Origin: Ruminococcus sp.
Lineage (GTDB): Bacteria; Bacillota; Clostridia; Oscillospirales; Ruminococcaceae
DNA: 64,000 nt
Direction of reading: 5' to 3'
Assembly (NCBI RefSeq): GCF_017464355.1
Contig: NZ_JAFUAG010000011.1
Span: 1-64,000, forward strand
Positions 1 to 64,000 of this stretch are shown here, piece by piece; the stretch's first letter is position 1; each line of letters begins with the position of its first letter. Below the pieces are notes generated by a model, which saw nothing but the letters and a program-made list of their open reading frames with translations, was not told the DNA's origin and did no database searches. A program made the translations under genes and the position numbers.

Positions 1-53
1 CCCTTTAGCACACCAACTAAAAATGCGGTAAACAAAAGGATAATTGAGCGTTG

Positions 54-90
54 TATATCTTTCCCCCGCCTGCGGCGGGGGAAAGATATA
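54..90. repeat. Perfect 17-bp inverted repeat, G/C-rich core
   Basis: The arms 54-70 and 74-90 are perfect reverse complements around a 3-base loop, with a run of five C against five G in the core. It lies downstream of the metal-ATPase gene. No T-run follows on either strand, so it is not a classical intrinsic terminator. It could be an RNA-stabilising hairpin or a repetitive palindrome. Nothing else was recognised in 1-200. Confidence 0.7.
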
Positions 91-200
91 CGCCAAGAAC
101 CTTAAGTTCTGTATAGCCGCTGTTTTTGTGGTGTGTCAGCGTGATAACCACAAAACATAATAAAGTTCAAGATCGGGAAGTCTGTTTTTTAAACGTCATT

Positions 201-2057
201 TCATGCGCTCTTTATCCTCATAGCCCTCATGGCATTGAGTATGGCTATGACAGATACACCCACATCTGCAAAAACCGCCAGCCACATATTTGCTATGCCC
301 AGAGCGCCCAGCACCAGCACCGCAGCCTTTACCCCCAGGGCGAAGACTATGTTCTCACGCACTATTCGTACCGTTTTGCGGGCTATCCTCATGGCCAGGG
401 ATATCTTCTCGGGGTCGTCGTCCATGAGGACTATGTCTGCGGCCTCAATGGCTGCGTCGCTGCCCATGCTGCCCATGGCTATGCCCACATCTGCACGGGA
501 AAGCACGGGTGCATCGTTTATGCCGTCCCCTACGAATACCAGGGTGGACTTGGGCGCCTTCTGACCCAGCAGTTCTTCCACCTTTTCTACCTTGTCAGCA
601 GGCAGCAGCTCTGAGTACACCTTGTCTATGCCCAGCTCAGCTGCCACCTCTTCCGCAGTGGACTTAGCATCGCCTGTCAGCATGACCGTCTGCCTTACAC
701 CGTTCTCTTTCAGCCTGCGTATGGCCGTGGCGGAGGTATCCTTTATCTTGTCGGAAATAACTATGTGTCCCGCATAGCCGCCGTCTGCCGCAACGTGTAC
801 CATGGTGCCCCTGCACCCACATTCAGGCACCTCTACCTGACGGGAAGCCATAAGCTTTTTGTTGCCAGCATAAACTTCCCTGCCGTCAATTACAGCCTTT
901 ATGCCGTGACCCGATATCTCCTCATCTGAGGTTATCCTGCCGCGGTCAACTTCCCTGCCGAACCTTGCGCATACCGACCTTGCTATGGGGTGGTCGGAAT
1001 AGCTTTCCGCATGAGCCGCCAGCTCCAGCAGTTCTTCCTCGGCCATGTCGTGGGAATGTATCTTCGTTACCTCAAAGCTGCCCTTGGTCAAAGTGCCTGT
1101 CTTGTCAAAGACCACCGTCTGTGCGGCAGCCAGTGCCTCCAGATAGTTTCCGCCCTTGACCAGTATGCCGCGCTTGCCTGCTCCGCCAATGCCCCCGAAG
1201 AAACTCAGCGGCACCGAGATGACCAGTGCGCAGGGGCAGGATATTACCAGGAATATCAGTGCGCGGTGTATCCACATACCCCAGCTGCCCCCTGTGAACA
1301 GAGGCGGCAGTACCGCCAGCGCCAGCGCTGCGAACACCACTGAGGGCGTATAGTATCTTGCAAAGCGGGTGATGAAGTTTTCCGCCTTTGCCTTTTTGCT
1401 GGCGGAATTCTCCACCAGCTCCAGTATCTTGGTAACAGTTGAGTCCTCGTACTCCTTGGTGACTTCCACCTTGAGCAGTCCCGACTGATTTATGCAGCCG
1501 CTGACTACCTCGTCCCCCACCTTTACGTCACGGGGCAGGCTCTCGCCTGTGAGGGCTGCTGTGTCCACCGCTGAACTGCCCTCGATGATGACACCGTCAA
1601 GGGGTATCTTCTCACCGGGCTTTATAACGATGATGTTCCCAAGCTCCACTTCCTCAGGGTCTACCTCCTCCAGCTGACCGTCCCTTTCAAGGTTGGCATA
1701 TTCGGGGCAGATATCCATAAGGTCAGATATGGACTTTCTCGACCTGCCCACAGCCACGCCCTGGAACAGCTCGCCTATCTGGTAAAAAAGCATGACCGAG
1801 GCGGCCTCGGGGTATTCCCCCACGAACAGCGCACCTATGGTGGCCACGCACATCAGGAAATTCTCATCGAAGACCTGACCGTGTATTATGCCCCTTACAG
1901 CCTTCCACAGCACGTCCCAGCCTATGACAAAGTAGGGCACCAGAAAAGCTATGAGCCGCAGTATGCTCTTCTCCTCCAGGGGGAGCAGTGCCGCCCCTAT
2001 GAGCAGCACACCTGCTGCGATTATCCTTATAAGTACATTCTTCTGCTTGCGAGTCAT
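201..2057 (-). CDS. cadA: Zn/Cd/Pb-translocating P1B-type ATPase
   Basis: Membrane pump that uses ATP to export soft divalent metal ions. The 618-residue protein shows TGES (170-173, actuator domain), the CPC metal motif in a membrane helix (274-276), the phosphorylation site DKTGT (318-322), an SDHP nucleotide-binding motif and GDGINDAP in the hinge. The last helices carry a Lys in GVKAAV and an Asp in FADVG followed by NAMR, the P1B-2 pattern of ZntA/CadA, so Zn/Cd/Pb is favoured over copper. The N-terminal HMA domain usual in this family is absent; a separate HMA protein is encoded just upstream. The start is the ATG at 2057, 7 bases after AAGGAGG; a TTG directly before it is less likely. 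It is the last gene of the metal operon. The metal choice is inferred from motifs. Confidence 0.92.
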   Translation of the reverse strand: MTRKQKNVLIRIIAAGVLLIGAALLPLEEKSILRLIAFLVPYFVIGWDVLWKAVRGIIHGQVFDENFLMCVATIGALFVGEYPEAASVMLFYQIGELFQGVAVGRSRKSISDLMDICPEYANLERDGQLEEVDPEEVELGNIIVIKPGEKIPLDGVIIEGSSAVDTAALTGESLPRDVKVGDEVVSGCINQSGLLKVEVTKEYEDSTVTKILELVENSASKKAKAENFITRFARYYTPSVVFAALALAVLPPLFTGGSWGMWIHRALIFLVISCPCALVISVPLSFFGGIGGAGKRGILVKGGNYLEALAAAQTVVFDKTGTLTKGSFEVTKIHSHDMAEEELLELAAHAESYSDHPIARSVCARFGREVDRGRITSDEEISGHGIKAVIDGREVYAGNKKLMASRQVEVPECGCRGTMVHVAADGGYAGHIVISDKIKDTSATAIRRLKENGVRQTVMLTGDAKSTAEEVAAELGIDKVYSELLPADKVEKVEELLGQKAPKSTLVFVGDGINDAPVLSRADVGIAMGSMGSDAAIEAADIVLMDDDPEKISLAMRIARKTVRIVRENIVFALGVKAAVLVLGALGIANMWLAVFADVGVSVIAILNAMRAMRIKSA

Positions 2058-2086
2058 CAATGACCCTCCTTAGTGTGTCTGCGCAG

Positions 2087-2208
2087 TTTTCCCCGCCCAT
2101 GGGACGGGGAAATGCGTCTATATGGTGGTGGTTTGGAGTATCTCTTTTTGTCTGTTTTCTTTTGTTCTCACATAAGCTTCCCCGCACCGCAGAGGATACC
2201 TGCGGTGC
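2087..2208. other. Intercistronic spacer with two hairpins
   Basis: The spacer between the HMA gene and the ATPase gene holds two inverted repeats: a near-palindrome TTCCCCG...CGGGGAA at about 2087-2112, and a 9-bp perfect stem with arms 2184-2192 and 2200-2208. Neither is followed by a T-run in the direction of transcription. They may set mRNA processing or relative expression of chaperone and pump; that role is inference. Confidence 0.4.
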
Positions 2209-2227
2209 AGCAAAGCGGCTTTATCTC

Positions 2228-2449
2228 TTACAGTACTATCTGGCAGTCGGGCTCTACCTTCTTGCAGAGCTTTACTACCTTTTCCATAAGTGCGTCCATA
2301 TCGGTGCCGTCAGGTGCCTTTATGGTCATCTTCTGTGTCAGGAAGCTTACTGTGCAATCCTCGACCTCAGGCAGCTCCTTGATGCCGTTCTCCATTTTTG
2401 CAGCGCAGTTAGCGCAATCCAGATCGATAAGCTTGTAAACCTTTTTCAT
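2228..2449 (-). CDS. HMA-domain metallochaperone, 73 aa
   Basis: Small cytosolic heavy-metal-associated domain protein of the CopZ / MerP fold. The metal-binding motif DCANCAAKM lies near residues 10-18 and gives the CxxC pair. The rest follows the beta-alpha-beta-beta-alpha-beta pattern of the family and the length is typical of a single domain. It probably hands metal to the ATPase encoded next, which lacks its own HMA domain, so the two may work as a split ATPase. It starts with ATG and sits 45 bases after the nucleotidase gene in the same operon. Metal specificity cannot be read from the sequence. Confidence 0.88.
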   Translation of the reverse strand: MKKVYKLIDLDCANCAAKMENGIKELPEVEDCTVSFLTQKMTIKAPDGTDMDALMEKVVKLCKKVEPDCQIVL

Positions 2450-2494
2450 AATATTTCGTCCTTTCAGATATATAAAATTTAATTGTTGACTTAT

Positions 2495-3007
2495 TTAAAT
2501 GATACCCAGCTTTCTCAGCACCTCTGCTGTTTCAGCGGAGCTTTTGTGGTGTATGCCCGTTCCGCCCGCAGCATTCCAGCTGTCTATGGTGGACTTAAGG
2601 TCGTCTATCAGCACATAGTCAGCACCCTTGCAGAAGTTCACCTTTTCCTTTTTGTACACGGTGTTCACCTTTATATCGGGGCTGAACAGCCTGTGCATCC
2701 AGCGTACCTTGTCCTCAGCGGAGGTTGGCATATTCTTGTCGGGCTTAGGTATTCCCGTGAGTATCTCACAGCGGCTGCCGTACTTTCTGTACACCACCAT
2801 AAAGAGGTCATAGGCACCCTCCATTATCTCCAGTGTGTCATAGTAATGGGGCACCCCGCTAAGGGTCTGCCAGAGCAGTGCTTCGTAAACAGCGTCACGG
2901 TTCTCCTGGGGCTGGGGTGTCAGCCCGCACTTTCGCACAGCGCCGTCAAAGTCCGCCAGAACACCGTCCATATCAAAATATATCCTGCCAGGTACCATAG
3001 CGATCAT
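2495..3007 (-). CDS. HAD-family 5'-nucleotidase-like phosphatase
   Basis: A 170-residue haloacid-dehalogenase phosphatase. The N-terminal motif FDMDGVLADFD contains both catalytic aspartates (DxD), and VLIDDLKSTIDSW near residue 130 supplies the acidic motif III/IV. Length and sequence resemble the cytosolic 5'(3')-deoxyribonucleotidase (NT5C) group. The start codon overlaps the stop of the upstream methyltransferase gene (ATGA, 3004-3007), so the two are translationally coupled. Its presence in a metal-efflux operon is not explained. The substrate is not known. Confidence 0.75.
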   Translation of the reverse strand: MIAMVPGRIYFDMDGVLADFDGAVRKCGLTPQPQENRDAVYEALLWQTLSGVPHYYDTLEIMEGAYDLFMVVYRKYGSRCEILTGIPKPDKNMPTSAEDKVRWMHRLFSPDIKVNTVYKKEKVNFCKGADYVLIDDLKSTIDSWNAAGGTGIHHKSSAETAEVLRKLGII

Positions 3008-3603
3008 TCCTTTGTTATAATAGCGATGGCGCAGGGCATTCTGCCCTCTACCAGGTCAAATTCAGCCTTGTAGCCGTTCTCTGCGAAGAAACGTTTGTAG
3101 CTTTCCATGTTGAACTGCTTTGTAAAATTCGCCCCGCAGAAGTCGAACAGCTTTACCAGGAATTCACTGCCGTCATTGCCCATATTGATGTAGGTGGGTA
3201 TTATGACCTTGCCCCCCTTTTTGCAGACCCTCAGCAGCTCATCAAGAGCCTTGCAGGGGTCGTCCAGCAGATGTATGACATTGCCTGCCACCACCTTGTC
3301 GAAGACCTCGTCCCTGCATTTAAGCTCCATTATATTCGCCTTGCAGAGCCTTACGTTGTCAAACCTCTTTGTGTTCTTGCGGCACTTTCTCAGCATACCC
3401 GATGAGAAGTCCGTAGCCCTTAAGCTTTTGCACACAGGCGCCATATGCACAGTGATAGAACCTGTTCCGCATGCACATTCAAGCACGTTGTCGTCCCTGT
3501 CTATCTCCTGTGCGACCCTTGCGCCTGTGCCGTCATAGCATTTTCTGTTGTAAAGTCTTTCAAACAGGTCATATACCCCTGATACCATGTCCCAGAAAAG
3601 CAT
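3004..3603 (-). CDS. Class I SAM-dependent methyltransferase
   Basis: A 199-residue Rossmann-fold methyltransferase. The SAM-binding motif I reads LECACGTGSIT at about 38-48, followed by an acidic strand end (ATDFS) and the motif IV region FDKVVAGNVIHLL. It resembles the UbiE/COQ5-like small-molecule methyltransferases. It lies between the ArsR regulator gene (26 bases upstream) and the nucleotidase gene (4-base overlap), so it belongs to the metal operon. By analogy with arsM it could methylate a metal or metalloid, but the cysteine pattern of ArsM is not evident, so the substrate is unknown. Confidence 0.8.
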   Translation of the reverse strand: MLFWDMVSGVYDLFERLYNRKCYDGTGARVAQEIDRDDNVLECACGTGSITVHMAPVCKSLRATDFSSGMLRKCRKNTKRFDNVRLCKANIMELKCRDEVFDKVVAGNVIHLLDDPCKALDELLRVCKKGGKVIIPTYINMGNDGSEFLVKLFDFCGANFTKQFNMESYKRFFAENGYKAEFDLVEGRMPCAIAIITKE

Positions 3604-3629
3604 TTCTGTTATCCCCCCTGCTATCTCTT

Positions 3630-3992
3630 TTATTCCAGTATATGTTCCATGCCCAGGGCAAGTATGCTCCTCACATGGTCATCTGCCAGCGAGTAGAACA
3701 TTACCTTGCCGTCACGGCGGAAGCGTACCAGCTTGTTGTTTTTCAGCACCCTCAGCTGATGTGAACAGGCTGTAGGTGTCAGCCCCAGCAGCTGTGCCAT
3801 GTCCCCGACGCACATCTCGCTTTCAAGCAAGGCATACAGTATACGTATGCGGGTGCTGTCCCCGAAGACCTTGAAAAGCTCTGCCAGGTCGTAAAGCTGT
3901 TCATCGGGAGGTGTTTCCCTGTTCAGCCTTTCTATGTCCTCATCGGTCAGCGCCAGATATTCGGGCTTTTTATTCTCTGCCAATTTTTGCAC
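3630..3992 (-). CDS. ArsR/SmtB-family metal-sensing repressor
   Basis: A 120-residue winged-helix repressor that should release DNA on binding zinc or cadmium. The recognition helix region is TPTACSHQLRVLK. The C-terminal alpha-5 metal site is intact: Asp104, His106, His117 and Glu120 match the SmtB zinc ligands in position and spacing. The N-terminal cysteines and the alpha-3 CxC motif of CadC are absent (ESEMCVGD here), so it is a pure alpha-5 sensor. It is the first gene of the operon and has a 12-2-12 operator upstream. The reading frame opens with GTG at 3992; a TTG at 3983, 8 bases after GGGAG, is an equally plausible start. Confidence 0.92.
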   Translation of the reverse strand: MQKLAENKKPEYLALTDEDIERLNRETPPDEQLYDLAELFKVFGDSTRIRILYALLESEMCVGDMAQLLGLTPTACSHQLRVLKNNKLVRFRRDGKVMFYSLADDHVRSILALGMEHILE

Positions 3993-4065
3993 TCCCTTTC
4001 CTTTATCGGCCTGAGTTCACCTCAGAAAACTGAGTGAAACACGTTATCATTCATCTGTTCATTAC

Positions 4066-4091
4066 AACATTTGAATATCTATTCATATGTT
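4066..4091. promoter_or_regulatory. 12-2-12 ArsR/SmtB-type operator
   Basis: The arms AACATTTGAATA and TATTCATATGTT flank a 2-base centre and match as inverted repeats at 11 of 12 positions. This has the form of known SmtB/CadC operators. It starts next to the -10 box of the promoter at 4100-4128 and covers the predicted transcription start, so a bound repressor would block initiation. Confidence 0.85.
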
Positions 4092-4099
4092 CTGTTTAT

Positions 4100-4128
4100 A
4101 TATTATCATATGCGCCCCTGTTTGTCAA
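4100..4128 (-). promoter_or_regulatory. Sigma-A promoter of the metal-resistance operon
   Basis: On the minus strand the -35 TTGACA (4123-4128) is separated by 17 bases from the -10 TAATAT (4100-4105). The operator lies immediately downstream. Confidence 0.85.
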
Positions 4129-4246
4129 GGGGCAGAAAGAAACTTTTTCCCTGCTCCCGAAAGATTAACATTTTGTTCACACACTTCCCCGCAAAAAAAG
4201 CGGGCAGCCGTGGCAATACCTCAGCTGTCCGCAAATATCTTCTTAT

Positions 4247-4966
4247 TCAGACCTTTATCCTATCCAGCACCTCGCCCACCTTGTCGTGCAGCACCAGCTC
4301 GCAGGAGTCGTCCATGGGGGTGGGGTCACGGTTTATAAGCACCAGGTGCTTCCCCCTGAAATACCGCACCATGCCCGCCGCAGGGTAAACCGTCAGCGAA
4401 GTGCCCGCTATGATAAGACAATCCGCACGGGCTATCTGCTCTATGGCCTCGGTGACGGTGTCGTTGTCAAGACCTTCCTCGTAAAGCACCACATCGGGCT
4501 TTATGGTGCCGCCGCAGCTGCATTTCGGTACACCTGTGCCGTTCAGTATATCCCCGACATCGTAGGGCTTGCCGCAGTCCTCACAGAAATTCCTCAGCAC
4601 CGAGCCGTGCAGCTCCAGCACCTTCCTGCTGCCTGCCGCCTGATGGAGCCCGTCTATATTCTGGGTAACTACAGCGGTCAGCTTGCCCTTAGCTTCCATT
4701 TCCGCCAGCTTAAGGTGAGCCTTGTTGGGCTTGGCGTCAAGGCAGAGCATTTTGTCACGGTAGAACTTGTAGAACTCCTCCGTCTTCTTCCTGAAAAAAG
4801 TGTGGCTTAGTATGGTCTCGGGGGGATAGTCATACTTCTGGTTATAAAGCCCGTCCACCGAACGGAAATCAGGTATGCCGCTTTCGGTGGACACCCCTGC
4901 CCCGCCGAAGAACACAACCCTTTCCGACTCGTCGATGATCTTCTGCAATTTTTCGATACCATCCAT
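4247..4966 (-). CDS. cobB: Sir2-family NAD-dependent protein deacylase
   Basis: Sirtuin that removes acyl groups from lysines using NAD+, releasing nicotinamide. The 239-residue protein shows GAGVSTESGIPDFRS (about 21-35), the NAD-ribose and catalytic motif TQNIDGLHQAAG followed by LELHGS with the catalytic His, and a zinc ribbon with C-x2-C (CEDC) and C-x-C (CSC). GTSLTVYPAAG completes the NAD site. The length is typical of a bacterial single-domain sirtuin. It has its own AAGGAGG ribosome binding site. It is transcribed alone and points away from the small gene at 5125. Bacterial sirtuins act for example on acetyl-CoA synthetase; no such target is encoded nearby. Confidence 0.95.
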   Translation of the reverse strand: MDGIEKLQKIIDESERVVFFGGAGVSTESGIPDFRSVDGLYNQKYDYPPETILSHTFFRKKTEEFYKFYRDKMLCLDAKPNKAHLKLAEMEAKGKLTAVVTQNIDGLHQAAGSRKVLELHGSVLRNFCEDCGKPYDVGDILNGTGVPKCSCGGTIKPDVVLYEEGLDNDTVTEAIEQIARADCLIIAGTSLTVYPAAGMVRYFRGKHLVLINRDPTPMDDSCELVLHDKVGEVLDRIKV

Positions 4967-5070
4967 GATAAGTCCTCCTTTTCAGCTTTCGCCGTAAAAT
5001 ATCTGTACAAGTAAATTATAGCCCATTTGCCAAGCCTTGTCAATAGCGCCCCGTATCCACCGAATGAGCA

Positions 5071-5099
5071 TTGACAGGGCAGCTGAGTCATGCTATAAT
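5071..5099 (+). promoter_or_regulatory. Consensus sigma-A promoter
   Basis: TTGACA (5071-5076), 17-base spacer and TATAAT (5094-5099), a perfect consensus about 26 bases upstream of the start codon of the small gene at 5125. Confidence 0.9.
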
Positions 5100-5124
5100 A
5101 AAAAAAACGCAAGGAGGCTTCATC

Positions 5125-5409
5125 ATGATAACAATAGATACCTGGGCCGTCATAGCGGTAAACGGCAGCGAAGTAAAAGTAGAATGCCCATTCTCCCCCG
5201 GGGGTGATGTGTCATTTTCCATGGAGGAAACAGGAAATTGCAAGGTAGGCGATATCCTCTCCACCGAAACAGGCGGCTGGCTTTACCTGGAATATAAAGA
5301 ACTCAATGACCTGACCGAAGAAGGCAGGAGGATCTTCTGGGACTACATAAAACAAAAAGGCTTCCGCTACTCATTCCTCGAAAAATACGGCTTCATCGCC
5401 GACCCCTGA
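5125..5409 (+). CDS. Small unknown protein, 94 aa
   Basis: A soluble, acidic 94-residue protein starting MITIDTWAVIAVNG. The ATG at 5125 was chosen because AAGGAGG lies 7 bases before it and a perfect promoter is just upstream; the longer frame starts inside the promoter. No signal peptide, membrane helix or recognised motif is visible. Aromatic residues are frequent in the C-terminal half (GWLYLEY, FRYSFLEKYGF). It is a single-gene unit whose end faces the release-factor gene across a long palindrome. The strong promoter and ribosome site argue that it is a real, well-expressed gene. Function unknown. Confidence 0.8.
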   Translation: MITIDTWAVIAVNGSEVKVECPFSPGGDVSFSMEETGNCKVGDILSTETGGWLYLEYKELNDLTEEGRRIFWDYIKQKGFRYSFLEKYGFIADP

Positions 5410-5420
5410 CAAACAAAATG

Positions 5421-5549
5421 CCCCCCAACGTTAAGGGCGGTACTCATAAGAAAGCTTATGTATTTTATTGGGGGAAACCTTTCTGAAGAAAGGTTATCCC
5501 CCAGTAACATATAAGCTTTCTTATAAGCACCGCCCTTGTCGTTGGGGGG
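5421..5549. repeat. Long intergenic palindrome, copy A
   Basis: A 129-bp nearly complete inverted repeat between two convergent genes. Paired segments are 5421-5430 with 5540-5549, 5433-5441 with 5529-5537, 5446-5459 with 5511-5524, and the core ACCTTTCT / AGAAAGGT around position 5485. Its 35-base core is the exact reverse complement of the core of copy B at 16365-16506 and also occurs in copy C. It may act as a bidirectional terminator or as a mobile palindromic repeat. Confidence 0.85.
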
Positions 5550-5555
5550 TGCTGT

Positions 5556-7160
5556 TTACTGCAAAGCGCCTCTGTTGAACTCGCTGAGTTCAAGGCTCTC
5601 ATTTTTCTCCAGTGCCCAGCGGATATTCCACTCGCTGGTGAAGAGCAGCAGATAATTCCCGCGGAAATCCTGCACCAGCTTGGTATCGCTGGAAAGCTTG
5701 AGCTTTTTAACGTCGATATCCTTGTTATCTATCCACCTGATGTGAGAATAGGAAAGGCTCTCCTTGAAAAGCTCCACGTTGTACTCGTTCTTCATGCGGT
5801 ACTCGAAGACCTCCAGCTGCAGCACGCCCACAACGCCGATGATGACTTCCTCCATACCCGTTTCAGGCTCCTGGAAGATCTGTATAGCACCCTCCTGGGC
5901 TATCTGGGTGGCGCCCTTTACGAACTGCTTGCGCTTAAGGGTGTCCTTCTGCCTTACCCTCATGAAATGCTCGGGGGCAAAGGTGGGTATCGGCTCGAAC
6001 TCGAACTTTCTCCTGGGTGAGCAGATAGTATCACCTATGGAGAATATGCCGGGGTCGAACACACCGATGATATCTCCCGCATAGGCCTCGTCGATTATCT
6101 CACGCTCCTGCGCCATTATCTGCTGGGGCTGGGAAAGGCGCATCTTCTTGTTGCCCTGAACGTGCAGTACGTCCATCTCCTTGTCGAACTTGCCCGAGCA
6201 TACCCTCAGGAAGGTTATCCTGTCGCGGTGTGCCTTGTTCATGTTGGCCTGTATCTTGAATACGAAAGCCGAGAACTCCTCGTCAAAGGGATCAATAAGA
6301 CCCTCGCTGCTCATGCGGGCAGTGGGCGAGGTAGTCATCTCCAGAAATCTCTCCAGAAAAGGCTCCACACCGAAGTTGGTCAGCGCCGAACCGAAGAACA
6401 CTGGTGAAAGCTCACCGTTCCTTACCTTGTTTATATCGAAATCATAGCTTGCGCCGTCCAGCAGCTCAATGTCATCAGAAAGGGTCCGGTGCAGGTTCTC
6501 GCCCAGCATATCATCAAGGGTAGGGTCGGAAAGCTCTACCTCCTCCATGGCTACCTTGTGCTTGCCGAAAGCCATTTCAGAATCACTGCTGAAAGATATT
6601 ATGTGCTTGTTATCCCTGTCGTAAACGCCCTTGAACTCCTTGCCGCAGCCTATGGGCCAGTTCACGGGATAGGTCTGTATGCCCAGCTCGCTCTCTATCT
6701 GCTCGATGAGGTCAAAGGGGTTGCGGGCCTCTCTGTCCATTTTGTTTATAAAGGTGAATATGGGTATGTGCCTCATAACGCATACCTTGAACAGCTTTCT
6801 GGTCTGGTTCTCAACACCCTTTGAAGCGTCGATGACCATGACAGCAGAGTCCGCCGCCATAAGGGTGCGGTAGGTGTCCTCCGAGAAATCCTGGTGTCCG
6901 GGGGTGTCCAGAATGTTTATGCAGTAGCCCTCGTACTGGAACTGCATTACCGATGATGTAACAGAGATACCTCTCTGCTTTTCTATCTCCATCCAGTCAG
7001 ATACTGCATGGCGGGAATTCTTCTTGCCCTTTACTGCACCTGCCTGAGCGATAGCGCCGCCGTACAGCAGAAATTTTTCCGTGAGGGTGGTCTTACCCGC
7101 ATCGGGGTGGGAGATTATGGCGAAAGTTCGCCTGCGGTTTATTTCTTCTTTTAAGCCCAT
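5556..7160 (-). CDS. prfC: Peptide chain release factor 3
   Basis: Translational GTPase that recycles release factors 1 and 2 from the ribosome after termination. The 534-residue protein carries the P-loop SHPDAGKTTLTEK (about 18-30), the switch motif RGISVTSSVM, DTPGHQDFSEDTY and NKMDR. Its overall length and the ISHPDAGKTT signature separate it from EF-G and match RF3. The ATG at 7160 follows GGAGGAAAAGCA. It is transcribed alone from a promoter at 7267-7295 and ends against the long palindrome. Nothing unusual was seen in the protein. Confidence 0.96.
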   Translation of the reverse strand: MGLKEEINRRRTFAIISHPDAGKTTLTEKFLLYGGAIAQAGAVKGKKNSRHAVSDWMEIEKQRGISVTSSVMQFQYEGYCINILDTPGHQDFSEDTYRTLMAADSAVMVIDASKGVENQTRKLFKVCVMRHIPIFTFINKMDREARNPFDLIEQIESELGIQTYPVNWPIGCGKEFKGVYDRDNKHIISFSSDSEMAFGKHKVAMEEVELSDPTLDDMLGENLHRTLSDDIELLDGASYDFDINKVRNGELSPVFFGSALTNFGVEPFLERFLEMTTSPTARMSSEGLIDPFDEEFSAFVFKIQANMNKAHRDRITFLRVCSGKFDKEMDVLHVQGNKKMRLSQPQQIMAQEREIIDEAYAGDIIGVFDPGIFSIGDTICSPRRKFEFEPIPTFAPEHFMRVRQKDTLKRKQFVKGATQIAQEGAIQIFQEPETGMEEVIIGVVGVLQLEVFEYRMKNEYNVELFKESLSYSHIRWIDNKDIDVKKLKLSSDTKLVQDFRGNYLLLFTSEWNIRWALEKNESLELSEFNRGALQ

Positions 7161-7266
7161 TGCTTTTCCTCCGTTATATGTCGAACTTGTCTTATGTATT
7201 CATGATGACATACAGTATCACATGGCCTGTTATCCTCCGATCACAATTTTTTCAGCATACCTATTT

Positions 7267-7295
7267 ATTATATCATAAAACCCTCTGCTTTACAA
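7267..7295 (-). promoter_or_regulatory. Promoter of prfC
   Basis: On the minus strand TTGTAA (7290-7295), 17-base spacer, TATAAT (7267-7272), about 105 bases upstream of the prfC start. Confidence 0.7.
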
Positions 7296-7385
7296 GCGGC
7301 ATATTCCAAAAATCCTCCTGCTTAATCACTGCACCCCTTTAGTTAAGCTGACAATTCCCCGTGAAAGCCCCGCTGTCCCATTCAC

Positions 7386-7425
7386 ATAACACCGTTATCT
7401 AAAAATCACATAACAGCGTTATGTG
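7386..7425. promoter_or_regulatory. Two upstream TetR operator-like boxes
   Basis: ATAACACCGTTAT at 7386-7398 and ATAACAGCGTTAT at 7410-7422, the second inside the longer inverted repeat CACATAAC-AGC-GTTATGTG (7407-7425). Both match the 13-base unit of the main operator at 7497-7522. They lie between the prfC and TetR promoters and could extend repression or form a loop with the main site. Confidence 0.6.
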
Positions 7426-7469
7426 AACTTTGAAGTGTTGTGCAACCCTACAAAATGTCTCCCCGGTAC

Positions 7470-7498
7470 TTGACGAACAGGGAAAAATGTTGTAAGAT
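7470..7498 (+). promoter_or_regulatory. Promoter of the TetR-ABC operon
   Basis: TTGACG (7470-7475), 17-base spacer, TAAGAT (7493-7498). The -10 box overlaps the left end of the operator palindrome. Confidence 0.75.
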
Positions 7499-7522
7499 AA
7501 CAGTGTTACGTAACACTGTTAT
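7497..7522. promoter_or_regulatory. TetR operator, perfect 26-bp palindrome
   Basis: ATAACAGTGTTAC and its exact reverse complement abut at 7509/7510. The palindrome covers the -10 end and the predicted transcription start, and lies 16 bases before the TetR start codon. Autorepression is the simplest reading. Confidence 0.85.
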
Positions 7523-7538
7523 CCGAAAAGGAGATCAT

Positions 7539-8171
7539 ATGATGAACGAAAAAAACAAAGATAACAATGAAAGCCGTGAAAAGCTCATCGGGTGCGCTAA
7601 AAAGGAGTTCCTCGAAAAGGGCTTTGCCAAGGCTTCACTGAGAAAGATAGCCGCTGACGCAGGCATGACCACAGGGGCAGTGTACTTCTTCTTCAAGGAC
7701 AAGGACGGCCTGCTGGGCGGGGTCATAAGCGAGGCGCTGGACAGCCTTATGAAGTTGCTTGACAAGCACTTCGCCGAGGATACCGAGAGCGACCTCAGCG
7801 TCTATCAGCAGCAGGACGGCGACCACGATGAGTTCGCTGAGGAGCTGGTAAACGTCATCTACGACAACTTCGATGAAATGACCATTTTGCTTGACAGGTC
7901 GGCAGGCTCAAAGTACGGTGGGATAGTTGAGCAGATAATAGCAAAGCTTGATTACACCTACATAACAATGGCCGAAAGATATGCCGCTGTCATGCCCGGC
8001 AAACACGCCAACAAAGTAATGCTCCACTGGCTCACCCATGTGCAGGTAGATGCCTTTATCCACATGATGAACCACTTCACCGACAGGCAGGAGGCCATGC
8101 GCTTCATCAAGCCTGTTATGGATTACCTGATAAAGGGCTGGATAACCTACGCACTGGAGGACGACACATAA
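7539..8171 (+). CDS. TetR/AcrR-family transcriptional repressor
   Basis: A 210-residue DNA-binding repressor. The N-terminal helix-turn-helix is typical of the family: ASLRKIAADAGMTTGAVY near residues 30-47, followed by FFFKDKDGLL. The C-terminal half (about 60-210) is the variable ligand-binding and dimer domain. The ATG at 7539 was chosen because AAGGAGA lies 7 bases upstream and the frame before it runs through the operator. It sits upstream of an ABC exporter gene pair in the same direction, separated by 93 bases, so it probably represses itself and the exporter. The inducer is unknown. Confidence 0.92.
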   Translation: MMNEKNKDNNESREKLIGCAKKEFLEKGFAKASLRKIAADAGMTTGAVYFFFKDKDGLLGGVISEALDSLMKLLDKHFAEDTESDLSVYQQQDGDHDEFAEELVNVIYDNFDEMTILLDRSAGSKYGGIVEQIIAKLDYTYITMAERYAAVMPGKHANKVMLHWLTHVQVDAFIHMMNHFTDRQEAMRFIKPVMDYLIKGWITYALEDDT

Positions 8172-8189
8172 AACAAACTTACGGCAGGC

Positions 8190-8242
8190 GCACTGAGCGT
8201 CCTGCCTGAACATAGGGTAAAGTTAGCCATTTCTAACTTTAT
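8190..8242. other. Two hairpins between the TetR and ABC genes
   Basis: GGCAGG...CCTGCC (8191-8214) and TAAAGTTAG-CCATTT-CTAACTTTA (about 8217-8240) lie between the genes. The second is followed by an A-rich ribosome-binding region rather than a T-run, so read-through into the exporter genes is likely. They may tune the ratio of repressor to transporter. Confidence 0.4.
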
Positions 8243-8264
8243 AAAATGAACGGAGGAAAAGATC

Positions 8265-8966
8265 ATGTATCTTGAAGTAAAAGATGTCAAGAAAAGCTAC
8301 GGCAAGGACACAAGCTATATACAGGTATTGAAGGGGGTAAGCACCACCGTTGAAAGGGGGCAGATGTGCGTTATACAGGGCACCAGCGGCTCGGGCAAAT
8401 CCACACTGCTCAACTGCATAGGCGGCCTTGATACCATGGACAGCGGCTCTGTCATAGTTGACGGCAAGGAGATCTTCGGCCTGCGCCCCGGGGAGCTTTC
8501 CGATTACAGAAGAGATTATCTGGGATTTATCTTCCAGTTCTACAACCTGGTGCCCAACCTGACCGTCAAGGAAAACATACAGGTATGCAGCTACCTGGCG
8601 GAGGATCCCCTTGATATGGACGAGCTGCTGGATACCCTGGGGCTCACCGAACACCAGAACAAGTTCCCTGCCCAGCTATCGGGCGGACAGCAGCAGCGCT
8701 GCGCCATAGCCAGGGCGCTCATCAAGAACCCCAGGCTGCTCCTCTGCGATGAGCCCACAGGCGCCCTGGACTCAAAGACCTCCCGCGACATTCTCATGCT
8801 GCTGGAAAAGATAAACGAGAAATACGGCACCACCATGCTCATAGTCACCCACAACAACTCGATCAAGAACATGGTACACAAGGTCATAATCATCAAGGAC
8901 GGCATGATAAAGAAAGACTACGAGAACGAGACCAGAGTTCCCGCAGCTGAACTGGAGGACTTGTAA
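8265..8966 (+). CDS. ABC transporter ATP-binding protein (MacB/LolD type)
   Basis: A 233-residue ATPase that powers the membrane partner encoded next. It has Walker A GTSGSGKST (about 40-48), the Q-loop in FIFQFYNLVPNLTVKEN, the signature LSGGQQQRCAIARAL, Walker B LLLCDEPTGALD and the switch His in IVTHN. The sequence groups with the LolD/MacB/YtrE ATPases that work with FtsX-type permeases. GGAGG lies 9 bases before the ATG. Its stop codon shares a base with the start of the permease gene, so the two are translationally coupled. Substrate unknown; drug, peptide or lipid export is typical for TetR-controlled pairs of this sort. Confidence 0.95.
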   Translation: MYLEVKDVKKSYGKDTSYIQVLKGVSTTVERGQMCVIQGTSGSGKSTLLNCIGGLDTMDSGSVIVDGKEIFGLRPGELSDYRRDYLGFIFQFYNLVPNLTVKENIQVCSYLAEDPLDMDELLDTLGLTEHQNKFPAQLSGGQQQRCAIARALIKNPRLLLCDEPTGALDSKTSRDILMLLEKINEKYGTTMLIVTHNNSIKNMVHKVIIIKDGMIKKDYENETRVPAAELEDL

Positions 8967-11680
8967 TGAGAAGAGTACTTAGAAAACGTCTGCCCCGTGA
9001 CCTTAAAGCGGGACTGGGGCGGTACCTGGCGCTTATACTGGTCATCGCCATGGGTATATATCTTGTCATAGGCATAGTGGGCTCGGCGGAAACAGTGCTG
9101 CAGGGCACTGAGGAAAAGCGCAGCGAATTCAACACCCAGGACGGCTTCTTCACCGTTTTCCTGCCCCTGGAAGCTGATGAGCTTGAAAAGATATCCGAGG
9201 GCGGCACAAAGATACAGGCCGAGTTTTACACCGACCTCATGGCAGGCAGCGATACCCGCCTGCGAATGTTCAAAAACCGTGAGGATATAGACAAGGTCAT
9301 TCTCGATGAGGGTCGCCTTGCCGAAAAGGACGGCGAATGCGCTGTTGAAAAGCGTTATGCCGCCGAGAACAAGCTCTCTGTGGGAGATACCATTTCCGCA
9401 GGCGGCGCTGAATTCACCGTAACAGGCATAGGCACTGTGCCCGACTACGACCAGCCCAAGGCAAAGTTTTCCGATACCGCTGTGAGCTCAAAAAATTTCG
9501 GCCTCATCTTCGTCACCGATGAATACTACGAACAGGTGCGCCGCAGCACCAGCCAGAAGGCCGAGGAATATGTCTACGCTTACAGCCTGGGCAAAGATGT
9601 CACCAACGATGACCTGAAAGAAAAAATAAAGTCCCTTGACCTTGACTACACAAAGGTGGAGGATAAATACTTCCGTGAAACTATCGACGATATCCTCGAT
9701 GACAGAAAAAAGATAGAGGACGGGGTTGATGAACTCAGTGACGGCACAGAGGAGCTTTCCGACGGCATGGAAGAGCTTACCTCCCACAGCGAAGACCTGA
9801 ACGAGGCCGCCCAGAAGATAGTTGACAGCTATTTCGAGCAGGCGGGCAGCGAGCCTCACCTTATGCTTGCCTCGGTACACCTAACCGAGGAGAACTACGA
9901 GGAGGAGCTTGACAAGCTGGCTGAAATGACAAAGTCCGATGACCTTAAAGCCCTGAAAGAGAGCCTTGCAGGGGTCATAGAATTCCGTGACGGCATAAAG
10001 GACTACACCGACGGCGCCGCCGAAGCCCGTGACGGCTCCAGGGAGCTTGCAGACGGTGTGGACGAACTCAGTGACGGCCTTGATGAACTGCTGGACGAGG
10101 TCTTTGATATCGACATCGACAACCTCATCTCCTTTGTGGCCGCTGAGGACAACGAGCGCATAGAGGCCGCCGCAGGCGACGTTATCATGGATAAGAACGC
10201 AGGCCTTGTGGCAGGCATAATAGTGCTGATACTTTTCGGCTATGTCATCTCGGTATTCGTGGTACACCGTGTTGAGAACGAAGCACCCGTCATCGGTGCA
10301 CTGTATGCGCTGGGTGTAAAAAAGAAAGACCTGCTGGGTCACTACATCACCCTGCCGACTATCATAGCCCTCATCGGCGGCATACTGGGAACAGTGCTGG
10401 GCTTCTCGCCCATAGGCATAGGCACCCAGCTTCAGGACAGCTACGGCTACTTCTCGCTGCCTGAGTATGATATATGCTATGCGCCCTACCTGCTGGTATA
10501 CGGCCTGCTGCTGCCCCCTGTGATATCCGCCATAGTAAATGCCATCGTCATCAACAAAAAGCTTTCCCGCACCGCCCTTTCTCTCATAAAGAACGAGCAG
10601 AACGCTTCCAGCTACAAGCAGTTCCGCATACGCACCAAGAGCTTCCCCACCATGTTCCGCATAAGGCAGATGCTCCGCGAGGTGCGCTCGGCAGGGGCAG
10701 TGGTGCTGGGTATGCTGGTATCTCTCATGGTGGTCATGCTGGGTCTTGACTGCTTTGTGATGTGCGGCGCTATCAAGCGTGACAACGTGGCCGACACCGA
10801 CTACAAGTATATGTACCTCTACAAATATCCCGAAGAGAAAGTTCCCGCAGGGGGCGAGGGTGCTTATGTGGAAACGCTTTCCATCACCAGGGACGGCTAC
10901 ACCCTTGACGTTACTGTCATAGGCCTGAACAATAACAGCAGGTACTTCGATGCCCGCCCCGAAAAGGGCAAGAACCGTGCGGTAATAAACAACTCCCTCA
11001 ATCAGCGCTACGGCTATGATGTAGGCGACAGAGTCACATTCACCGATATGGCCAACGACCTTGACTACACCTTCACTGTAACGGACGTTGCCGAGTATTC
11101 CCCCGGCTACACTATCTTCATGGATATAGACAGTATGCGGGAGCTTTTCGGCGAAGAGGAAGACTACTTCAACGCAGTTTACTCCGACAAGGAGCTTGAC
11201 ATCGACGACGGCAGGCTTTACAGCATTACCACCAAGGACGATATCGCCAGAAGCGCAGGTGTATACGTTGATCAGATGTTCTCATTGGTCTTCACCCTTG
11301 TAGCCGCAGGCACGGTCATCTTCATCGTGGTAATGTACCTGATGATGGGCGTCATGATCGACCGCAGTTCCTTCGGAATATCCCTTATCAAGATCTTCGG
11401 CTACCGCCCCCGTGAGGTCAGGAGCCTTTACCTCAACGGCAACCTGATGATAGTATCTGTAGGCGCACTGGTGTGCATACCCGCCGCCAAGTTCGTCATG
11501 GATCTTATCTATCCCAGCTTCATCGTGAACGTGGCCTGCTCCATGGACCTTGAATTCCCGCCTTACCTTTATCTTATCATCTACGCGGCGGTGCTGGCGG
11601 TATACTTTGTCAGCAGCGCACTGCTCACAAGAAAGCTAAGCAAAATAACACCCGCCGAGGTGCTAAAAAACCGCGAATGA
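8966..11680 (+). CDS. FtsX-like ABC transporter permease, large extracellular domain
   Basis: A 904-residue permease. One membrane helix near the N terminus (about 17-40) is followed by a long extracellular region, a cluster of helices at about 410-560, a second domain, and three C-terminal helices near 770-890. This is the duplicated FtsX layout. The extracellular part contains short Gly-Leu repeats of the form DGxxELSDG at about 253-275 and again at 350-378, the spacing seen in YhgE/Pip-type surface proteins and suggestive of a coiled stalk. It is the last gene of the TetR-regulated operon and ends at a strong terminator. It is larger than BceB-type permeases. The transported substrate cannot be inferred. 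Confidence 0.9.
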   Translation: MRRVLRKRLPRDLKAGLGRYLALILVIAMGIYLVIGIVGSAETVLQGTEEKRSEFNTQDGFFTVFLPLEADELEKISEGGTKIQAEFYTDLMAGSDTRLRMFKNREDIDKVILDEGRLAEKDGECAVEKRYAAENKLSVGDTISAGGAEFTVTGIGTVPDYDQPKAKFSDTAVSSKNFGLIFVTDEYYEQVRRSTSQKAEEYVYAYSLGKDVTNDDLKEKIKSLDLDYTKVEDKYFRETIDDILDDRKKIEDGVDELSDGTEELSDGMEELTSHSEDLNEAAQKIVDSYFEQAGSEPHLMLASVHLTEENYEEELDKLAEMTKSDDLKALKESLAGVIEFRDGIKDYTDGAAEARDGSRELADGVDELSDGLDELLDEVFDIDIDNLISFVAAEDNERIEAAAGDVIMDKNAGLVAGIIVLILFGYVISVFVVHRVENEAPVIGALYALGVKKKDLLGHYITLPTIIALIGGILGTVLGFSPIGIGTQLQDSYGYFSLPEYDICYAPYLLVYGLLLPPVISAIVNAIVINKKLSRTALSLIKNEQNASSYKQFRIRTKSFPTMFRIRQMLREVRSAGAVVLGMLVSLMVVMLGLDCFVMCGAIKRDNVADTDYKYMYLYKYPEEKVPAGGEGAYVETLSITRDGYTLDVTVIGLNNNSRYFDARPEKGKNRAVINNSLNQRYGYDVGDRVTFTDMANDLDYTFTVTDVAEYSPGYTIFMDIDSMRELFGEEEDYFNAVYSDKELDIDDGRLYSITTKDDIARSAGVYVDQMFSLVFTLVAAGTVIFIVVMYLMMGVMIDRSSFGISLIKIFGYRPREVRSLYLNGNLMIVSVGALVCIPAAKFVMDLIYPSFIVNVACSMDLEFPPYLYLIIYAAVLAVYFVSSALLTRKLSKITPAEVLKNRE

Positions 11681-11708
11681 TACTTTGATGACCTTCACAC
11701 AAAAGAGG

Positions 11709-11743
11709 ACGGCACATCTGCCAAAACAGATGTGCCGTTTTTT
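11709..11743. terminator. Bidirectional intrinsic terminator (ACGGCACATCTG stem)
   Basis: Arms 11709-11720 and 11727-11738 form a perfect 12-bp stem followed by a T-run. It lies between convergent genes. The stem sequence GCACATCTG recurs in the terminators at 31142 and 42507. Confidence 0.9.
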
Positions 11744-12567
11744 CATTTCATGACTATGAGCGCCACCGCACTAAGCACCGCAAAGGCTAAGCCGATGAAC
11801 ATGGGCACCCCACGGGTGCCTTTCATGGGTCTGTAGATGTATGCAGGCATTTTCGGGTCATAGCGTATCTCACGGAAGTCCCCTGCCGCAGGGGTGTCAA
11901 AGTCCGAGAAGACATTTTCCCTAGTCACGAAGACCACGTCCCCCACCACATACTGCCACACGGGAGAATACAAGGCACTCACCCTCGTCCTGCCCCCTGC
12001 CTTCTCCGAATGCTTTGTGCGTAAAACACGGTATATGCACTTCGCCTGCACCCTCTGTGAACAGCGGGCAAGCCGCCTTTTGTGGGCGACAGGCGGCAGC
12101 ACCGCCAGGAATATCCCCAGCACCCCCATGCAGATAAGTATGAGCTTTATTACCATGTTACGGTCAAGCTGAAAGCTTTCGGGGTGCCGCCTGCCGTAAA
12201 GCATAACTATGGGCAGACCCGTCATCAGCAGCCCCACAAAGGGCAGTATAAGAGCCGCCGCATTGTCAAGGCTCAGCTTGCTCTGAAAAAGATTTATCAG
12301 CCCTATGACCAGAAATATGGCGCCCGCCGAGGTCATGCACAAAAGGGGCTCCGGCTGAGAAAACACCACTGCCGAGATCATGCCCCCGATAAATGCTATT
12401 ATGAACAGTGCTGCCTTAACACCGCTTGCCTTGTCTTCCTCCGCTGTATTTCCTGCCGCAGCCCCCTCTATGACGACCTGCCGCCCCATGGGGTCGTCCA
12501 TGGCACGCTTTACCGCTTCAAGGTCGTACACAGGCGAGGTGAACTGCTCGCTCATATCCTCATACAC
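11743..12567 (-). CDS. Unknown multi-pass membrane protein, 274 aa
   Basis: No family was recognised with confidence. A soluble N-terminal stretch of about 50 residues precedes four hydrophobic segments (about 52-68, 74-92, 100-122, 137-160), then a soluble basic and aromatic region of about 80 residues, and a final helix at the C terminus (about 252-272). The layout resembles the DUF3592 type of membrane proteins, but this is a guess. The GTG at 12567 lies 7 bases after GAGGAGGG and was preferred over an in-frame ATG at 12555. It diverges from the three-gene unit beginning at 12770, so the two transcription units share a 200-base control region. Confidence 0.7.
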   Translation of the reverse strand: MYEDMSEQFTSPVYDLEAVKRAMDDPMGRQVVIEGAAAGNTAEEDKASGVKAALFIIAFIGGMISAVVFSQPEPLLCMTSAGAIFLVIGLINLFQSKLSLDNAAALILPFVGLLMTGLPIVMLYGRRHPESFQLDRNMVIKLILICMGVLGIFLAVLPPVAHKRRLARCSQRVQAKCIYRVLRTKHSEKAGGRTRVSALYSPVWQYVVGDVVFVTRENVFSDFDTPAAGDFREIRYDPKMPAYIYRPMKGTRGVPMFIGLAFAVLSAVALIVMK

Positions 12568-12685
12568 AGCACAGCCCTCCTCAAAAAGTTAACTTTGGTT
12601 ACATTATACATCATTCCCGCAGATATTGCAACACTTTCTCCCCCGCAAATGACATAACAGACAGCAGATATCAGCAAAACTTGTG

Positions 12686-12714
12686 TTGACAGCAAGGCCT
12701 TTTGGGTGTATAAT
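12686..12714 (+). promoter_or_regulatory. Consensus promoter of the pseudokinase-VWA-PurA-like unit
   Basis: TTGACA (12686-12691), 17-base spacer, TATAAT (12709-12714). A perfect consensus about 55 bases before the first start codon of the unit. Confidence 0.9.
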
Positions 12715-12769
12715 TTTTGTAAACATAAGGGAGGCACTTCCCCTGTCTCACAACGAAAGGAGAACTACC

Positions 12770-13663
12770 ATGCTGAATTTCAAATGCCCCAACTGCGACG
12801 GCGAAATGTCCGTTGACCGACACGGCGACCTGCACTGCAGCTACTGCGACTCCAAGTTCAACTTCACCGACAGGGATCTGGCGGAGTACAAGGAGTTCCG
12901 TTACAATATGCTGTACTACCTCAGCTGTATAGCCAACCGCACCGCCGCAGGGGAAGATACAGAAAGGCTCTGGCGGCAGGCCACGGAGGTTTCTTTCATT
13001 ACCGAGGGCGGCGCCGAGATAAGCATAAGGTGCATATACGAGTCATCAGCAAAGGGCTGCGAATGCTATACCGCCCGCAATAACCTGCTGCTCATCATGT
13101 CTGCGGCACAGGCCGAACAGTTTGCGGCGGGCTGCAAGTATCTGACCTACCCCTCCGCAGATGTCAGGGAGCTGTCACAGTATTTCCCTGTCATCACAGG
13201 GCAGTACAGCCTTAAGGACGGCAGAAAGCTCATCTCCTTGTCAAAGCCCGAGGAAGTCTTCCCCCTGGGCGCTTTCGGGAGCCTGCCCCCCGTACACGCA
13301 GCCTGGATAGTTTCACGGCTGGAGAACCTCTGCTGTGTCATGGAATACAGCGGTGTCACCCACGGTGATATCACCCTTGACAACCTGTTCATCAATGCCC
13401 GCACCCACGAGCTTTACCTGCTGGGCGGCTGGCAGAATGCCGAGAAGCGCCGCAGCCGCGATGACCTTATCATGATGAGGAGGACCGTTAAGAAACTCAT
13501 GGGCAGGCTGGCCGACAAAGCCCCGAAGGAGTTCACCGATTTTCTTGACAGAAAAGACCCGCCCGATGCCTACACTGATTTTTCCGACTGGGACAAGGTC
13601 ATCGAAGTGGGCTTCGGCGGCAGGCGTTTTGAAAAACTGGATCTCACCGCCCTAGGCGGATAA
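12770..13663 (+). CDS. Zinc-ribbon protein with a kinase-like (probable pseudokinase) domain
   Basis: A 297-residue protein. The N terminus is a zinc ribbon, FKCPNCDGEMS ... LHCSYCDSKF, giving two CxxC pairs at about residues 5-8 and 24-27. The C-terminal two thirds resemble a protein-kinase C-lobe: a helix ending VMEYSGV is followed by THGDITLDNLFI, matching the catalytic-loop pattern HxDxxxxN with Asp and Asn retained. Where DFG is expected the sequence reads LYLLGGW, so the magnesium-binding Asp is missing. No glycine-rich loop is obvious. The ATG at 12770 follows AAAGGAGA. It is the first gene of a compact unit, 32 bases before the VWA gene. Kinase kinship is inferred from the motif and may be wrong; catalysis is doubtful. 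Confidence 0.65.
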   Translation: MLNFKCPNCDGEMSVDRHGDLHCSYCDSKFNFTDRDLAEYKEFRYNMLYYLSCIANRTAAGEDTERLWRQATEVSFITEGGAEISIRCIYESSAKGCECYTARNNLLLIMSAAQAEQFAAGCKYLTYPSADVRELSQYFPVITGQYSLKDGRKLISLSKPEEVFPLGAFGSLPPVHAAWIVSRLENLCCVMEYSGVTHGDITLDNLFINARTHELYLLGGWQNAEKRRSRDDLIMMRRTVKKLMGRLADKAPKEFTDFLDRKDPPDAYTDFSDWDKVIEVGFGGRRFEKLDLTALGG

Positions 13664-13695
13664 ATAAAGCTATACAGGAAAGGAAGAATAAACTT

Positions 13696-14586
13696 ATGGG
13701 AAGCGGAAGCTACACCAGCGCAGACTGGAAAAAACTCAAAGAGAGCAGCAGGATAACCGAAAGCTCCAACCACAGCGACATTTTCAAGAAGACCTCCATG
13801 GACCCCCGTTTTGACCCCAAGTATATCAATGTCCGTGAAGCCAGAGATTCTGACGACCACCCCGAGTCCACCCCCATAATACTCGGGCTGGACGTTACAG
13901 GCTCCATGGGCTACCTGGCCGCAGAGATAGCCAAGGAGGGTCTTAACGAGACCATGCTCAAGCTGTTCTCCACCAAGCCTGTCACCGACCCACAGATAAT
14001 GTTCGCAGCCCTGGGCGATGTGGTGGACAGCGCCCCCCTGCAGGTAACACAGTTTGAATCGGATATACGCATAGCTCAGCAGCTCATGGACCTCTGGCTG
14101 GAGGGACGGGGCGGCGATGCCCCCGAGGACTACCAGCTGCTCTGGTACTTTGCCGCCAAGCACACAAAGCTTGACTGCTTTGAAAAGCGCGGGAAGAAAG
14201 GCTACATCTTCACCATAGGCGATGCGGACTGCCATGCCTCGGTGTCCGACAGGAATATGCAAAAGATATTCTCCGATGACAGCAGGTCATACACCCTTGA
14301 AGAGCTGGCAGAAATGGCTTCGGAAAAATACAAGCTTTTCCACATACACATAACCTCCCACTCCCGCGCACCTGCAAACCTTGCAAAGGTGCTGGGCGGC
14401 AGGCTAATGACCATAGGCGCCCGCAACATCTCCGTGCTGCCCGAGGTCATCGTCAGCACCCTGCTTATGGACAAGGGACAGAGCCTTGATGAGGTGCTGA
14501 AAAACTGGGACAAAAAACTGCGCCCTGTCATAGCCAAGACCCTGGGCGGGCTGCGCCTTGAAAAGGGCGGGGTAATAAGCTTTTGA
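13696..14586 (+). CDS. VWA-domain protein with MIDAS motif
   Basis: A 296-residue cytosolic protein with a von Willebrand factor A-like fold. The strand and loop IILGLDVTGSMGY (about 57-69) give a DxTxS variant of the DxSxS metal-ion-dependent adhesion site. A Gly-rich GRGGDAPED (about 136-144) and YIFTIGDADCH (about 173-183) supply the expected later MIDAS residues. No signal peptide or membrane helix is present. VWA proteins of this kind usually act as metal-dependent scaffolds in multi-protein systems. It lies between the pseudokinase gene and the PurA-like gene and overlaps the latter by 4 bases, so stoichiometric production is likely. The precise role is unknown. Confidence 0.8.
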   Translation: MGSGSYTSADWKKLKESSRITESSNHSDIFKKTSMDPRFDPKYINVREARDSDDHPESTPIILGLDVTGSMGYLAAEIAKEGLNETMLKLFSTKPVTDPQIMFAALGDVVDSAPLQVTQFESDIRIAQQLMDLWLEGRGGDAPEDYQLLWYFAAKHTKLDCFEKRGKKGYIFTIGDADCHASVSDRNMQKIFSDDSRSYTLEELAEMASEKYKLFHIHITSHSRAPANLAKVLGGRLMTIGARNISVLPEVIVSTLLMDKGQSLDEVLKNWDKKLRPVIAKTLGGLRLEKGGVISF

Positions 14587-15752
14587 ATACCACAGCTGTT
14601 ATAGGCGCCTGTTTCGGTGACGAGGGAAAAGGCCTTGTCACCGATGCTTTATGCGATGAGGACACCGCCGTCGTCCGCCACAACGGGGGCGCCCAGGCAG
14701 GGCACACCGTCCGTTTCGGGGAGGAGCGCTTCGTCTTCCACCAGCTGGGTTCGGGTTCTTTCAGGGGGGCTGCCACGGTCTGGGCTGAAAGCTTTCTTCC
14801 CGACCTTTTCAAGCTTTGGGACGAATACCTCGCTTTCAAAGAAGTATCGGGATCTGCCCCGAAGATATACGCCTGCCCCGACACCGCTGTCACCCTCATA
14901 GATGATGTGCTTGTCAACATGGCGCTGGAAACTTCCAGAGGGGCTGCCCGCCACGGCAGCTGCGGCATGGGCATAAACGAAGCCGACCTGCGCACAAAGG
15001 CGGGCTTTGGGGTAGCTATGGCTGACCTCTGGGGCTTTGGCGCCGAAAGGCTTTTTCGCCGCATGGCTGAGATAAGGCGGGAATATCTCCCGAAAAGGCT
15101 GGCAGCCCTGGGTCTTGCCGCCTCAGGGGAATACGGCGAGCTTTTAAAAGAGGAAAGCGTACTCCGCCGCGCCGCCGAGGAAATGTGCCGCAACGCCGAT
15201 AAGACCGCCCCCCTCGCAGACCTCTCCCCTTACGGCAGCATTGTCTTTGAGGGCGCCCAGGGTCTGCTCCTCGATTCGGAGAACACCCGATTTGCCCCCC
15301 ATGTCACCGCCTCCCGCACAGGCCTTGATGAGCCGCTGAAATTCTGCCGTAGGCACGGCCTTGTCCTTGACAGGGCGGTATACGTCACCCGCAGCTACCT
15401 TACCCGCCACGGCGCAGGCCCCCTGCCCCATGAGTGCAGCCCCGATGAGATAGGCAGCATATCCCCCGACAGGACGAACCTGCCGAACCCCTGGCAGGGC
15501 AGCATACGCTATGCGCCCCACACCTCCCCCGAATTTTTTGCCGAGGCTGTGTCCCGTGACCTGAAAGGCCGCCGCCCGCCCGCCGCAGTGCTGGCCGTCA
15601 CCCACCTGAACGAAACAGCAGGCAGCCTGCGTTTCATAAGCGGAGATATCCCCGCCGCAGACCTGCCCGCACACCCTGTTTTCGCTGAGTTATTTGACGG
15701 ATACTACACTTCCTTTGCCGACAGCGGGCTTGCCCCGCTGAAAGGTCATTGA
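14583..15752 (+). CDS. Divergent adenylosuccinate-synthetase (PurA) homologue
   Basis: A 389-residue relative of PurA, shorter than the usual 425-430. Conserved elements are the P-loop-like start GACFGDEGKG with the catalytic Asp, the GTP/IMP-site motif GGAQAGHTV with the catalytic His, VFEGAQGLLLD and RHGAGPLPHE. Two regions differ strongly from true PurA: the TTGRGIGP IMP loop is replaced by HGSCGMGINEA, and the TTGRRRRTGW aspartate/GTP segment is replaced by NPWQGSIRYA. The fold and GTP chemistry may be kept with another substrate. The TTG start overlaps the VWA stop (TTGA), giving tight coupling. No other purine genes are nearby. A role in de novo AMP synthesis is unlikely. Confidence 0.75.
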   Translation: MNTTAVIGACFGDEGKGLVTDALCDEDTAVVRHNGGAQAGHTVRFGEERFVFHQLGSGSFRGAATVWAESFLPDLFKLWDEYLAFKEVSGSAPKIYACPDTAVTLIDDVLVNMALETSRGAARHGSCGMGINEADLRTKAGFGVAMADLWGFGAERLFRRMAEIRREYLPKRLAALGLAASGEYGELLKEESVLRRAAEEMCRNADKTAPLADLSPYGSIVFEGAQGLLLDSENTRFAPHVTASRTGLDEPLKFCRRHGLVLDRAVYVTRSYLTRHGAGPLPHECSPDEIGSISPDRTNLPNPWQGSIRYAPHTSPEFFAEAVSRDLKGRRPPAAVLAVTHLNETAGSLRFISGDIPAADLPAHPVFAELFDGYYTSFADSGLAPLKGH

Positions 15753-15778
15753 CAGGGGCGGGTGCCTTATGTTATAAT
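15749..15778 (+). promoter_or_regulatory. Promoter of luxS
   Basis: TTGACA (15749-15754), 18-base spacer, TATAAT (15773-15778). The -35 box overlaps the stop codon of the PurA-like gene, so luxS has its own start just after that unit. Confidence 0.8.
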
Positions 15779-15837
15779 TGTAGCGGCGGATACTTCCGCA
15801 AAACTTTGATAAATGATATCTGAAAGGAGCAGAATAT

Positions 15838-16362
15838 ATGGATCTTATCCCAAGCTTTTCTGTGGACCACACAAAAATAATCCCCGGTATCTTCACCAGC
15901 AGGGTGGATACTCTCGGGGACAAAAAAGTCACCACCTACGACATAAGGGTAACTAAGCCCAACGAAGAACCTGCCGTTGATGTGGCAGCTATGCATTCTC
16001 TTGAACACCTCATCGCCACCTACATGAGGAACGACCCCTGCTGGAAAGATGAACTCATCTACTGGGGTCCCATGGGCTGCCTGACAGGCTTCTATATCAT
16101 CCTTAAGGGCGACCGTGCCCCCAAGGATATCTACGAGCTTATCCTGAACGCATTCAGATCCGTTGAAGCCGCCGAAGATGTCCCCGGGGCGACCGCCGTA
16201 AACTGCGGCAATTACCTCATGCACAACCTGGGCATGGCCAAGTGGTACGCAAGAAGATTTGCCGATTACCTCTCAGCCCACGCTGATGATCCCGCTATCT
16301 TCGAGTACCCCAGATCCGAGCGCCTCGTCACCGACGACGGCCGCAGCTTCTTCGACTCCTAA
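15838..16362 (+). CDS. luxS: S-ribosylhomocysteine lyase
   Basis: Metal-dependent enzyme that splits S-ribosylhomocysteine into homocysteine and DPD, the precursor of autoinducer-2; it works in the activated methyl cycle. The 174-residue protein shows the metal ligands His53 and His57 in HSLEH and Cys123 in NCGNYLMHN, and the catalytic Cys81 in GCLTGFY. It is slightly longer than the common 150-160 residues, mainly at the C terminus. AAAGGAGC precedes the ATG. It has its own promoter and ends at a long palindrome facing the arabinofuranosidase gene. No pfs or metK gene lies in the window. Confidence 0.96.
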   Translation: MDLIPSFSVDHTKIIPGIFTSRVDTLGDKKVTTYDIRVTKPNEEPAVDVAAMHSLEHLIATYMRNDPCWKDELIYWGPMGCLTGFYIILKGDRAPKDIYELILNAFRSVEAAEDVPGATAVNCGNYLMHNLGMAKWYARRFADYLSAHADDPAIFEYPRSERLVTDDGRSFFDS

Positions 16363-16364
16363 AA

Positions 16365-16506
16365 AAACAAGCCGACGTCTTACGGGCGGTACTTACAAAA
16401 AAAGCTTATATGTTTACTGGGGGATAACCTTTCTTCAGAAAGGTTTCCCCCAATAAAATACATAGGCTTTTTTGTAAGCACCGCCCATAAACACGTTGGC
16501 TTGTTT
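16365..16506. repeat. Long intergenic palindrome, copy B
   Basis: A 142-bp inverted repeat between luxS and the convergent arabinofuranosidase gene. The outer arms AAACAAGCC / GGCTTGTTT pair at 16365-16373 and 16498-16506; GGGCGGTACTTACAAAAAAAG pairs with CTTTTTTGTAAGCACCGCCC, and the core ACCTTTCT / AGAAAGGT lies near 16433. Over about 110 bases it matches the reverse complement of copy A at 5421-5549, with an identical 35-base core. Confidence 0.85.
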
Positions 16507-16519
16507 ATTGGGGGTCGTA

Positions 16520-17998
16520 TTACTTTACGGTTATCTCAACTACGGAGCAGGCGGGCAGCTTTGCGGTGAGCCTGCCATTTTCCAGCTTGACGGTATAGTC
16601 CTTTACGCTGACCTTTTCGGGGTCATCGAAGGTATTGCAGGCATGGACTTCCTCGGTGAGTATGCGGGCAGAAACCTCCTTGCCGCCGAAGTTGCAGATA
16701 TCGCAGGATATCTCAGCCTCCTCATCAAGCGAGCAGTTAGCCAGGGTGATAGTCATGACGCCGTCCTTGACAGAAGCGGAGGAAGATACCATAGGCACCA
16801 TTTTGCCCTCGCAGAGGTTCTCGTTCTGGGTGTAGCAATAAACGCACTCAGCGTCCTGATGAGCCTTGAACATATCGAACACATGGAAGGTAGGTGTCTT
16901 TATCATCTTCTCGCCCTCGGTGAGTATCAGCGCCTGCAGCACGTTTACTACCTGAGCGATGTTTGCCATGATGACACGCTTGCTGTGGCGGTTGAAGATG
17001 TTCAGCTGTATAGCAGCCACCAGCGCATCACGCATGGTGTTCTGCTGATAGAGGAAACCCGGGTTAGTGCCGTGCTCTACCTCGAACCAGTTGCCCCACT
17101 CGTCCATGATAAGGCCTATCTTGTTGTCGGGGTCATAGCGGTTCATTATCTCGGTGTGACGTGTCAGCAGCACATCAACATAGTTAGCCAGGTTGAGTAT
17201 GGTGTAGTAGTCGTTGCTGTCAAACTCGGTAGCCGAGCCCTTGTCAGACCAATCGGGAACATTGTAAGCGTGCAGGGATATAGCCTGTACCTGGTCGGGG
17301 TTAAGGTTCTTCATCAGCACCTCTGTCCACTTGTACCAGTCCTCTCCGCCGCCTCCGGGGCCGCAGGCAACCTTGAACAGCTTGTTGCCGCCGTAGTTCT
17401 TGCAGTAGCTCTGATACTGCCTGTACTGGTCTAGGTAATACTCAGGGCGCATATTTCCGCCGCAGCCCCAGTTCTCGTTGCCTATGCCGAAGTATTTCAG
17501 CTTCCAGGGCTCTTCCCTGCCGTTCTTTCTTCTCAGTTCAGCCATGGGCGAAATGCCGTCAAAGGTCATGTACTCTACCCATTCAGCCATTTCCTGAACA
17601 GTTCCGCTGCCCACATTGCCTGCGATGTAAGGCTCGCAGCCCACCAATTCGCAAAGCTCCATGAACTCGTGGGTACCAAAGCTGTTGTCCTCAACGACAC
17701 CGCCCCAGTTGGTGTTTACCATTTTCTTGCGGGAAGCCTTCTCGCCTATGCCGTCCTTCCAGTGGTATTCATCAGCAAAGCAGCCGCCCGGCCAGCGCAG
17801 TACGGGCATTTTTATCTGCCTGAAAGCCTCAACAACGTCCTTCCTGATACCGTGGATATTGGGTATCTCAGAGTCCTCGCCTACATATATGCCGCCGTAT
17901 ATACATCTTCCCAGATGTTCGGAAAAATGTCCGTATATCTCAGGATTGATGTGACCTGTCTTATCCTCGGCATTGATGAGCATTTTAAAATTCTTCAT
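16520..17998 (-). CDS. abfA: GH51 alpha-L-arabinofuranosidase
   Basis: Intracellular enzyme that removes terminal alpha-L-arabinofuranose from arabinoxylan or arabinan oligosaccharides. The 492-residue length fits the single-chain GH51 form. The acid/base Glu lies in [11 protein letters not shown] near residue 174, and the nucleophile Glu in [12 protein letters not shown] near 296. The N terminus [16 protein letters not shown] and the motif [13 protein letters not shown] are family hallmarks. No signal peptide is present, so it acts on imported oligosaccharides. GGAGGG lies before the ATG. It diverges from an AraC-type regulator gene, which is its likely activator. Confidence 0.96.
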
Positions 17999-18084
17999 GG
18001 TGCCTGTCCCTCCGTAAAATTATTAGTTTCACCGAACGTACTGCGCTTTTTTCCGCAGTTTCATCATAAGTATAATATAACATA

Positions 18085-18113
18085 TTGACAAACAAAGCAC
18101 AATGACGTATAAT
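18085..18113 (+). promoter_or_regulatory. Promoter of the AraC-type regulator gene
   Basis: TTGACA (18085-18090), 17-base spacer, TATAAT (18108-18113). It lies in the divergent region shared with abfA. Confidence 0.85.
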
Positions 18114-18216
18114 ATTTTTGTACTTACTAATCCTACGATTTGTTATTACAAAGCCTGCGCTGTGCAGCCCGCACGGCAGCTTCATATCAGTGGGCAGCGG
18201 AAAGGAGGTGCGGACA

Positions 18217-19005
18217 ATGTTCTCGCTTAATGCCATAGGCCTTGATATGCACCACAGCTCTGATTTCTCCATAGTGCGTCCCCATGGTTCGGGGGATCGC
18301 TTACTTATCGTATTCAAGACAGAAGCCATACTCACCCTGGGCGATGAGGAAATGACCGTCCGCCCTGACACAGCTATCATCTACAGCCTGGGCAGCCCCC
18401 AGCGCTACCGTGCCTCGGGGGAAAGCTACGGCAACCACTTCCTGCATTTCTCCATGGCCGATACCGACGCGGACAGCCGCCTTGTGTTCGATAAGCTCCT
18501 TGTGCCCGCCAGTATACGTGATGCCGAAGAGCTGTTGCGTATGCTCAGCCGTGAGCAGCTTTCGACCTCGCCCAATAAAGATGAATACACCTCCATGCTG
18601 ATAAAGCTGCTGCTAATGAAGATATCCGAGGAGGCCGATATACCTGCCTCTGCCGCCCTTAACCCCCACGCTTCTCTGCTGGACGGCCTGCGGGCGGATA
18701 TCTATGCTAACCCCGGGCTGTTCACATCAGTGGCGCAGCTGGCTGAAAGGGTCAGCCTCAGCCCCTCCCACTTCCAGCAGCTTTACAGGACCCGCTTCGG
18801 GGTCAGCTGCTACGAAGACCTGCTGTCCGCCAGGATACGCACGGCGCAGTATTATCTTTCCGCCACCGCCCTGACTATCCGCGAGATAGCCAACCTCTGC
18901 GGCTACGAGAACGAGGTCTGCTTCATGCACCGCTTCAAGGAACGCACAGGCACCACCCCCGGGGCTTACCGCAGACTTATAAATGATACGGTGAGCCATG
19001 GATAG
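18217..19005 (+). CDS. AraC-family transcriptional regulator
   Basis: A 262-residue regulator with an N-terminal cupin-like sugar-sensing domain (about 1-140; the HFLHF segment is typical) and a C-terminal double helix-turn-helix. The first HTH is FTSVAQLAERVSLSPSHFQQ near 175-195, and the second includes IREIANLCGYENEVCFMHRF with the final TGTTPGAYRR. The ATG at 18217 was chosen because AAAGGAGGTG lies 9 bases upstream. It is divergent from abfA across about 220 bases, which suggests that it controls arabinose-polymer use. Its end overlaps the next gene by 8 bases. Confidence 0.93.
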   Translation: MFSLNAIGLDMHHSSDFSIVRPHGSGDRLLIVFKTEAILTLGDEEMTVRPDTAIIYSLGSPQRYRASGESYGNHFLHFSMADTDADSRLVFDKLLVPASIRDAEELLRMLSREQLSTSPNKDEYTSMLIKLLLMKISEEADIPASAALNPHASLLDGLRADIYANPGLFTSVAQLAERVSLSPSHFQQLYRTRFGVSCYEDLLSARIRTAQYYLSATALTIREIANLCGYENEVCFMHRFKERTGTTPGAYRRLINDTVSHG

Positions 19006-19744
19006 AGAAAGATTTTTCCGTGCGCGTGAGAAAATGCTCAGCGGCCATGAGCGCAGCGGCATAGGCACCCTCAGTGAGAAGACCGTCCATGCTGTGCTGA
19101 AAGAATACTACGGCGGCGGTGATGAGAGCAAGGAACTTTCGGTGGGGGACTTTGTGGCAGATGTGGTCTGTGAGGAAGGCATAGTCGAGATACAGACCCG
19201 TGCCCTCTACCGCCTTGAACGCAAGCTGAAAGCCTTCCTGCCCGTGTGTCGGGTCACAGTGGTACACCCCATTGAGGCGGAAAAATATATCATCACCCTT
19301 GACCCCGAAAGCGGCGAGCTCATATCCCGCCGCAGGTCCCCCAAGCGGGAAAAGCTATGGCACGGCCTGGCCGAACTTTACGGCCTGCGCAGCTACCTGA
19401 CCCATGAGGGGCTTACCGTGCGCTTTCCCGTCATCACGGTGGAGGAATCCCGCTTTCCGCCCACAGGCAAAGGCAGGCGCAGGCGGGCGACCAAGCTTGA
19501 CCGTGTCCCCGCCGATATGACAGATGAGATAGTCCTGAAAACGGGGGCGGATTATGCCGCACTTCTCCCAGAAGAACTGAGCGAAAGCTTCACCTCAGCC
19601 GACCTTGCCGCCCTGTGCAGGATCTCCGCCGATACTGCCCGCAGCTGCATAAATATACTGGCGGCAGTAGGTGTGCTGGAAGAATCAGGCAGACAGGGCA
19701 GAAGAAAACTCTGGCAGAAAACCGCCGAATACACAAACAGATAA
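18998..19744 (+). CDS. Possible PD-(D/E)XK-like nuclease fused to a winged helix
   Basis: A 248-residue soluble protein of no confidently recognised family. The N-terminal part contains GTLSEKTVHAVLKEYY, then SVGDFVADVV and GIVEIQTRAL: an early Glu, a strand with Asp and an ExQ strand, in the order seen in restriction-endonuclease-like folds. Central features are TVVHPIEAEKYI and a conserved-looking RRSPKREK. The C-terminal 55 residues look like a winged helix (FTSADLAALCRISADTARS ... VGVLEESG). It overlaps the AraC gene by 8 bases and lies 12 bases before the response regulator gene, yet no functional link to either is evident. The nuclease assignment is inference. Confidence 0.5.
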   Translation: MDRERFFRAREKMLSGHERSGIGTLSEKTVHAVLKEYYGGGDESKELSVGDFVADVVCEEGIVEIQTRALYRLERKLKAFLPVCRVTVVHPIEAEKYIITLDPESGELISRRRSPKREKLWHGLAELYGLRSYLTHEGLTVRFPVITVEESRFPPTGKGRRRRATKLDRVPADMTDEIVLKTGADYAALLPEELSESFTSADLAALCRISADTARSCINILAAVGVLEESGRQGRRKLWQKTAEYTNR

Positions 19745-19756
19745 GGAGAAACCAAA

Positions 19757-20419
19757 ATGAGCAGAATATTTATCGCAGAAGACGACAGCGCCATACTGGC
19801 AGGGCTGACAGACCTTCTCAGCGGGGCAGGCTACGAGACCGCTGTACTGAATGGCTTTGAAAATGCCCCCGCCCAGATACTTGCAGCCCGCCCCGACCTG
19901 GTGCTTATGGACATAACCCTCCCCGTCATGAACGGCGAGATGATACTCCGTGAGATACGCAAGTCCTCCGATGTGCCTGTCATCATGGTCACCAGCCGTT
20001 CATCCGAGACCGATGAGGTGCTTTCCCTCAGCTACGGCGCAGATGACTACGTTTCCAAGCCCTACGACCCCACCATTCTCCTGCTGCGTATCTCAGCAGT
20101 GCTGAAAAGATATTCCAGGGTCGAGGAAAAGTCCACCTACCGCGGCCTTAACCTGAACACCGCCCGCGGCAGCCTCTCTGACGGCAGCACCGAGCTGGTG
20201 CTTACCAAAAACGAAATGCTCATCTTCCGTGTCCTCCTGGACAAGCAGGGGCAGATAGTCACCCGTGACGAACTGATGACCGCCCTGTGGGACAACGAAG
20301 AGTACATAAACGACAATGCCCTCACCGTGAACATAAGCCGCCTCCGCCAGAAGCTGGACGGCTTCGGCTGCAAGGGCGCCATTGAGACCAGAAAGAAACA
20401 GGGGTATATCCTGCTATGA
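19757..20419 (+). CDS. OmpR-family response regulator
   Basis: A 220-residue two-component regulator. The receiver domain (1-118) has the acidic pair ED near residue 8, the phosphoacceptor Asp in LVLMDITLP (about 51), Thr/Ser in MVTSR and Lys in VSKPYD. The C-terminal winged helix (about 128-220) shows LTKNEMLIFRVLLDKQGQIV and a TALWDNEEYINDNALTVNISRLR recognition region. AAGGAGA precedes the ATG. Its stop overlaps the start of the sensor kinase gene (ATGA). It probably controls the adjacent CotH-kinase lipoprotein gene or an unlinked transporter. Confidence 0.95.
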   Translation: MSRIFIAEDDSAILAGLTDLLSGAGYETAVLNGFENAPAQILAARPDLVLMDITLPVMNGEMILREIRKSSDVPVIMVTSRSSETDEVLSLSYGADDYVSKPYDPTILLLRISAVLKRYSRVEEKSTYRGLNLNTARGSLSDGSTELVLTKNEMLIFRVLLDKQGQIVTRDELMTALWDNEEYINDNALTVNISRLRQKLDGFGCKGAIETRKKQGYILL

Positions 20420-21441
20420 GGTTTTCTGAATTTCTTAAAGATAAGCTGCCCGCCATCGGCCTTGGGGGGGCAGGCCTTTCCATGATGCTGGTCTTCATGC
20501 TGGCTTTCAAGGCCAACACCCAGCAGATATTTGCGGTGTGCTTCATCTATGTCCTCATTGGCATGGTCATTCTTCTGTGGGACTTTTTCAGACGCCGCCG
20601 ATTTTATGTCCGCCTTATGGAAGACCTTGACCGCCTTGACCAAAAGTACCTTATCTCCGAAATGGTGGAGCCCCCCGAATTCATCGAGGGCAGACTTCTC
20701 TGCGAGGTGCTTGCACAGACAAGCAGTGCCATGTGCGGGCAGGTGGCCGCATACCGCCGTGAGACCGCAGATTTCCGTGAATATATTGAACTCTGGGTAC
20801 ACGAGATAAAGCTGCCCCTGGCAGGTATGCAGCTGATGACCCATAACTCCCCCGACGGCAAAAAGTATTCCGCCGAGCTGAAACGTCTTGAAGAGTACAT
20901 AGATAACGTCCTCTACTACACCCGCTGCGACAATGCGGAAAAGGACTACCTGATAAAGCCCGTTTCCCTGAAGCGTGCCTTTTCAAACACCGCCCTTAAA
21001 AACCGCGGGCTTCTCCAGCAGAACGGTGTCTGCCTTTCCGCTGAGGGACTTGATACCACCGTCATGACCGACAGCAAGTGGCTGGAATATATGCTGGGTC
21101 AGCTTATGGGCAACAGCCTGAAATATCTCCGCCCCGAGGTCACAGGGGAGATAACCGTCTTCACCGCCGAAACAGACACCGCCACCGAGCTGCATTTTCG
21201 TGACAACGGCTGCGGTATCCCCGCCGCCGACCTGCCTCGTATCTTCGATAAATCCTTCACAGGCGAAAACGGCAGGACCCACGCCGCCAGCACAGGCATG
21301 GGGCTTTACATAATCAAAAGCCTCTGTACCCGCCTGGGGCATACCGTCCGTGCCGAGTCAGTGCAGGGCGAGTATACCGATATCATCATATCCTTCGGCA
21401 AGAACGAAATGAAAGACATAGTGTCACAGGAGGAAAAATAA
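20416..21441 (+). CDS. Sensor histidine kinase, BceS-like (intramembrane-sensing type)
   Basis: A 341-residue membrane kinase. Two closely spaced helices (about 14-35 and 39-58) with almost no extracellular loop mark the intramembrane-sensing group. The H-box reads ELWVHEIKLPLAGM near residue 127, followed by the ATPase domain with LMGNSLKY (N-box), FRDNGCGIP (G1) and GMGLYIIKSL (G2). It partners the response regulator encoded just upstream. BceS-type kinases normally sense an ABC exporter's activity; no BceAB exporter is adjacent here, and a CotH-type lipoprotein gene follows instead, its ATG sharing a base with this stop. Confidence 0.93.
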   Translation: MRFSEFLKDKLPAIGLGGAGLSMMLVFMLAFKANTQQIFAVCFIYVLIGMVILLWDFFRRRRFYVRLMEDLDRLDQKYLISEMVEPPEFIEGRLLCEVLAQTSSAMCGQVAAYRRETADFREYIELWVHEIKLPLAGMQLMTHNSPDGKKYSAELKRLEEYIDNVLYYTRCDNAEKDYLIKPVSLKRAFSNTALKNRGLLQQNGVCLSAEGLDTTVMTDSKWLEYMLGQLMGNSLKYLRPEVTGEITVFTAETDTATELHFRDNGCGIPAADLPRIFDKSFTGENGRTHAASTGMGLYIIKSLCTRLGHTVRAESVQGEYTDIIISFGKNEMKDIVSQEEK

Positions 21442-23093
21442 TGAAGAAAACTCTTTGCGCCGCCCTTGCCCTGATAATAGCGCTTTCGGCTTCGGCCTGC
21501 GCCGAAAAGACCGATGACAGCAGCGCCCCCGCCGAAAGCAGCACCGCCTCAGGCACAGCCAGAAAGCAGAACAAGTCCTCGGGCACAACTAAAAAAGCTG
21601 CCGACACCGAGGACAGCAGCATTGGCAAGGGCATAGCCCTTATCGAGATAAACACTAAAAACACCGACTCTCTTGATTTCATCACCGAGCCCGTCTGCGG
21701 CCATGTGGCAGAAAAGATAGCAGGCTGGACCCCGGGCTATGTCATGCCACCCGAGCCCTACTACGAGGAATGCACCGTCACCGTCTACGACAAGGAGGGC
21801 GCTCCCCTGACCGAGAACGCTGCGGCAAACGTAAAGGTGCGGGGCAACTGGACGACTACCTACTCCAAAAAGCCCCTGCGCATAAAGTTCGATGAAAAGC
21901 AGCCCATGCTTGGCCTTAATGACGGAGCCGAGCTGAAAAACTGGGTGCTTCTGGCCGAGTACAAGGACATCTCCATGCTCCGTGACAAAACAGCCCTCGC
22001 TTTCTCGCGGGATATCCTGGGCGAGGACGGCCTGTACGCTGCCGATGCCGACTTTGCTGAGGTCACTGTCAACGGCGAATACTGGGGCGTTTACCTTGTT
22101 ACCGAGCAGCAGCAGGTCAACTCCCGCCGTGTAGATATAACCAAGCCCGAGGACAACTACGAGGGCACCGACATAGGCTACTTCATGGAATACGACGGCT
22201 ACTTCTACACCGAAGACGAGCTGCACAGCTTCCCCCTGGATTTTAACGGCAATGCTCCCCTTACCCCCTATGACGGCGAGGGCGGCAGCCGCACCATGAC
22301 AGTGCTTTCCCTTGACGGCCGCGATTTCAAGGAGGACGTGGGTGTCACTATCAAAAGCGATATCTATTCTCAGGCTCAGCGGGACTTCATCGCAGGCTAC
22401 GTCAACAATGTCTACAACATAATGTACCATGCTGCCTATGACGGCGAAGCCTGGGTCTTTGATGACAGCTTTGAAGCCATCTCGAAGACAGACAGCCTCA
22501 CTCCCCGTGAAGCGGTGGAAAAGGTGGTCAATGTAAATTCTCTGGCTGATATGTACATCATCAGCGAGCTTACCTGCGATGCCGACCTCTTCTGGTCAAG
22601 CTTCTATATGTCCGCCGATCTCGGCGAGGGCGGCGACAAGCGCCTGACTTTCCAGGCGCCCTGGGACTTTGACTCCGCCATGGGCAATAAGGACAGGTGC
22701 GCCGACGGCACAGGCTTCTATGCGGCCAACATTATCCCCGATGTCAACGGCGGCCCAGGCAACGGCGGTACTTACGAGTCCATAAACCCCTGGCTGGCCA
22801 TGCTCATGTATGAGGACTGGTACCAAGATATCATCAGAGAAAAGTGGACATCCGCCTACGACGCAGGCGTTTTTGAAAATGCCGCCGCCATGGCAGAAGC
22901 CGATAAGACCGACCTCCACGAAGCTTTCAAACGCAACTACGACCGCTGGGGCAACCTCAGCTTCGACCGCCCCTTTGAAAATGAGCTATCCCGCGCCGCC
23001 GCTAAATGCAAGACCCACGAAATGGCCGCCGACCAGCTGATAGAATGGTTCAATGCCAGAGTGGCTTTCATGAACGACCAATGGCACAAATAA
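21441..23093 (+). CDS. CotH-kinase-domain lipoprotein
   Basis: A 550-residue secreted lipoprotein. The signal peptide ends in the lipobox SASAC with the acylated Cys near residue 20, followed by a Ser/Thr/Lys-rich linker to about 60. The CotH kinase fold is marked by VKVRGNWTTTYSKKPLRIKF near 135-155, LLAEYKDISMLRDK, and FQAPWDFDSAMGN near 410, which includes the Asp-containing metal motif. CotH in Bacillus is a spore-coat protein kinase; clostridial homologues are often cell-surface proteins of unknown target. It is translationally coupled to the sensor kinase gene, so it may be part of an envelope-stress response. Confidence 0.88.
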   Translation: MKKTLCAALALIIALSASACAEKTDDSSAPAESSTASGTARKQNKSSGTTKKAADTEDSSIGKGIALIEINTKNTDSLDFITEPVCGHVAEKIAGWTPGYVMPPEPYYEECTVTVYDKEGAPLTENAAANVKVRGNWTTTYSKKPLRIKFDEKQPMLGLNDGAELKNWVLLAEYKDISMLRDKTALAFSRDILGEDGLYAADADFAEVTVNGEYWGVYLVTEQQQVNSRRVDITKPEDNYEGTDIGYFMEYDGYFYTEDELHSFPLDFNGNAPLTPYDGEGGSRTMTVLSLDGRDFKEDVGVTIKSDIYSQAQRDFIAGYVNNVYNIMYHAAYDGEAWVFDDSFEAISKTDSLTPREAVEKVVNVNSLADMYIISELTCDADLFWSSFYMSADLGEGGDKRLTFQAPWDFDSAMGNKDRCADGTGFYAANIIPDVNGGPGNGGTYESINPWLAMLMYEDWYQDIIREKWTSAYDAGVFENAAAMAEADKTDLHEAFKRNYDRWGNLSFDRPFENELSRAAAKCKTHEMAADQLIEWFNARVAFMNDQWHK

Positions 23094-23128
23094 AAAAACT
23101 GCACCGTCAGCAGGCGGTGCAGTTTTTT
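23093..23128. terminator. Bidirectional intrinsic terminator
   Basis: Arms 23093-23106 and 23115-23128 form a 14-bp stem ending in A/T runs on both sides, between the CotH gene and the convergent SGNH lipoprotein gene. Confidence 0.9.
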
Positions 23129-23129
23129 A

Positions 23130-24128
23130 TCAGCTCTTTTTTCGTTTTACTATCAGCACTATGCCCCCAACTATGAGCAGCACTGCGGCAGCGGCGCCGC
23201 CTGCTATGAGGTACTTTGCTGTATCCGTCAGGTGCTCGTCGCCCTCGACCATGACGGTGTAGCTGTAGCTGCCCTTACGCAGCTCCTTGTCTACTGTTTC
23301 TGCGATGACCTTGTGGCCGTCAGCGTTGGGGTGGATATCGTAGTCGCTCATATTGGTCAGCTGAGAATTCCTGCCCTCGAACTGGTTGCCCACATCTATC
23401 ACTGTATAGTGGTGGACACCGCCTGCCTCGGCGCCGTCCTTGACTATCTTGTTGAAGTCGTCGATCTTGCCGTCAGCGTACTCCACCAGCATTTTCCAGT
23501 CTTCAAAATACTCCACGGGATTGTACAGCGTCTGCACATATATCTCCCCGTCGGTGCGCTTGCTGATCTCGTCGGTTATGGTGACCAGGTTCTTAGTGAA
23601 GCCCTCCAGCGCCTCATCAATGTCATCGCTCATGGAGGTCAGTGCGGCAAGCGCCTTTTTCAGGTCAACTCTCCCAAAGTCAAAGTCGCCCTTTTCCTCG
23701 TCCCAGCCCAGGGTCTCCGCCGCCGCAAATATAATGTGCAGCACATCGTTCCCCCCGATAGATACCACCACCGCATCGCTGTCGGCCAGGTCAGCATCTA
23801 TCTCACCGCTGTTTATCTTGTCAATAAGGTCCTGGGAAGTATCGCCCGATACCGCATCGTTTATCATGGTGTGCCCGCATTCTTCCGCCAGCAGCTCAGT
23901 GTAGTCGCCCCCGAGGATATTTGCATAGGACTCGCAGTTGTAGAGGTCTTTTTTGTCATACCCCTCCAGGCCGTAGCCCGCAGCTATGGAGTCGCCCAGA
24001 AAAACCAGCTTGGGCGGCACGGGAACGTTCCGTTCCTCCTCTACCATTTCCCTGTATGTAAGACTGCATGAGGTCATGCTCACCGCCATGATACCTGCCA
24101 TGGCAAAAGCCGCCAGCCTCCTGAACAT
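23130..24128 (-). CDS. SGNH/GDSL-hydrolase lipoprotein with C-terminal membrane helix
   Basis: A 332-residue surface hydrolase. The signal peptide ends with the lipobox SMTSC. The SGNH blocks are LVFLGDSIAAGYG (Ser), SIGGNDVL (Gly/Asn) and YDIHPNADGHKVIAE (Asp and His). A hydrophobic helix followed by KRKKS closes the protein, so it would be tethered at both ends. GDSL enzymes of this type act on lipids or on acetylated or acylated sugars. The ATG at 24128 was chosen because GGGAG lies 9 bases before it; an in-frame GTG lies inside that site. It is the last gene of the minus-strand cluster and ends at the shared terminator. Confidence 0.88.
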   Translation of the reverse strand: MFRRLAAFAMAGIMAVSMTSCSLTYREMVEEERNVPVPPKLVFLGDSIAAGYGLEGYDKKDLYNCESYANILGGDYTELLAEECGHTMINDAVSGDTSQDLIDKINSGEIDADLADSDAVVVSIGGNDVLHIIFAAAETLGWDEEKGDFDFGRVDLKKALAALTSMSDDIDEALEGFTKNLVTITDEISKRTDGEIYVQTLYNPVEYFEDWKMLVEYADGKIDDFNKIVKDGAEAGGVHHYTVIDVGNQFEGRNSQLTNMSDYDIHPNADGHKVIAETVDKELRKGSYSYTVMVEGDEHLTDTAKYLIAGGAAAAVLLIVGGIVLIVKRKKS

Positions 24129-24145
24129 AGAAAGCACTCCCTTTC

Positions 24146-24880
<735 letters not shown>

Positions 24881-24944
24881 CTTTACTCCTCACTTAACTT
24901 TACGTCCCGTTTTTCGGGATATCCCTGCCCCTGCACCCGTTTGT

Positions 24945-26093
24945 TCAGGCGCAGAGCTTTCTCAGTATGCACCGCCATATCTCTTCAGGCAGATCTCTCC
25001 TGCCCAAGACCTCAGCAGCATCTTCCGCCGCCGTGATGTCCCGCCTGCCCAGCACCCTGCCGTCCAGGATATACTCTACCTCGCCCACAGCCTCGCCCTT
25101 TTCCACAGGGGCATACACAAACTGCGGCAGATATACCCTGCTCTCAACACGGGCTGCGCCCTCAGGGGTCAGCACCGCCACCATGTCGGGCACCCTGCAT
25201 TCCAGTTTACGTCCGTCAGCCAGCTTCACCGAAGCCGCACTGTCCTCCGCCGAAAGCCTTACCTGCTCCACCTTTGAGAACCCGTAGTCGAACATCTCCA
25301 TGTGGTCCCGCCAGTCATCAGGGTCGTTCAGCGTCACGCAGATAAGCTCGCAGCCCTCCCTCATGCATGAGGACACAAGGCATCTTCTTGCCTTGTCCGT
25401 AAAGCCTGTCTTTATCCCCGTGATACCGCTGTTTTTCAGCAGCTTGTTGGTGTTCGTCAGCCACCTGTCATAGGGCGGGTCCCCGAAGTTCACCTTTACC
25501 CGCTGCAGGCTGCATATCTCACGGAAGTCTTCATTCTTCATAGCCTCCGCCGCCAGCTTTGCCATGTCCCGTGCAGTGGAATAATGGTCATCACAGTAGT
25601 CGTCCAGCCCCGAGGGCGTAACGAAATGGGTGTCATACAGACCCATCTGCCCGGCCCGCCTGTTCATCATTTCCACAAAGCGCTCCACACTGCCTGCCAC
25701 CCGCACAGCCGCCCCGTTGGCAGCATCGTTGCCGCTGGGCAGCAGCATACCGCAGGCCAGATCTCTCAGGGATACCATATCCCCCTCCTGCAGCCCCATG
25801 GAACTTCCTTCCACTTTTATGGCCTCGCTGTCCACCACAAATTTCTCGTCCAGCCCCTCCTGTTCAAGAACTATCAGCGCAGACATTATCTTCGTGGTGC
25901 TGGCCATGGGCAGCCTGTCATCAGCATTTCTTTCGTACAGAACTTCCCCTGTATCGCCATTGTAAACTATAGCCGCCCTTGCAGATATCATCTGCAGTTC
26001 ATCAGCACTTGCATTTATCCTGCTGATAGAGAATATCAGCAGCATAGCGAACACAGCAGCGCCCGCAAAAAATCTCAGCCTGTCAAGCCGCAT
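24945..26093 (-). CDS. dacF: D-alanyl-D-alanine carboxypeptidase (DacF-like PBP)
   Basis: A 382-residue penicillin-binding protein that trims the terminal D-Ala from peptidoglycan stem peptides. It has an N-terminal signal/anchor helix and the three S11 motifs: STTKIM (SxxK) near 60, SGNDAA (SxN) near 124, and KTGFT (KTG) near 226. A C-terminal beta-sandwich domain follows. The ATG at 26093 was chosen with GGGAG 9 bases before it, over a TTG start five codons upstream. In Bacillus and Clostridia this gene near ytfJ and scpAB is the sporulation-linked dacF; sporulation in this organism is not shown. Confidence 0.93.
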   Translation of the reverse strand: MRLDRLRFFAGAAVFAMLLIFSISRINASADELQMISARAAIVYNGDTGEVLYERNADDRLPMASTTKIMSALIVLEQEGLDEKFVVDSEAIKVEGSSMGLQEGDMVSLRDLACGMLLPSGNDAANGAAVRVAGSVERFVEMMNRRAGQMGLYDTHFVTPSGLDDYCDDHYSTARDMAKLAAEAMKNEDFREICSLQRVKVNFGDPPYDRWLTNTNKLLKNSGITGIKTGFTDKARRCLVSSCMREGCELICVTLNDPDDWRDHMEMFDYGFSKVEQVRLSAEDSAASVKLADGRKLECRVPDMVAVLTPEGAARVESRVYLPQFVYAPVEKGEAVGEVEYILDGRVLGRRDITAAEDAAEVLGRRDLPEEIWRCILRKLCA

Positions 26094-26213
26094 AAACAAC
26101 ACTCCCAAACATCATCGTTGGGAATAGTATATGCAAAAGCCTCAGAAAGATTTGTGGAAAAATCTGAAAAAATTGCAAAGCCTGCTGTGAACTTAGATTT
26201 CTGAGACCTTTCC

Positions 26214-26633
26214 TCAGTCATCAAGATCAGCGTAGTCGTCTTCCTCTTCATCGCCGCCCTTGTTCTTCTTGCCGTCGATGAACGAGGTTATCTTATCCAG
26301 CACAGTGGGCACCATATCAACGATAGCATTGCCCTGAGGTGCGTTGGAGGTTATCTGCAGCAGCTTTACCTCACCCTTGTATATAGCGATGAATGCCATA
26401 GGTGTAATGGTAACTCCGCCGCCCGAACCGCCGCCGAAGGTGTCCTTGGTGCTTTTTGTAGGCAGGTCTGAACCGCCCGATGCAAAACCTATGCTCACCT
26501 TTGATACAGGGATAATGGTGGTGCCGTCCCCTGTAACTATGGGCTTGCCCACTATAGCCTCGCCGTCAGCCAGTTCTCTTACCTTGGTCATGGCAGTGTT
26601 TACCAGTGCTTCTATCTTTGTGCTTTCGTTCAT
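26214..26633 (-). CDS. ytfJ: YtfJ/GerW-family protein
   Basis: A 139-residue member of the YtfJ/GerW family, in Bacillus a spore inner-membrane-associated germination protein. Diagnostic parts are GKPIVTGDGTTIIPVSKVS near 38-56, GFASGGSDLP, a Gly-rich FGGGSGGGV and PMAFIAIYKG. The C terminus is acidic (EEDDYADLDD). The ATG at 26633 follows AAAGG; an in-frame TTG lies 3 codons upstream. It sits just after the DUF2953 gene, the usual pairing in Clostridia. The family is also found in organisms that do not visibly sporulate. Confidence 0.92.
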   Translation of the reverse strand: MNESTKIEALVNTAMTKVRELADGEAIVGKPIVTGDGTTIIPVSKVSIGFASGGSDLPTKSTKDTFGGGSGGGVTITPMAFIAIYKGEVKLLQITSNAPQGNAIVDMVPTVLDKITSFIDGKKNKGGDEEEDDYADLDD

Positions 26634-26658
26634 TTTCAACAACCTTTCTCTGTATGGT

Positions 26659-27615
26659 CTATTCTTCTGTCAGAAGCTCCGCTTTCTCAGCCTGCTTCTT
26701 TTTAGCTTCTTTCTCCTTGCGTTTGCGCTTCCGCCACTGCCTGAACTTGTAGGGGATAAATATCTTCCCGCAGCACCACAGTAAGCAGAAAGCTATGGCG
26801 ATGACAGTGCTTGGCCTTACCCGCACCGTGGCTTCGCCCTCTGCGTCCAGCCGCTTTTCGTTGAACAGGCAGTTCACATTGGCCTCCTTCACCTTAAGGG
26901 TGAATATCATAGCCAGTACGTTCAGCCCATTGAACAGTGCCGCCTGCAGCTTCCCGTAGAAAGTTGCGCTCTCCGCCGCATCTTCCTTGCCCGTGTCGAT
27001 GTTTATCTTCACGTCCTCTATGCGTATGGCTTTCAGCAGTTTCTTGGTGTACTTCCAGGCAGGGGGTATATAGGGCTTTATAAACTCCCACTTGCGTTTG
27101 AGTTCATCTATCTTGCCCTTAAGCTTTCCGCCGCCCTCTTCCTTGTCTTTCTTCTTGTCTTCTTTTTTGTCGGACTTGTCCTTCTTTTTCAGGAACTTCC
27201 TGCCCTTTTTCTTCGGCGGCTTTTCTTCTGCCGCAGGCTCATCGGGCTTGTCCTCCGCCGCAGTTTCTTCCTCTGCCGCGGTATCTTCCGTGGCAACAGC
27301 CTCGGGCTTTTCCTCCGCCGCAGCCTCCTGCACCGAAACTTCGCCCTCAGTATCCTCATAGGTATCCGCTGGAAGTTCCGTTTCCTCCGTCAGGTCGTCC
27401 TCAAAGTCCTCTTCCTTTTCTTTCCTGCGCTTTTTCTTCTTTTCCTTTTCAGGCTTCGGCTTTCGGGGATAAAGTGTGAAAAACAGGTACTTCGCCTTTA
27501 TGACGAACTCTCCCCCCGTTCCGCCCTTGACATATATCGTCAGGGAAAAATGCAGCAGGATAACGATGACAAGTATTATTATCAGCAATATTTTTAAAAC
27601 TATCGTTGCTATCAC
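26659..27615 (-). CDS. DUF2953-domain membrane protein with acidic/lysine-rich insert
   Basis: A 318-residue protein with an N-terminal membrane helix (about 5-25) and a DUF2953-type beginning (SLTIYVKGGTGGEF). A long charged low-complexity stretch at about 52-165, first acidic and then Lys-rich (EEKPPKKKGRKFLKKKDKSD), interrupts the domain. The conserved part resumes with WKYTKKLLKAIRIEDVKINI, and a second hydrophobic segment is at about 272-290. DUF2953 genes are regularly found before ytfJ in spore-forming Clostridia; their role is unknown. The GTG start has only a weak ribosome site, so the exact start is uncertain. Confidence 0.8.
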   Translation of the reverse strand: MIATIVLKILLIIILVIVILLHFSLTIYVKGGTGGEFVIKAKYLFFTLYPRKPKPEKEKKKKRRKEKEEDFEDDLTEETELPADTYEDTEGEVSVQEAAAEEKPEAVATEDTAAEEETAAEDKPDEPAAEEKPPKKKGRKFLKKKDKSDKKEDKKKDKEEGGGKLKGKIDELKRKWEFIKPYIPPAWKYTKKLLKAIRIEDVKINIDTGKEDAAESATFYGKLQAALFNGLNVLAMIFTLKVKEANVNCLFNEKRLDAEGEATVRVRPSTVIAIAFCLLWCCGKIFIPYKFRQWRKRKRKEKEAKKKQAEKAELLTEE

Positions 27616-27674
27616 CGCCCGCTTACAGTCTTCTTCTCGTTCTTCTCAGCGGAAAGCTCATATCGCTCCCGCAG

Positions 27675-28244
27675 TCAGTTCTCAGGCTCATCATCAGCCT
27701 GCTCTTCCAGTATGTCATCTATCGTGACCTGACCGCTCTGCTCAGGCAGGGGCGGCAGATCCTTTATGCTCGATAACCTGAATGCCCTCAGGAAATTTTC
27801 CGTGGTCTTGTAGGCTATGGGTCTCCCGGGAAGATCCAGCCTGCCCGCCTCAGCCAGCAAGCCCTTTTCCACCAGCGAGTTCACCACTCCCGATGAATCC
27901 ACCCCGCGCACGCTCTCCACGAAAGCCTTTGTCACAGGCTGGTTGTAGGCCACTATGGTCAGTGCCTCCATGGCCGCAGGTGACAGCGCCGAGCTGCGTT
28001 TTATCTCCAGCACAGCCTTTATCTGCGCCGCATAGTCCTCCTTGGTGGCCAGCTGCAAAGCGCTGTCCAGCCGCAGAAGCTCAATGCCGCTGCCCTCAGC
28101 ATATTTTTCGTCAAGCCTTGCCGCCGCTTCCTCCAGGGAAGTTATATCGGTGTCCAGCGCCTGGCACAGACGCTTCATCTCCACCGCCTCCCCCGAAGCG
28201 AACAGCACAGCCTCAAGTATATTTGCAAGTTCGTTAGTTTCCAT
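27675..28244 (-). CDS. scpB: Segregation and condensation protein B
   Basis: A 189-residue subunit of the Smc-ScpAB condensin, which organises and segregates the chromosome. It shows the two winged-helix domains typical of ScpB, with LEAVLFASGEAVEM at the start and ALTIVAYNQPVTKAFVESV near 110-128, then GRPIAYKTTENFLRAF. The ATG at 28244 was preferred over a TTG two codons upstream. It begins about 10 bases after the scpA stop, so its ribosome site lies at the end of scpA. Confidence 0.95.
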   Translation of the reverse strand: METNELANILEAVLFASGEAVEMKRLCQALDTDITSLEEAAARLDEKYAEGSGIELLRLDSALQLATKEDYAAQIKAVLEIKRSSALSPAAMEALTIVAYNQPVTKAFVESVRGVDSSGVVNSLVEKGLLAEAGRLDLPGRPIAYKTTENFLRAFRLSSIKDLPPLPEQSGQVTIDDILEEQADDEPEN

Positions 28245-28254
28245 ATACAAAGCC

Positions 28255-29880
28255 CTATCTTACCCTGAGCCTGCCCAGTGCCCAGCACTGTTTTCCCCAG
28301 TAGTACTGCCCCGCAAAGAAGTTCGGCCTTACAGGGTAAGGGGAGCAGTTCTCATCTATGCGTGCTTCCTCCTCATCAGAGATCTCAGCCTTACTGTAAG
28401 AAGATACCCTTCTCTCATCTTCGGCCAGTAAGATCTCCGTTTCAAACTCTTCACGTTCGATACCGCCGTTGTCCATATCCACCGTTCTTTCCTCCTCACT
28501 GCCCTGCCCATGTACCTCATCAGCAGAACTGTTTCTATCCTCACCGACGTCCTCTGCGTCTTTGACAGCTTTGCTCTCCTCGGCTTTCAGAACTTCGCCG
28601 CCGACCTCAGCCCCCGCCTCAACAGGCTTTTCGCCCTCCGCAGGCACCGCCCCGACAGCTTCGCTCTCCTCGGCTTTCAAAGCTTCACCGCCGACCTCAG
28701 CCCCCGCCTCAACAGGCTTTCCGCCCTCTGCAGGCACCTCACCGACAGCTTCGCTCTCCTCGGCTTTCAGAACTTCACCGCCGACCTCAGCCCCCGCCTC
28801 AACAGGCTTTTCACCCTCCGCAGGCACCGCCGCAGCTTCATCATCGCTTTCTATCTTCCCCTCCGAAACTATCCTCTGCAGTTCGGGGGAAAGCTCTATC
28901 CTCAGCACAGGCAGATTGCCCCGCTGCTTGGTCTCACTCTTGTATACCGTCCTCTCAGTTCGTTCGGAAAGCCTGTAGGGCGGCAGGATAAGCTCGTCCT
29001 CCCGCTCCTCAGGCTCCGCATAACATGGATTTTCCTCGTCAAAAGCCTGCTCAGCCCTTTCCTCTGCGGGGATCTCCTCCGCCGTCACACCTACCCCGTC
29101 AGGGGCAGCATTTGCCTCGGCAGCAGCTTCCTGCGCCTCCTGCTCAGCCTTGTCAAAATCGGACTCTATCCGCTTCTTCTTCGCCGCCGAGTTCATGTAC
29201 ACACGGGTGTTGTCATCGTTCAGGAATATCCTGCCCGACTTGGTCAGCTCCAGCACCGCCAGAAAGACCGCCACCCTCTCGCTCTTGTCAGCGCACCCGT
29301 CATACATACTGTCCAGGAAGCATTCTCCCTTGGTTATCAGCATTTTCAGAACGTGTATTATCTTCGAGGTCACTGACACTATCCTATGGGAGATTATGGG
29401 CTTGAACATATCCGCTTTCAGGGGCTTGCTCTTGCGGGCCTTCTCGCTCATGCCGAGATAAGCCTCCAGCAGCTCCTCAGGCTCCCTCTCTCCCGTAAAG
29501 GTCTTGTCCACAGGCAGCTTCACAGGCTCCCTGACAAATATGTTCCCTCCCGAATACTGCTCTTTCAGCCTTTGCGCAGCCATTTTGCAGAGGGAGTATT
29601 CTATCAGGCTCCCCTGAAGTTCCTTTTTCAGCTCCTCGCCCTCGTTGTCCTTGGGCAGCAGCGATACCGTCTTTATATATATGAGCCTTGCAGCCATTTC
29701 CAGGAAATCCGCTGCGTCCTCATAATCCTCTTCTTCCAGCCCCGCCATGTATTCCAGGTACTGCTCCAGCAGCACAGCTATCTCTATATCGTAGATGTTC
29801 AGCTTGTGCTTGTTTATCAGGTGCAGCAGCAGGTCCAGGGGACCCTCGAACATATCCAGCTTGAAACTAGCAGTTGACAT
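28255..29880 (-). CDS. scpA: Segregation and condensation protein A with a long repetitive C-terminal extension
   Basis: Kleisin subunit of Smc-ScpAB. Residues 1-240 match normal ScpA: FEGPLDLLLHLINKHKLNIYD near 10-30 is the Smc-neck-binding part, and the winged helix around AVFLAVLELTKSGRI near 205-220 is the Smc-head-binding part. ScpA is normally about 250 residues; this one has 541. The extra 300 residues are acidic and contain three 30-residue tandem repeats (unit AEGxKPVEAGAEVGGExLKA) encoded by 90-bp DNA repeats at 28564-28833. The very C terminus turns basic and aromatic (FFAGQYYWGKQCW). The start overlaps nothing and lies 10 bases after the M50 gene stop. The extension is unexplained. 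Confidence 0.93.
   Translation of the reverse strand: MSTASFKLDMFEGPLDLLLHLINKHKLNIYDIEIAVLLEQYLEYMAGLEEEDYEDAADFLEMAARLIYIKTVSLLPKDNEGEELKKELQGSLIEYSLCKMAAQRLKEQYSGGNIFVREPVKLPVDKTFTGEREPEELLEAYLGMSEKARKSKPLKADMFKPIISHRIVSVTSKIIHVLKMLITKGECFLDSMYDGCADKSERVAVFLAVLELTKSGRIFLNDDNTRVYMNSAAKKKRIESDFDKAEQEAQEAAAEANAAPDGVGVTAEEIPAEERAEQAFDEENPCYAEPEEREDELILPPYRLSERTERTVYKSETKQRGNLPVLRIELSPELQRIVSEGKIESDDEAAAVPAEGEKPVEAGAEVGGEVLKAEESEAVGEVPAEGGKPVEAGAEVGGEALKAEESEAVGAVPAEGEKPVEAGAEVGGEVLKAEESKAVKDAEDVGEDRNSSADEVHGQGSEEERTVDMDNGGIEREEFETEILLAEDERRVSSYSKAEISDEEEARIDENCSPYPVRPNFFAGQYYWGKQCWALGRLRVR
28564..28833. repeat. Three 90-bp direct repeats inside scpA
   Basis: Units start at 28564, 28654 and 28744 with a period of exactly 90 bp and only a few substitutions. 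They keep the scpA reading frame and encode an acidic Glu/Ala/Gly/Val-rich 30-residue unit. Copy number may vary between strains. Confidence 0.9.
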
Positions 29881-29889
29881 AGCCGCCCC

Positions 29890-30564
29890 TTACCTGAATA
29901 CCGAGTTGACTATGGGGTCTACCCAGAAGGTCAGCTTGTCAAATACCCAGTAAATGCCGTTTTCTACCCAGCTCACAGGTCCGTTGAGGATATCGCTGAA
30001 GGTCAGCAGACCCAGTACTATTATAGTCATCTGGAACTGATACCTGTCCAGCTTTGCACCTATCCTCTCAGGCAGGAAGTACGAGAATATCTTCTGCCCG
30101 TCCAGAGGTGCCACAGGTATCAGGTTGAACACTGCCAGACCAATGTTTATCATGATGAAATAGCGGCATATCAGCACCAGCCAGTTCAGTGCATCGTTCA
30201 TGCTGGAAAAATATGCCCCTATCAGGAACTTGCACACTATGGTGGCCAGCAGCGCCATTATCAGGTTGGATATGGGTCCTGCCGCCGCAGTTATGGCCAT
30301 GCCGCCCCTCAGGGTGTGCTTGCGGTCGAACCTTATGGGGTTTACCTGCACAGGCTTGCCCCAGCCAAATCCGCACAGCAGTATGCCTATACTGCCTAGG
30401 GGGTCAAGGTGCGCCAGCGGGTTAAGGGTCAGCCTGCCCTGATTGCGTGGGGTGTCATCCCCCAGCTTTGTGGCCGCCCAGGCATGGGCAAACTCATGCA
30501 CAGGTATGCACATGAAAAGTATTATCAGCCTTGAACCGTATTTCAGTAAAAATTCTATTCCCAT
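29890..30564 (-). CDS. Site-2 protease family (M50) membrane metalloprotease
   Basis: A 224-residue polytopic membrane zinc protease. The zinc motif HEFAHAW lies near residue 23 in a membrane helix, and the third ligand is in PVAPLDGQKI near 152. Five or six hydrophobic segments are present, and no PDZ or CBS domain. This is the short SpoIVFB/YwhC-like form that often opens the scpA-scpB cluster in Clostridia. The ATG at 30564 follows GAGGAAAG. It diverges from rpmB. The substrate is unknown. Confidence 0.92.
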   Translation of the reverse strand: MGIEFLLKYGSRLIILFMCIPVHEFAHAWAATKLGDDTPRNQGRLTLNPLAHLDPLGSIGILLCGFGWGKPVQVNPIRFDRKHTLRGGMAITAAAGPISNLIMALLATIVCKFLIGAYFSSMNDALNWLVLICRYFIMINIGLAVFNLIPVAPLDGQKIFSYFLPERIGAKLDRYQFQMTIIVLGLLTFSDILNGPVSWVENGIYWVFDKLTFWVDPIVNSVFR

Positions 30565-30770
30565 GGTCTTTCCTCACTTTTTGCTTACTGTCCCCGTCCT
30601 TATTATCGGCAGGGAGCCTCTTAACGATACAGACAGCCCTTAGTCCGTCCGCAAATAAACATATACACTTATTATTATACTACATCTACAAGAATATTTC
30701 AAGTGCAAAGGGCGCCTTTTTGTCATTTTTCATCAAATACGGCTTTTTTTAAATTTTTTGTGAAAAGGGC

Positions 30771-30799
30771 TTGCAATTTTCTGAGAGATGTGTTATAAT
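30771..30799 (+). promoter_or_regulatory. Promoter of rpmB
   Basis: TTGCAA (30771-30776), 17-base spacer, TATAAT (30794-30799). Confidence 0.75.
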
Positions 30800-30820
30800 A
30801 CTCTAGTATCATGCGATTAG

Positions 30821-30855
30821 ATTTAAGCTGTCGGCTTAGATCGGTCAGCTTAAAT
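30821..30855 (+). promoter_or_regulatory. Hairpin in the rpmB leader
   Basis: The arms ATTTAAGCTG (30821-30830) and CAGCTTAAAT (30846-30855) form a perfect 10-bp stem with a 15-base loop in the 5' untranslated region. It ends 10 bases before the AAAGGAGGT site. It could be an L28-responsive leader or a simple RNA-stabilising element. Confidence 0.5.
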
Positions 30856-30881
30856 TTCAGGTAAAGGAGGTGCGCACCGAT

Positions 30882-31067
30882 ATGGCAAAGTGCGAAGTTT
30901 GCGGAAAGGGTGTTACTTTCGGAATCAAGGTATCTCACTCCCACAGAAGGACCAACAGAAGCTGGAAGCCCAATGTAAAGAGAGTTAAGGCCGTTGTTAA
31001 CGGTACTCCTACACACGTTTATGTTTGCTCAAGATGTCTGCGTTCGGGCAAGGTTGAGAGAGCATAA
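30882..31067 (+). CDS. rpmB: 50S ribosomal protein L28
   Basis: A 61-residue large-subunit protein. It begins MAKCEVCGKG and contains HSHRRTNRSWKPN and VYVCSRCLRSGKV. The two CxxC pairs (CEVC near 4-7 and CSRC near 48-51) make it the zinc-binding C+ form. The ATG at 30882 follows AAAGGAGGTGC; an upstream in-frame start lies inside that site. It is transcribed alone and ends at an intrinsic terminator. Zinc-containing L28 can be replaced under zinc starvation in some bacteria; no second copy lies in this window. Confidence 0.97.
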   Translation: MAKCEVCGKGVTFGIKVSHSHRRTNRSWKPNVKRVKAVVNGTPTHVYVCSRCLRSGKVERA

Positions 31068-31090
31068 TTCGTCGTATACGACATCGAAAA

Positions 31091-31116
31091 GCGCACTTTC
31101 GGGTGCGCCTTTTTTG
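31091..31116 (+). terminator. Intrinsic terminator of rpmB
   Basis: GCGCAC (31091-31096) and GTGCGC (31103-31108) form the stem around a TTTCGG loop, followed by CTTTTTT. Confidence 0.85.
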
Positions 31117-31141
31117 TGCCCCGAAAAAACGTTATCAACAC

Positions 31142-31183
31142 AAACGGCACATCTGTCCTGTAATGCAGATGTGCCGTTTTTTC
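31142..31183. terminator. Second, bidirectional terminator (GGCACATCTG stem)
   Basis: Arms 31142-31155 and 31166-31179 form a perfect 14-bp stem with A- and T-runs. It lies between rpmB and the convergent LTA-synthase-like gene and shares its stem sequence with the terminators at 11709 and 42507. Confidence 0.9.
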
Positions 31184-31189
31184 ACTTTA

Positions 31190-33463
31190 TCACAGCGGTA
31201 TGTGCGTCCGCCGCTTTCCCGGCTCGGGCGGCGTGAAGAACTCAGCTGCGCTGTCCTCCCCGAACTTCGCCTCAACACTGTTCTCAAAGCCCTGCTCGGT
31301 CTTGTTTATCATGTCGTAGAAGATTATGGCGTTGGAGATATCTATTATCTCCTCAGCATAGCTTGCATAGGACTGAATGTAAGCATCGTCCACTACCACG
31401 TCATCAATGTGCATATCGCACTGCGCCTGGCTGTAAACAGGATCCTCCCCGAACTTGAATATGCCGTGTATGCCCTCGCTGTATATGGGGTTGGGGGTGT
31501 CCTTGTATACCTGGTTGCAGGAAGCCTTCACCATAACGTTCTCGTAGTCCGCCAGGTCAAAGTACATGGCCTTCTGGCTGTCGTAGTATACCGTATCGGT
31601 GATGAAGTTCCCGTTGGGGAATATTACCGCATTCTCCGCATCATCAGTAAAGGAGAATATATCGTGTCCCAGAGCGTACTTGTTCTCAAAGCCCAGCATA
31701 TTGCCCAGCGTAGGCTGAACATCGTACATACCCATTACCTGCTTTATCTCCCTGGGCTCGTATTCGCCGCCCTTCGACCAGATTATGAAAGGTGTCTTGC
31801 GGTTGATATTGTAGTAGAAATCGTCCACGGGTATGTAACCCTCGTCGTCCTCTGTCAGCACCGTATCAGTGAAAGGATCATAGTTCAGATACCTCTCGTA
31901 CTCCGCAGGCTTTATCTTTGCATCGTGGTCGCCGTACAGCACGAATACCGTGTTGTCCAGCAGACCCTCCCTGTCAAGGTCTGTCAAAAACTGCCCCAGC
32001 GCCTCATCAGCATAGTGTACCGACTTGAAGTAGCTGCCCAGCTTGGTGCCCTGCAGGAAAGGTGCCGATACATCTTCGTACAGCCCCGTTTCGCTGTTGT
32101 ACCTCTTGTAGCGGAAGGTAACGTCCAGGTCGCTGACCCTCTCTATATCCGTAAAGGGTGTGTGGTTTGTAAGCATGAGGAAAGCACCGTACCAGTTCTC
32201 GTTCTCCTCATCTATAGCCTTGACCTTGGGCACTGCCTGACGGAAGAAACTCTTGTCCGAAAGACCCAGCCCTATGGTCTCATCAATTACAAAATCCTCA
32301 GAATAATTGAAGAACTTGTCATATCCCAGGGATCTGTGCAGATTGAGCCTGTTCCAGTAGGAACCGTTGTTGCCGTGCATACTGTAGATGTAGTAGCCCT
32401 TCTCCTTGAGCATCTTCTGGGTGGTGGTGTAATCCCTGTCCCAGTAGTTTATTGCTACCGTGCCGCTCGATGCAGGCATCAGCGAGGTCGCAAAGGTGAA
32501 CTCCGAGTCCGAGCTTGTGCCCACGCTTTCCTGCGCATAGAAGTTCGAGAAGTACAATCCCTCTCTTGCCAGCCTGTTCAGGTTGGGTGTCAGCTCCTCA
32601 CCATTTATATAGGTGTCCATGCAGAACTGCTGCATACTCTCGCAGTGTATGACAATAACGTTCTTGCCCTCAAAAATGCCCGTGTATTCGTTGTTGGCCT
32701 CAGGTGCGACTTCCTCTGTCAGTTCTTCCTTTTCATCGTAGAACTCATCGAAAGCCTCTTTCTTCTCCTCGTAGCCGAACATCATGTTGATCTTCGAGTA
32801 AGCGCTCGATACCGCATCGGAGGTCTGGTAGGTGTACATACCGAAAGTTCCCAGCACATACTCCCTGTTCCACTGCTTCTGCAAACGTGAATAATCCGTG
32901 CCCGTCAGGGTAGAGGCAAATATGCCCATAAGCACCAGTCCGCAAACCGCCGTAAACCCGAAGCTCCTGCCCCGCTTCTGCTTCTGCTTGGCCTCACTGC
33001 CGTATTCGCGGGTCTTCTTTTTGCAGAAGTGGTATGTAACTATCAGCGCAGGTATGGACCACAGGAATATAAGATCCTTGGGCTCCAATATATTCTTTAT
33101 TACCGCATCCATTACCCCGGGCAGCTGCGAGCCCGTGGACAGCATGGAAAACGACATGAACGACTTGTAATTTGAATAGTATACCGAGTTGCCTGCCACA
33201 AGTATGGTGTTTATGACGTTTACCGTCATAAAATACCGAAATCTCCCTTTCAGCGTTTTAAAACAGAAAGAAAATGCCGCCATCAGCAGACAGGCAGCTG
33301 TATCAGCCATAAGGGGCTTTACCTGATTGTAGGCGAACTTAACGGTGAAGACCCTCAGCAGAAAGCCGTTTATCACCGAGATACCCACAAATACCAGCAG
33401 CATGGGGTTTTCCCCGTAGAAATTTCTAAGCTTGCCGCCCAGCTTCTTAAAGAACTTTATCAT
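31190..33463 (-). CDS. LTA-synthase family sulfatase-like membrane protein
   Basis: A 757-residue phosphoglycerol-transferase-like protein. About five N-terminal membrane helices (20-240) are followed by an extracellular sulfatase-fold domain (about 330-700). Metal-site features are IVIHCESMQQF (Glu), the segment GTSSDSEFTFA at the nucleophile position, and VLYGDHDAKI (Asp-His). LtaS has KTSDSE with a catalytic Thr; here the aligned residue is Ser. The family polymerises glycerol phosphate onto a glycolipid or decorates surface polysaccharide. The ATG at 33463 was chosen because AGAAGGAG lies just upstream. It is transcribed alone. Whether it makes lipoteichoic acid is not known. Confidence 0.9.
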   Translation of the reverse strand: MIKFFKKLGGKLRNFYGENPMLLVFVGISVINGFLLRVFTVKFAYNQVKPLMADTAACLLMAAFSFCFKTLKGRFRYFMTVNVINTILVAGNSVYYSNYKSFMSFSMLSTGSQLPGVMDAVIKNILEPKDLIFLWSIPALIVTYHFCKKKTREYGSEAKQKQKRGRSFGFTAVCGLVLMGIFASTLTGTDYSRLQKQWNREYVLGTFGMYTYQTSDAVSSAYSKINMMFGYEEKKEAFDEFYDEKEELTEEVAPEANNEYTGIFEGKNVIVIHCESMQQFCMDTYINGEELTPNLNRLAREGLYFSNFYAQESVGTSSDSEFTFATSLMPASSGTVAINYWDRDYTTTQKMLKEKGYYIYSMHGNNGSYWNRLNLHRSLGYDKFFNYSEDFVIDETIGLGLSDKSFFRQAVPKVKAIDEENENWYGAFLMLTNHTPFTDIERVSDLDVTFRYKRYNSETGLYEDVSAPFLQGTKLGSYFKSVHYADEALGQFLTDLDREGLLDNTVFVLYGDHDAKIKPAEYERYLNYDPFTDTVLTEDDEGYIPVDDFYYNINRKTPFIIWSKGGEYEPREIKQVMGMYDVQPTLGNMLGFENKYALGHDIFSFTDDAENAVIFPNGNFITDTVYYDSQKAMYFDLADYENVMVKASCNQVYKDTPNPIYSEGIHGIFKFGEDPVYSQAQCDMHIDDVVVDDAYIQSYASYAEEIIDISNAIIFYDMINKTEQGFENSVEAKFGEDSAAEFFTPPEPGKRRTHIPL

Positions 33464-33933
33464 TCCATATCTCCTTCTTGTACGAAACAGATCGTTGATC
33501 TTCATTATCGTGAATACTATTTTAATCCGATTTGTAACAATTGTCAAGAATAGTGCCTGATTTTCAGCGTTTTACACAATAGTTCATTCTGTCTTTCTTT
33601 AAAGCTCCGTACTGTGCGCACAAAGCCCCGTACAGATACATTTTATCACATTATGTACGATTGTCAACGGTTTTCGCCCATATTTCAGCTTCTTATCACA
33701 CAGAAAAGTTTACCTCCGCCCAACCGTACAAGTTTATTCTATGACCGCATTTTGTATTTATGCAAAATATTCAAGTTGACCCACCGCACTGAAATAATTA
33801 TATAGAATTCTCCGAAAATTTTTCCCGCTTTACGAAAACAGTTGATTTCTTTAGTAAAATCATTTATAATAAACTTGTTTGCGACGTGGAAACGCCCCAA
33901 GCATAAGGTTTGCGGGGCAGAAATGAGGTATAC
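33464..33933. other. 470-base AT-rich divergent intergenic region
   Basis: It separates the LTA-synthase-like gene from the HAD gene. A promoter for the HAD gene is visible at 33842-33870, and a short inverted repeat GCCCC...GGGGC near 33894-33918 lies before that start. No gene or further clear signal was found in the remainder. Confidence 0.5.
33842..33870 (+). promoter_or_regulatory. Promoter of the HAD hydrolase gene
   Basis: TTGATT (33842-33847), 17-base spacer, TATAAT (33865-33870). Confidence 0.75.
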
Positions 33934-34725
33934 ATGATTAAGCTGATAGCCACCGATCTTGACGGAACAATGCTTGATGACAGCAAGCGTCTGCCCGAAA
34001 ATTTCGACAAGGTCTTACAGGATCTGAACAGCAGGCACATACGCTTTGCGGTGTCCAGCGGAAGAAGCTTCTGTACATTAAAAAAGCAGTTTGACCGTTA
34101 TGTAGACGACCTGATATTCATATGCGACAACGGCGCCTATGTGTATGACAAAGGTGAGGTCGTGTCCATGTCAGTACTGCCCGAGGACGCGGTGCGCAGC
34201 ATAATACGCTGCTGCCAGAAAATGGGGCTCATCATACTGCTCTGCGGAAAGCACGGCACCTGGCACAATGCCACCGATGAAGCCACCCTGGGCGAGATAC
34301 GCAAATACTACCTCAACGAGCAGCACCTTGATGAGCTGTCCTCCTTTGACGATGACATCTTCAAAGTTGCAGTTTTTGAGAGGGGCGGCAGCATAGAGAA
34401 CACAGCATACCCCAGGCTCAGCGCAAAATACGGCGACTATTTCAACGTTCAGCTTTCAGGGGACCGCTGGGTAGACATCATGACAAAGGGCACCACCAAG
34501 GGTTCGGCGCTGCATAAAATGCAGAACAGACTTGGTGTTGATTACGGCGAGACCATGTCCTTCGGGGACTACCTCAACGATATAGAAATGCTTGAAAATT
34601 CCTACTATAGCTTTTCCATGGAGAATTCACATTCACTGGTAAAGAAAGCAGCTAACTTCTCCACAGGCTCCAATAACGACAATAGTGTTATGAAAGAAAT
34701 AATAAAGCTCTGCCTGGAGCAGTAA
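33934..34725 (+). CDS. Cof-type HAD-IIB sugar-phosphatase-like hydrolase
   Basis: A 263-residue cytosolic phosphatase of the Cof/YidA group. Motif I is IATDLDGTMLD (both catalytic Asp), motif II SSGRS near 44-48, motif III Lys in MTKGTTKGSAL near 190, and motif IV SFGDYLNDIEML near 212. The alpha/beta cap between motifs II and III defines the IIB subclass. The ATG at 33934 starts at the conserved core; the upstream TGAGG is a weak ribosome site. Enzymes of this class dephosphorylate sugar phosphates, FMN or pyridoxal phosphate; the substrate is not predictable. Confidence 0.92.
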   Translation: MIKLIATDLDGTMLDDSKRLPENFDKVLQDLNSRHIRFAVSSGRSFCTLKKQFDRYVDDLIFICDNGAYVYDKGEVVSMSVLPEDAVRSIIRCCQKMGLIILLCGKHGTWHNATDEATLGEIRKYYLNEQHLDELSSFDDDIFKVAVFERGGSIENTAYPRLSAKYGDYFNVQLSGDRWVDIMTKGTTKGSALHKMQNRLGVDYGETMSFGDYLNDIEMLENSYYSFSMENSHSLVKKAANFSTGSNNDNSVMKEIIKLCLEQ

Positions 34726-34774
34726 GCTGACACAGCGTAAACTGCCAAAAAAAGCAGGCGATAACAGATATCCG

Positions 34775-34806
34775 AGCGTGGACTGACCGCAGTCCGCGCT
34801 TTTTTT
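34775..34806 (+). terminator. Intrinsic terminator after the HAD gene
   Basis: AGCGTGGACT (34775-34784) pairs with AGTCCGCGCT (34791-34800) with one G-T pair, followed by a run of T. Confidence 0.85.
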
Positions 34807-34878
34807 GTACCCAAAACGGCAGCCCGCTTCGTTTCCCCGCATTCTCCGCCGCCCGAACGTTTATCTCCTATTTTGCTA

Positions 34879-34907
34879 TTGCAAATTTCCCGCGGATATG
34901 CTATAAT
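34879..34907 (+). promoter_or_regulatory. Promoter of the GH5 cellulase gene
   Basis: TTGCAA (34879-34884), 17-base spacer, TATAAT (34902-34907). Confidence 0.75.
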
Positions 34908-34969
34908 CTTCTTGTATGCGGGCATATGGCCCGTTGGGTGTAAATCTGGAATATCAAAGGAGTATGGTT

Positions 34970-36931
34970 ATGAACGGAGGTATCTCTAAAAAGATCATCG
35001 CAGGGTTCGTCGCTATGGGCGCTGTCATCATCGCCCTCATAGTCGCCCTGGTGGTCACTAATCTCGGCAAAGGCAGCAAGGCCGAAAAAGATGTCGATTC
35101 TAAATCAAAAACCGTTTCCTCTCAGGCCGATAATGAAAGCAAGCCCGATGAGGACAAGGACGATGAGTCAGAAGAAGGCTCTCAGGAAGAAGACCCCGAA
35201 GAGGAGGAAGAGGAAGACTCCGAGCCCGAGGAAGACTCTGAACCCGAGGAGGAAGAAGACGACTCCGACGATGACGCAGCCGACACCAAGGCCGAAGGCT
35301 ATGTCTTCACCTGGTCCTCAGGCAACGGCTGGGAAGACGGCGATAAGCAGATGTGCGGCCTCGAAATGGGCATCACCAATAACTCAGATGAAGTTGTCAA
35401 CGGCTGGAAGCTTGAGCTTGAAGTGGAAGACCTCAAGTCCTGCGACGGCTGGAACGGTACCTTCAAGGTAAAGGGCAACACCCTTACTATCACCAATGCC
35501 GATTACAACGGCGATATCTCCAAGGGCGGCAGCGTTAACTGCGGCTGCAACATCGGTACAGGCAGCAAGCTGAATATAAAATCAGCCAAGCTCAACGGTA
35601 CCGAGTGTACTATTATAAAGGGAAAAGTCAGCCAGAACAACAATAACAACGATGACCAGAACAAGAAAAAGGACGTCGATGTGGACAAGCTGCTCAAACG
35701 CACCAAAAATGCCGAGCAGGGCGATGACTGGCTGCATACCGACGGCAACAAGATACTCGACAAGGACGGCAAACAGGTCTGGCTGACGGGTGTCAACTGG
35801 TTCGGTTACAACACAGGCACAAATACCTTTGACGGCCTTTGGAACAGCGAGCTGGAGCCCTCTGTTAAGGCTATTGCAGACCACGGCTTTAATCTTATAA
35901 GAGTTCCCATGAGCGCCGAGCTGATAAATCAGTGGGCTGACGGTGATTATCCCCAGTCCAACTACAACAATGCCTACAACGAAGAACTCAACTCCATGAA
36001 TTCACTGGAGATATTCGATTATTTCCTTAAACTGGCAGAAGAAAACGGCATGAAAGTAATGCCCGATATCCATTCCGCCGAGACCGATGCCGCAGGCCAC
36101 AACGCAAACCTGTGGTATACCGACAGGGTCAGCGCCAAGGAATATTACGCTGCCCTTGAATGGATGGCTGACCGTTACAAGGATAACGACACTATCATCG
36201 CCTTTGACCTGAAAAACGAGCCCCACGGCAAACCCAACGAGGGCGACAAGGCAGCTGTCTGGAACGACAGCAAGTCTGACAACAACTGGAAGTATGTGGC
36301 AGAAACTGCCGCCAAGAAAGTTCTTGCCAAGAACCCCAATGTTCTTATAATGGTAGAGGGTATCGAGATATATCCCAAAAACACCAAGAAAAATTCCGAC
36401 TACAGCTCTCAGGATAACGGCGACTACTACTTCAACTGGTGGGGCGGCAACCTCCGCGGTGTCAAGGACTACCCCATAGACCTGGGCGAATATCAGGACA
36501 AGCTGGTGTACTCTCCCCACGACTACGGCCCCACTGTTTATCAGCAGCCCTGGTTCGAGGGTGACTACGACTTCGACAGCCTGATGAAAGACTGCTGGCA
36601 GGATAACTGGTTCTATATCCACAAGAACAAGACAGCTCCCCTGCTCATCGGCGAATGGGGCGGCTTCATGACCGAGCCCAACATCACCTGGATGACCTAT
36701 ATGCGCAAGCTGATAAAGGATAACCACCTCAACCACACCTTCTGGTGCTTCAATGCCAATTCGGGCGACACAGGCGGACTTGTCCTGGACGACTTCAAAA
36801 CCTGGGACGATGAAAAGTATGATTTCGTCAAGGAAGTCCTCTGGCAGGAGGACGGGAAGTTCGTCGGCCTTGACCATAAGATAGCCCTGGGCGAAAACGG
36901 CATCTCCCTTTCAAAAGCCAAGGGCCTGTAA
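34970..36931 (+). CDS. Membrane-anchored CBM2-GH5 endoglucanase
   Basis: A 653-residue cellulase. One N-terminal hydrophobic helix (about 8-30) without a lipobox or clear cleavage site suggests a membrane anchor. Next come an extremely acidic linker (about 40-105, runs of Asp/Glu with SEPEEDSEPEE), a CBM2-like cellulose-binding module (about 108-215, with NGWKLELEVED and ITNADYNGDISKGGSVNCG), an Asn-rich linker and a GH5 catalytic domain (about 255-640). The acid/base Glu is in FDLKNEPHG and the nucleophile Glu in LLIGEWGGFM. No dockerin is present, so it is not a cellulosome subunit. The ATG at 34970 follows AAAGGAG; an ATG at 34964 is possible. Confidence 0.92.
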   Translation: MNGGISKKIIAGFVAMGAVIIALIVALVVTNLGKGSKAEKDVDSKSKTVSSQADNESKPDEDKDDESEEGSQEEDPEEEEEEDSEPEEDSEPEEEEDDSDDDAADTKAEGYVFTWSSGNGWEDGDKQMCGLEMGITNNSDEVVNGWKLELEVEDLKSCDGWNGTFKVKGNTLTITNADYNGDISKGGSVNCGCNIGTGSKLNIKSAKLNGTECTIIKGKVSQNNNNNDDQNKKKDVDVDKLLKRTKNAEQGDDWLHTDGNKILDKDGKQVWLTGVNWFGYNTGTNTFDGLWNSELEPSVKAIADHGFNLIRVPMSAELINQWADGDYPQSNYNNAYNEELNSMNSLEIFDYFLKLAEENGMKVMPDIHSAETDAAGHNANLWYTDRVSAKEYYAALEWMADRYKDNDTIIAFDLKNEPHGKPNEGDKAAVWNDSKSDNNWKYVAETAAKKVLAKNPNVLIMVEGIEIYPKNTKKNSDYSSQDNGDYYFNWWGGNLRGVKDYPIDLGEYQDKLVYSPHDYGPTVYQQPWFEGDYDFDSLMKDCWQDNWFYIHKNKTAPLLIGEWGGFMTEPNITWMTYMRKLIKDNHLNHTFWCFNANSGDTGGLVLDDFKTWDDEKYDFVKEVLWQEDGKFVGLDHKIALGENGISLSKAKGL

Positions 36932-36940
36932 AGCATTTTA

Positions 36941-36971
36941 CGCGGGCTGCACTGCGCAGCCCGCGTTTTTT
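36941..36971 (+). terminator. Intrinsic terminator after the cellulase gene
   Basis: CGCGGGCTGC (36941-36950) and GCAGCCCGCG (36956-36965) form a perfect stem followed by TTTTTT. Confidence 0.92.
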
Positions 36972-37086
36972 CGCCCTTATCTCATTTGATTTTTGTACAA
37001 TATCTTCAATAGTTTTCAAAATCTTGAAAAAGCTGACAGCGTATTTTACAAAGCTGCACTTCCTGAAATTTTTTTTGAAAAAACCC

Positions 37087-37115
37087 TTGACAAACGAGGG
37101 GAGATAGTGTATAAT
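37087..37115 (+). promoter_or_regulatory. Promoter of the five-tRNA cluster
   Basis: TTGACA (37087-37092), 17-base spacer, TATAAT (37110-37115). A perfect consensus 45 bases before the first tRNA. Confidence 0.9.
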
Positions 37116-37160
37116 AGATACTGTTGTGAGGGACAAGTGAGTACTTCACAGAAAGAACAT

Positions 37161-37233
37161 GGGGGTTTAGCTCAGCTGGGAGAGCATCTGCCTTACAAGC
37201 AGAGGGTCACAGGTTCGAGCCCTGTAGTCCCCA
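37161..37233 (+). tRNA. tRNA-Val (TAC)
   Basis: A 73-base cloverleaf. The acceptor GGGGGTT pairs with AGTCCCC using two wobble pairs. The anticodon loop CTTACAA reads TAC, and the T-loop is TTCGAGC. CCA is not encoded. Confidence 0.95.
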
Positions 37234-37283
37234 TCAGTCAGTAAAGTGTGCAGAGTAATATCTGCACACGATCTTTCTGACAC

Positions 37284-37357
37284 GGCCCGGTAGTTCAGTT
37301 GGTTAGAACGCCGCCCTGTCACGGCGGAGGTCGTGAGTTCGAGTCTCATCCGGGTCG
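37284..37357 (+). tRNA. tRNA-Asp (GTC)
   Basis: A 74-base cloverleaf. The acceptor GGCCCGG pairs with CCGGGTC, the discriminator is G, and the anticodon loop CTGTCAC reads GTC. CCA is not encoded. Confidence 0.95.
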
Positions 37358-37366
37358 CTTACATAT

Positions 37367-37442
37367 GCTTCTGTAGCTCAGTCGGTAGAGCAGGGGACTG
37401 AAAATCCCCGTGTCGGTGGTTCAATTCCACTCGGAAGCACCA
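37367..37442 (+). tRNA. tRNA-Phe (GAA)
   Basis: The acceptor GCTTCTG pairs with CGGAAGC, the anticodon loop CTGAAAA reads GAA, and the T-loop is TTCAATT. The terminal CCA is encoded. Confidence 0.95.
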
Positions 37443-37447
37443 TTTTT

Positions 37448-37520
37448 GCGGATTTAGCTCATCTGGTAGAGCGCCACCTTGCCAAGGTGGAGGTAGCGAG
37501 TTCGAGCCTCGTAATCCGCT
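37448..37520 (+). tRNA. tRNA-Gly (GCC)
   Basis: The acceptor GCGGATT pairs with AATCCGC, the discriminator is T, and the anticodon loop TTGCCAA reads GCC. CCA is not encoded. It is nearly identical to the tRNA at 37672. Confidence 0.95.
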
Positions 37521-37671
37521 CTCATCGCCCTGATACTTTGTGTCGGGGCGAATTTACAATGCGGGTTTATTTCAACGTCAGAATGCCTTTCTTCCTGAGA
37601 GGAGATACTTGTTTAACTCAAGTGACCCGCTCCAACGATGTGCCGACAGATGGTTCGGCACATTTTAATAT
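37521..37671 (+). other. Spacer between the two Gly tRNAs
   Basis: These 151 bases hold no tRNA. A hairpin TGTGCCGA / TCGGCACA (37639-37646 and 37655-37662) followed by TTTT lies near the end and could be a weak terminator or processing site. No convincing coding sequence was seen. Confidence 0.5.
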
Positions 37672-37744
37672 GCGGATTTAGCTCATCCGGTAGAGCGCCA
37701 CCTTCCCAAGGTGGATGTGGCGAGTTCGAGTCTCGTAATCCGCT
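37672..37744 (+). tRNA. tRNA-Gly (CCC)
   Basis: Same acceptor and overall sequence as the Gly(GCC) tRNA at 37448, with the anticodon loop TTCCCAA reading CCC and a few changes in the D and variable regions. CCA is not encoded. It probably arose by duplication. Confidence 0.94.
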
Positions 37745-37750
37745 TGCAGA

Positions 37751-37781
37751 AAGCACTCCTTGAAAGAGGGGTGCTTTTTTT
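37751..37781 (+). terminator. Intrinsic terminator of the tRNA cluster
   Basis: AAGCACTCCT (37751-37760) pairs with AGGGGTGCTT (37767-37776), followed by TTTTT. Confidence 0.85.
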
Positions 37782-37815
37782 GCGTAAAAAAGCACCGCCA
37801 CAGCAGTGCTGTATA

Positions 37816-38244
37816 TTATTTTTCTATGATGTTCCTGCTGCCGCACCTGGGGCATACCAGCATTTGCCTGCCGCGGCCCTCATAGGGTACCAGCTCCTGC
37901 CCGCAGCTGCATCGGTAGACCTTCCTGCTGCCCAGCACATTGGCCTGCTGCTCAGCCTTGCGGGATCGCTTGCCGTCATTCCCGTTCTTCCCCGTCACCC
38001 TGTTAAGCCAGTTGGTGAAGCGCAGGTTCTCATTTTCACGCCTGCGTATGTCCTTTGAAAATACACGGCTTAAGTTCAGCAGCATACCAAACAGCGCCAT
38101 GGCTACCACCGCCCCCGAATCGATGTGGGGCACTCTCCAAAGCACCGTGTAGCCCAGTACGGCCGCCAGCACGCATATCCCCGTTATCACAAAAAACAGC
38201 CTGTCAAAGCCGTAATAGTCCTTCATGAATTTTGGCTTTTTCAT
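37816..38244 (-). CDS. Two-helix membrane protein with C-terminal zinc ribbon
   Basis: A 142-residue protein. Two hydrophobic segments (about 14-36 and 42-60) are followed by a basic linker (about 62-100) and a zinc ribbon, YRCSCGQELV ... LVCPRCGSRN, giving a CxC and a CxxC pair. The linker and ribbon should be cytosolic. AAGGAGAAATTT precedes the ATG. It is a single-gene unit converging on the tRNA cluster. Such small ribbon-membrane proteins are common in Clostridia and have no known function. Confidence 0.8.
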   Translation of the reverse strand: MKKPKFMKDYYGFDRLFFVITGICVLAAVLGYTVLWRVPHIDSGAVVAMALFGMLLNLSRVFSKDIRRRENENLRFTNWLNRVTGKNGNDGKRSRKAEQQANVLGSRKVYRCSCGQELVPYEGRGRQMLVCPRCGSRNIIEK

Positions 38245-38410
38245 AAATTTCTCCTTGCCCTTTTGTACTATATGTCATATATTCAAACATTCTACCATAT
38301 TAATATTGAATTAATTTATATTTCTGATTAACATTTAAATAAAATTTCCTCTCAGAATGCCCCGCTTTTATCTATTTGTAAAAAAATGTCCCACGCAGTC
38401 GAAAATAACC

Positions 38411-38439
38411 TTGACAATCAGGGGAATGTTTGTTATGAT
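38411..38439 (+). promoter_or_regulatory. Promoter of the CorC/HlyC gene
   Basis: TTGACA (38411-38416), 17-base spacer, TATGAT (38434-38439). Confidence 0.8.
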
Positions 38440-38509
38440 ATATAATAGTGAATTATACAAGTGTGAACTTTTTTGTACCAAACAAACGAAGAAAGGAAAT
38501 TGATGATCG

Positions 38510-39826
38510 ATGGACGTTCCCGAACAAGGGTGCATAGGTGCGGCGGCGCTGGTGCTTTGCGGTCTGCTGACAGCATTTTTTTATGCCTGCGAGTGTGCCG
38601 CTATCGAAACAGGCGAGCCAAGACTAAAAAAGCTGGCGGAAACAGATAAGCGGGCTGCTGCCCTGCAAAAACTCACCGACAGCCAGAGCAGATTTCTCGA
38701 CCTTAACCTTACCGCCCGCGCAGCGCTCATAGCTTTGCAGACAGCCTGCGCTTTCATGTGGTTCTTCCCTCCGCTGAAAAATTTCCTTTCAGACCTTACG
38801 GGCGGCGCAGCGCTGGCAGGGGGCATTCTGTCAGCGGTCATCATATTGCTGCTGCTGACCCTCTGGATAAGCACCATCTGTATCGGCGTACCAAAAAAGC
38901 TCTGCACTACAGGCAAAGCAGGGGAAGGCTTTCTGCTTAAGTCCGCAGGCATTTACCGCTGCTGGCTCACGCTTTTTATCCCCCTTGAAGCTGTCAGTAG
39001 TCTGCTCACAAAGGCTCTCCTCCGCCTTTTCGGCGTGAAGGACCTGAGCGCAGGCGAAGCCGTCACCGAGGAAGAGATACTCATGATGGTGGACGCAGGC
39101 AACGAGTCGGGCGGTATCGAGGAAAGTCAGGCGGAGATGATAAGCAATATCTTCGAGTTCGATGATACAGAGATAGGCGAGGTCATGACCCACCGCACCG
39201 AAATGGCTGCCATTGAGGAAAATGCCCCTATCCGTGAAGCGGTGGAGCTTGCCATAGAAAGCGGCTTCTCCCGCATACCCGTGTATAAGGACAGCATAGA
39301 TGATATACAAGGTGTCATCTACGCCAAGGACCTGCTTACCCTGGTGTTCCACGAGAGCGCCGAGGACAGGACAGTCAAGGATTTCATGCGTGAGGTCGTA
39401 TATACCCCCGCCAGCCGCAAGTGTGGCGAGCTTTTTAAAGAGCTTACCGGGCGCAAGGTGCAGATGGCCGTGGCTATAGATGAATACGGCGGCACCGCAG
39501 GTGTGGTCACGCTGGAAGACCTTATAGAAACTATCGTCGGCAATATAGAAGATGAATACGACGACGAAACAGAGGAAATAACTAAGATATCCGACGGGGT
39601 ATTTGAAATGGAAGGCAATGCCGATTATGAAGACGCCATGGAGGCGCTGGGCAAGGAGCCCGAGGAGGACTCCCCTTTCGAGACCATAGGCGCTATGGTC
39701 ATAGAACTGCTGGGGCATATACCCGATGACGGCGAGCGCCCCACAGTAAAATGGGAAAACGTTAAATTCAGTGTAATTGAGGCAGAGGACAGAAAAATAG
39801 GAAGGATCCGTGCAGAGCTTTGCTGA
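38510..39826 (+). CDS. HlyC/CorC family (CNNM-type) transporter-associated protein
   Basis: A 438-residue membrane protein of the CNNM/CorC group. The DUF21 membrane domain (about 8-190, several helices) is followed by a CBS pair (about 215-335, with VMTHRTEMAAIEENAPI and IQGVIYAKDLLTL) and the C-terminal CorC_HlyC domain (about 345-435, with FEMEGNADYEDAMEAL). MAVAIDEYGGTAGVVTLED at the end of the second CBS is diagnostic. Members are linked to magnesium or cobalt efflux and to metal homeostasis. The ribosome site AAAGGA is somewhat far (12 bases) from this ATG. The transglutaminase-like gene follows after 35 bases. Confidence 0.93.
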   Translation: MDVPEQGCIGAAALVLCGLLTAFFYACECAAIETGEPRLKKLAETDKRAAALQKLTDSQSRFLDLNLTARAALIALQTACAFMWFFPPLKNFLSDLTGGAALAGGILSAVIILLLLTLWISTICIGVPKKLCTTGKAGEGFLLKSAGIYRCWLTLFIPLEAVSSLLTKALLRLFGVKDLSAGEAVTEEEILMMVDAGNESGGIEESQAEMISNIFEFDDTEIGEVMTHRTEMAAIEENAPIREAVELAIESGFSRIPVYKDSIDDIQGVIYAKDLLTLVFHESAEDRTVKDFMREVVYTPASRKCGELFKELTGRKVQMAVAIDEYGGTAGVVTLEDLIETIVGNIEDEYDDETEEITKISDGVFEMEGNADYEDAMEALGKEPEEDSPFETIGAMVIELLGHIPDDGERPTVKWENVKFSVIEAEDRKIGRIRAELC

Positions 39827-39861
39827 TGTGGTGAGCAGAGCGCACAAGGGAGTGGTTTCTT

Positions 39862-41175
39862 TTGGCTAAGAAGTTAGGTGCAGCTTTAATGGCGCTTGCG
39901 CTGCTTTTGGCGGCGGCAGGCGGCGGTTACTATGCCTATAAGGCGCTTGAAAAAGACAGAACACTGGTGTCAAGCTCCGATGAGGGCACCGTGGTAACAC
40001 GTAAAAGCAAGGTCGTCGTGCCCAGCGGCGGCAGTGAGATAGTGGTGGAGGAAGATGTCTCCGCCGAGGACGAGGCGGAGATCCCCATAAGCGACGAAGA
40101 AGCCGCCGAGGTAGAGCTTCCCTTTGCAGTTGATTATTTCGCTGATGACCTTACCCCTGACGAGCAGATAATATGCCGCCAGATATATAAAGGTATGGTC
40201 GGGCGTGAAGAAAAAATAAATATCAAAAAAGATGTTATCGATTCCGAGGACGTCTGCCAGCTCATCGTCATGATAGTAACAGGCTCCCCCGAGATAGATT
40301 ATGTCGACTCAGATTATTCCGTACAGGTAGATGCCAACGGCTGCGCTTCCGCAATTTTCATGAACTATACCCGCAGCGCCGAGGACTCCGAGATGCGCCG
40401 TACACTGACCCAGCAGGCCATTGACCGCATCTGTGCCGAGATAACGCCTAACTGGACGGATTTCCAGAAATTCAAGCTGGTACACGATGCATTGGTGAAT
40501 AACTGCGTCTACTACGAGGCCGACAGCGACTGCTATACGGCCTACGGCTGCCTTGTAGGCGGAAATGCCGTCTGCGAGGGCTATTCAAAGGCGCTCATGC
40601 TGCTGTGTGACAGGGTGGATATCAACTGCCTGCCCGTTATAGGCCAGGGCCTTAACGAGGACGGCACCTCTCAGGGACATATCTGGAACAAGGTCATGCT
40701 CAACGGCCATTGGTATTCCACCGATGTAACCTGGGACGACCCCGTGTTCGACAGCGCCGAGAATTACCTGAGATATGACTACTTCTCCGTGACCGATGAG
40801 GAAATGGAGCGCAACCATATCGAAGATGAGAACAAGTATATTGCCGAGCCTGAGTGTACCTCCACCGAGCTTGACTACTACAGATACTACGGCTATTATG
40901 CCGAAAGCGCCGACGATGCCGAGCTGGCCTTCAGCCGTGCCATAAGGGACGCTATGGCGGGCGGCGAAGAGTACGCCAGGATAAAATGTGCCGACAGACA
41001 AGCCTTCGATGATACCCTTGACTGGGTCTTCGGTGACGGCGCAGGCAATACCGCCCTCTTCGAGATGATAAAGGACGGCGCCGAAAAGCATAAGGAATAC
41101 GGCTATGACGAAACAGGCTACTCCGTCATAAATAATGCCATTACCTATAATATCTCTATCAGACTCAGGAAATGA
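39862..41175 (+). CDS. Secreted transglutaminase-like (cysteine protease fold) protein
   Basis: A 437-residue extracytoplasmic protein. An N-terminal hydrophobic helix (about 5-25) acts as signal or anchor. An acidic region (about 45-95) precedes the transglutaminase core, where the triad is visible: Cys in AVCEGYSKALMLLC near 238, His in GHIWNKVMLNGHWY near 274, and Asp in STDVTWDDPV near 290. The C-terminal 110 residues are Tyr- and Ala-rich without a recognised domain. The start is TTG, 7-9 bases after AAGGGAG. Bacterial members act as peptidases or cross-linkers at the cell surface. It probably shares a transcript with the CorC/HlyC gene. Confidence 0.85.
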   Translation: MAKKLGAALMALALLLAAAGGGYYAYKALEKDRTLVSSSDEGTVVTRKSKVVVPSGGSEIVVEEDVSAEDEAEIPISDEEAAEVELPFAVDYFADDLTPDEQIICRQIYKGMVGREEKINIKKDVIDSEDVCQLIVMIVTGSPEIDYVDSDYSVQVDANGCASAIFMNYTRSAEDSEMRRTLTQQAIDRICAEITPNWTDFQKFKLVHDALVNNCVYYEADSDCYTAYGCLVGGNAVCEGYSKALMLLCDRVDINCLPVIGQGLNEDGTSQGHIWNKVMLNGHWYSTDVTWDDPVFDSAENYLRYDYFSVTDEEMERNHIEDENKYIAEPECTSTELDYYRYYGYYAESADDAELAFSRAIRDAMAGGEEYARIKCADRQAFDDTLDWVFGDGAGNTALFEMIKDGAEKHKEYGYDETGYSVINNAITYNISIRLRK

Positions 41176-41220
41176 CCCTTAGTAAATTTGTCCGAAAAAG
41201 TGAAAAGTTAGTGAACATGG

Positions 41221-41249
41221 TTGAAATTTCGGGACAGATGTGGTATAAT
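41221..41249 (+). promoter_or_regulatory. Promoter of the 41320 gene
   Basis: TTGAAA (41221-41226), 17-base spacer, TATAAT (41244-41249), with TGTGG just before the -10 box. Confidence 0.75.
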
Positions 41250-41319
41250 AAAATGTAACTTGAATTTTAGTCTATAACTGCCGCTTTACGGCATAGATAA
41301 GCGAAAGGAATGTTGACAA

Positions 41320-42495
41320 ATGAGTTCTGTTTCCACAAGCAGAAAGTCGAGCGCGGGAAAGAACGTACTGGTGTTCTTCATCGTGTTCATAATATTGGAG
41401 ATGCTGATAATCTTCGGCATAGGCAAGGTCTTCAAGAATAAGGACGTTACCCCGAGTATAATGGGCTACAGCCTGTTCATGACCAAGGAAGACCTGGTGC
41501 AGAACGGCTCCGACGGCGCAGTGGTAGCTGTTCCGAAGAACGTTCTGGTCATCGCCTCCGACGGCCTGCCCGATCCCAAGAGCAAGATAGGCTGCGCAAT
41601 ACTCTGTGAAAAGGTCGAGGGTGTAGGCGCAGGCGTGTTCTGGCTGGCAGATATGAATTCCGAAGAAGGCAAAAACGGCGTTGATTATACCGTCACCAAC
41701 GGCACCCAGGGCTATGTTATCCACAGCAATCAGATAGTCGGTGTGTGCGCAAGCTACTTCGTTACCGCAGGTAAGGTCATAAGCTTCGTCACCCAGAAGT
41801 TCGGCATGATCTGCTGTGCAGTAGTTCCCCTGTTCCTGCTGGTTCTGATAGAACTGATAATCGCTATCGCAACTCATTCAAGCGGCGACGACGATGAGGA
41901 CGACGATGAGGACGATGAGGACGAGGAAGAAGAGAAGAGCGTTGAGCTTGATGACTTCCTCTTCGGCGGACAGAATGAGGGCGAGCAGATAGCTAAGCGC
42001 AGAAAGAAGAAGCCTCTGTTTGAAGAGGAAGATGAAGATGAGGACGAGGAAGACGATTCAGATTTCAGACCTCAGCCCAAGAAGAAAACGAACCCACTCG
42101 ATGAGTTTGATGCTCCCGTAAGCAAGAAGAAGCCCGCCCCCGTTCAGGAGGACGACTTCGATTTCCAGCCCAAGAGAAATGCAGCACCTCAGCCCGCTGC
42201 AGCTGCTCCCGTACAGGAAGAAGCTCCCGCAGCAACAGGCAGCCTGAGACTTCAGGACGATGAGGTCATGAGTAAGTACTACGAAAAGGCTTCCCAGCTG
42301 GTAGACGGTACTCCTGCAGCCGAGGAAACTCCTGCTCCCGCAGAAAGACCCGCAAGACGTCCCGACGGCGCAAGAAGACCCCGCAGAAGAAGACCTGCAG
42401 GCGCAGGCACAAAGGTATCTTCCGATACCTCACTGGAAGATCTGATGAAGCTCATGGAAGAAGAGCAGAACAAGCTCAAGAACCAGATGAAGTAA
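41320..42495 (+). CDS. Membrane protein with signal-peptidase-like N-terminal half and acidic cytosolic tail
   Basis: A 391-residue protein. A helix at about 15-35, an extracellular domain (about 40-165) and a second helix (about 166-190) give the layout of SipW-type S26 signal peptidases, and the second helix region (MICCAVVPLFLLVLIELII, residues near 168-186) resembles theirs. The catalytic SGSM motif is missing; GYSLFMTKEDL stands in its place, so activity is doubtful. The tail (about 195-391) is a long Asp/Glu run, then Lys/Pro/Ala-rich segments and a final predicted helix. It has its own promoter. The S26 relation is an inference from layout; function unknown. Confidence 0.5.
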   Translation: MSSVSTSRKSSAGKNVLVFFIVFIILEMLIIFGIGKVFKNKDVTPSIMGYSLFMTKEDLVQNGSDGAVVAVPKNVLVIASDGLPDPKSKIGCAILCEKVEGVGAGVFWLADMNSEEGKNGVDYTVTNGTQGYVIHSNQIVGVCASYFVTAGKVISFVTQKFGMICCAVVPLFLLVLIELIIAIATHSSGDDDEDDDEDDEDEEEEKSVELDDFLFGGQNEGEQIAKRRKKKPLFEEEDEDEDEEDDSDFRPQPKKKTNPLDEFDAPVSKKKPAPVQEDDFDFQPKRNAAPQPAAAAPVQEEAPAATGSLRLQDDEVMSKYYEKASQLVDGTPAAEETPAPAERPARRPDGARRPRRRRPAGAGTKVSSDTSLEDLMKLMEEEQNKLKNQMK

Positions 42496-42506
42496 TAAAC
42501 CACAAA

Positions 42507-42538
42507 GCACATCTGCAAACCGCAGATGTGCCTTTTTT
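42507..42538. terminator. Intrinsic terminator (GCACATCTGC stem)
   Basis: Arms 42507-42516 and 42522-42531 form a perfect 10-bp stem followed by TTTTTT. It shares the stem core with the terminators at 11709 and 31142. Confidence 0.9.
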
Positions 42539-42607
42539 ATGCCTCGGTATTGTCGCACAGCCCTCTCATAAGCCCCGTCCATAGCCGCCTGCACAGCCCC
42601 TAAAGCA

Positions 42608-42640
42608 AAAGAAAGCCGCCCACAGCAGGCGGCTTTCTTT
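42608..42640. terminator. Intrinsic terminator, 13-bp stem
   Basis: AAAGAAAGCCGCC (42608-42620) and its exact complement (42628-42640) flank a 7-base loop. It lies between convergent genes and could work in either direction. Confidence 0.75.
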
Positions 42641-42679
42641 GTACTGACTTGTCCCTCAAAAACTCCCCATAAAACCAGA

Positions 42680-42704
42680 AAAACCGAGGCAAGACCTCGG
42701 TTTT
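42680..42704. terminator. Bidirectional terminator before the solute-binding protein gene end
   Basis: AAAACCGAGG (42680-42689) and CCTCGGTTTT (42695-42704) around a 5-base loop. It is the third stacked hairpin in this convergent gap and is placed to stop the minus-strand gene. Confidence 0.8.
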
Positions 42705-42783
42705 CCGGTAGGGTAAAAATGAAGGATATTTTTCGCATCAATTGCTTGCACACGATCAATGCGGAATATCTGGAAAGCTTAAA

Positions 42784-44220
42784 TTATTCAGCGGTAGGCT
42801 CAGTCTGAATGTTCTCGTTAGCTTCCTTGATCAGGTAGTCAACTGCATTCTTGTTAGCCTCAACGCACTCAGTCCAAGACATAGCGCCGCCGCCTGTCAG
42901 TACGGTAGCCTGACGAACGTCCTGCATGGTAGCCTTCAGTTCCTCAGAAACACCTTCCTGGAAGTCATACAGAGGATGATCGTTACACAGAGCGATAACT
43001 TCATCTCTCATCTTCATCATGTCATCGTTCCACTTGTAGTCTTCGATGTGCTGCTTTCTGCCGATCTCATCAGCCTCGGACAGAGTAGCCATACGGCAGT
43101 TCATGTAAGCTGCGAAGCCCTCAGGGTTAGGAGCGTTCTTGCAGAGCAGATAGCCGTCAACTCTGGAAGTTACCCAGTAAGTATCACTGTCGTCCATTCT
43201 GGGCATAGGAACAAACATGATCTCACCTGCTTCAGCATCGCCGAATGCGCTTACTGACTCAGGAGTACCCTCAATGCCCCACAGACCAACAGGATAGAAC
43301 AGAGTCTGATAAGTACCAACGCCCAGACCTGTTGTGCCGTCGCCTCTGATAGACCAGTTGTTGGACGCTCTGTCGAAGAATACGTCGTTCTTGCCCAGAT
43401 CGTACATCAGCTGCTGTACCTTTGCTACCTGAGGATCATCCATATTGTTAACGAGCTTACCGTCTTCCAGACCGATCAGAGGAACGCCGCAGGTGTCGTT
43501 CAGAGCTGCTGCATACCACCAACCGTCAAGGCCGACCTTCTCTTCTTCCTGATTTGTGAACTCTATGCACATCTCAGAGAACTTGGACCATGTCCACTCA
43601 TCGTTCCAGTACAGCTCAGCAGGATCGTCCAGACCGTTCTCTTCAATGGTCTTGGTGTTGTATACACATACATACTGAGGATAAGACTGGATACCTGCTA
43701 CATAGTGACCGCCGTTGAATACGAAAGCGTCACAGGTAGCCTTAGCAGGAGCCCACAGATCGCTGTTGAGGTCAACATAATCATCGATAGGCTCGAACAT
43801 TGCCTTGATAGCGCCCTTGGGGAAGCCGTCCATATCCATTGCGGAGAAGAAGTCAGGAGAATCGTTGGCCATTACCATCTTAGCCAGATCCTGATAACGG
43901 TTGTCCCAGGTGGTCTGTACATACTCGATCTCGCCGTCATATGTATCCCAGAACATCTGCAGGTCAGCACCTACTACACCGCCCTCGCTGGGGTTGATAT
44001 CCCAGTGTGAGAGGAATCTGATCTTCTTGTTTGCCAGCTCGGTGGTGTCCAGCTTTTCCTTGGCAACTTCGTTTATCTTGTCCTTATCCTCGTCCGAGAT
44101 CTGCTTAGCGTTTACAGAACTGCTCTTGGTGTCGTCGCTCGAGCTGTCACCGCAGGCTGCCATGCCTAAGCACATTGTCAGAGCAAACAGCCCTGCCATA
44201 ACTCTTTTTGTCATTTTCAT
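42784..44220 (-). CDS. Extracellular solute-binding lipoprotein of a sugar ABC importer
   Basis: A 478-residue lipoprotein. The signal peptide ends in the lipobox GMAAC with the acylated Cys near residue 23, followed by a Ser/Asp-rich spacer. The body has the family 1 solute-binding fold of carbohydrate importers, with features such as WDNRYQDLAKMVMANDSPD near 103-121 and a C-terminal helical region. No permease or ATPase gene lies beside it, so its partners are encoded elsewhere. AAGGAGGG precedes the ATG. It diverges from a gene for a cytosolic sugar-sensor-like GGDEF protein, which may respond to the same nutrient. The ligand is not predictable. Confidence 0.9.
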   Translation of the reverse strand: MKMTKRVMAGLFALTMCLGMAACGDSSSDDTKSSSVNAKQISDEDKDKINEVAKEKLDTTELANKKIRFLSHWDINPSEGGVVGADLQMFWDTYDGEIEYVQTTWDNRYQDLAKMVMANDSPDFFSAMDMDGFPKGAIKAMFEPIDDYVDLNSDLWAPAKATCDAFVFNGGHYVAGIQSYPQYVCVYNTKTIEENGLDDPAELYWNDEWTWSKFSEMCIEFTNQEEEKVGLDGWWYAAALNDTCGVPLIGLEDGKLVNNMDDPQVAKVQQLMYDLGKNDVFFDRASNNWSIRGDGTTGLGVGTYQTLFYPVGLWGIEGTPESVSAFGDAEAGEIMFVPMPRMDDSDTYWVTSRVDGYLLCKNAPNPEGFAAYMNCRMATLSEADEIGRKQHIEDYKWNDDMMKMRDEVIALCNDHPLYDFQEGVSEELKATMQDVRQATVLTGGGAMSWTECVEANKNAVDYLIKEANENIQTEPTAE

Positions 44221-44296
44221 AATTAAATACCCTCCTTGGATTTTAAGCGTCTCATTATTTTCGTGCCGACGCCTGCAACACTACTATGCACATATT

Positions 44297-44325
44297 ATTC
44301 TATCAGTTGTGCCGCAAAAAGTCAA
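44297..44325 (-). promoter_or_regulatory. Promoter of the solute-binding protein gene
   Basis: On the minus strand TTGACT (44320-44325), 17-base spacer, TAGAAT (44297-44302). Confidence 0.75.
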
Positions 44326-44649
44326 TTCGCTTTTATAACATTTTTGTCTGTACATTTTCGTTAAATCTGCCTAAACGGAACTTCATTTTGTAAACAGTTT
44401 GTCATAAAATAGCCAGTTATGTTACCATTTAAGGTGCTTCGCAGCCAAATGTGCGCCGGGAATGTTGTCCATATCACCGTATCCCGCTTGTAATATTATA
44501 AGGTTTTTCCCTCTCCTTTTCTTATCAATTATTGCGCCGCACAGACCGTTTATTGCGAATTTTGTCTGAATTAGTGATAATTTTAAGCTAATGTTCGCTA
44601 TTTTTAGCAATAATTGCGCAAAATGTTTCGGCGAGAGCAAATTTTTGTA

Positions 44650-44678
44650 TTGACTTTGAATTGGTAGCGTGGTATAAT
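44650..44678 (+). promoter_or_regulatory. Promoter of the GGDEF gene
   Basis: TTGACT (44650-44655), 17-base spacer, TATAAT (44673-44678). Confidence 0.8.
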
Positions 44679-44733
44679 TTAAATGGTAAATTGGGATATG
44701 ATAAATGCCAAGTCCACAAACGGAGATGATAGC

Positions 44734-46641
44734 ATGATAAACAGCAGAAAGACCATTGCTGTATTTATAACTCAGGTCACAACAGGCTACCGCAGATCTT
44801 TCTGCCGCAACCTTAATATAACAGCTGAAAGGCTGGGGTATAACGTTGTATTTTTCAATTTCCTGGGTGTCATCGGCGGAAAGCACAGGGATTACGGAGA
44901 TTATGAGTATAAGCTCATCGACGTTATCCCCTACGGCGAATTCGCAGGTATAATATTCGATGAAGAGTCTTTCACTGTTGAGAGTACATTGGAAAAGCTC
45001 GTGGCAAAAATAAAGGAACAGGCAAAATGCCCCGTCATCAGCGTAAGCAGCCTTATGGAGGATTTCTATAATATCTGCTTCGATGATTCTTCAGGTATCG
45101 AAAAGATAGTGCAGCACCTTTTTGAGGTACACGGCTGCCGCAGGATAGGCTTCATGTCGGGTCCCCTCTATCATAACCATGCCCGGGTCAGGCTAAAGGC
45201 CTTTAAAGAGGCTATGAAGAAATTCGGTCTGCCCGAGGAAGGCACAGGCATCTTTGAGGGCGACTTCTGGTTCAATAAGGGCGAGGAAGCAGCCGACTTC
45301 TTCCTTTCGGCTGAGCGTGAGCGTCCCGAGGCCATAGTGTGCGCCAACGACTATATGATGATGTCCCTGCTGAAAGCTTTCAAGAAAAGGGGCGTCCGTG
45401 TGCCCGAGGATATACTTCTCACAGGCTTTGACGGCACTGAGGAGGGACAGGAATTCATACCCAGGCTGACCACTGTCAACTACCAGCGCGATGAGATAGC
45501 CGAGATAGCTGTAAAACTCATCGACCGAATAAATAACGGCGAGGAATGCCCGAAGATAACCACCGTCCATGCCCAGGTGATACTTGGCAATACCTGCGGC
45601 TGCTGCGGCATTGATTATAAAAAGGAGGTCGAGAGGGTCAACCTCAGCACCGACCAGAACCGTACTATGAATTATTACCTGTGTGATGTCATAGCGTCCA
45701 CATTAAAAATGAATATAGTCGAGTCCATGAAGGACCTTGAGCAGACGTTCTCAGACCACGCAGTAAACTTCGGCGGATACAGAAGCTTCTGCCTGATGAC
45801 CTATGTGGACGATGACGGCAAGACCTCTGTTGAGCGAGGTATGGTGCAGCCCACCAAAAAGGTCTTCCCTGCCATGCTGGTAGACAGGTGGGGCGATTTC
45901 CGCGGCTATGAACGCAAACCCATAAGCACCGAGGAATTCCTGCCCACAACCAACAACGATGACCCCAAGATGATGTATGTCACAAGTATGCACTGCGGCG
46001 ACAGATGCTTCGGTTACTCCGCCGTGACCATGACAGGGGCAGGGGTCTTCAATGAGTTTTATAATGTGTGGTTAGCCACCCTGGCGGTAGCGCTGGAATC
46101 TCTGCTGAGAAGCAATAATATCCAGGAACTTATCAGCGACCTTGAAGATACCAGTGTCCGTGACGGCCTGACGGGTCTTTATAACCGCCGCGGATTTGAA
46201 AGCCGTTCCGCCGAGGCTGCCCGTAAAATGCACCGCGATGAAATGGCCTGCGCCATGGTGATAGATATGGACGGCCTTAAAAAGATAAATGACCGGTACG
46301 GCCATGCCGAGGGCGACTTCGCTATCCGCAAGCTGGCCGAGTTCATCGGGCGAGGCTGCGCAGGCGGCAAGATAGCAGGCCGTACAGGCGGCGATGAGTT
46401 CTATATCTTCGTGCCCTGCTGCGATGAGGAGCAGATAGATAAATTCCATCGTTTCCTTGAAGCCGATATCAAGCGCTTCAACGAGTCGGGAGAAAAGCCC
46501 TACACTCTCGATGCCAGCTTCGGCGCCTGTCTCCACGAGATAGGTCCCGCCTGCGATGTTGAGGAGCTTATCAGGATAGCCGATGAGCGTATGTACGAAG
46601 CCAAGCAGCTGAAAAAACAGCGCCGCAGCGCAATAATGTAA
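44734..46641 (+). CDS. Periplasmic-binding-like sensor fused to a GGDEF domain
   Basis: A 635-residue protein that probably makes cyclic di-GMP in response to a small ligand. Residues 1-285 have the LacI/ribose-binding fold (start KTIAVFITQVTTGYRRSF; later CANDYMMMSLLKAF and LTGFDGTEEG), without the LacI DNA-binding helices. A middle region (about 290-470) contains Cys pairs (NTCGCCG). The GGDEF domain (about 475-630) has GLTGLYNRRGFE and GRTGGDEFYIF. The inhibitory RxxD site is absent. No signal peptide or membrane helix is seen, so the binding domain is cytosolic. The ATG at 44734 follows CGGAGA. It is divergent from the sugar-binding lipoprotein gene. Confidence 0.9.
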   Translation: MINSRKTIAVFITQVTTGYRRSFCRNLNITAERLGYNVVFFNFLGVIGGKHRDYGDYEYKLIDVIPYGEFAGIIFDEESFTVESTLEKLVAKIKEQAKCPVISVSSLMEDFYNICFDDSSGIEKIVQHLFEVHGCRRIGFMSGPLYHNHARVRLKAFKEAMKKFGLPEEGTGIFEGDFWFNKGEEAADFFLSAERERPEAIVCANDYMMMSLLKAFKKRGVRVPEDILLTGFDGTEEGQEFIPRLTTVNYQRDEIAEIAVKLIDRINNGEECPKITTVHAQVILGNTCGCCGIDYKKEVERVNLSTDQNRTMNYYLCDVIASTLKMNIVESMKDLEQTFSDHAVNFGGYRSFCLMTYVDDDGKTSVERGMVQPTKKVFPAMLVDRWGDFRGYERKPISTEEFLPTTNNDDPKMMYVTSMHCGDRCFGYSAVTMTGAGVFNEFYNVWLATLAVALESLLRSNNIQELISDLEDTSVRDGLTGLYNRRGFESRSAEAARKMHRDEMACAMVIDMDGLKKINDRYGHAEGDFAIRKLAEFIGRGCAGGKIAGRTGGDEFYIFVPCCDEEQIDKFHRFLEADIKRFNESGEKPYTLDASFGACLHEIGPACDVEELIRIADERMYEAKQLKKQRRSAIM

Positions 46642-46650
46642 AAATATCCC

Positions 46651-46686
46651 GCCGTCCTGTAAAAAACTTTCAGGACGGCTTTTTTC
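46651..46686 (+). terminator. Intrinsic terminator of the GGDEF gene
   Basis: GCCGTCCTG (46651-46659) and CAGGACGGC (46671-46679), followed by TTTTTT. Confidence 0.9.
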
Positions 46687-46780
46687 GGGCATACCAAAAC
46701 CATTATGTCTGAAAAATAAATAAAAATCCACTAAATGACCCGCCCCCCATATGCACTTTACCTATCTTTTCCCCAAACCC

Positions 46781-46810
46781 TTGACTTTGCGCCGCCCTAT
46801 GTGTTATCAT
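46781..46810 (+). promoter_or_regulatory. Promoter of the 46861 lipoprotein gene
   Basis: TTGACT (46781-46786), 18-base spacer, TATCAT (46805-46810). Confidence 0.65.
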
Positions 46811-46860
46811 GATATTTACAGTTGTTTACACTGTAAAACTTTTTTGAAAGGACGATCAAC

Positions 46861-47781
46861 ATGAAAGAAAGAAAAAACACGATCAGAAAAATCACAGTAG
46901 GCCTGGCAGCATTGGTCATGGCATTATCTATGGCAGGCTGCAGCAGCACCGAAACAGGTGATGCAGCCAGCGAAAAGGAGAAAACTACCACCACCACCGC
47001 CGCCGCCGAGACCGAAGCACCCGAAGAAGAAAAGGCTGAGTCTGAAACTGAGGAAGAGACCACCACGACCACCACAGCCCCCGCTGAGTCCGAGGCTGAA
47101 ACTACCTCCGCCGATAAGAAGAGCGAGCCCGCTGTAACTTCCCTGCCCGATGACTTCGATGCGCAGATAGAATCCATGATAGCCAGCGCCGAAGCCGAGA
47201 TACCCGATATCACCGCTTTTTCAGGCTTCGATATAGATACCTCAAAGTCGGGCGGCAAGACCACCACCGAGGCTGAAAAGACCACCGCCAAGACAGAGAA
47301 CACCGCCAAGACAGAAGAATTTGAAACACCTATCCTGCCCGTCGAGACAGTAGATAACGAGCAGCAGTTCGTTTTCGAGGGCAAGACCTACGATAACGCC
47401 ACATTCACTTCCCCGGGCGTGCCCATTCCCGCAGGCTGGAGCCAGAGCAGCACTTCCTCAGGCAACCAGTATGAGAATTCCGCTTACCCCGAGTGCTACC
47501 TGGTAGAGGGCAACAGCAAGGGTGCGCTGTACATCATAGCAAATGCCAAAAGCAGCGGAAAAACTTCCTTCCCCTCCCTGCAGCTGTATAAGGGACTGAC
47601 CTGGGGCGCCACCGCCGATGATATCAAGGCAGCCTACGGCGAGCCTGCCAAGGAAAGCCACTCTGAGCAGTTCGGCACAGACCTGACCAACCTGTTCTAC
47701 AACTCCGCTGACAATGCCCTGATAGTCTACGAGGTATCCTCTGACTGGGGTCTTATCGCAGTAAACTGCTTCGGCAAATAA
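46861..47781 (+). CDS. Thr/Glu-rich lipoprotein of unknown function
   Basis: A 306-residue secreted lipoprotein. The signal peptide ends in the lipobox SMAGC (Cys near residue 27). Residues 30-160 are low-complexity, with poly-Thr runs among Glu/Ala segments, and look like a flexible and possibly glycosylated stalk. The C-terminal 140 residues form a compact domain beginning VFEGKTYDNATFTSPGVPIP, with YKGLTWGATADDIKAAYG near 240, a pattern typical of small clostridial surface domains. No enzymatic motif is visible. It is a single-gene unit with its own promoter and terminator. Confidence 0.8.
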   Translation: MKERKNTIRKITVGLAALVMALSMAGCSSTETGDAASEKEKTTTTTAAAETEAPEEEKAESETEEETTTTTTAPAESEAETTSADKKSEPAVTSLPDDFDAQIESMIASAEAEIPDITAFSGFDIDTSKSGGKTTTEAEKTTAKTENTAKTEEFETPILPVETVDNEQQFVFEGKTYDNATFTSPGVPIPAGWSQSSTSSGNQYENSAYPECYLVEGNSKGALYIIANAKSSGKTSFPSLQLYKGLTWGATADDIKAAYGEPAKESHSEQFGTDLTNLFYNSADNALIVYEVSSDWGLIAVNCFGK

Positions 47782-47797
47782 TATACGGCATATATCC

Positions 47798-47833
47798 ACA
47801 GCATTTCCTGCTTTGCGGGAAATGCTGTTTTTT
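47798..47833 (+). terminator. Intrinsic terminator
   Basis: ACAGCATTTCC (47798-47808) pairs with GGAAATGCTGT (47818-47828), followed by T residues. Confidence 0.88.
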
Positions 47834-47931
47834 ATACATACTTTCCCCGTCTGCCTGTCAATGTCAAAATTATTAACAAATATACTCTGTTCACCTTTAT
47901 TTGATTAATTTATATAATTTTTATCATTCTC

Positions 47932-47960
47932 TTGACTTATGTCTATTTTTATTGTATAAT
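47932..47960 (+). promoter_or_regulatory. Promoter of the adenylation-enzyme operon
   Basis: TTGACT (47932-47937), 17-base spacer, TATAAT (47955-47960), about 95 bases before the first start codon. Confidence 0.8.
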
Positions 47961-48055
47961 ATCACTATACAATTATTGTACACATTTCCAAAAGGCCTTA
48001 ACAAGGCTATTATTTATTTGGAAAAATACTCATCATACTGAAAGGGACCTTAACG

Positions 48056-50377
48056 ATGTGCGATCAGAAAGCATATAGTTTCATAAAGGAACGCAATAGT
48101 CAAAACCTGCATAAAACAGCCCTTAAAGACGGTCTGGCCGAATACTCCTACAGCGATATGTTCAAAAAGTGGGAGGAGTACGCTGCGGTTTTTTCTGCGC
48201 TTGGGATAACGGGCAAAAACAAAGCAAGGGCAGGCCTGCTGGGGTCTACCTCCGCAGAAGCCATATTTGCCTTTTACGGACTCAACATGGTCGGGGCGGA
48301 AGTTTCCCTGCTGGGCACGTTCTATGCCTTTTCCCACAAAAAGCTGATGACCAGCATACAGCAGGAAAAACTCACAGATATCATACTCACCGATGATTTC
48401 GCACAGCCCGCCCTCATCTCCGAGCTGCTCATGAAAAAATCGGCCCTCGGGCTGAAAAATATCATTCTCCTGCATATCCCCTTCGGCGGAAGCTCCGTTA
48501 GCTTCCCCATGGCCGCAGCGCAGGAATATAAGTACATGGCCGAGAAACAGCTCTATGCCCCCATATGCATGGACTCCCTGCTGCAAATGTATGCCTCCCA
48601 CCCCGTAAGCTATGCCGAAAATGTCAGCAGCGATACGGCAGTGATAATACATACCTCAGGCACTACCTCGGGCATGGGCAAGCCCATAAACCTGTCCGAC
48701 AGCGCCCTCAATAACGCAGGGCTCAGCTATGATATGCTCGAAAGCTTCCGTTACCTCAAGGAGGACCTGGTCTGTGCCCTTACCATAGACCTCAGCAATT
48801 CCTACGGCATAGTTGCCCAGGTACACGCTCCCCTGTCCATTGGCGGAGCCGTTGCCATGACCCCCGCAGGCTCCTTCAACCCCATGTTCTATAAGGCCGT
48901 CCCGGAATTCGGCATATCCCTGCTGTTCTGCACAGCCGCTATACTGGATATGTGGATAAAGCACGAGGAGCCCTCTATGGACTTTTCAAGTGTTAAATGC
49001 GTTGTCATCGGCGGGGCGGCGGTCTCGGCGGAGGATAAGCACCGCTGTCTCGATCTCCTTTGCAGGCACGGCGGAAAGAACATACTGTTCATAAACGGCT
49101 ACGGCCTCAGCGAGCTGGGCGGCGCCTGCATTCTTTCCACCCCCGACCTCGATGACGACTCCATAGGCTACACCATGCCGGGAGTCGAGTTCTGCCTGTA
49201 TGACGAGGAGGAAGACAAATTCCATACCATGGAGGATACCCCCTGCCGCGGTGTGCTTTACCTGCACTCCCCAGCCATGACCACAGGCATTCTCGACGGC
49301 GAGGAGATAGTAAAAACAGAGCTGATAGCCGATAAAAGATATGTCTGCTCCAACGACCTGGTCAGCGCCGATGCCGACGGCAAGATACACTACCTCGGCC
49401 GTGCCAACAGATATTTCCTGAACGACGCAGGCAAAAAGTACGAGGCAGGCAGGGTCGAAGCAGAGATAAAAAATCAGGCGGGTATCGAAAGCTGCGGCGT
49501 AATACCATTTTATGTAAAGGTCGCCCACGACAACGTCCCCATGCTCTGCGTGAAGACCCGCACCGATGACTGCACCGCCCCTGAGGTGGTCCGCAGGGCG
49601 CTGATACAGGTCTTCGTCCTCGATAAGACCCTCCCCCCCGACCAGCTTCCCGAAAGGATAATGCTGAGAGATGACCTGCCCCGCAACCAGAACGGCAAGG
49701 TGGATCTCTACAAGCTGGGTCAGGAAAAGCTTTCGGGCAAACAGTTCAAGACCGAAGCTGTAAAGGTCATGGGGCGCCTTACAGATATAGCCCTTATCCC
49801 CGTGGTAACGGAGGAAGACGATATGCTTCAGGACGTTCTGAAGTCCATAGCCAAGGATATAACGGACAATAACTGCCCGTTCAATAATAATTCTACCACT
49901 GAAACGGAGGAAACTACCATGAAACAGAATTTCGATCCATTCGCATTCTTCAATTCTTCAAACCGTATGAACGACCAGGTCAAGGATATGATGAGCAAGA
50001 TGTTCAGCTGTATGCAGGGCGGACAGCAGGGCTTCCCCTTTATGGGCGGTGTGCCGCAAATGCCGCAAATGCCTCAGATGTTCGGTATGCCCCCCTTCGG
50101 GCAAATGCCTAACTTCGGCCAGATGCCTATGATGCCTATGATGCCCATGCAGGGCAGTATGCCTCAGTTCGGCTGTATGCCCGATATGCAGCAGATGAAC
50201 AAGATGATGTCAGCCTATGCCGAGCAGATGTTCAATATGACAAAGCAGACCATGGAAATGATGTATCAGCAGAATATGCAAATGCTTGAAAAGATGAACG
50301 AGATAGTTCAGAACAGCCTGAAGGGCGCCGAAAGCAGCGGGCAGGACAAGCCCTCCGAAGCTGAGAGCGAAGACTGA
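48056..50377 (+). CDS. ANL-superfamily adenylating enzyme with Met/Gln/Pro-rich C-terminal tail
   Basis: A 773-residue protein. Residues 1-590 are an AMP-forming adenylation domain: the P-loop-like HTSGTTSGMGKP near 205-216, NGYGLSELGG near 345-354, the NDLVSADADGKIHYLGR core near 440, and the C-terminal catalytic Lys in LPRNQNGKVDL near 546. No carrier-protein domain (GGxS) follows. From residue 622 to the end there is a low-complexity tail with clustered Met, Pro, Gln, Phe and Gly (MPQMPQMFGMPPFGQMP) and then a Met/Gln-rich helix. An in-frame ATG at 49919 with its own GGAGG could start the tail alone. It is first in an operon with a paralogue at 50397. Substrate unknown (carboxylic, fatty or amino acid). 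Confidence 0.85.
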   Translation: MCDQKAYSFIKERNSQNLHKTALKDGLAEYSYSDMFKKWEEYAAVFSALGITGKNKARAGLLGSTSAEAIFAFYGLNMVGAEVSLLGTFYAFSHKKLMTSIQQEKLTDIILTDDFAQPALISELLMKKSALGLKNIILLHIPFGGSSVSFPMAAAQEYKYMAEKQLYAPICMDSLLQMYASHPVSYAENVSSDTAVIIHTSGTTSGMGKPINLSDSALNNAGLSYDMLESFRYLKEDLVCALTIDLSNSYGIVAQVHAPLSIGGAVAMTPAGSFNPMFYKAVPEFGISLLFCTAAILDMWIKHEEPSMDFSSVKCVVIGGAAVSAEDKHRCLDLLCRHGGKNILFINGYGLSELGGACILSTPDLDDDSIGYTMPGVEFCLYDEEEDKFHTMEDTPCRGVLYLHSPAMTTGILDGEEIVKTELIADKRYVCSNDLVSADADGKIHYLGRANRYFLNDAGKKYEAGRVEAEIKNQAGIESCGVIPFYVKVAHDNVPMLCVKTRTDDCTAPEVVRRALIQVFVLDKTLPPDQLPERIMLRDDLPRNQNGKVDLYKLGQEKLSGKQFKTEAVKVMGRLTDIALIPVVTEEDDMLQDVLKSIAKDITDNNCPFNNNSTTETEETTMKQNFDPFAFFNSSNRMNDQVKDMMSKMFSCMQGGQQGFPFMGGVPQMPQMPQMFGMPPFGQMPNFGQMPMMPMMPMQGSMPQFGCMPDMQQMNKMMSAYAEQMFNMTKQTMEMMYQQNMQMLEKMNEIVQNSLKGAESSGQDKPSEAESED
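49906..49921 (+). promoter_or_regulatory. Internal ribosome binding site and ATG inside the first ANL gene
   Basis: GGAGG (49906-49910), 8-base spacing and ATG (49919-49921), in frame with the large protein at Met622. Translation from here would give a 152-residue Met/Gln/Pro-rich protein ending at 50377, comparable with the free-standing protein at 53474. Use of this start is an inference. Confidence 0.5.
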
Positions 50378-50396
50378 AAAGAAGGAGTGTCTTCAG

Positions 50397-53300
50397 ATGG
50401 CTAAAGAGGGAATAGGAAAAAAGTTAAAGCGCGAGGTCGTCCGTGCCATGCTTGAACGCACCCAGGGCATGGATATGTCCAAAATGGCTTCCATGATGGG
50501 CGGCACCACCTATGTACCATATGACAATGTCGAGGAAACGCTGAACATACCCTATGTCAACCGCGATGAAGTCCCGCTGGCTATGGATATGTTCAAGCCC
50601 ATAGTCCCCGAGGGCACCGAGCTGCCCGTGGCAATAGTTATCCACGGCGGCGGACTTACCATGGGCGACAGAGGCTTTGCCCGCCCCTATGCCCGCAGGC
50701 TCGCCCACCTGAATTACCTGGTGTTCTCCCTGGAATACCGCCTTGCCCCCAGGGCAAACGTGTGTCAGGAGCTTGATGATGTCTGCGCAGGCATGGACCT
50801 TGTGGGAAAAATGCTGGTAGACCACGATGTGGATCTTACCCGTATCTTCCTGGTGGCCGACAGCGCAGGCGCTTACCTTTCAGCTTACGTTTCAGCCATG
50901 CACGGCTCACGGAAGCTCTGCGAGGTCATCGGCCATGAGCCCAGCCGCATGAATTTCGCCGCCATAGGCCTTATGAGTGGTATGTTCTACACCAACCGCA
51001 AGGACCCCACAGGCTGGATGCTCTCAGAGCAGATATACGGCGAAAAGCGGGCAGACGAAAGGTTCCTGAAATACATGGACCCCGAAAACCCCGAGATAAT
51101 AAAGAACGTGCCTCCCACGTTCCTGCTGACCAGCCGCGGTGACTTCATGAACAACTATACCTTCATGTTCCATGAAGCCCTGAAAAAAGCAGGCCGTCCC
51201 ACCAAGCTTCTCTATTTCGGCGACGAGAGCCTGCAGCACGTTTTCGCTATCAGCGACCCCGAAAACCCAAAAAGTATCGAGGCCACCGATAAAATGCTGG
51301 CATGGTTCGAGGAACAGGCCAGGCTGAAAACACAGCGCAGCAAGAAAGACCCCACTGTCACCCGCAGGCGCAAGAAGCTCGAAAAACGCCTTGAGGACGG
51401 CACCATAAACGACCAGAAGGTCTGGTCTTATATCAAGGAGCGCCGTTCCTTTGACCCTAAGCTGCTGGAACTTACCGCCCTCATCGACTGCACCGGAGAG
51501 TATACCTACAGCGAGATGTTCGATGAGTGGGATAAGTACGCCAGGGTGTTCACAGCCCTCGATATCACCGCAGGCAACCACTCCCGCGCAGCCATAGCAG
51601 GCGCCATAACCGCCGAGCCCCTGTTCGCTTTCTATGGACTGAACATGACAGGCGCCCAGGTGTCCATGTTCTCCTACCCCGATCTCGTCCCCGGGGGCAG
51701 CTGGCGTACCATGCTTGAAAAAGAAAAGATAACCGATCTCATAATAGCAGATATAATGGTCACTCCCGACCTCTGGAAAGAACTTCAGGCCGCTAAAAAG
51801 GAGCTGGGGCTCCGCAACATTATCCTGCTCCATTCAAAAATGGGCGGCCCCTGCGTGGGTCCCGCTGAGCTTGTTTATAACGAGATGAACTACCATTATC
51901 TTGCGACCCTGCCCGATACCCTTTTCATGGCAGACCTCGTGGAAAAGTACGCTGATACCCCCATATTTATGGATAAGTCAAAGGGTGACGACATCGCCCT
52001 GATAATGCATACCTCAGGAACTACCCGCGGCACCCGCAAGCCACTGCCCTATACCAACAGGTCGGTGAACAACGTGGCCAGTTCCTCAGCCAACGGCTTC
52101 CGCCGGTATGCCGACAGCGGCAAGGCTCCCCGCCAGCTGCGCACCCTGCTGCATTTCGACTTCAGCTCCTTCCTGGCCATGGGCGGGCTGGTCAATGCCA
52201 ACCTTGCCGCAGGCGAAACTATCGTGCTGACCTTCTTCGGCTTCATGCACCCCAAGTTTATCCGTGCGGTGGACTACTATGATATCGACACCCTGGTGCT
52301 GGGCGGCTTCATGGTCGATAAGTGGCTGGAACGCACCGATATCGACGATGTCAGCTTCTCCTCCGTAAAGGTGCTGGGGCTGGGCGGCTCCTATATCCCT
52401 CCCGAGAAGATGAAGAAGTATGACGAGTTTTTCAAGGCCCACGGCTGCAAGTGCAGTATCAACAACGGCTACGGTATGTCCGAAACAGGCGGCAGCCAGC
52501 TCATGGTGAAGAGCAGCGGCGAGAGCGACACCCTGGGCAGCGCCGATAACGCCGATGATATCATGCGCATAAAGGACGACACCGACGGAGAATTCTATAC
52601 CGCCTCCCAGGGTGCCCGTTCAGGCATACTCTACCTCTCCTCCAACTCCATGGCGGAGAACGAGCTTGACGGCGAAAAGCTCTTCGACTTCACCGAGATA
52701 AACGGCCGCCGCTTCATCTGCACCAACGATATGGTGCGCGTGAACGAAGACGGCACTATCTCATACTCAGGCCGTGCCGATAAATACTTCGTCAACAACG
52801 AGGGCAAAAAGTTCGATTCGGGTCTGGTGGATACAGCTATGTCTTGCCACCCCGCCGTCAGCAGATGTGCCGTGGTGCCCGTACTTGAAAAGCGTATCCA
52901 CGATACCGTGCCCGTGCTGTATGTAGTAGCGGCGGATAGATCCGACAATGCCCCTGAAAGCATTCGTCAGGCTCTGGCAGATGTATATGTGAATAAAAAA
53001 GAGCTCCCCGCCGATGACCTGCCCGTTCAGTTCATGCTGGTCGACGATATACCCCTTAACAGCAGCGGCAAGCTGGATATCTTCCGTGTTACCCGCCAGC
53101 GTCTGCAGGGCAGGGCATATAACATAATCCCCGTATTTGAGGGGAACGAGCTCACCGATATCAAAACAGAGTTCGTCGAAAAGACCAGCAGCATGACCGC
53201 AGGCACCCTCCCCGAGGGCATGGGCGGCGGCTCAGCCTACGACCTCTTTGACCTGTTCAACACCCCGCCCAAAAAGGAGGAACAGCCCGCAGGCGCCATG

Positions 53301-53459
53301 CCTTTCATGTTCCCATTCGGCATGATGAACTGCTTCGGCAAACCCGAAGACAAAGAGATGAAAATGCCCGATATGCCCGAAGGCCTGATGAAGCTGGGCA
53401 ATAAGCTCATAGGCAAGCTCTATTCGGCAAGAGATATAGATTTCGATATAGAAGATTGA
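50397..53459 (+). CDS. Alpha/beta hydrolase fused to ANL adenylating domain with Met/Pro/Phe-rich tail
   Basis: A 1020-residue two-enzyme fusion. Residues 50-310 are a hormone-sensitive-lipase-type hydrolase: the oxyanion motif IHGGGLTMGD near 80, the nucleophile in VADSAGAYL near 158 (Ala where Gly is usual before DSAG), Asp in SRGDFMN and His in LQHVF. Residues 340-910 are an adenylation domain paralogous to the upstream gene (FAFYGLNM and similar blocks shared), with HTSGTTRGTRKP, NNGYGMSETGG, NDMVRVNEDGTISYSGR and the catalytic Lys in LNSSGKLDI. A tail of about 85 residues is Met/Pro/Phe-rich (GAMPFMFPFGMMNCFG). AAGGAGTG precedes the ATG, 20 bases after the first gene. No such fusion is known to me. 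Confidence 0.85.
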   Translation: MAKEGIGKKLKREVVRAMLERTQGMDMSKMASMMGGTTYVPYDNVEETLNIPYVNRDEVPLAMDMFKPIVPEGTELPVAIVIHGGGLTMGDRGFARPYARRLAHLNYLVFSLEYRLAPRANVCQELDDVCAGMDLVGKMLVDHDVDLTRIFLVADSAGAYLSAYVSAMHGSRKLCEVIGHEPSRMNFAAIGLMSGMFYTNRKDPTGWMLSEQIYGEKRADERFLKYMDPENPEIIKNVPPTFLLTSRGDFMNNYTFMFHEALKKAGRPTKLLYFGDESLQHVFAISDPENPKSIEATDKMLAWFEEQARLKTQRSKKDPTVTRRRKKLEKRLEDGTINDQKVWSYIKERRSFDPKLLELTALIDCTGEYTYSEMFDEWDKYARVFTALDITAGNHSRAAIAGAITAEPLFAFYGLNMTGAQVSMFSYPDLVPGGSWRTMLEKEKITDLIIADIMVTPDLWKELQAAKKELGLRNIILLHSKMGGPCVGPAELVYNEMNYHYLATLPDTLFMADLVEKYADTPIFMDKSKGDDIALIMHTSGTTRGTRKPLPYTNRSVNNVASSSANGFRRYADSGKAPRQLRTLLHFDFSSFLAMGGLVNANLAAGETIVLTFFGFMHPKFIRAVDYYDIDTLVLGGFMVDKWLERTDIDDVSFSSVKVLGLGGSYIPPEKMKKYDEFFKAHGCKCSINNGYGMSETGGSQLMVKSSGESDTLGSADNADDIMRIKDDTDGEFYTASQGARSGILYLSSNSMAENELDGEKLFDFTEINGRRFICTNDMVRVNEDGTISYSGRADKYFVNNEGKKFDSGLVDTAMSCHPAVSRCAVVPVLEKRIHDTVPVLYVVAADRSDNAPESIRQALADVYVNKKELPADDLPVQFMLVDDIPLNSSGKLDIFRVTRQRLQGRAYNIIPVFEGNELTDIKTEFVEKTSSMTAGTLPEGMGGGSAYDLFDLFNTPPKKEEQPAGAMPFMFPFGMMNCFGKPEDKEMKMPDMPEGLMKLGNKLIGKLYSARDIDFDIED

Positions 53460-53473
53460 TACAGGAGGATACA

Positions 53474-54043
53474 ATGTTTGATAATATGCCCCAAATGCCC
53501 TTCCCATTCGGCACCTTCCCTATGGGAGGGAATATGCAGCCACAGGCAGTAATGCCTCAGCTGCCTCCCATGCCTTTCCCCTTCGGCGGCTTCCCCATGG
53601 GCGGAAATATGCAGCAGCCCCGGGCAGTAATGCCCCAGCTGCCTCCCATGCCTTTCCCATTCGGCGGCTTCCCCATGGGCGGAAATATGCAGCAGCCACA
53701 GGCAGCAATGCCCCAGCTGCCCCCCATGCCTTTCATGTTCCCATTCCCCATGCCGGGAATGACTCCCCCTCAGGCAGGCGCAGCACCTCAGCCGAACGGC
53801 TTCCCGTTCCCCTTTGGCTTCCCGATGGTGCCTTTCATGCCCCCCTATCCCACAGGTGACATGAACAGCGCACCCCCTGAACAGGAGGAGAAAAAAGAAG
53901 CCCCCAAGGGCTTTGACTTCATGGGAATGAACATTTCCCCCGAAGTCCTGCAAAAGCTGCTGAACATCGACGCCACCCCCGAGCAGCTTGAAGAACTGCA
54001 AAAATTCCTCGATAAGGCCTATGCCAAAAAGGACAAAAAGTAA
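53474..54043 (+). CDS. Met/Pro/Phe/Gly tandem-repeat protein
   Basis: A 189-residue low-complexity protein. It is built of 26-residue repeats (MPQLPPMPFPFGGFPMGGNM plus a short Gln/Pro/Ala end) in about three copies after a partial first unit, then a Pro/Phe-rich stretch. An acidic/Lys linker and a small helical C-terminal domain follow (SPEVLQKLLNIDATPEQLEEL ... KKDKK, residues about 155-189). No signal peptide is present, so it is cytosolic. The ATG at 53474 follows AGGAGG, 15 bases after the upstream stop. Its repeat composition matches the tails of the two ANL proteins in the same operon, suggesting a scaffold that gathers them or forms a condensed phase. That role is inference. Confidence 0.85.
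   Translation: MFDNMPQMPFPFGTFPMGGNMQPQAVMPQLPPMPFPFGGFPMGGNMQQPRAVMPQLPPMPFPFGGFPMGGNMQQPQAAMPQLPPMPFMFPFPMPGMTPPQAGAAPQPNGFPFPFGFPMVPFMPPYPTGDMNSAPPEQEEKKEAPKGFDFMGMNISPEVLQKLLNIDATPEQLEELQKFLDKAYAKKDKK
53552..53740. repeat. 78-bp tandem direct repeats in the Met/Pro-rich gene
   Basis: Units begin at 53552, 53630 and 53708 (period 78 bp, the last partial), with a diverged partial unit from about 53486. They keep the reading frame and encode the 26-residue Met/Pro/Phe/Gly unit. Confidence 0.9.
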
Positions 54044-54053
54044 ACACACAAAA

Positions 54054-54092
54054 AAGGCTTTTGCCGCACCACAACAGGTCGGCAAAAGCCTT
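54054..54092. terminator. Terminator of the ANL operon
   Basis: AAGGCTTTTGCCG (54054-54066) and CGGCAAAAGCCTT (54080-54092) form a perfect 13-bp stem with A-rich flanks on the left and T residues on the right. Confidence 0.8.
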
Positions 54093-54172
54093 GCTTATTT
54101 ATCAAATGTCATTTTCCGTATAGCCCGAACATCTCGTCTATGCGCTCCTGCGGCAGCCGCAAAAAACACAAA

Positions 54173-54202
54173 AAAAGCTCCGACAAAACTGTCAGAGCTT
54201 TT
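54173..54202 (-). terminator. Terminator of the minus-strand tRNA cluster
   Basis: The stem AAAAGCTC...GAGCTTTT with an inner GACA / TGTC pairing lies directly downstream of tRNA-Tyr on the minus strand and is followed by a T-run there. Confidence 0.8.
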
Positions 54203-54206
54203 CATC

Positions 54207-54290
54207 TGGTGGGAGAAGATGGATTCGAACCATCGAAGCCGAAGCAACAGATTTACAGTCTGCCCCCTTTGGCCGCTCGGGAATTCTCCC
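54207..54290 (-). tRNA. tRNA-Tyr (GTA)
   Basis: A class II tRNA with a long variable arm. The acceptor GGGAGAA pairs with TTCTCCC, and the anticodon loop CTGTAAA reads GTA. The terminal CCA is encoded (54207-54209). Confidence 0.95.
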
Positions 54291-54325
54291 ATTTATTCAC
54301 CCGGAATATTTCCCGAATGAATAGC

Positions 54326-54401
54326 TGGAGCTGGTGGACGGACTCGAACCCCCGACCTGCTGATTACAAATCAGCTGCACTACCAACTGTGCTACACCAG
54401 C
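54326..54401 (-). tRNA. tRNA-Thr (TGT)
   Basis: The acceptor GCTGGTG pairs with CACCAGC, the discriminator is T, and the anticodon loop TTTGTAA reads TGT. CCA is encoded (54326-54328). Confidence 0.95.
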
Positions 54402-54552
54402 TAATAATTTAGCGGTTTATTCCGATGTGTTTTTGTCATCTCTCCTGACGACTTAATTATTATACCACAAGTCTTTCAAGATGTCAAGGAAATTTCCAAA
54501 TGTTTTCATTTTATTCACATTTGTCTTTCCTACGGAAAAAACACCGCAAAAA

Positions 54553-54626
54553 TCGAGACGACAGGATTTGAACCTGCGGCATCTTGCTCCCAAAGCAAGC
54601 ACTCTACCAAGCTGAGTTACGTCTCG
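54553..54626 (-). tRNA. tRNA-Pro (TGG)
   Basis: The acceptor CGAGACG pairs with CGTCTCG, and the anticodon loop TTTGGGA reads TGG. CCA is not encoded. It is about 150 bases upstream of tRNA-Thr and may be the first gene of the three-tRNA unit. Confidence 0.95.
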
Positions 54627-54960
54627 CTGCCTGTCCTCTTTCGGACAGCTTAAATATTATACCACCCCCGCCGCCGAATGTCAATAGTTTTTCTTCACCA
54701 TTCGGGAAAAGTTTACAATTTCCCGAGGGTCATTTCCGCCGCCGCCTCCACCCCTTTCCCTTACTCCGCCTGCCTCGCCGCACCGTCCCGCTATTCATCA
54801 ATTAATGGGGGAAAGTTCGCAATAATTGATTTGATTTGAATACGCTTTTCAGAATATAATTGTATTAAGCATAATTTTACATTTTGCACACTTTTTGCCT
54901 TTTTTATAAACCGAACAAAGGGCACTTTCGCCCCAAGGCAAATGGAAAGAAGGATATGAT
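54627..54960. other. 334-base divergent region between tRNA-Pro and the GH67 gene
   Basis: It contains the GH67 promoter at 54831-54860 and a C-rich stretch near 54720-54790. No gene or clear operator was found. Confidence 0.5.
54831..54860 (+). promoter_or_regulatory. Promoter of the glucuronidase-esterase operon
   Basis: TTGATT (54831-54836), 18-base spacer, TATAAT (54855-54860). A second TTGATT at 54826 is less well spaced. Confidence 0.65.
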
Positions 54961-56910
54961 ATGGGATTTTCAAAACTCTGGCTCGATTACAAAAAACTTG
55001 CCGATACCCGTCGGCGCATAGTCATCAGCTGCGACCATTCCCTTAAGGATACCGCAGCCTTTGACGAACTCAGAACCGCCATGGCAGCCATGGTGCCCGA
55101 GGCTATAGTCCTCTGGAAGACCGAGGTCTTCGACGATGACTCTTACCTGATAGTTCTCACCCTCCACCCCGAACTGGCAGCGGAGGAATATGATATAGCC
55201 GCATCTCTCAACATCACCGAGATCTGCGGCGGCAGCGAAACAGGCCTGCTCTACGGCGTCTTTGCCTTCCTCAGGCAGACAGCCATTGCAGGGGGCTTCA
55301 CCGCCTTCACTGCCCACGCAAAGCCCTCTCAGCCCCTGCGTATGCTCAACCACTGGGATAATGCAGACAGCTCTATCGAAAGGGGCTACTCAGGCAATTC
55401 TTTCTTCTTTGTCAACGGTGAGCTTGCCGTTGACGAGCGCACCGTTATGTATGCAAGACTTGTGTCTTCCATCGGCATAAACGGTGTGGTCATAAACAAC
55501 GTCAACGTCCGCGGCAAGGCCAAGCGCCTGCTGGCCGATGACTTCGCCGACAAGCTTGAAGAGCTTGGCGGACTTTTCAGCAGATACGGCATAAAGCTGT
55601 TCATCTGCCCCGATTTTGCCGCCCCTATCACCGTCGGCGGACTTAAGAGCGCAGACCCCCTCGATGATGAGGTCATCAATTGGTGGAACAGCTGCTGCGC
55701 CGCCCTCTTCGGCAGGGTCAAGGGACTTGGCGGTTTCCTCGTCAAGGCAGACTCCGAGGGTCAGCCGGGGCCTTTCGCCTACGGCCGTGACCACGCAGAC
55801 GGCGCAAATATGCTGGCAAGGGCTGTAAAGCCCTACGGCGGCATAGTCATCTGGCGCTGCTTTGTTTACAACTGCGCTCAGGACTGGCGTGACCTTAAGA
55901 CCGACAGGGCTCGTTCAGGCTACGATAACTTCGTTCCCCTGGACGGCAGATTTGACGATAATGTCATTCTCCAGGTCAAGAACGGCCCCATGGATTTCCA
56001 GGTGCGTGAACCCGTCCACCCCCTCTTCGGTGCCATGAAAAATACTAAGCTCATGGCCGAGTTCCAGCTTGCCCAGGAATACACAGGCCAGCAGAAGCAC
56101 GTTTGCTGGCTGGTACCCATGATAAAGGATATTCTCGCTTTCCACACCTGCCACGACCTCGATGATGACCGTGTCAGCAGGATTGTCTGCGGTGTGGCAG
56201 CAGTGGCAAATACAGGTGATGACTTCTGCTGGACAGGCAGCGAGCTTGCAGCAGCTAACCTCTACGGCTACGGCAGACTCCTCTTCTGCGAGGATATCGA
56301 CATGGAAGAACTTGCCGAAGAATGGGCGACTCTCACTTTCGGCGACGATGAACAGGTAGTGTCCTCCGTCAGGGAGATACTCCTGGGCTCCCATAAAGCC
56401 TACGAGGACTACACCGTCCCCCTGGGGCTTGGCTGGATGTGCAAGCCCAACCACCACTACGGCCCCGACCCCTGGGGCTATGAGTTCGACCGCTGGGGCA
56501 CCTACAACCGCGCCGACAGAAATGCCGTGGGCGTTGACAGATCAGCCGCAGGCACAGGCTATTCTGAGCAGTACGCTCCCGCCCTAGCCGATACCTACGG
56601 CGATATCTCCCGCTGCCCCGATGAACTCCTGCTGTTTTTCCACCGTGTACCCTATACCCATAAGCTGCACAGCGGCAAAACAGTTATCCAGCATATCTAC
56701 GACGCCCATTTTGAGGGCTATGCGCAGGCCGAGCATTTTGCAAAGCTCTGGGCAGATCTTGAAGGCAAGGTCGATGAGGGCGCTTTCAAAAACGTCAGCG
56801 AACGCTTTGCCGAGCAGCTGCGCTGTGCTAAAGAATGGCGCGATATCGTAAACACATTTTTCCACAGATTTTCGGGCATTGATGACGAAAAGGGCAGAGA
56901 AATTTTTTAG
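54961..56910 (+). CDS. aguA: GH67 alpha-glucuronidase
   Basis: Cytosolic enzyme that removes (4-O-methyl-)glucuronic acid from xylo-oligosaccharides. The 649-residue length is normal for the family. Features are the N-terminal domain, the catalytic barrel with LNHWDNADSSIERGYSG near 125-141, the acid Glu in KADSEGQPGPF near 262, and the catalytic pair region VPLDGRFDDNVILQVKNG with PMDFQVREP near 330-350. The C-terminal helical domain includes NHHYGPDPWGYEFDRWGTY near 500. No signal peptide is present. AAGAAGGA precedes the ATG. An SGNH esterase gene follows 12 bases later, so side-chain removal from xylan is concerted. Confidence 0.96.
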   Translation: MGFSKLWLDYKKLADTRRRIVISCDHSLKDTAAFDELRTAMAAMVPEAIVLWKTEVFDDDSYLIVLTLHPELAAEEYDIAASLNITEICGGSETGLLYGVFAFLRQTAIAGGFTAFTAHAKPSQPLRMLNHWDNADSSIERGYSGNSFFFVNGELAVDERTVMYARLVSSIGINGVVINNVNVRGKAKRLLADDFADKLEELGGLFSRYGIKLFICPDFAAPITVGGLKSADPLDDEVINWWNSCCAALFGRVKGLGGFLVKADSEGQPGPFAYGRDHADGANMLARAVKPYGGIVIWRCFVYNCAQDWRDLKTDRARSGYDNFVPLDGRFDDNVILQVKNGPMDFQVREPVHPLFGAMKNTKLMAEFQLAQEYTGQQKHVCWLVPMIKDILAFHTCHDLDDDRVSRIVCGVAAVANTGDDFCWTGSELAAANLYGYGRLLFCEDIDMEELAEEWATLTFGDDEQVVSSVREILLGSHKAYEDYTVPLGLGWMCKPNHHYGPDPWGYEFDRWGTYNRADRNAVGVDRSAAGTGYSEQYAPALADTYGDISRCPDELLLFFHRVPYTHKLHSGKTVIQHIYDAHFEGYAQAEHFAKLWADLEGKVDEGAFKNVSERFAEQLRCAKEWRDIVNTFFHRFSGIDDEKGREIF

Positions 56911-56922
56911 GAGATAAAGAAT

Positions 56923-58758
56923 ATGAGCATTTTCAAGGCTGATGATATTTTTTCCGACGGCATGATATTGCAGCGTGATACGGAAAACTTCATTACAGGT
57001 GACGGTGAGGGCGAGATAACCCTTACCCTGGAACGTGACGAAAGGATATGCGGCCGTTCCCGCATAGCAGCAGACGGCAGGTGGCGCATAGCTGTCCCCG
57101 CCGGCAAGGCAGACAGTCTGCCCTATACCATAAATATCCGCTGCGGCAACCTGATGATAGTTATAAGCGATGTGCTTTTCGGCGATGTCTTCCACATCAC
57201 AGGCCAGTCGAATATGGAGCTTCCCATGAGCCGCACCTACGACCCCTTTAAGGGCAAGGTAGCTGTCCCCGAGGAAGACCTTATCAGAGAATACCGTGTA
57301 CCCATAGACCTTTGCTTCGAGGCAGGCAAAGAGTCTCATAAATTCATAGGCGGCAGCTGGAAGCGTGCCTGCGACGATACAGACCTTTCCATGAGCGCAG
57401 CAGGCTACTTCTTCGCTAAAAACCTTTTTGCCGAAACAGGTGTCCCCGTGGGACTTGTCAACACCTCCGCAGGCGGCTCCGCTATCGAGGGCCGTATCCC
57501 CGCCGAGGTCTGCCGTGAATTCCCCGAGCTTGACCCCGTCACCGATATGGTCACAGCCAAAGGCTATATGGAAAAAACTCTGGCCGAGGGCGAAAAGAAC
57601 CAGAATTCCTGGTCTTCTTTCGTCAACGATAACGATAAGCTGGCTGAGGATATCCTCGCAGGCAAATTCCCCGCGGGCAATAAGGTAAACATTCCTTTCT
57701 GGGTCGATGAAGTCCCCGCCCTCAGCGGCTTCACAGGCAGGCTCTGGCTCTGGAAGACCTTTGAAGTCCCCGCCAATGCCGACCTCTCAGACCCTATGCT
57801 CATTCTGGGCACCCTGGTCGATGCCGATGTCTGCTACATAAACGGCACTAGGGTGGGCAGCACCGACTACCTCTATCCCCCCAGATATTACTCCTTCCCC
57901 GCCGATATCCTAAAAAAGGGCAAAAACACCCTGGCTGTCCGCCTGGATATCATGGGCGCCGAGCGCGGCGGCTTTACCGAGGGCAAGCGCTTCTGCGTAA
58001 AGCTGGGCGATACCGTCATCGACCTCTCAGGTCAGTGGGATTACGAGATAGCCGTCAAGGCCGAAAAACGCGGCCCCGTAGAATTCCTGCCCTCCAAAGA
58101 GCTGGCTGTCTACGGCTTCATGACAGCCCCCGCCTACAGGCTGCCCTTTAAGGGTATGCTCGTATATCAGGGCGAAACTAACTGCGGCGGCTGGGCTATC
58201 TACGATAAGCTCTATAAACGCTTCGTTGAATACTACCGCCAGCGCTGCGGCTATGATATCCCCGTGGTGTCCGTCCAGCTCCCTAACTGGACCCCCGGCG
58301 GCGAAACCTGGGTGCATCTGCGCCAGAAACAGCTTGAATGCTGCGCTATCCCCAATACAGCCATGGCCGTTACCCTTGGCATGGGCGAGAACAATGACCT
58401 CCACCCCAAGAACAAAGCCGCCGTCGGCGCCGCCCTCTGCGACTGCGTACTGCGGCTCATCTATAATAAGGGCGATACCCGCCCCGTCAGCCCCGTAAGC
58501 GTTAAACAGTCCAAGTCGGGCATACAGCTCGACTTCCCCGAGGAAGTCCGCCTCACCGACCCCGAGACCGATTACTTCGAGGTGCATACCAAGTCGGGCT
58601 GGCATACAGCCCCCGCCTCCGAAAAGGACGGCGGCATAAACCTCAGTATCTCAGGCACCGCCGATAAAGTCCGCTACGCATGGCGCCCCGACGCCGATAA
58701 CCCCGCCGCAAAAGGCGTCAGCGGCCGCCTGGTCCCCACCTTTGAAATGACCATCTGA
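56923..58758 (+). CDS. SGNH-type carbohydrate O-acetylesterase (sialate O-acetylesterase-like)
   Basis: A 611-residue cytosolic esterase. The catalytic Ser is in HITGQSNMELPM near residue 92, the Gly/Glu/Asn block is VYQGETNCGG near 415, and the Asp/His pair is in NDLHPKNKAA near 490. A jelly-roll-like insert (about 240-370) separates the blocks, the layout of the SIAE/acetylxylan-esterase-like family. It is co-transcribed with the GH67 glucuronidase, so acetylated xylo-oligosaccharides are the likely substrate rather than sialic acid. No signal peptide was seen. It ends at a complex palindromic region. Confidence 0.9.
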   Translation: MSIFKADDIFSDGMILQRDTENFITGDGEGEITLTLERDERICGRSRIAADGRWRIAVPAGKADSLPYTINIRCGNLMIVISDVLFGDVFHITGQSNMELPMSRTYDPFKGKVAVPEEDLIREYRVPIDLCFEAGKESHKFIGGSWKRACDDTDLSMSAAGYFFAKNLFAETGVPVGLVNTSAGGSAIEGRIPAEVCREFPELDPVTDMVTAKGYMEKTLAEGEKNQNSWSSFVNDNDKLAEDILAGKFPAGNKVNIPFWVDEVPALSGFTGRLWLWKTFEVPANADLSDPMLILGTLVDADVCYINGTRVGSTDYLYPPRYYSFPADILKKGKNTLAVRLDIMGAERGGFTEGKRFCVKLGDTVIDLSGQWDYEIAVKAEKRGPVEFLPSKELAVYGFMTAPAYRLPFKGMLVYQGETNCGGWAIYDKLYKRFVEYYRQRCGYDIPVVSVQLPNWTPGGETWVHLRQKQLECCAIPNTAMAVTLGMGENNDLHPKNKAAVGAALCDCVLRLIYNKGDTRPVSPVSVKQSKSGIQLDFPEEVRLTDPETDYFEVHTKSGWHTAPASEKDGGINLSISGTADKVRYAWRPDADNPAAKGVSGRLVPTFEMTI

Positions 58759-58769
58759 CAAAAAGCACC

Positions 58770-59082
58770 AAAGCCCGTGAGCGCTCAGTGCAGTGCTTGC
58801 AGAGAGGTCTGTGTATTTTATTGGGGGAAACCTTTCTGAAGAAAGGTTATCCCCCAAACCCCTTTCCAAAGACTTTTATATTTTGGGGCGAAAGGGTGCT
58901 ATTCTACGATAGAACAGTACGTGGCGGATATTCGCCGTACTACTATAGAACAGCACCCTTTCGCCCCAAAACGTAAAAAGTTTTAGGGAGGGGGTCTGGG
59001 GGAGACCCTTTTTCAAAAGGGTCTCCCCCAGCAAAATACATAAGCTTCTCTGCAAACACCGCACCGACCGTCCGCGGGCTTT
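58770..59082. repeat. Composite nested palindrome, copy C
   Basis: A 313-bp region between convergent genes. The outer arms AAAGCCCG / CGGGCTTT are at 58770-58777 and 59075-59082. Inside are the same 35-base core as copy A (58822-58856), a second palindrome with 20-bp perfect arms (58881-58900 and 58952-58971), and a third stem (58996-59012 with 59015-59031). Segments of the outer part match the flanks of copies A and B (for example GTATTTTATTGGGGG). It looks like a palindromic repeat into which another palindrome was inserted. Confidence 0.85.
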
Positions 59083-59098
59083 GCTTGTTTTTTTGTTA

Positions 59099-60871
59099 TC
59101 AGGCGGGGAGGTTGGCGTCAAGGATCTTTTTGGGCGCCTCCAGACGTTTCAGTGCGTCCGAGAGGGTAGCAATAAGCTCGCTCTTATCCTCGTTGTTGAC
59201 CATTTCCTTAGCCTGTTCCAGGGCATTCCTGCTCAGCTCCACCTGATACTGATACAGGCTTTCCAGCCGTGATATGGCCTTGACCTCCAGGTCCTGGTAA
59301 ACGGTCTTTATATCCTTGACGATGTTTATCCTTATCTCGTCGTAATTTTCCAGAGCGATATCGATGATATCGGTCTGTTTTTTCTTCTTCATTATCAGTG
59401 AGAAAGTGCTCATGGCCGCAGGCGAGAAATTCTCGCTGGTACCGAACAGCTTCACGCCCATAACGCTTCTGGTAACGTTCTTGTTGGCGGACATCATCAG
59501 CCTCTCCACCGAGGGTGCCTTGCTGGCCTCCGCAATGTTAGCTATGCCCAGGGCCTGTGCCAGCTCGCGGCTCATCTTGTCCGTCAGCTCGGTTATGGCA
59601 TCTCTGTGGCACTCTATGCAGGTGCGGTAAGCCTCCCCTACCTTTTCCATCAGGAATGAGTAGAAGTACTTCTCTATGTCCTCAGGGGAATAGATATCCT
59701 CCCCGTTGTCGTCCTTGGCACGGCATTCCAGAATGCTCGTTCTCAGCTTCGCAAAGAACTCGTACATCCAAGTCTCAGCTTCCTGCTGCATTTCCAGCAC
59801 CGAGAGGTGCAGCACAGGCTTGCGCTTTTCAAGCTCCGCCGCCAGCTCATCGCACTGCTGCCCGAACTCTCTTGCCTTGTCCTCCAGCAGCTGGTTGTCC
59901 ATTTCAGCCATGTCGCTTATCATCTGCAAGCGGGAGCTTATCTCAGCGTGCATCTGGTCAAGCATAGTCAGCACACGCTTTGAACGTATAACGTCCTTCT
60001 GCATGATGATATCTCTTTTCAGCGAAAGCTCAAACTGGAAGAACTGAGTCTCGTAGAACTCCCTGGTGCCCTTGTCAACAGGTCTTTCCTCCCCCAGCTT
60101 TCGCTTGAGCTCGTCGCCGCCGCTTATGCCGTATACGAAAGCATTAGGCACTATCCTCTCAGAAATGCCCCTGAACCTCCGCATTATCTTGTTTACGTCC
60201 GCCATGGAATTCAGCGCATCTATCATGTTTACCAGCACATAAAGCATACCGAACCTCTGGGGCGAAACATGGGTCGCCAGAAATACCTGCTCTGTCTCCG
60301 AAAAAGGCAGCAGACAGGAGGCCGCATACATTATGGCATCAGCATTGACGATGTAATCCTGCACCTGCTTGTCAAGGCTCTCCAGGTCGGAAAGCCCGGG
60401 GGTGTCCACAATGCGCATATTGCGCAGTATGGGAGCATTGTCCTTTATCTGCACACAGCTTATCTTCGCAGGGAACAGTTTCATGCGCCGTTCAAGGTTC
60501 TCCCTTGTTATGTCCTCCAGCACCAGCGGAACTCTCTGCCCGTTCTCCAGTATAGCTTCCACCGTCTGGGTGTGCCCGAAGGATATCTCGTTTATTGTGT
60601 AAGTCTCGGGTGTAACATTTATAGGCGCCAGCTTTTTGCCCAGCAGCGCATTTATTATAGTGCTCTTGCCCCGCTTGAATTCGCCCAGTATCACCAGCGT
60701 GAAAGGCTCCTCGCAGCGCTTGTCCACCAGCGCCCTGAATTCCAGCAGGTGGTCAACACATTCTCTGCCCAGTATGTCAGCTATCTTGTCGTCCTCGATT
60801 ATCTCGCTGAGCTGCTGCCTTACCGTGCTGATATTTTCGTCGGCCGCCATCAGGTTCTCATTATCTCTCAT
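59099..60871 (-). CDS. Bacterial dynamin-like GTPase, 590 aa
   Basis: A large membrane-remodelling-type GTPase. The P-loop is LGEFKRGKSTIINALLG near 66-82, G2 Thr lies in VTPETYTINE, G3 is VDTPGLSD near 160, and G4 reads VNMID. The rest (about 280-590) is mostly helical with heptad-like runs (stalk), and a short hydrophobic segment near 480-500 may be the membrane paddle. There is no cleavable signal. Its start overlaps the stop of the M48-like gene by 4 bases (ATGA), and a second dynamin-like gene lies upstream in the same direction. Bacterial dynamins commonly come in such pairs and act in membrane repair, vesicle release or phage defence. The exact role is unknown. Confidence 0.88.
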   Translation of the reverse strand: MRDNENLMAADENISTVRQQLSEIIEDDKIADILGRECVDHLLEFRALVDKRCEEPFTLVILGEFKRGKSTIINALLGKKLAPINVTPETYTINEISFGHTQTVEAILENGQRVPLVLEDITRENLERRMKLFPAKISCVQIKDNAPILRNMRIVDTPGLSDLESLDKQVQDYIVNADAIMYAASCLLPFSETEQVFLATHVSPQRFGMLYVLVNMIDALNSMADVNKIMRRFRGISERIVPNAFVYGISGGDELKRKLGEERPVDKGTREFYETQFFQFELSLKRDIIMQKDVIRSKRVLTMLDQMHAEISSRLQMISDMAEMDNQLLEDKAREFGQQCDELAAELEKRKPVLHLSVLEMQQEAETWMYEFFAKLRTSILECRAKDDNGEDIYSPEDIEKYFYSFLMEKVGEAYRTCIECHRDAITELTDKMSRELAQALGIANIAEASKAPSVERLMMSANKNVTRSVMGVKLFGTSENFSPAAMSTFSLIMKKKKQTDIIDIALENYDEIRINIVKDIKTVYQDLEVKAISRLESLYQYQVELSRNALEQAKEMVNNEDKSELIATLSDALKRLEAPKKILDANLPA

Positions 60872-61848
60872 AGCTGACCTCCGTTCCCGACCACAACGCT
60901 GGTGCGCACATCACATATCTGTCCGCTTTCCGCATGGCCGTCAATATCCACCACGTCCTGCCTCCAGGAATAAAGAGTCTTGCAGTAAAGGAATTCGTTG
61001 CTCGCCAGCAAAAATCTCTCCACGTCCGAAAGCTCCTTGTCAATGCTCAGGCTCCTCGATGTGCTGGAGTGTATCTGCACACTCAGCCTGTTCATGGTGT
61101 CAAAATCTATATCCGCCTGTGACCTCCCGTAGAAGTCCACATACTCCTTGGCATACAGCCCGCACATAATGCTCAGGTACTGGCCGGGCTTGTCAAGGCA
61201 CATCATGCCCGCCCTGTTGGCCGTAACGTCAGCATACTTCACCCACTGCCCCAGCGCCGAGCAAAGCTGGCTGCCTATAGGCTGTGTGAATGACTTCTCA
61301 ATAGGCCTGAAAACGTCGTTGTTCGCATTCAGGTAGGTGTACGCCATGTTGAATGTACAATGATTGTTCTGCACCCTGCCGCACTCACAGCCCAGCAGCA
61401 GTGTCAGCTCATCGTCCGTGCAAAGCTCTACAAGCTGCTTTGTAAGAACTATGCATGGCTCTATAAGATCGCTCGCGATCGAATACGCCAGGGGCCTTTC
61501 CAGATCTTCCCTTATAAAAACTATAGGTACTATCAGCTCCAGCCTCTCAGCACACTTTTTAACTTTATCATATATCTCGGGATATTTCAGCGGCCCCACC
61601 TGATCGCATTTCATGAACAGGTGCTTGGCCTCCGCCGCTATATCCTGAGAATTGACCGCCTTGAACAGCTTGGCGCTGCCCCCCAGACTCATTATCTTCT
61701 GTCTTACCGCAAAGTCTGAATCAAAGGCATAGTCAAGACTTCCGTCTATCATATGGCTCTGCGAAGACCTGGTATATGCGTTAAGATAAGAACGAAACCC
61801 CGTATCGATCTGAAGAAGCGGATTTATCTTCTCATTCATGTCACTCAT
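60868..61848 (-). CDS. M48-like protein with degenerate zinc site (pseudoprotease)
   Basis: A 326-residue soluble protein related to M48 peptidases. The family context TDDELTLLLG is present, but the following HExxH zinc motif reads CECGR, so both His ligands are lost. Downstream, VTANRAGMMC matches the TADRAGLL segment of M48 but with Asn for the usual Asp. No membrane helices are visible, unlike HtpX. The ATG at 61848 was chosen because GGGAGGG lies 7 bases upstream. It sits between two dynamin-like GTPase genes and overlaps the downstream one by 4 bases. A binding or regulatory role within a GTPase complex is likely; proteolysis is unlikely. The assignment rests on motif context. Confidence 0.65.
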   Translation of the reverse strand: MSDMNEKINPLLQIDTGFRSYLNAYTRSSQSHMIDGSLDYAFDSDFAVRQKIMSLGGSAKLFKAVNSQDIAAEAKHLFMKCDQVGPLKYPEIYDKVKKCAERLELIVPIVFIREDLERPLAYSIASDLIEPCIVLTKQLVELCTDDELTLLLGCECGRVQNNHCTFNMAYTYLNANNDVFRPIEKSFTQPIGSQLCSALGQWVKYADVTANRAGMMCLDKPGQYLSIMCGLYAKEYVDFYGRSQADIDFDTMNRLSVQIHSSTSRSLSIDKELSDVERFLLASNEFLYCKTLYSWRQDVVDIDGHAESGQICDVRTSVVVGNGGQL

Positions 61849-61988
61849 CGAGTGCCCTCCCTTGTTATAGTTAACGGCATCAGCACTGCGCACAGCCTGC
61901 TTTAAGCAGGATATGTCAGCCTGTCACGGCCGTTAAATATAGATAAATGTCGAGAACCGCAGCCTGAGCCCGACCCTCATCTGCTTCT

Positions 61989-64000
61989 TCACTGCTGTGC
62001 TGTCTGCACCCCAACATCATCATTGAGTACCTTTCTTACTGCATAAGCGTCCTGTACCAGCTTGCTGGCGGTCTCAGCGATAACGTGCAGCCTTTCCATC
62101 TCCTTCTGTGATACTTCGGATTTCTCAGCCTTGAGATCGTTCAGGTTGTCCAGAGTTTCCTGGGTATCTCTCAGTATTATCTCTGTCTCTTCCTCGATCT
62201 TGCTCTTTATGCTGTCAAAGGAGGAGAATACCTGCCTTCTGACAGTCTCTGTAAAGTCGTTGTTCAGCTTCATCTCGTGGAACTGCTTCTTCACATTGGT
62301 CTTGAAGTTTGACTTGTACTTGTCTATCCTCTCCTTGACCAGTACCTTCTCAATGGCAAAGTTCGCCGTGAAGGAACCTGCTATGCCCGCAAATGCCATC
62401 ATCACCAGCATCACAGGCAGCAGACCTGTGGAAAGCCCGAAGAAGGACCCGAAGAAAGCAGCTGCATAATAGGTAGCGTAAAATCCTGCCAGACCTGTTG
62501 CACCGCCCAGCAGCGCACCCTTGGCACCCGACTCCCTGAAGCCCATGTAAACGCCGCCGACGCCCCACATACCTGTGGCCGCACCGATGACCTTGTCCAG
62601 TGTACCGCCGTTCTGTGATACCCTGTCCGATACTGCGAACATACGCTGTATAGCCTCAACGCTCTCAAAGAACTCGTCCTCGAATTCCTGCAGTCTTTCG
62701 GTCTCACCGCTTACCGCACTGTTGATGCTGTTCTGTATCTGCTCACATATTATCTGTGCCCTTGCCTCCATGCTCTCCTTGATCTTCTCGGTCAGCTTTG
62801 AGCTTACCAGCTTCAGCCTGTCCTTCTTGAAGTCCTCAGAAGACATCTGGAAGTTGTCGATGACCTCCATGGCTGCCTCTTCGATGTTGCTCCAGTAGCT
62901 GTCCAGCACGGGGCGCAGGTCCTCGAACACCTTGTTAGCCGCGTCATTTATCTTTACAAATTCCTGACGCTTCATGTTCCTTATCTCATCTATCTCCTTG
63001 ATAGCCGCGTCGTACTTCTCCATGAACTCATCATTGGCCATCATCAGGGCATTCTCCTGCATAACGATGGACCTGAGTATCTCAGTACCCGAGTTGGTTA
63101 TCTTGTTGGCCAGTATCTGCAGGGTGATGACACCTCTCTCCTGGGTCAGCAGAGTTTCCAGCGCCTTCTCAAACTCAGGGAAGTTCGACTCCTCCAGCAG
63201 CTCCTGGCTGCCTATGGTCTTTGCCGTCAGGGCACGCTTCGCGTACACACCTATAACTCTGGGTGTGCCTATCTTCCTCTTGTATACCGCGAATTCCCTG
63301 CTGTCCTCACCCATGACCTTCTTGGCCTTTTCCATAACGTACTTGCCTATACGGGTGCGTACAGTTTCAACTATCTTGTTCTCGTCCTCCTGGGTGAAGG
63401 TGCCGAAGCAGTTCACCACGAAGATTATACGTCCCACATCAGAGGTCAGCATCTTCTTCTCCAGGAATTCCTTCTCAAACTGCGAGAAAGGCGAGTTAGC
63501 ACTTATAACGAATACCGCAGCATCTATCTTCGGTATTATGGACATGGTAACATTTGTCATCTGGTCGTCATCGTTCAGACCGGGAGTGTCGATGATATCC
63601 ACGTTGTTGCGGCAGAACTCAGTGTCGTAATAAACGGTGGCCTCCTTGACAGTTTCAGCCTTGCGCTCCGACTCACTGGTAAGCTTGGTAACATAATCCT
63701 CCAGCCTGTCAATGTCAACTCTCTCCGAGTCGCCGTTCTTGTATTCCACCTGAACATAAGGCTCTTTGCTGTATGTTACACGGTTGAGTGTAGCAGTGGC
63801 AGGCAGAACGTCTGCGGGCAGTACCTCCTGTCCCAGCAGCGCATTTATCAGCGTGCTCTTGCCTCTCTTGAACTCACCTACTATAGCGACTTCAAAATGC
63901 TCGTCCTTAGCCTTTTCCAGGGTCTCTCTTATCGACTCTGCGGTGTTGACGAGTGCTATCTCCTCACTAAGCTTCAGTAGCTCCTGCAGATCGGCAGTAA
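61989..64000 (-). CDS. Bacterial dynamin-like GTPase with membrane paddle (partial, 5' end beyond window)
   Basis: The frame stays open to the right edge, so at least 670 residues are encoded and the start is missing. The P-loop GEFKRGKSTLINALLG is encoded at about 63833-63880. G3 is DTPGLNDDDQ and the G4 position reads VVNCFG. A long helical region leads to a hydrophobic glycine-rich stretch (about 90 residues, encoded near 62345-62610, GGATGLAGFYATYYAAAFFG) that could insert into membrane like the paddle of BDLP. Coiled-coil segments follow to the C terminus. It lies 140 bases upstream of the M48-like gene in the same direction, forming with it and the second GTPase a probable operon. Confidence 0.88.
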   Translation of the reverse strand, partial: TADLQELLKLSEEIALVNTAESIRETLEKAKDEHFEVAIVGEFKRGKSTLINALLGQEVLPADVLPATATLNRVTYSKEPYVQVEYKNGDSERVDIDRLEDYVTKLTSESERKAETVKEATVYYDTEFCRNNVDIIDTPGLNDDDQMTNVTMSIIPKIDAAVFVISANSPFSQFEKEFLEKKMLTSDVGRIIFVVNCFGTFTQEDENKIVETVRTRIGKYVMEKAKKVMGEDSREFAVYKRKIGTPRVIGVYAKRALTAKTIGSQELLEESNFPEFEKALETLLTQERGVITLQILANKITNSGTEILRSIVMQENALMMANDEFMEKYDAAIKEIDEIRNMKRQEFVKINDAANKVFEDLRPVLDSYWSNIEEAAMEVIDNFQMSSEDFKKDRLKLVSSKLTEKIKESMEARAQIICEQIQNSINSAVSGETERLQEFEDEFFESVEAIQRMFAVSDRVSQNGGTLDKVIGAATGMWGVGGVYMGFRESGAKGALLGGATGLAGFYATYYAAAFFGSFFGLSTGLLPVMLVMMAFAGIAGSFTANFAIEKVLVKERIDKYKSNFKTNVKKQFHEMKLNNDFTETVRRQVFSSFDSIKSKIEEETEIILRDTQETLDNLNDLKAEKSEVSQKEMERLHVIAETASKLVQDAYAVRKVLNDDVGVQTAQQ

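Follow-up and report, generated by a model that had tools for sequence, protein, structure and literature searches.

A three-gene cassette of adenylate-forming enzymes, a fused hydrolase and a methionine-rich repeat protein in Ruminococcus: a possible self-scaffolded module for ester cleavage and acid activation

Architecture of the locus and its enzymes

The window, a stretch of 64,000 nucleotides of Ruminococcus DNA analysed here as a whole, carries three neighbouring open reading frames on the forward strand between positions 48056 and 54043, in agreement with the original prediction in their coordinates and in the gaps of 19 and 14 bases that separate them. The first gene (48056–50377) encodes ANL1, an adenylate-forming enzyme (residues 1–585) followed by a tail. 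The second (50397–53459) encodes HYD-ANL2, in which a hormone-sensitive-lipase (HSL)-type alpha/beta hydrolase domain (HYD; 50397–51329) precedes a second adenylate-forming domain (ANL2; 51330–53183). The third (53474–54043) encodes REP, a Met/Pro/Phe/Gly/Gln repeat protein recognised by its composition and a 78-base unit; its start was set at the ATG at 53474, behind a GGAGG, and the listed TTG at 53456 was not used. Upstream of ANL1 lies a putative promoter, TTGACT-17-TATAAT (47932–47960, forward strand), called by consensus match only: it agrees with the consensus at 11 of 12 positions and is the top of 12 sites in the region (mean in shuffles, 6.2). Behind REP, an inverted repeat of 13 base pairs with a T-rich stretch after it (54054–54092, forward strand), read by eye, may serve as a terminator; its loop of 13 exceeds the limits of our scan, whose list does not contain it. 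Farther downstream, a tRNA-Tyr gene on the reverse strand (54207–54290) points its 3' end toward the cassette and, jointly with tRNA-Thr and tRNA-Pro, marks the site.

Both adenylating domains match PF00501 above cut-off (2.7e-39 for ANL1, 2.2e-24 for ANL2, the latter with PF13193 at 3.3e-07), contain the block FAFYGLNM and share 37% identity over their ANL parts. The P-loop, the YGxSE motif and the Asp, Arg and catalytic Lys residues are retained in 8 of 8 ANL1 and 8 of 8 ANL2 sequences, the exceptions within the P-loop being one Ser-to-Thr exchange in ANL1 and two Thr-to-Ser exchanges in ANL2. By sequence, these presumably acid-activating enzymes are a deep branch of their own: 46 ANLs form one separate, long-stemmed clade (100/100, stem 1.98) distinguished by a one-residue insertion in a hinge motif that we take to be A8.

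What acid might they activate? Among the nearest solved folds are the anthranilate, benzoate, 4-coumarate, feruloyl-CoA and MenE ligases; FACL13, which acts on fatty acyl groups as a CoA ligase, is there too, as are amide synthetases and amino-acid adenylation domains. The top 50 are tied within about 2.6 Z units, and FACL13 ranks first for ANL1 and second for ANL2, so that the fold cannot pick the substrate class and a choice among aryl, short-acyl and fatty-acyl substrates was dropped. An acidic residue near the substrate region, Asp or Glu in all aligned rows, resembles what we take to be the Asp motif of NRPS and DltA; amino-acid specificity was nevertheless discarded, because alignment with other ANLs places this residue at the Pro of a P-x-F-H motif.

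HYD fits the HSL type (PF07859, 1.5e-18; PF20434, 8e-12), with an HGG motif and a Ser/Asp/His triad; H83-G-G, S156, D249 and H281 do not vary in any of the 11 rows of alignment A1. The canonical GxSxG box is replaced by ADSAG in the window, and in all 11 rows its first Gly has become Ala, Ser or Thr.

Low-complexity tails and the repeat protein

Tails rich in Met, Pro, Gln, Phe and Gly had been predicted on both adenylating proteins, a description that applies strongly to ANL1 and weakly, by comparison, to ANL2. The ANL1 tail contains 18.5% Met, its top 90-residue window reaching 29% Met and 79% M+P+F+Q+G, against 11% and 42% for the ANL2 tail; the top window of REP reaches 84% M+P+F+Q+G. Other reading frames of the window (selected, at least 150 aa) attain at most 8.9% Met and 39% M+P+F+Q+G, with a background of 3.2% Met. 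The composition of the ANL1 tail and REP is far from this background.

In the AF2 model, ANL1 is folded to about residue 585. Residues 586–639 and 645–711 have pLDDT under 50, the latter stretch combining 28% Met with 3% charged residues, and this mostly disordered, Met/Pro/Gln/Gly-rich part (49811–50182) gives way to a single long Met-rich helix (residues 710–759; 50183–50332) predicted with moderate confidence (block pLDDT 54–72). In the disordered ANL2 tail (53184–53456), residues 930–1020 have block pLDDT of 25–35, and a low-confidence predicted helix (995–1008) precedes a conserved acidic/aromatic end, ARDIDFDIED (53427–53456). Ends of this type terminate the full HYD-ANL2 of 10 loci and occur on free small proteins of 4 loci; tail modules are thus found as free small proteins too. 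The tails are less conserved than the bodies (33% versus 56% in ANL1, 45% versus 60% in ANL2), and in distant homologues they are rich in Gln, Cys or Asp/Glu, an uneven composition across the family.

REP, said to consist almost only of repeats, ends in about 45 residues that form a conserved domain (53900–54040; profile A4), which 9 of the 16 genomes have, a single copy each and always adjoining HYD-ANL2. Its repeats comprise 3.1 copies of the 78-base unit (53495–53734), and the amplified unit varies by lineage (78, 99, 45 or 30 bases). Most REP stretches measured are similar in composition, with some unevenness (34% charged residues in locus L032, only 4% Pro in L026). Multivalent low-complexity sequence predicted to be disordered, as would characterise a condensate scaffold, is found in both tails, and in REP by composition only. 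The predicted disorder of the tails fits a scaffold, and the tails and REP likely act as one.

It is conceivable that the tails and REP instead coat a hydrophobic inclusion in a phasin- or oleosin-like manner, the enzymes making or mobilising its content, but we consider this unlikely. The ANL1 helix is amphipathic in the window and in L024, where its best hydrophobic moment is matched in 4 and 13 of 2000 shuffles, but the property is weak in L026 and L027 (198 and 70 of 2000), and weak also in the REP domain (117) and the ANL2 end (81). The helix runs on into Lys/Ala/Pro-rich ends in L026, L027, L029, L032 and L073, such a stretch lies instead at the N-terminus of the distant L010/L070 homologue, and in L071 the helix module occurs free, in two copies, features that recall PhaF, which is described (PMC3574117) as joining a long amphipathic helix and a zipper to a C-terminal domain that wraps DNA. 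Yet nine tail stretches gave no phasin match in Pfam or NCBIfam at E up to 5, with HMMER filters that drop most weak matches, and no constant lipid or polyester synthase was seen by eye in the operons. A PHA synthase (PhaC_N) match was likewise absent from all 14 carrier genomes, bins that may be incomplete (completeness is given for 2 of the 14); the control fired in 1 of them (Caulobacter). Classical PHA granules were rejected on the synthase and phasin searches. Histone-like matches of the Lys-rich ends fall below cut-off, track composition and were also set aside.

Distribution and genomic setting

Whether the ANL genes occur without tails and the repeat gene, which the original prediction had named as its point of failure, varies with distance: close relatives keep both, and distant ones lack them in part. 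Nine loci have visible neighbours and an HYD-ANL2 of at least 50% identity; all nine, from several Clostridia bins and one labelled Chloroflexi, carry the three genes on one strand with both tails (90–217 aa in ANL1, 90–102 aa in HYD-ANL2). Over 28 pairs, identities between ANL1 sequences track those between the ANL2 sequences (r=0.87), as expected of co-inherited partners. At the distant loci L033, L034, L035 and L070 the REP domain is absent and many ANLs are short-ended, and an extra ANL2 copy in L026, L027, L029 and L032 is nearly tailless (6–26 aa). One genome (G746) has a tailed ANL1 without HYD-ANL2 (E up to 1e-40) or the REP domain, and in another (G807) a further tailed ANL1 lies on a different contig, with neither HYD nor REP in the 12 kb read there. 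The three-gene unit is not obligate.

The cassette is rare and occurs in scattered bacteria, several from sheep and goat gut samples, with a distribution that agrees poorly with the ribosomal tree; in a sister genome (G023) the same tRNA-Tyr/Thr/Pro trio adjoins different cargo. We infer that the cassette moves horizontally; inspection by eye revealed no transposon or integrase. Beyond the tRNAs lie a GH67 gene and a SASA esterase gene, suggestive of xylan. This link was assigned to the site and not to the cassette, because GH67 orthologues occur in 9 of 28 other genomes of the genus and none of those 9 has the cassette. PADLOC returned no anti-phage defence model for any of seven proteins at E up to 0.01, and a role in defence was rejected. 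The REP domain, the C-terminal motif, the tRNA-linked site and the larger multi-ANL clusters described next are additions to the original prediction.

Related clusters hold several ANLs each, many of them short-ended. MFS_2 transporters, in the G804 cluster and next to an ANL of G806, favour the reading of ester cleavage and acid activation set out below. One may also ask whether the cassette is biosynthetic, the ANLs making acyl- or aminoacyl-adenylates and the hydrolase acting as an acyltransferase, so that the product would be an ester, amide or lactone, in the manner of OleBC or of an NRPS that needs no carrier. In G803, NRPS genes with low-complexity repeats of their own lie about 8 kb from a multi-ANL cluster, but none adjoins the G804 or G806 clusters in the stretches read. 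The top sequence matches of ANL1 are beta-aminoacyl-ACP synthetases, and the tied folds include amide synthetases; the three window proteins, however, lack any carrier domain (Pfam, E up to 0.1), as originally predicted, and with it the carrier behind the adenylation domain that typifies NRPS and other carrier-dependent adenylation. An ANL–alpha/beta hydrolase fusion is described for oleBC (excerpts of PMC7064751), yet HYD is best matched by PF07859, with no Abhydrolase_1 (PF00561) match at E up to 0.1, and no constant tailoring enzyme was apparent by eye. On balance, a biosynthetic role seems to us rather improbable.

Proposed function and comparison with known systems

We propose, with a probability of roughly 0.4, that the cassette is a horizontally moving, self-scaffolded module for ester cleavage and acid activation. 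In its favour speak the linkage of the three genes, the kept catalytic residues of hydrolase and adenylating domains, the poorly folding and less conserved tails, the lineage-specific repeat units, the free tail modules and the aryl- and acyl-CoA ligases among the nearest folds; against it speak the tied folds, the incomplete and nearly tailless family members, the uneven composition, the weak amphipathicity of some segments and the replaced lipase-box Gly. HYD would cut, or transfer, a short acyl or aryl ester; ANL2, on the same chain, would re-activate the released acid with ATP, probably as a CoA thioester; and ANL1 would activate a second acid or the same one. No CoA-using enzyme was constant across the neighbourhoods, by eye and among the matches listed. 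The disordered Met/Pro/Phe/Gln tails and REP would gather the enzymes into one cluster in the cytosol, the conserved REP domain and the ANL2 end motif likely providing specific contacts and the repeats weak multivalent ones. Ester-bound plant acids are abundant in the sheep and goat gut. The substrate may also be a lipid, given FACL13 among the tied folds, which slightly weakens the proposal. The original picture is supported in part: adenylating and hydrolase genes do form an operon that lacks a carrier and has tails and a separate repeat protein, but a storage polyester is unsupported, because no carrier genome gave a PHA synthase match and the phasin searches lend nothing to it.

A near-neutral origin of the tails and REP as repeat expansions around an ordinary esterase and acyl-CoA ligases is quite unlikely: tandem DNA repeats expand readily, tail sequence diverges fast and some family members lack tails, but both tails and REP persist in 9 of 9 loci despite different amplified units, most REP stretches keep a similar composition, and conservation extends to the REP domain and the C-terminal motif.

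Extending the scaffolded ester-to-acid module, we tentatively picture a portable, encoded enzyme condensate: a mobile operon with its own Met-rich scaffold and matching tails, perhaps gathering esterase and acid-activating enzymes of anaerobes in a membraneless body, with the tag strategy reused in sister multi-ANL clusters and on an NRPS. Such a body could possibly be sensitive to oxygen through methionine oxidation. If so, the cassette, with its separable tails, REP repeats, REP domain and C-terminal motif, would offer a compact, transferable model of bacterial enzyme co-assembly by low-complexity sequence, and the role of methionine-rich low-complexity sequence would become testable in anaerobes. 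Its ANLs define a deep branch of acid-activating enzymes, and the three-gene set hints at an undescribed bacterial way of gathering enzymes in one place; among the open-licence PMC papers listed in a literature search, and to judge from their titles and opening abstract lines, none describes this layout.

How does the cassette relate to known systems? Its ANLs share fold and key residues with stand-alone acyl- and aryl-CoA ligases (anthranilate, benzoate, 4-coumarate, feruloyl, MenE, FACL13) but differ in their deep clade, hinge insertion, tails and hydrolase fusion. HYD shares the HGG motif, Ser, Asp and His with bacterial HSL-type esterases such as Esterase B (4n5h, the top PDB sequence match), and differs in its fusion to ANL2 and the replaced first Gly of the lipase box. 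OleBC, of olefin and beta-lactone biosynthesis, combines what we take to be the same component families, ANL and alpha/beta hydrolase; its OleB hydrolase is presumably of the Abhydrolase_1/haloalkane-dehalogenase-like type, which HYD, being HSL-type, does not match, and only the cassette fusion is accompanied by a second ANL and REP. Both systems place an ANL-type enzyme and a hydrolase on one chain, but low-complexity tails go unmentioned in the consulted portions of the OleBC description, whose authors also suggest horizontal transfer of their fusion (PMC7064751). With phasins, above all PhaF (PMC3574117), the cassette may share a long amphipathic helix combined with disorder and, in some homologues, Lys/Ala/Pro-rich ends; it differs in carrying its module on an adenylating enzyme and in giving no match to PHA synthase or phasin profiles. 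The Met-rich low-complexity domain of yeast Pbp1/ataxin-2 is reported to undergo phase separation that oxidation reverses by melting (PMC8394241). A Met-rich disordered region is common to that protein and the cassette, joined there to RNA binding and here to enzymes.

The conserved three-gene cassette

In the window, the cassette consists of the adenylate-forming enzyme ANL1 (48056-50377, 773 aa; Pfam AMP-binding), the fusion HYD-ANL2 (50397-53459, 1020 aa), in which an HSL-type hydrolase (HYD; Pfam Abhydrolase_3) precedes a second adenylating enzyme (ANL2; AMP-binding), and the repeat protein REP (53474-54043, 189 aa), all on the forward strand; 19 bases separate the first two genes and 14 bases the last two. 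REP gave no Pfam match above a cut-off. A consensus-like promoter lies ahead of ANL1 (47932-47960); a 13-pair inverted repeat 3' of REP was read by eye and is absent from the output of the scan that gave the promoter. The original prediction placed low-complexity tails on both adenylating enzymes alongside a repeat protein. The ANL1 tail and REP are indeed extreme in composition when set against everything else in the window, but the composition of the ANL2 tail is only mildly unusual.

A contig scan with HYD-ANL2 as query returned 14 loci; L037 (23%, E 1e-4), which looks like an ordinary ANL, was dropped as a family member. Among the 17 loci compared (window, L024-L036, L070, L071 and L073), nine (window, L024, L025, L026, L027, L029, L030, L031 and L032) carry, on a single strand, ANL1 with 90-217 residues past its ANL match, HYD-ANL2 with 90-102 residues past its match, and REP, the contig end cutting ANL1 in L030. 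They comprise every locus with HYD-ANL2 at 50% identity or more and visible neighbours; the contig of L028 begins within HYD, and L036 is a fragment. The concern that homologues might be without tails and repeat gene is thus answered for close relatives, all nine of which keep them, but not for the distant branch (L033, L034, L035 and L070; 34-43%), from which REP is absent. ANL1 is also tailed in L071 and L073, neither of which shows HYD-ANL2 or REP within view. In five of the nine cassettes REP comes after HYD-ANL2, and in the other four it comes before. An additional, hydrolase-less ANL2 copy in L026, L027, L029 and L032 has almost no tail (6-26 aa), which argues against the notion that every enzyme must be tailed. 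In our judgement, the three genes almost certainly form a genuine conserved unit.

A profile of the final ~45 residues of REP, searched in 16 genomes, detected this domain in nine, as a single copy invariably adjoining HYD-ANL2. The other seven are a cut contig (G805), a fragment (G813), a genome with only ANL1 (G746) and the distant branch (G810, G811, G812 and G043). The repeat unit varies by lineage, from 78 bases in the window's REP to 99 in that of L025, with tail units of 30 bases in L026 ANL1 and 45 in L035. Met makes up 15-28% of the five REP stretches measured, but the L032 REP is 34% charged, and Pro reaches just 4% in the REP of L026.

Enzyme cores and their ends

AF2 predicts folded HYD and ANL2 domains with moderate confidence (mean pLDDT 68.9, 11 rows) and disorder over residues 930-1020 of HYD-ANL2, except for a low-confidence helix at 995-1008. 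ANL1 is predicted to be well folded up to ~585 and mostly of low confidence to ~711, with a single helix at 710-759. The best 18-residue hydrophobic moment of this helix was matched by 4 of 2000 shuffles in the window, and by 13, 70 and 198 in L024, L027 and L026; the corresponding counts were 81 for the ANL2 end and 117 for the REP domain. The HYD triad is unchanged in 11 of 11 rows, whereas the first Gly of its lipase box is substituted in all 11. The key ANL residues are retained save for Ser/Thr exchanges. The closest solved structures of both ANLs are stand-alone acyl/aryl-CoA ligases, nearly tied (FACL13, anthranilate, benzoate, MenE, feruloyl and 4-coumarate); no more than 2.6 Z units separate them from amide synthetases and amino-acid adenylation domains.

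An end motif of the D-aromatic-x-aromatic-acidic type occurs in 17 of the 3140 ORFs (minimum length 40 aa) taken from 26 loci, a count that is descriptive because the pattern was composed after the tails were viewed. Ten are full HYD-ANL2 proteins and one its fragment (L036); two lie at the ends of distant-branch ANLs (L035, L070), and the remaining four are free small proteins of multi-ANL clusters (L034, L065, L068, L069). L071 encodes two free copies of the ANL1 helix module in addition to ANL1.

Distribution and the tRNA-linked site

In a 55-row tree, whose root is unsure because long outgroup branches meet, as the tool warned, 46 ANLs from cassettes and larger clusters group together as a single clade (100/100, stem 1.98). 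Within it, ANL1 has 10 members and ANL2 13, the others falling into groups of 5 and 18. Another ANL of the window's genome, L005 (G000:C14:4079-5284, reverse strand), shares the family's one-residue hinge-motif insertion and is placed beside it, on a very long branch that leaves its position unsure. The family is rare: in overlapping samples, it was found in the window's own genome and G043 among 394 genomes of the order, in the window's genome and G746 among 391 of the class, and in the window's genome alone among 398 of the phylum. Neither G043 nor G746 holds a full cassette, and none of the other 28 genomes of the genus has one (matches of just 41-75 bits).

Across 36 pairs from nine genomes (that of L034 included), HYD-ANL2 identity is only weakly correlated with that of ribosomal protein L2 (r=0.18). 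L027 and L032 share 91% in L2 and 51% in HYD-ANL2, and the window and L024 66% and 67%; other pairs are concordant (L027-L029, 97 and 86%; L024-L031, 79 and 82%), and L025, the window's closest by L2, is likewise among the closest by HYD-ANL2. Some odd carrier labels may reflect misbinning, because the carriers found by the HYD-ANL2 contig scan are labelled as metagenome bins. The window's flanks look native judging from their genus orthologues (GGDEF-type gene up to 76%, GH67 up to 86%). The 3' end of tRNA-Tyr lies ~160 bases from REP. The tRNA-Pro/Thr/Tyr trio and GGDEF gene bordering the cassette are shared with the sister genome G023, where they enclose ~17.8 kb of other genes (L102:1054-18398, with a 3002-aa ORF among them). 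The arrangement in G027 differs, and the 12 kb read there contain no tRNA. The cassette thus occupies a tRNA-linked variable site, which, together with the L2 comparison, supports its probable horizontal gain; incidental reading noticed no integrase there. Beyond the tRNAs, a GH67 alpha-glucuronidase and, after it, a SASA-type esterase (54961-58758, forward strand) possibly form a glucuronoxylan-use pair; of the 29 genomes in the genus, 10 carry GH67.

Larger clusters, proposed working and known systems

Three genomes (G803, G804 and G806) carry, besides the cassette, a second cluster of several ANLs, HYD and HYD-ANL proteins, which also holds a small acidic tail protein. MFS_2 transporters lie within the G804 cluster (L067, L068) and adjoin an ANL of G806 (L072). 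The G806 cluster encodes a MATE-type transporter with a C-terminal HATPase_c_2 fusion (L069:10014-11774, forward; Pfam), and similar fusions were recognized by eye in the multi-ANL clusters of the other two genomes (L065:15905-17671 and L068:1-1707, both reverse). Dicarboxylate symporters near ANL genes (SDF by Pfam, L069:6120-7784, forward; by eye, L068:9800-11479, reverse, and L075:3942-5546, forward) share an N-terminal extension of ~140 residues without Pfam match. An old-yellow-enzyme/SDR fusion, a tocopherol-cyclase-like protein and an aldehyde ferredoxin oxidoreductase lie downstream of one cassette (L032:11609-17670, forward). G803 also has NRPS genes ~8 kb from its multi-ANL cluster (L076:7772-18562 to L065:1-2727, both reverse), and the ends of these genes hold repeats. 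Long runs of low-complexity repeat (QQNGGWGNQGWP; GQGPKQMCTPKP) are found in the condensation-type and carrier-type proteins they encode. These repeats resemble the ANL tails in kind.

We propose that HYD would cleave an ester, releasing an acid that ANL2, on the same chain, would activate, while ANL1 would activate a second acid or the identical one, the tails and REP holding the enzymes together. We put the probability that tails and REP serve co-assembly at roughly 0.6. An ester-salvage direction is a more tentative proposal, somewhat short of even odds. Transporters adjoining esterases and acid-activating enzymes fit ester uptake and use, the NRPS neighbour fits the rival reading of biosynthetic acyl transfer, and neither is constant among the clusters. 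Alternatively, tails and REP could form a granule coat; the closest described tails are those of phasins (PMC3574117), and phasin membership fails on the features tested. That the repeats are simply idle has to be weighed against their retention in all nine cassettes.

None of the open-licence papers listed in literature searches describes the three-gene layout. OleBC (PMC7064751) is the closest described fusion to HYD-ANL2, and OleBC membership likewise fails on the features tested; the closest assembly principle is that of Met-rich low-complexity domains (PMC8394241). The cassette probably belongs with scaffolded enzyme assemblies, although it may call for a categorically new reading.
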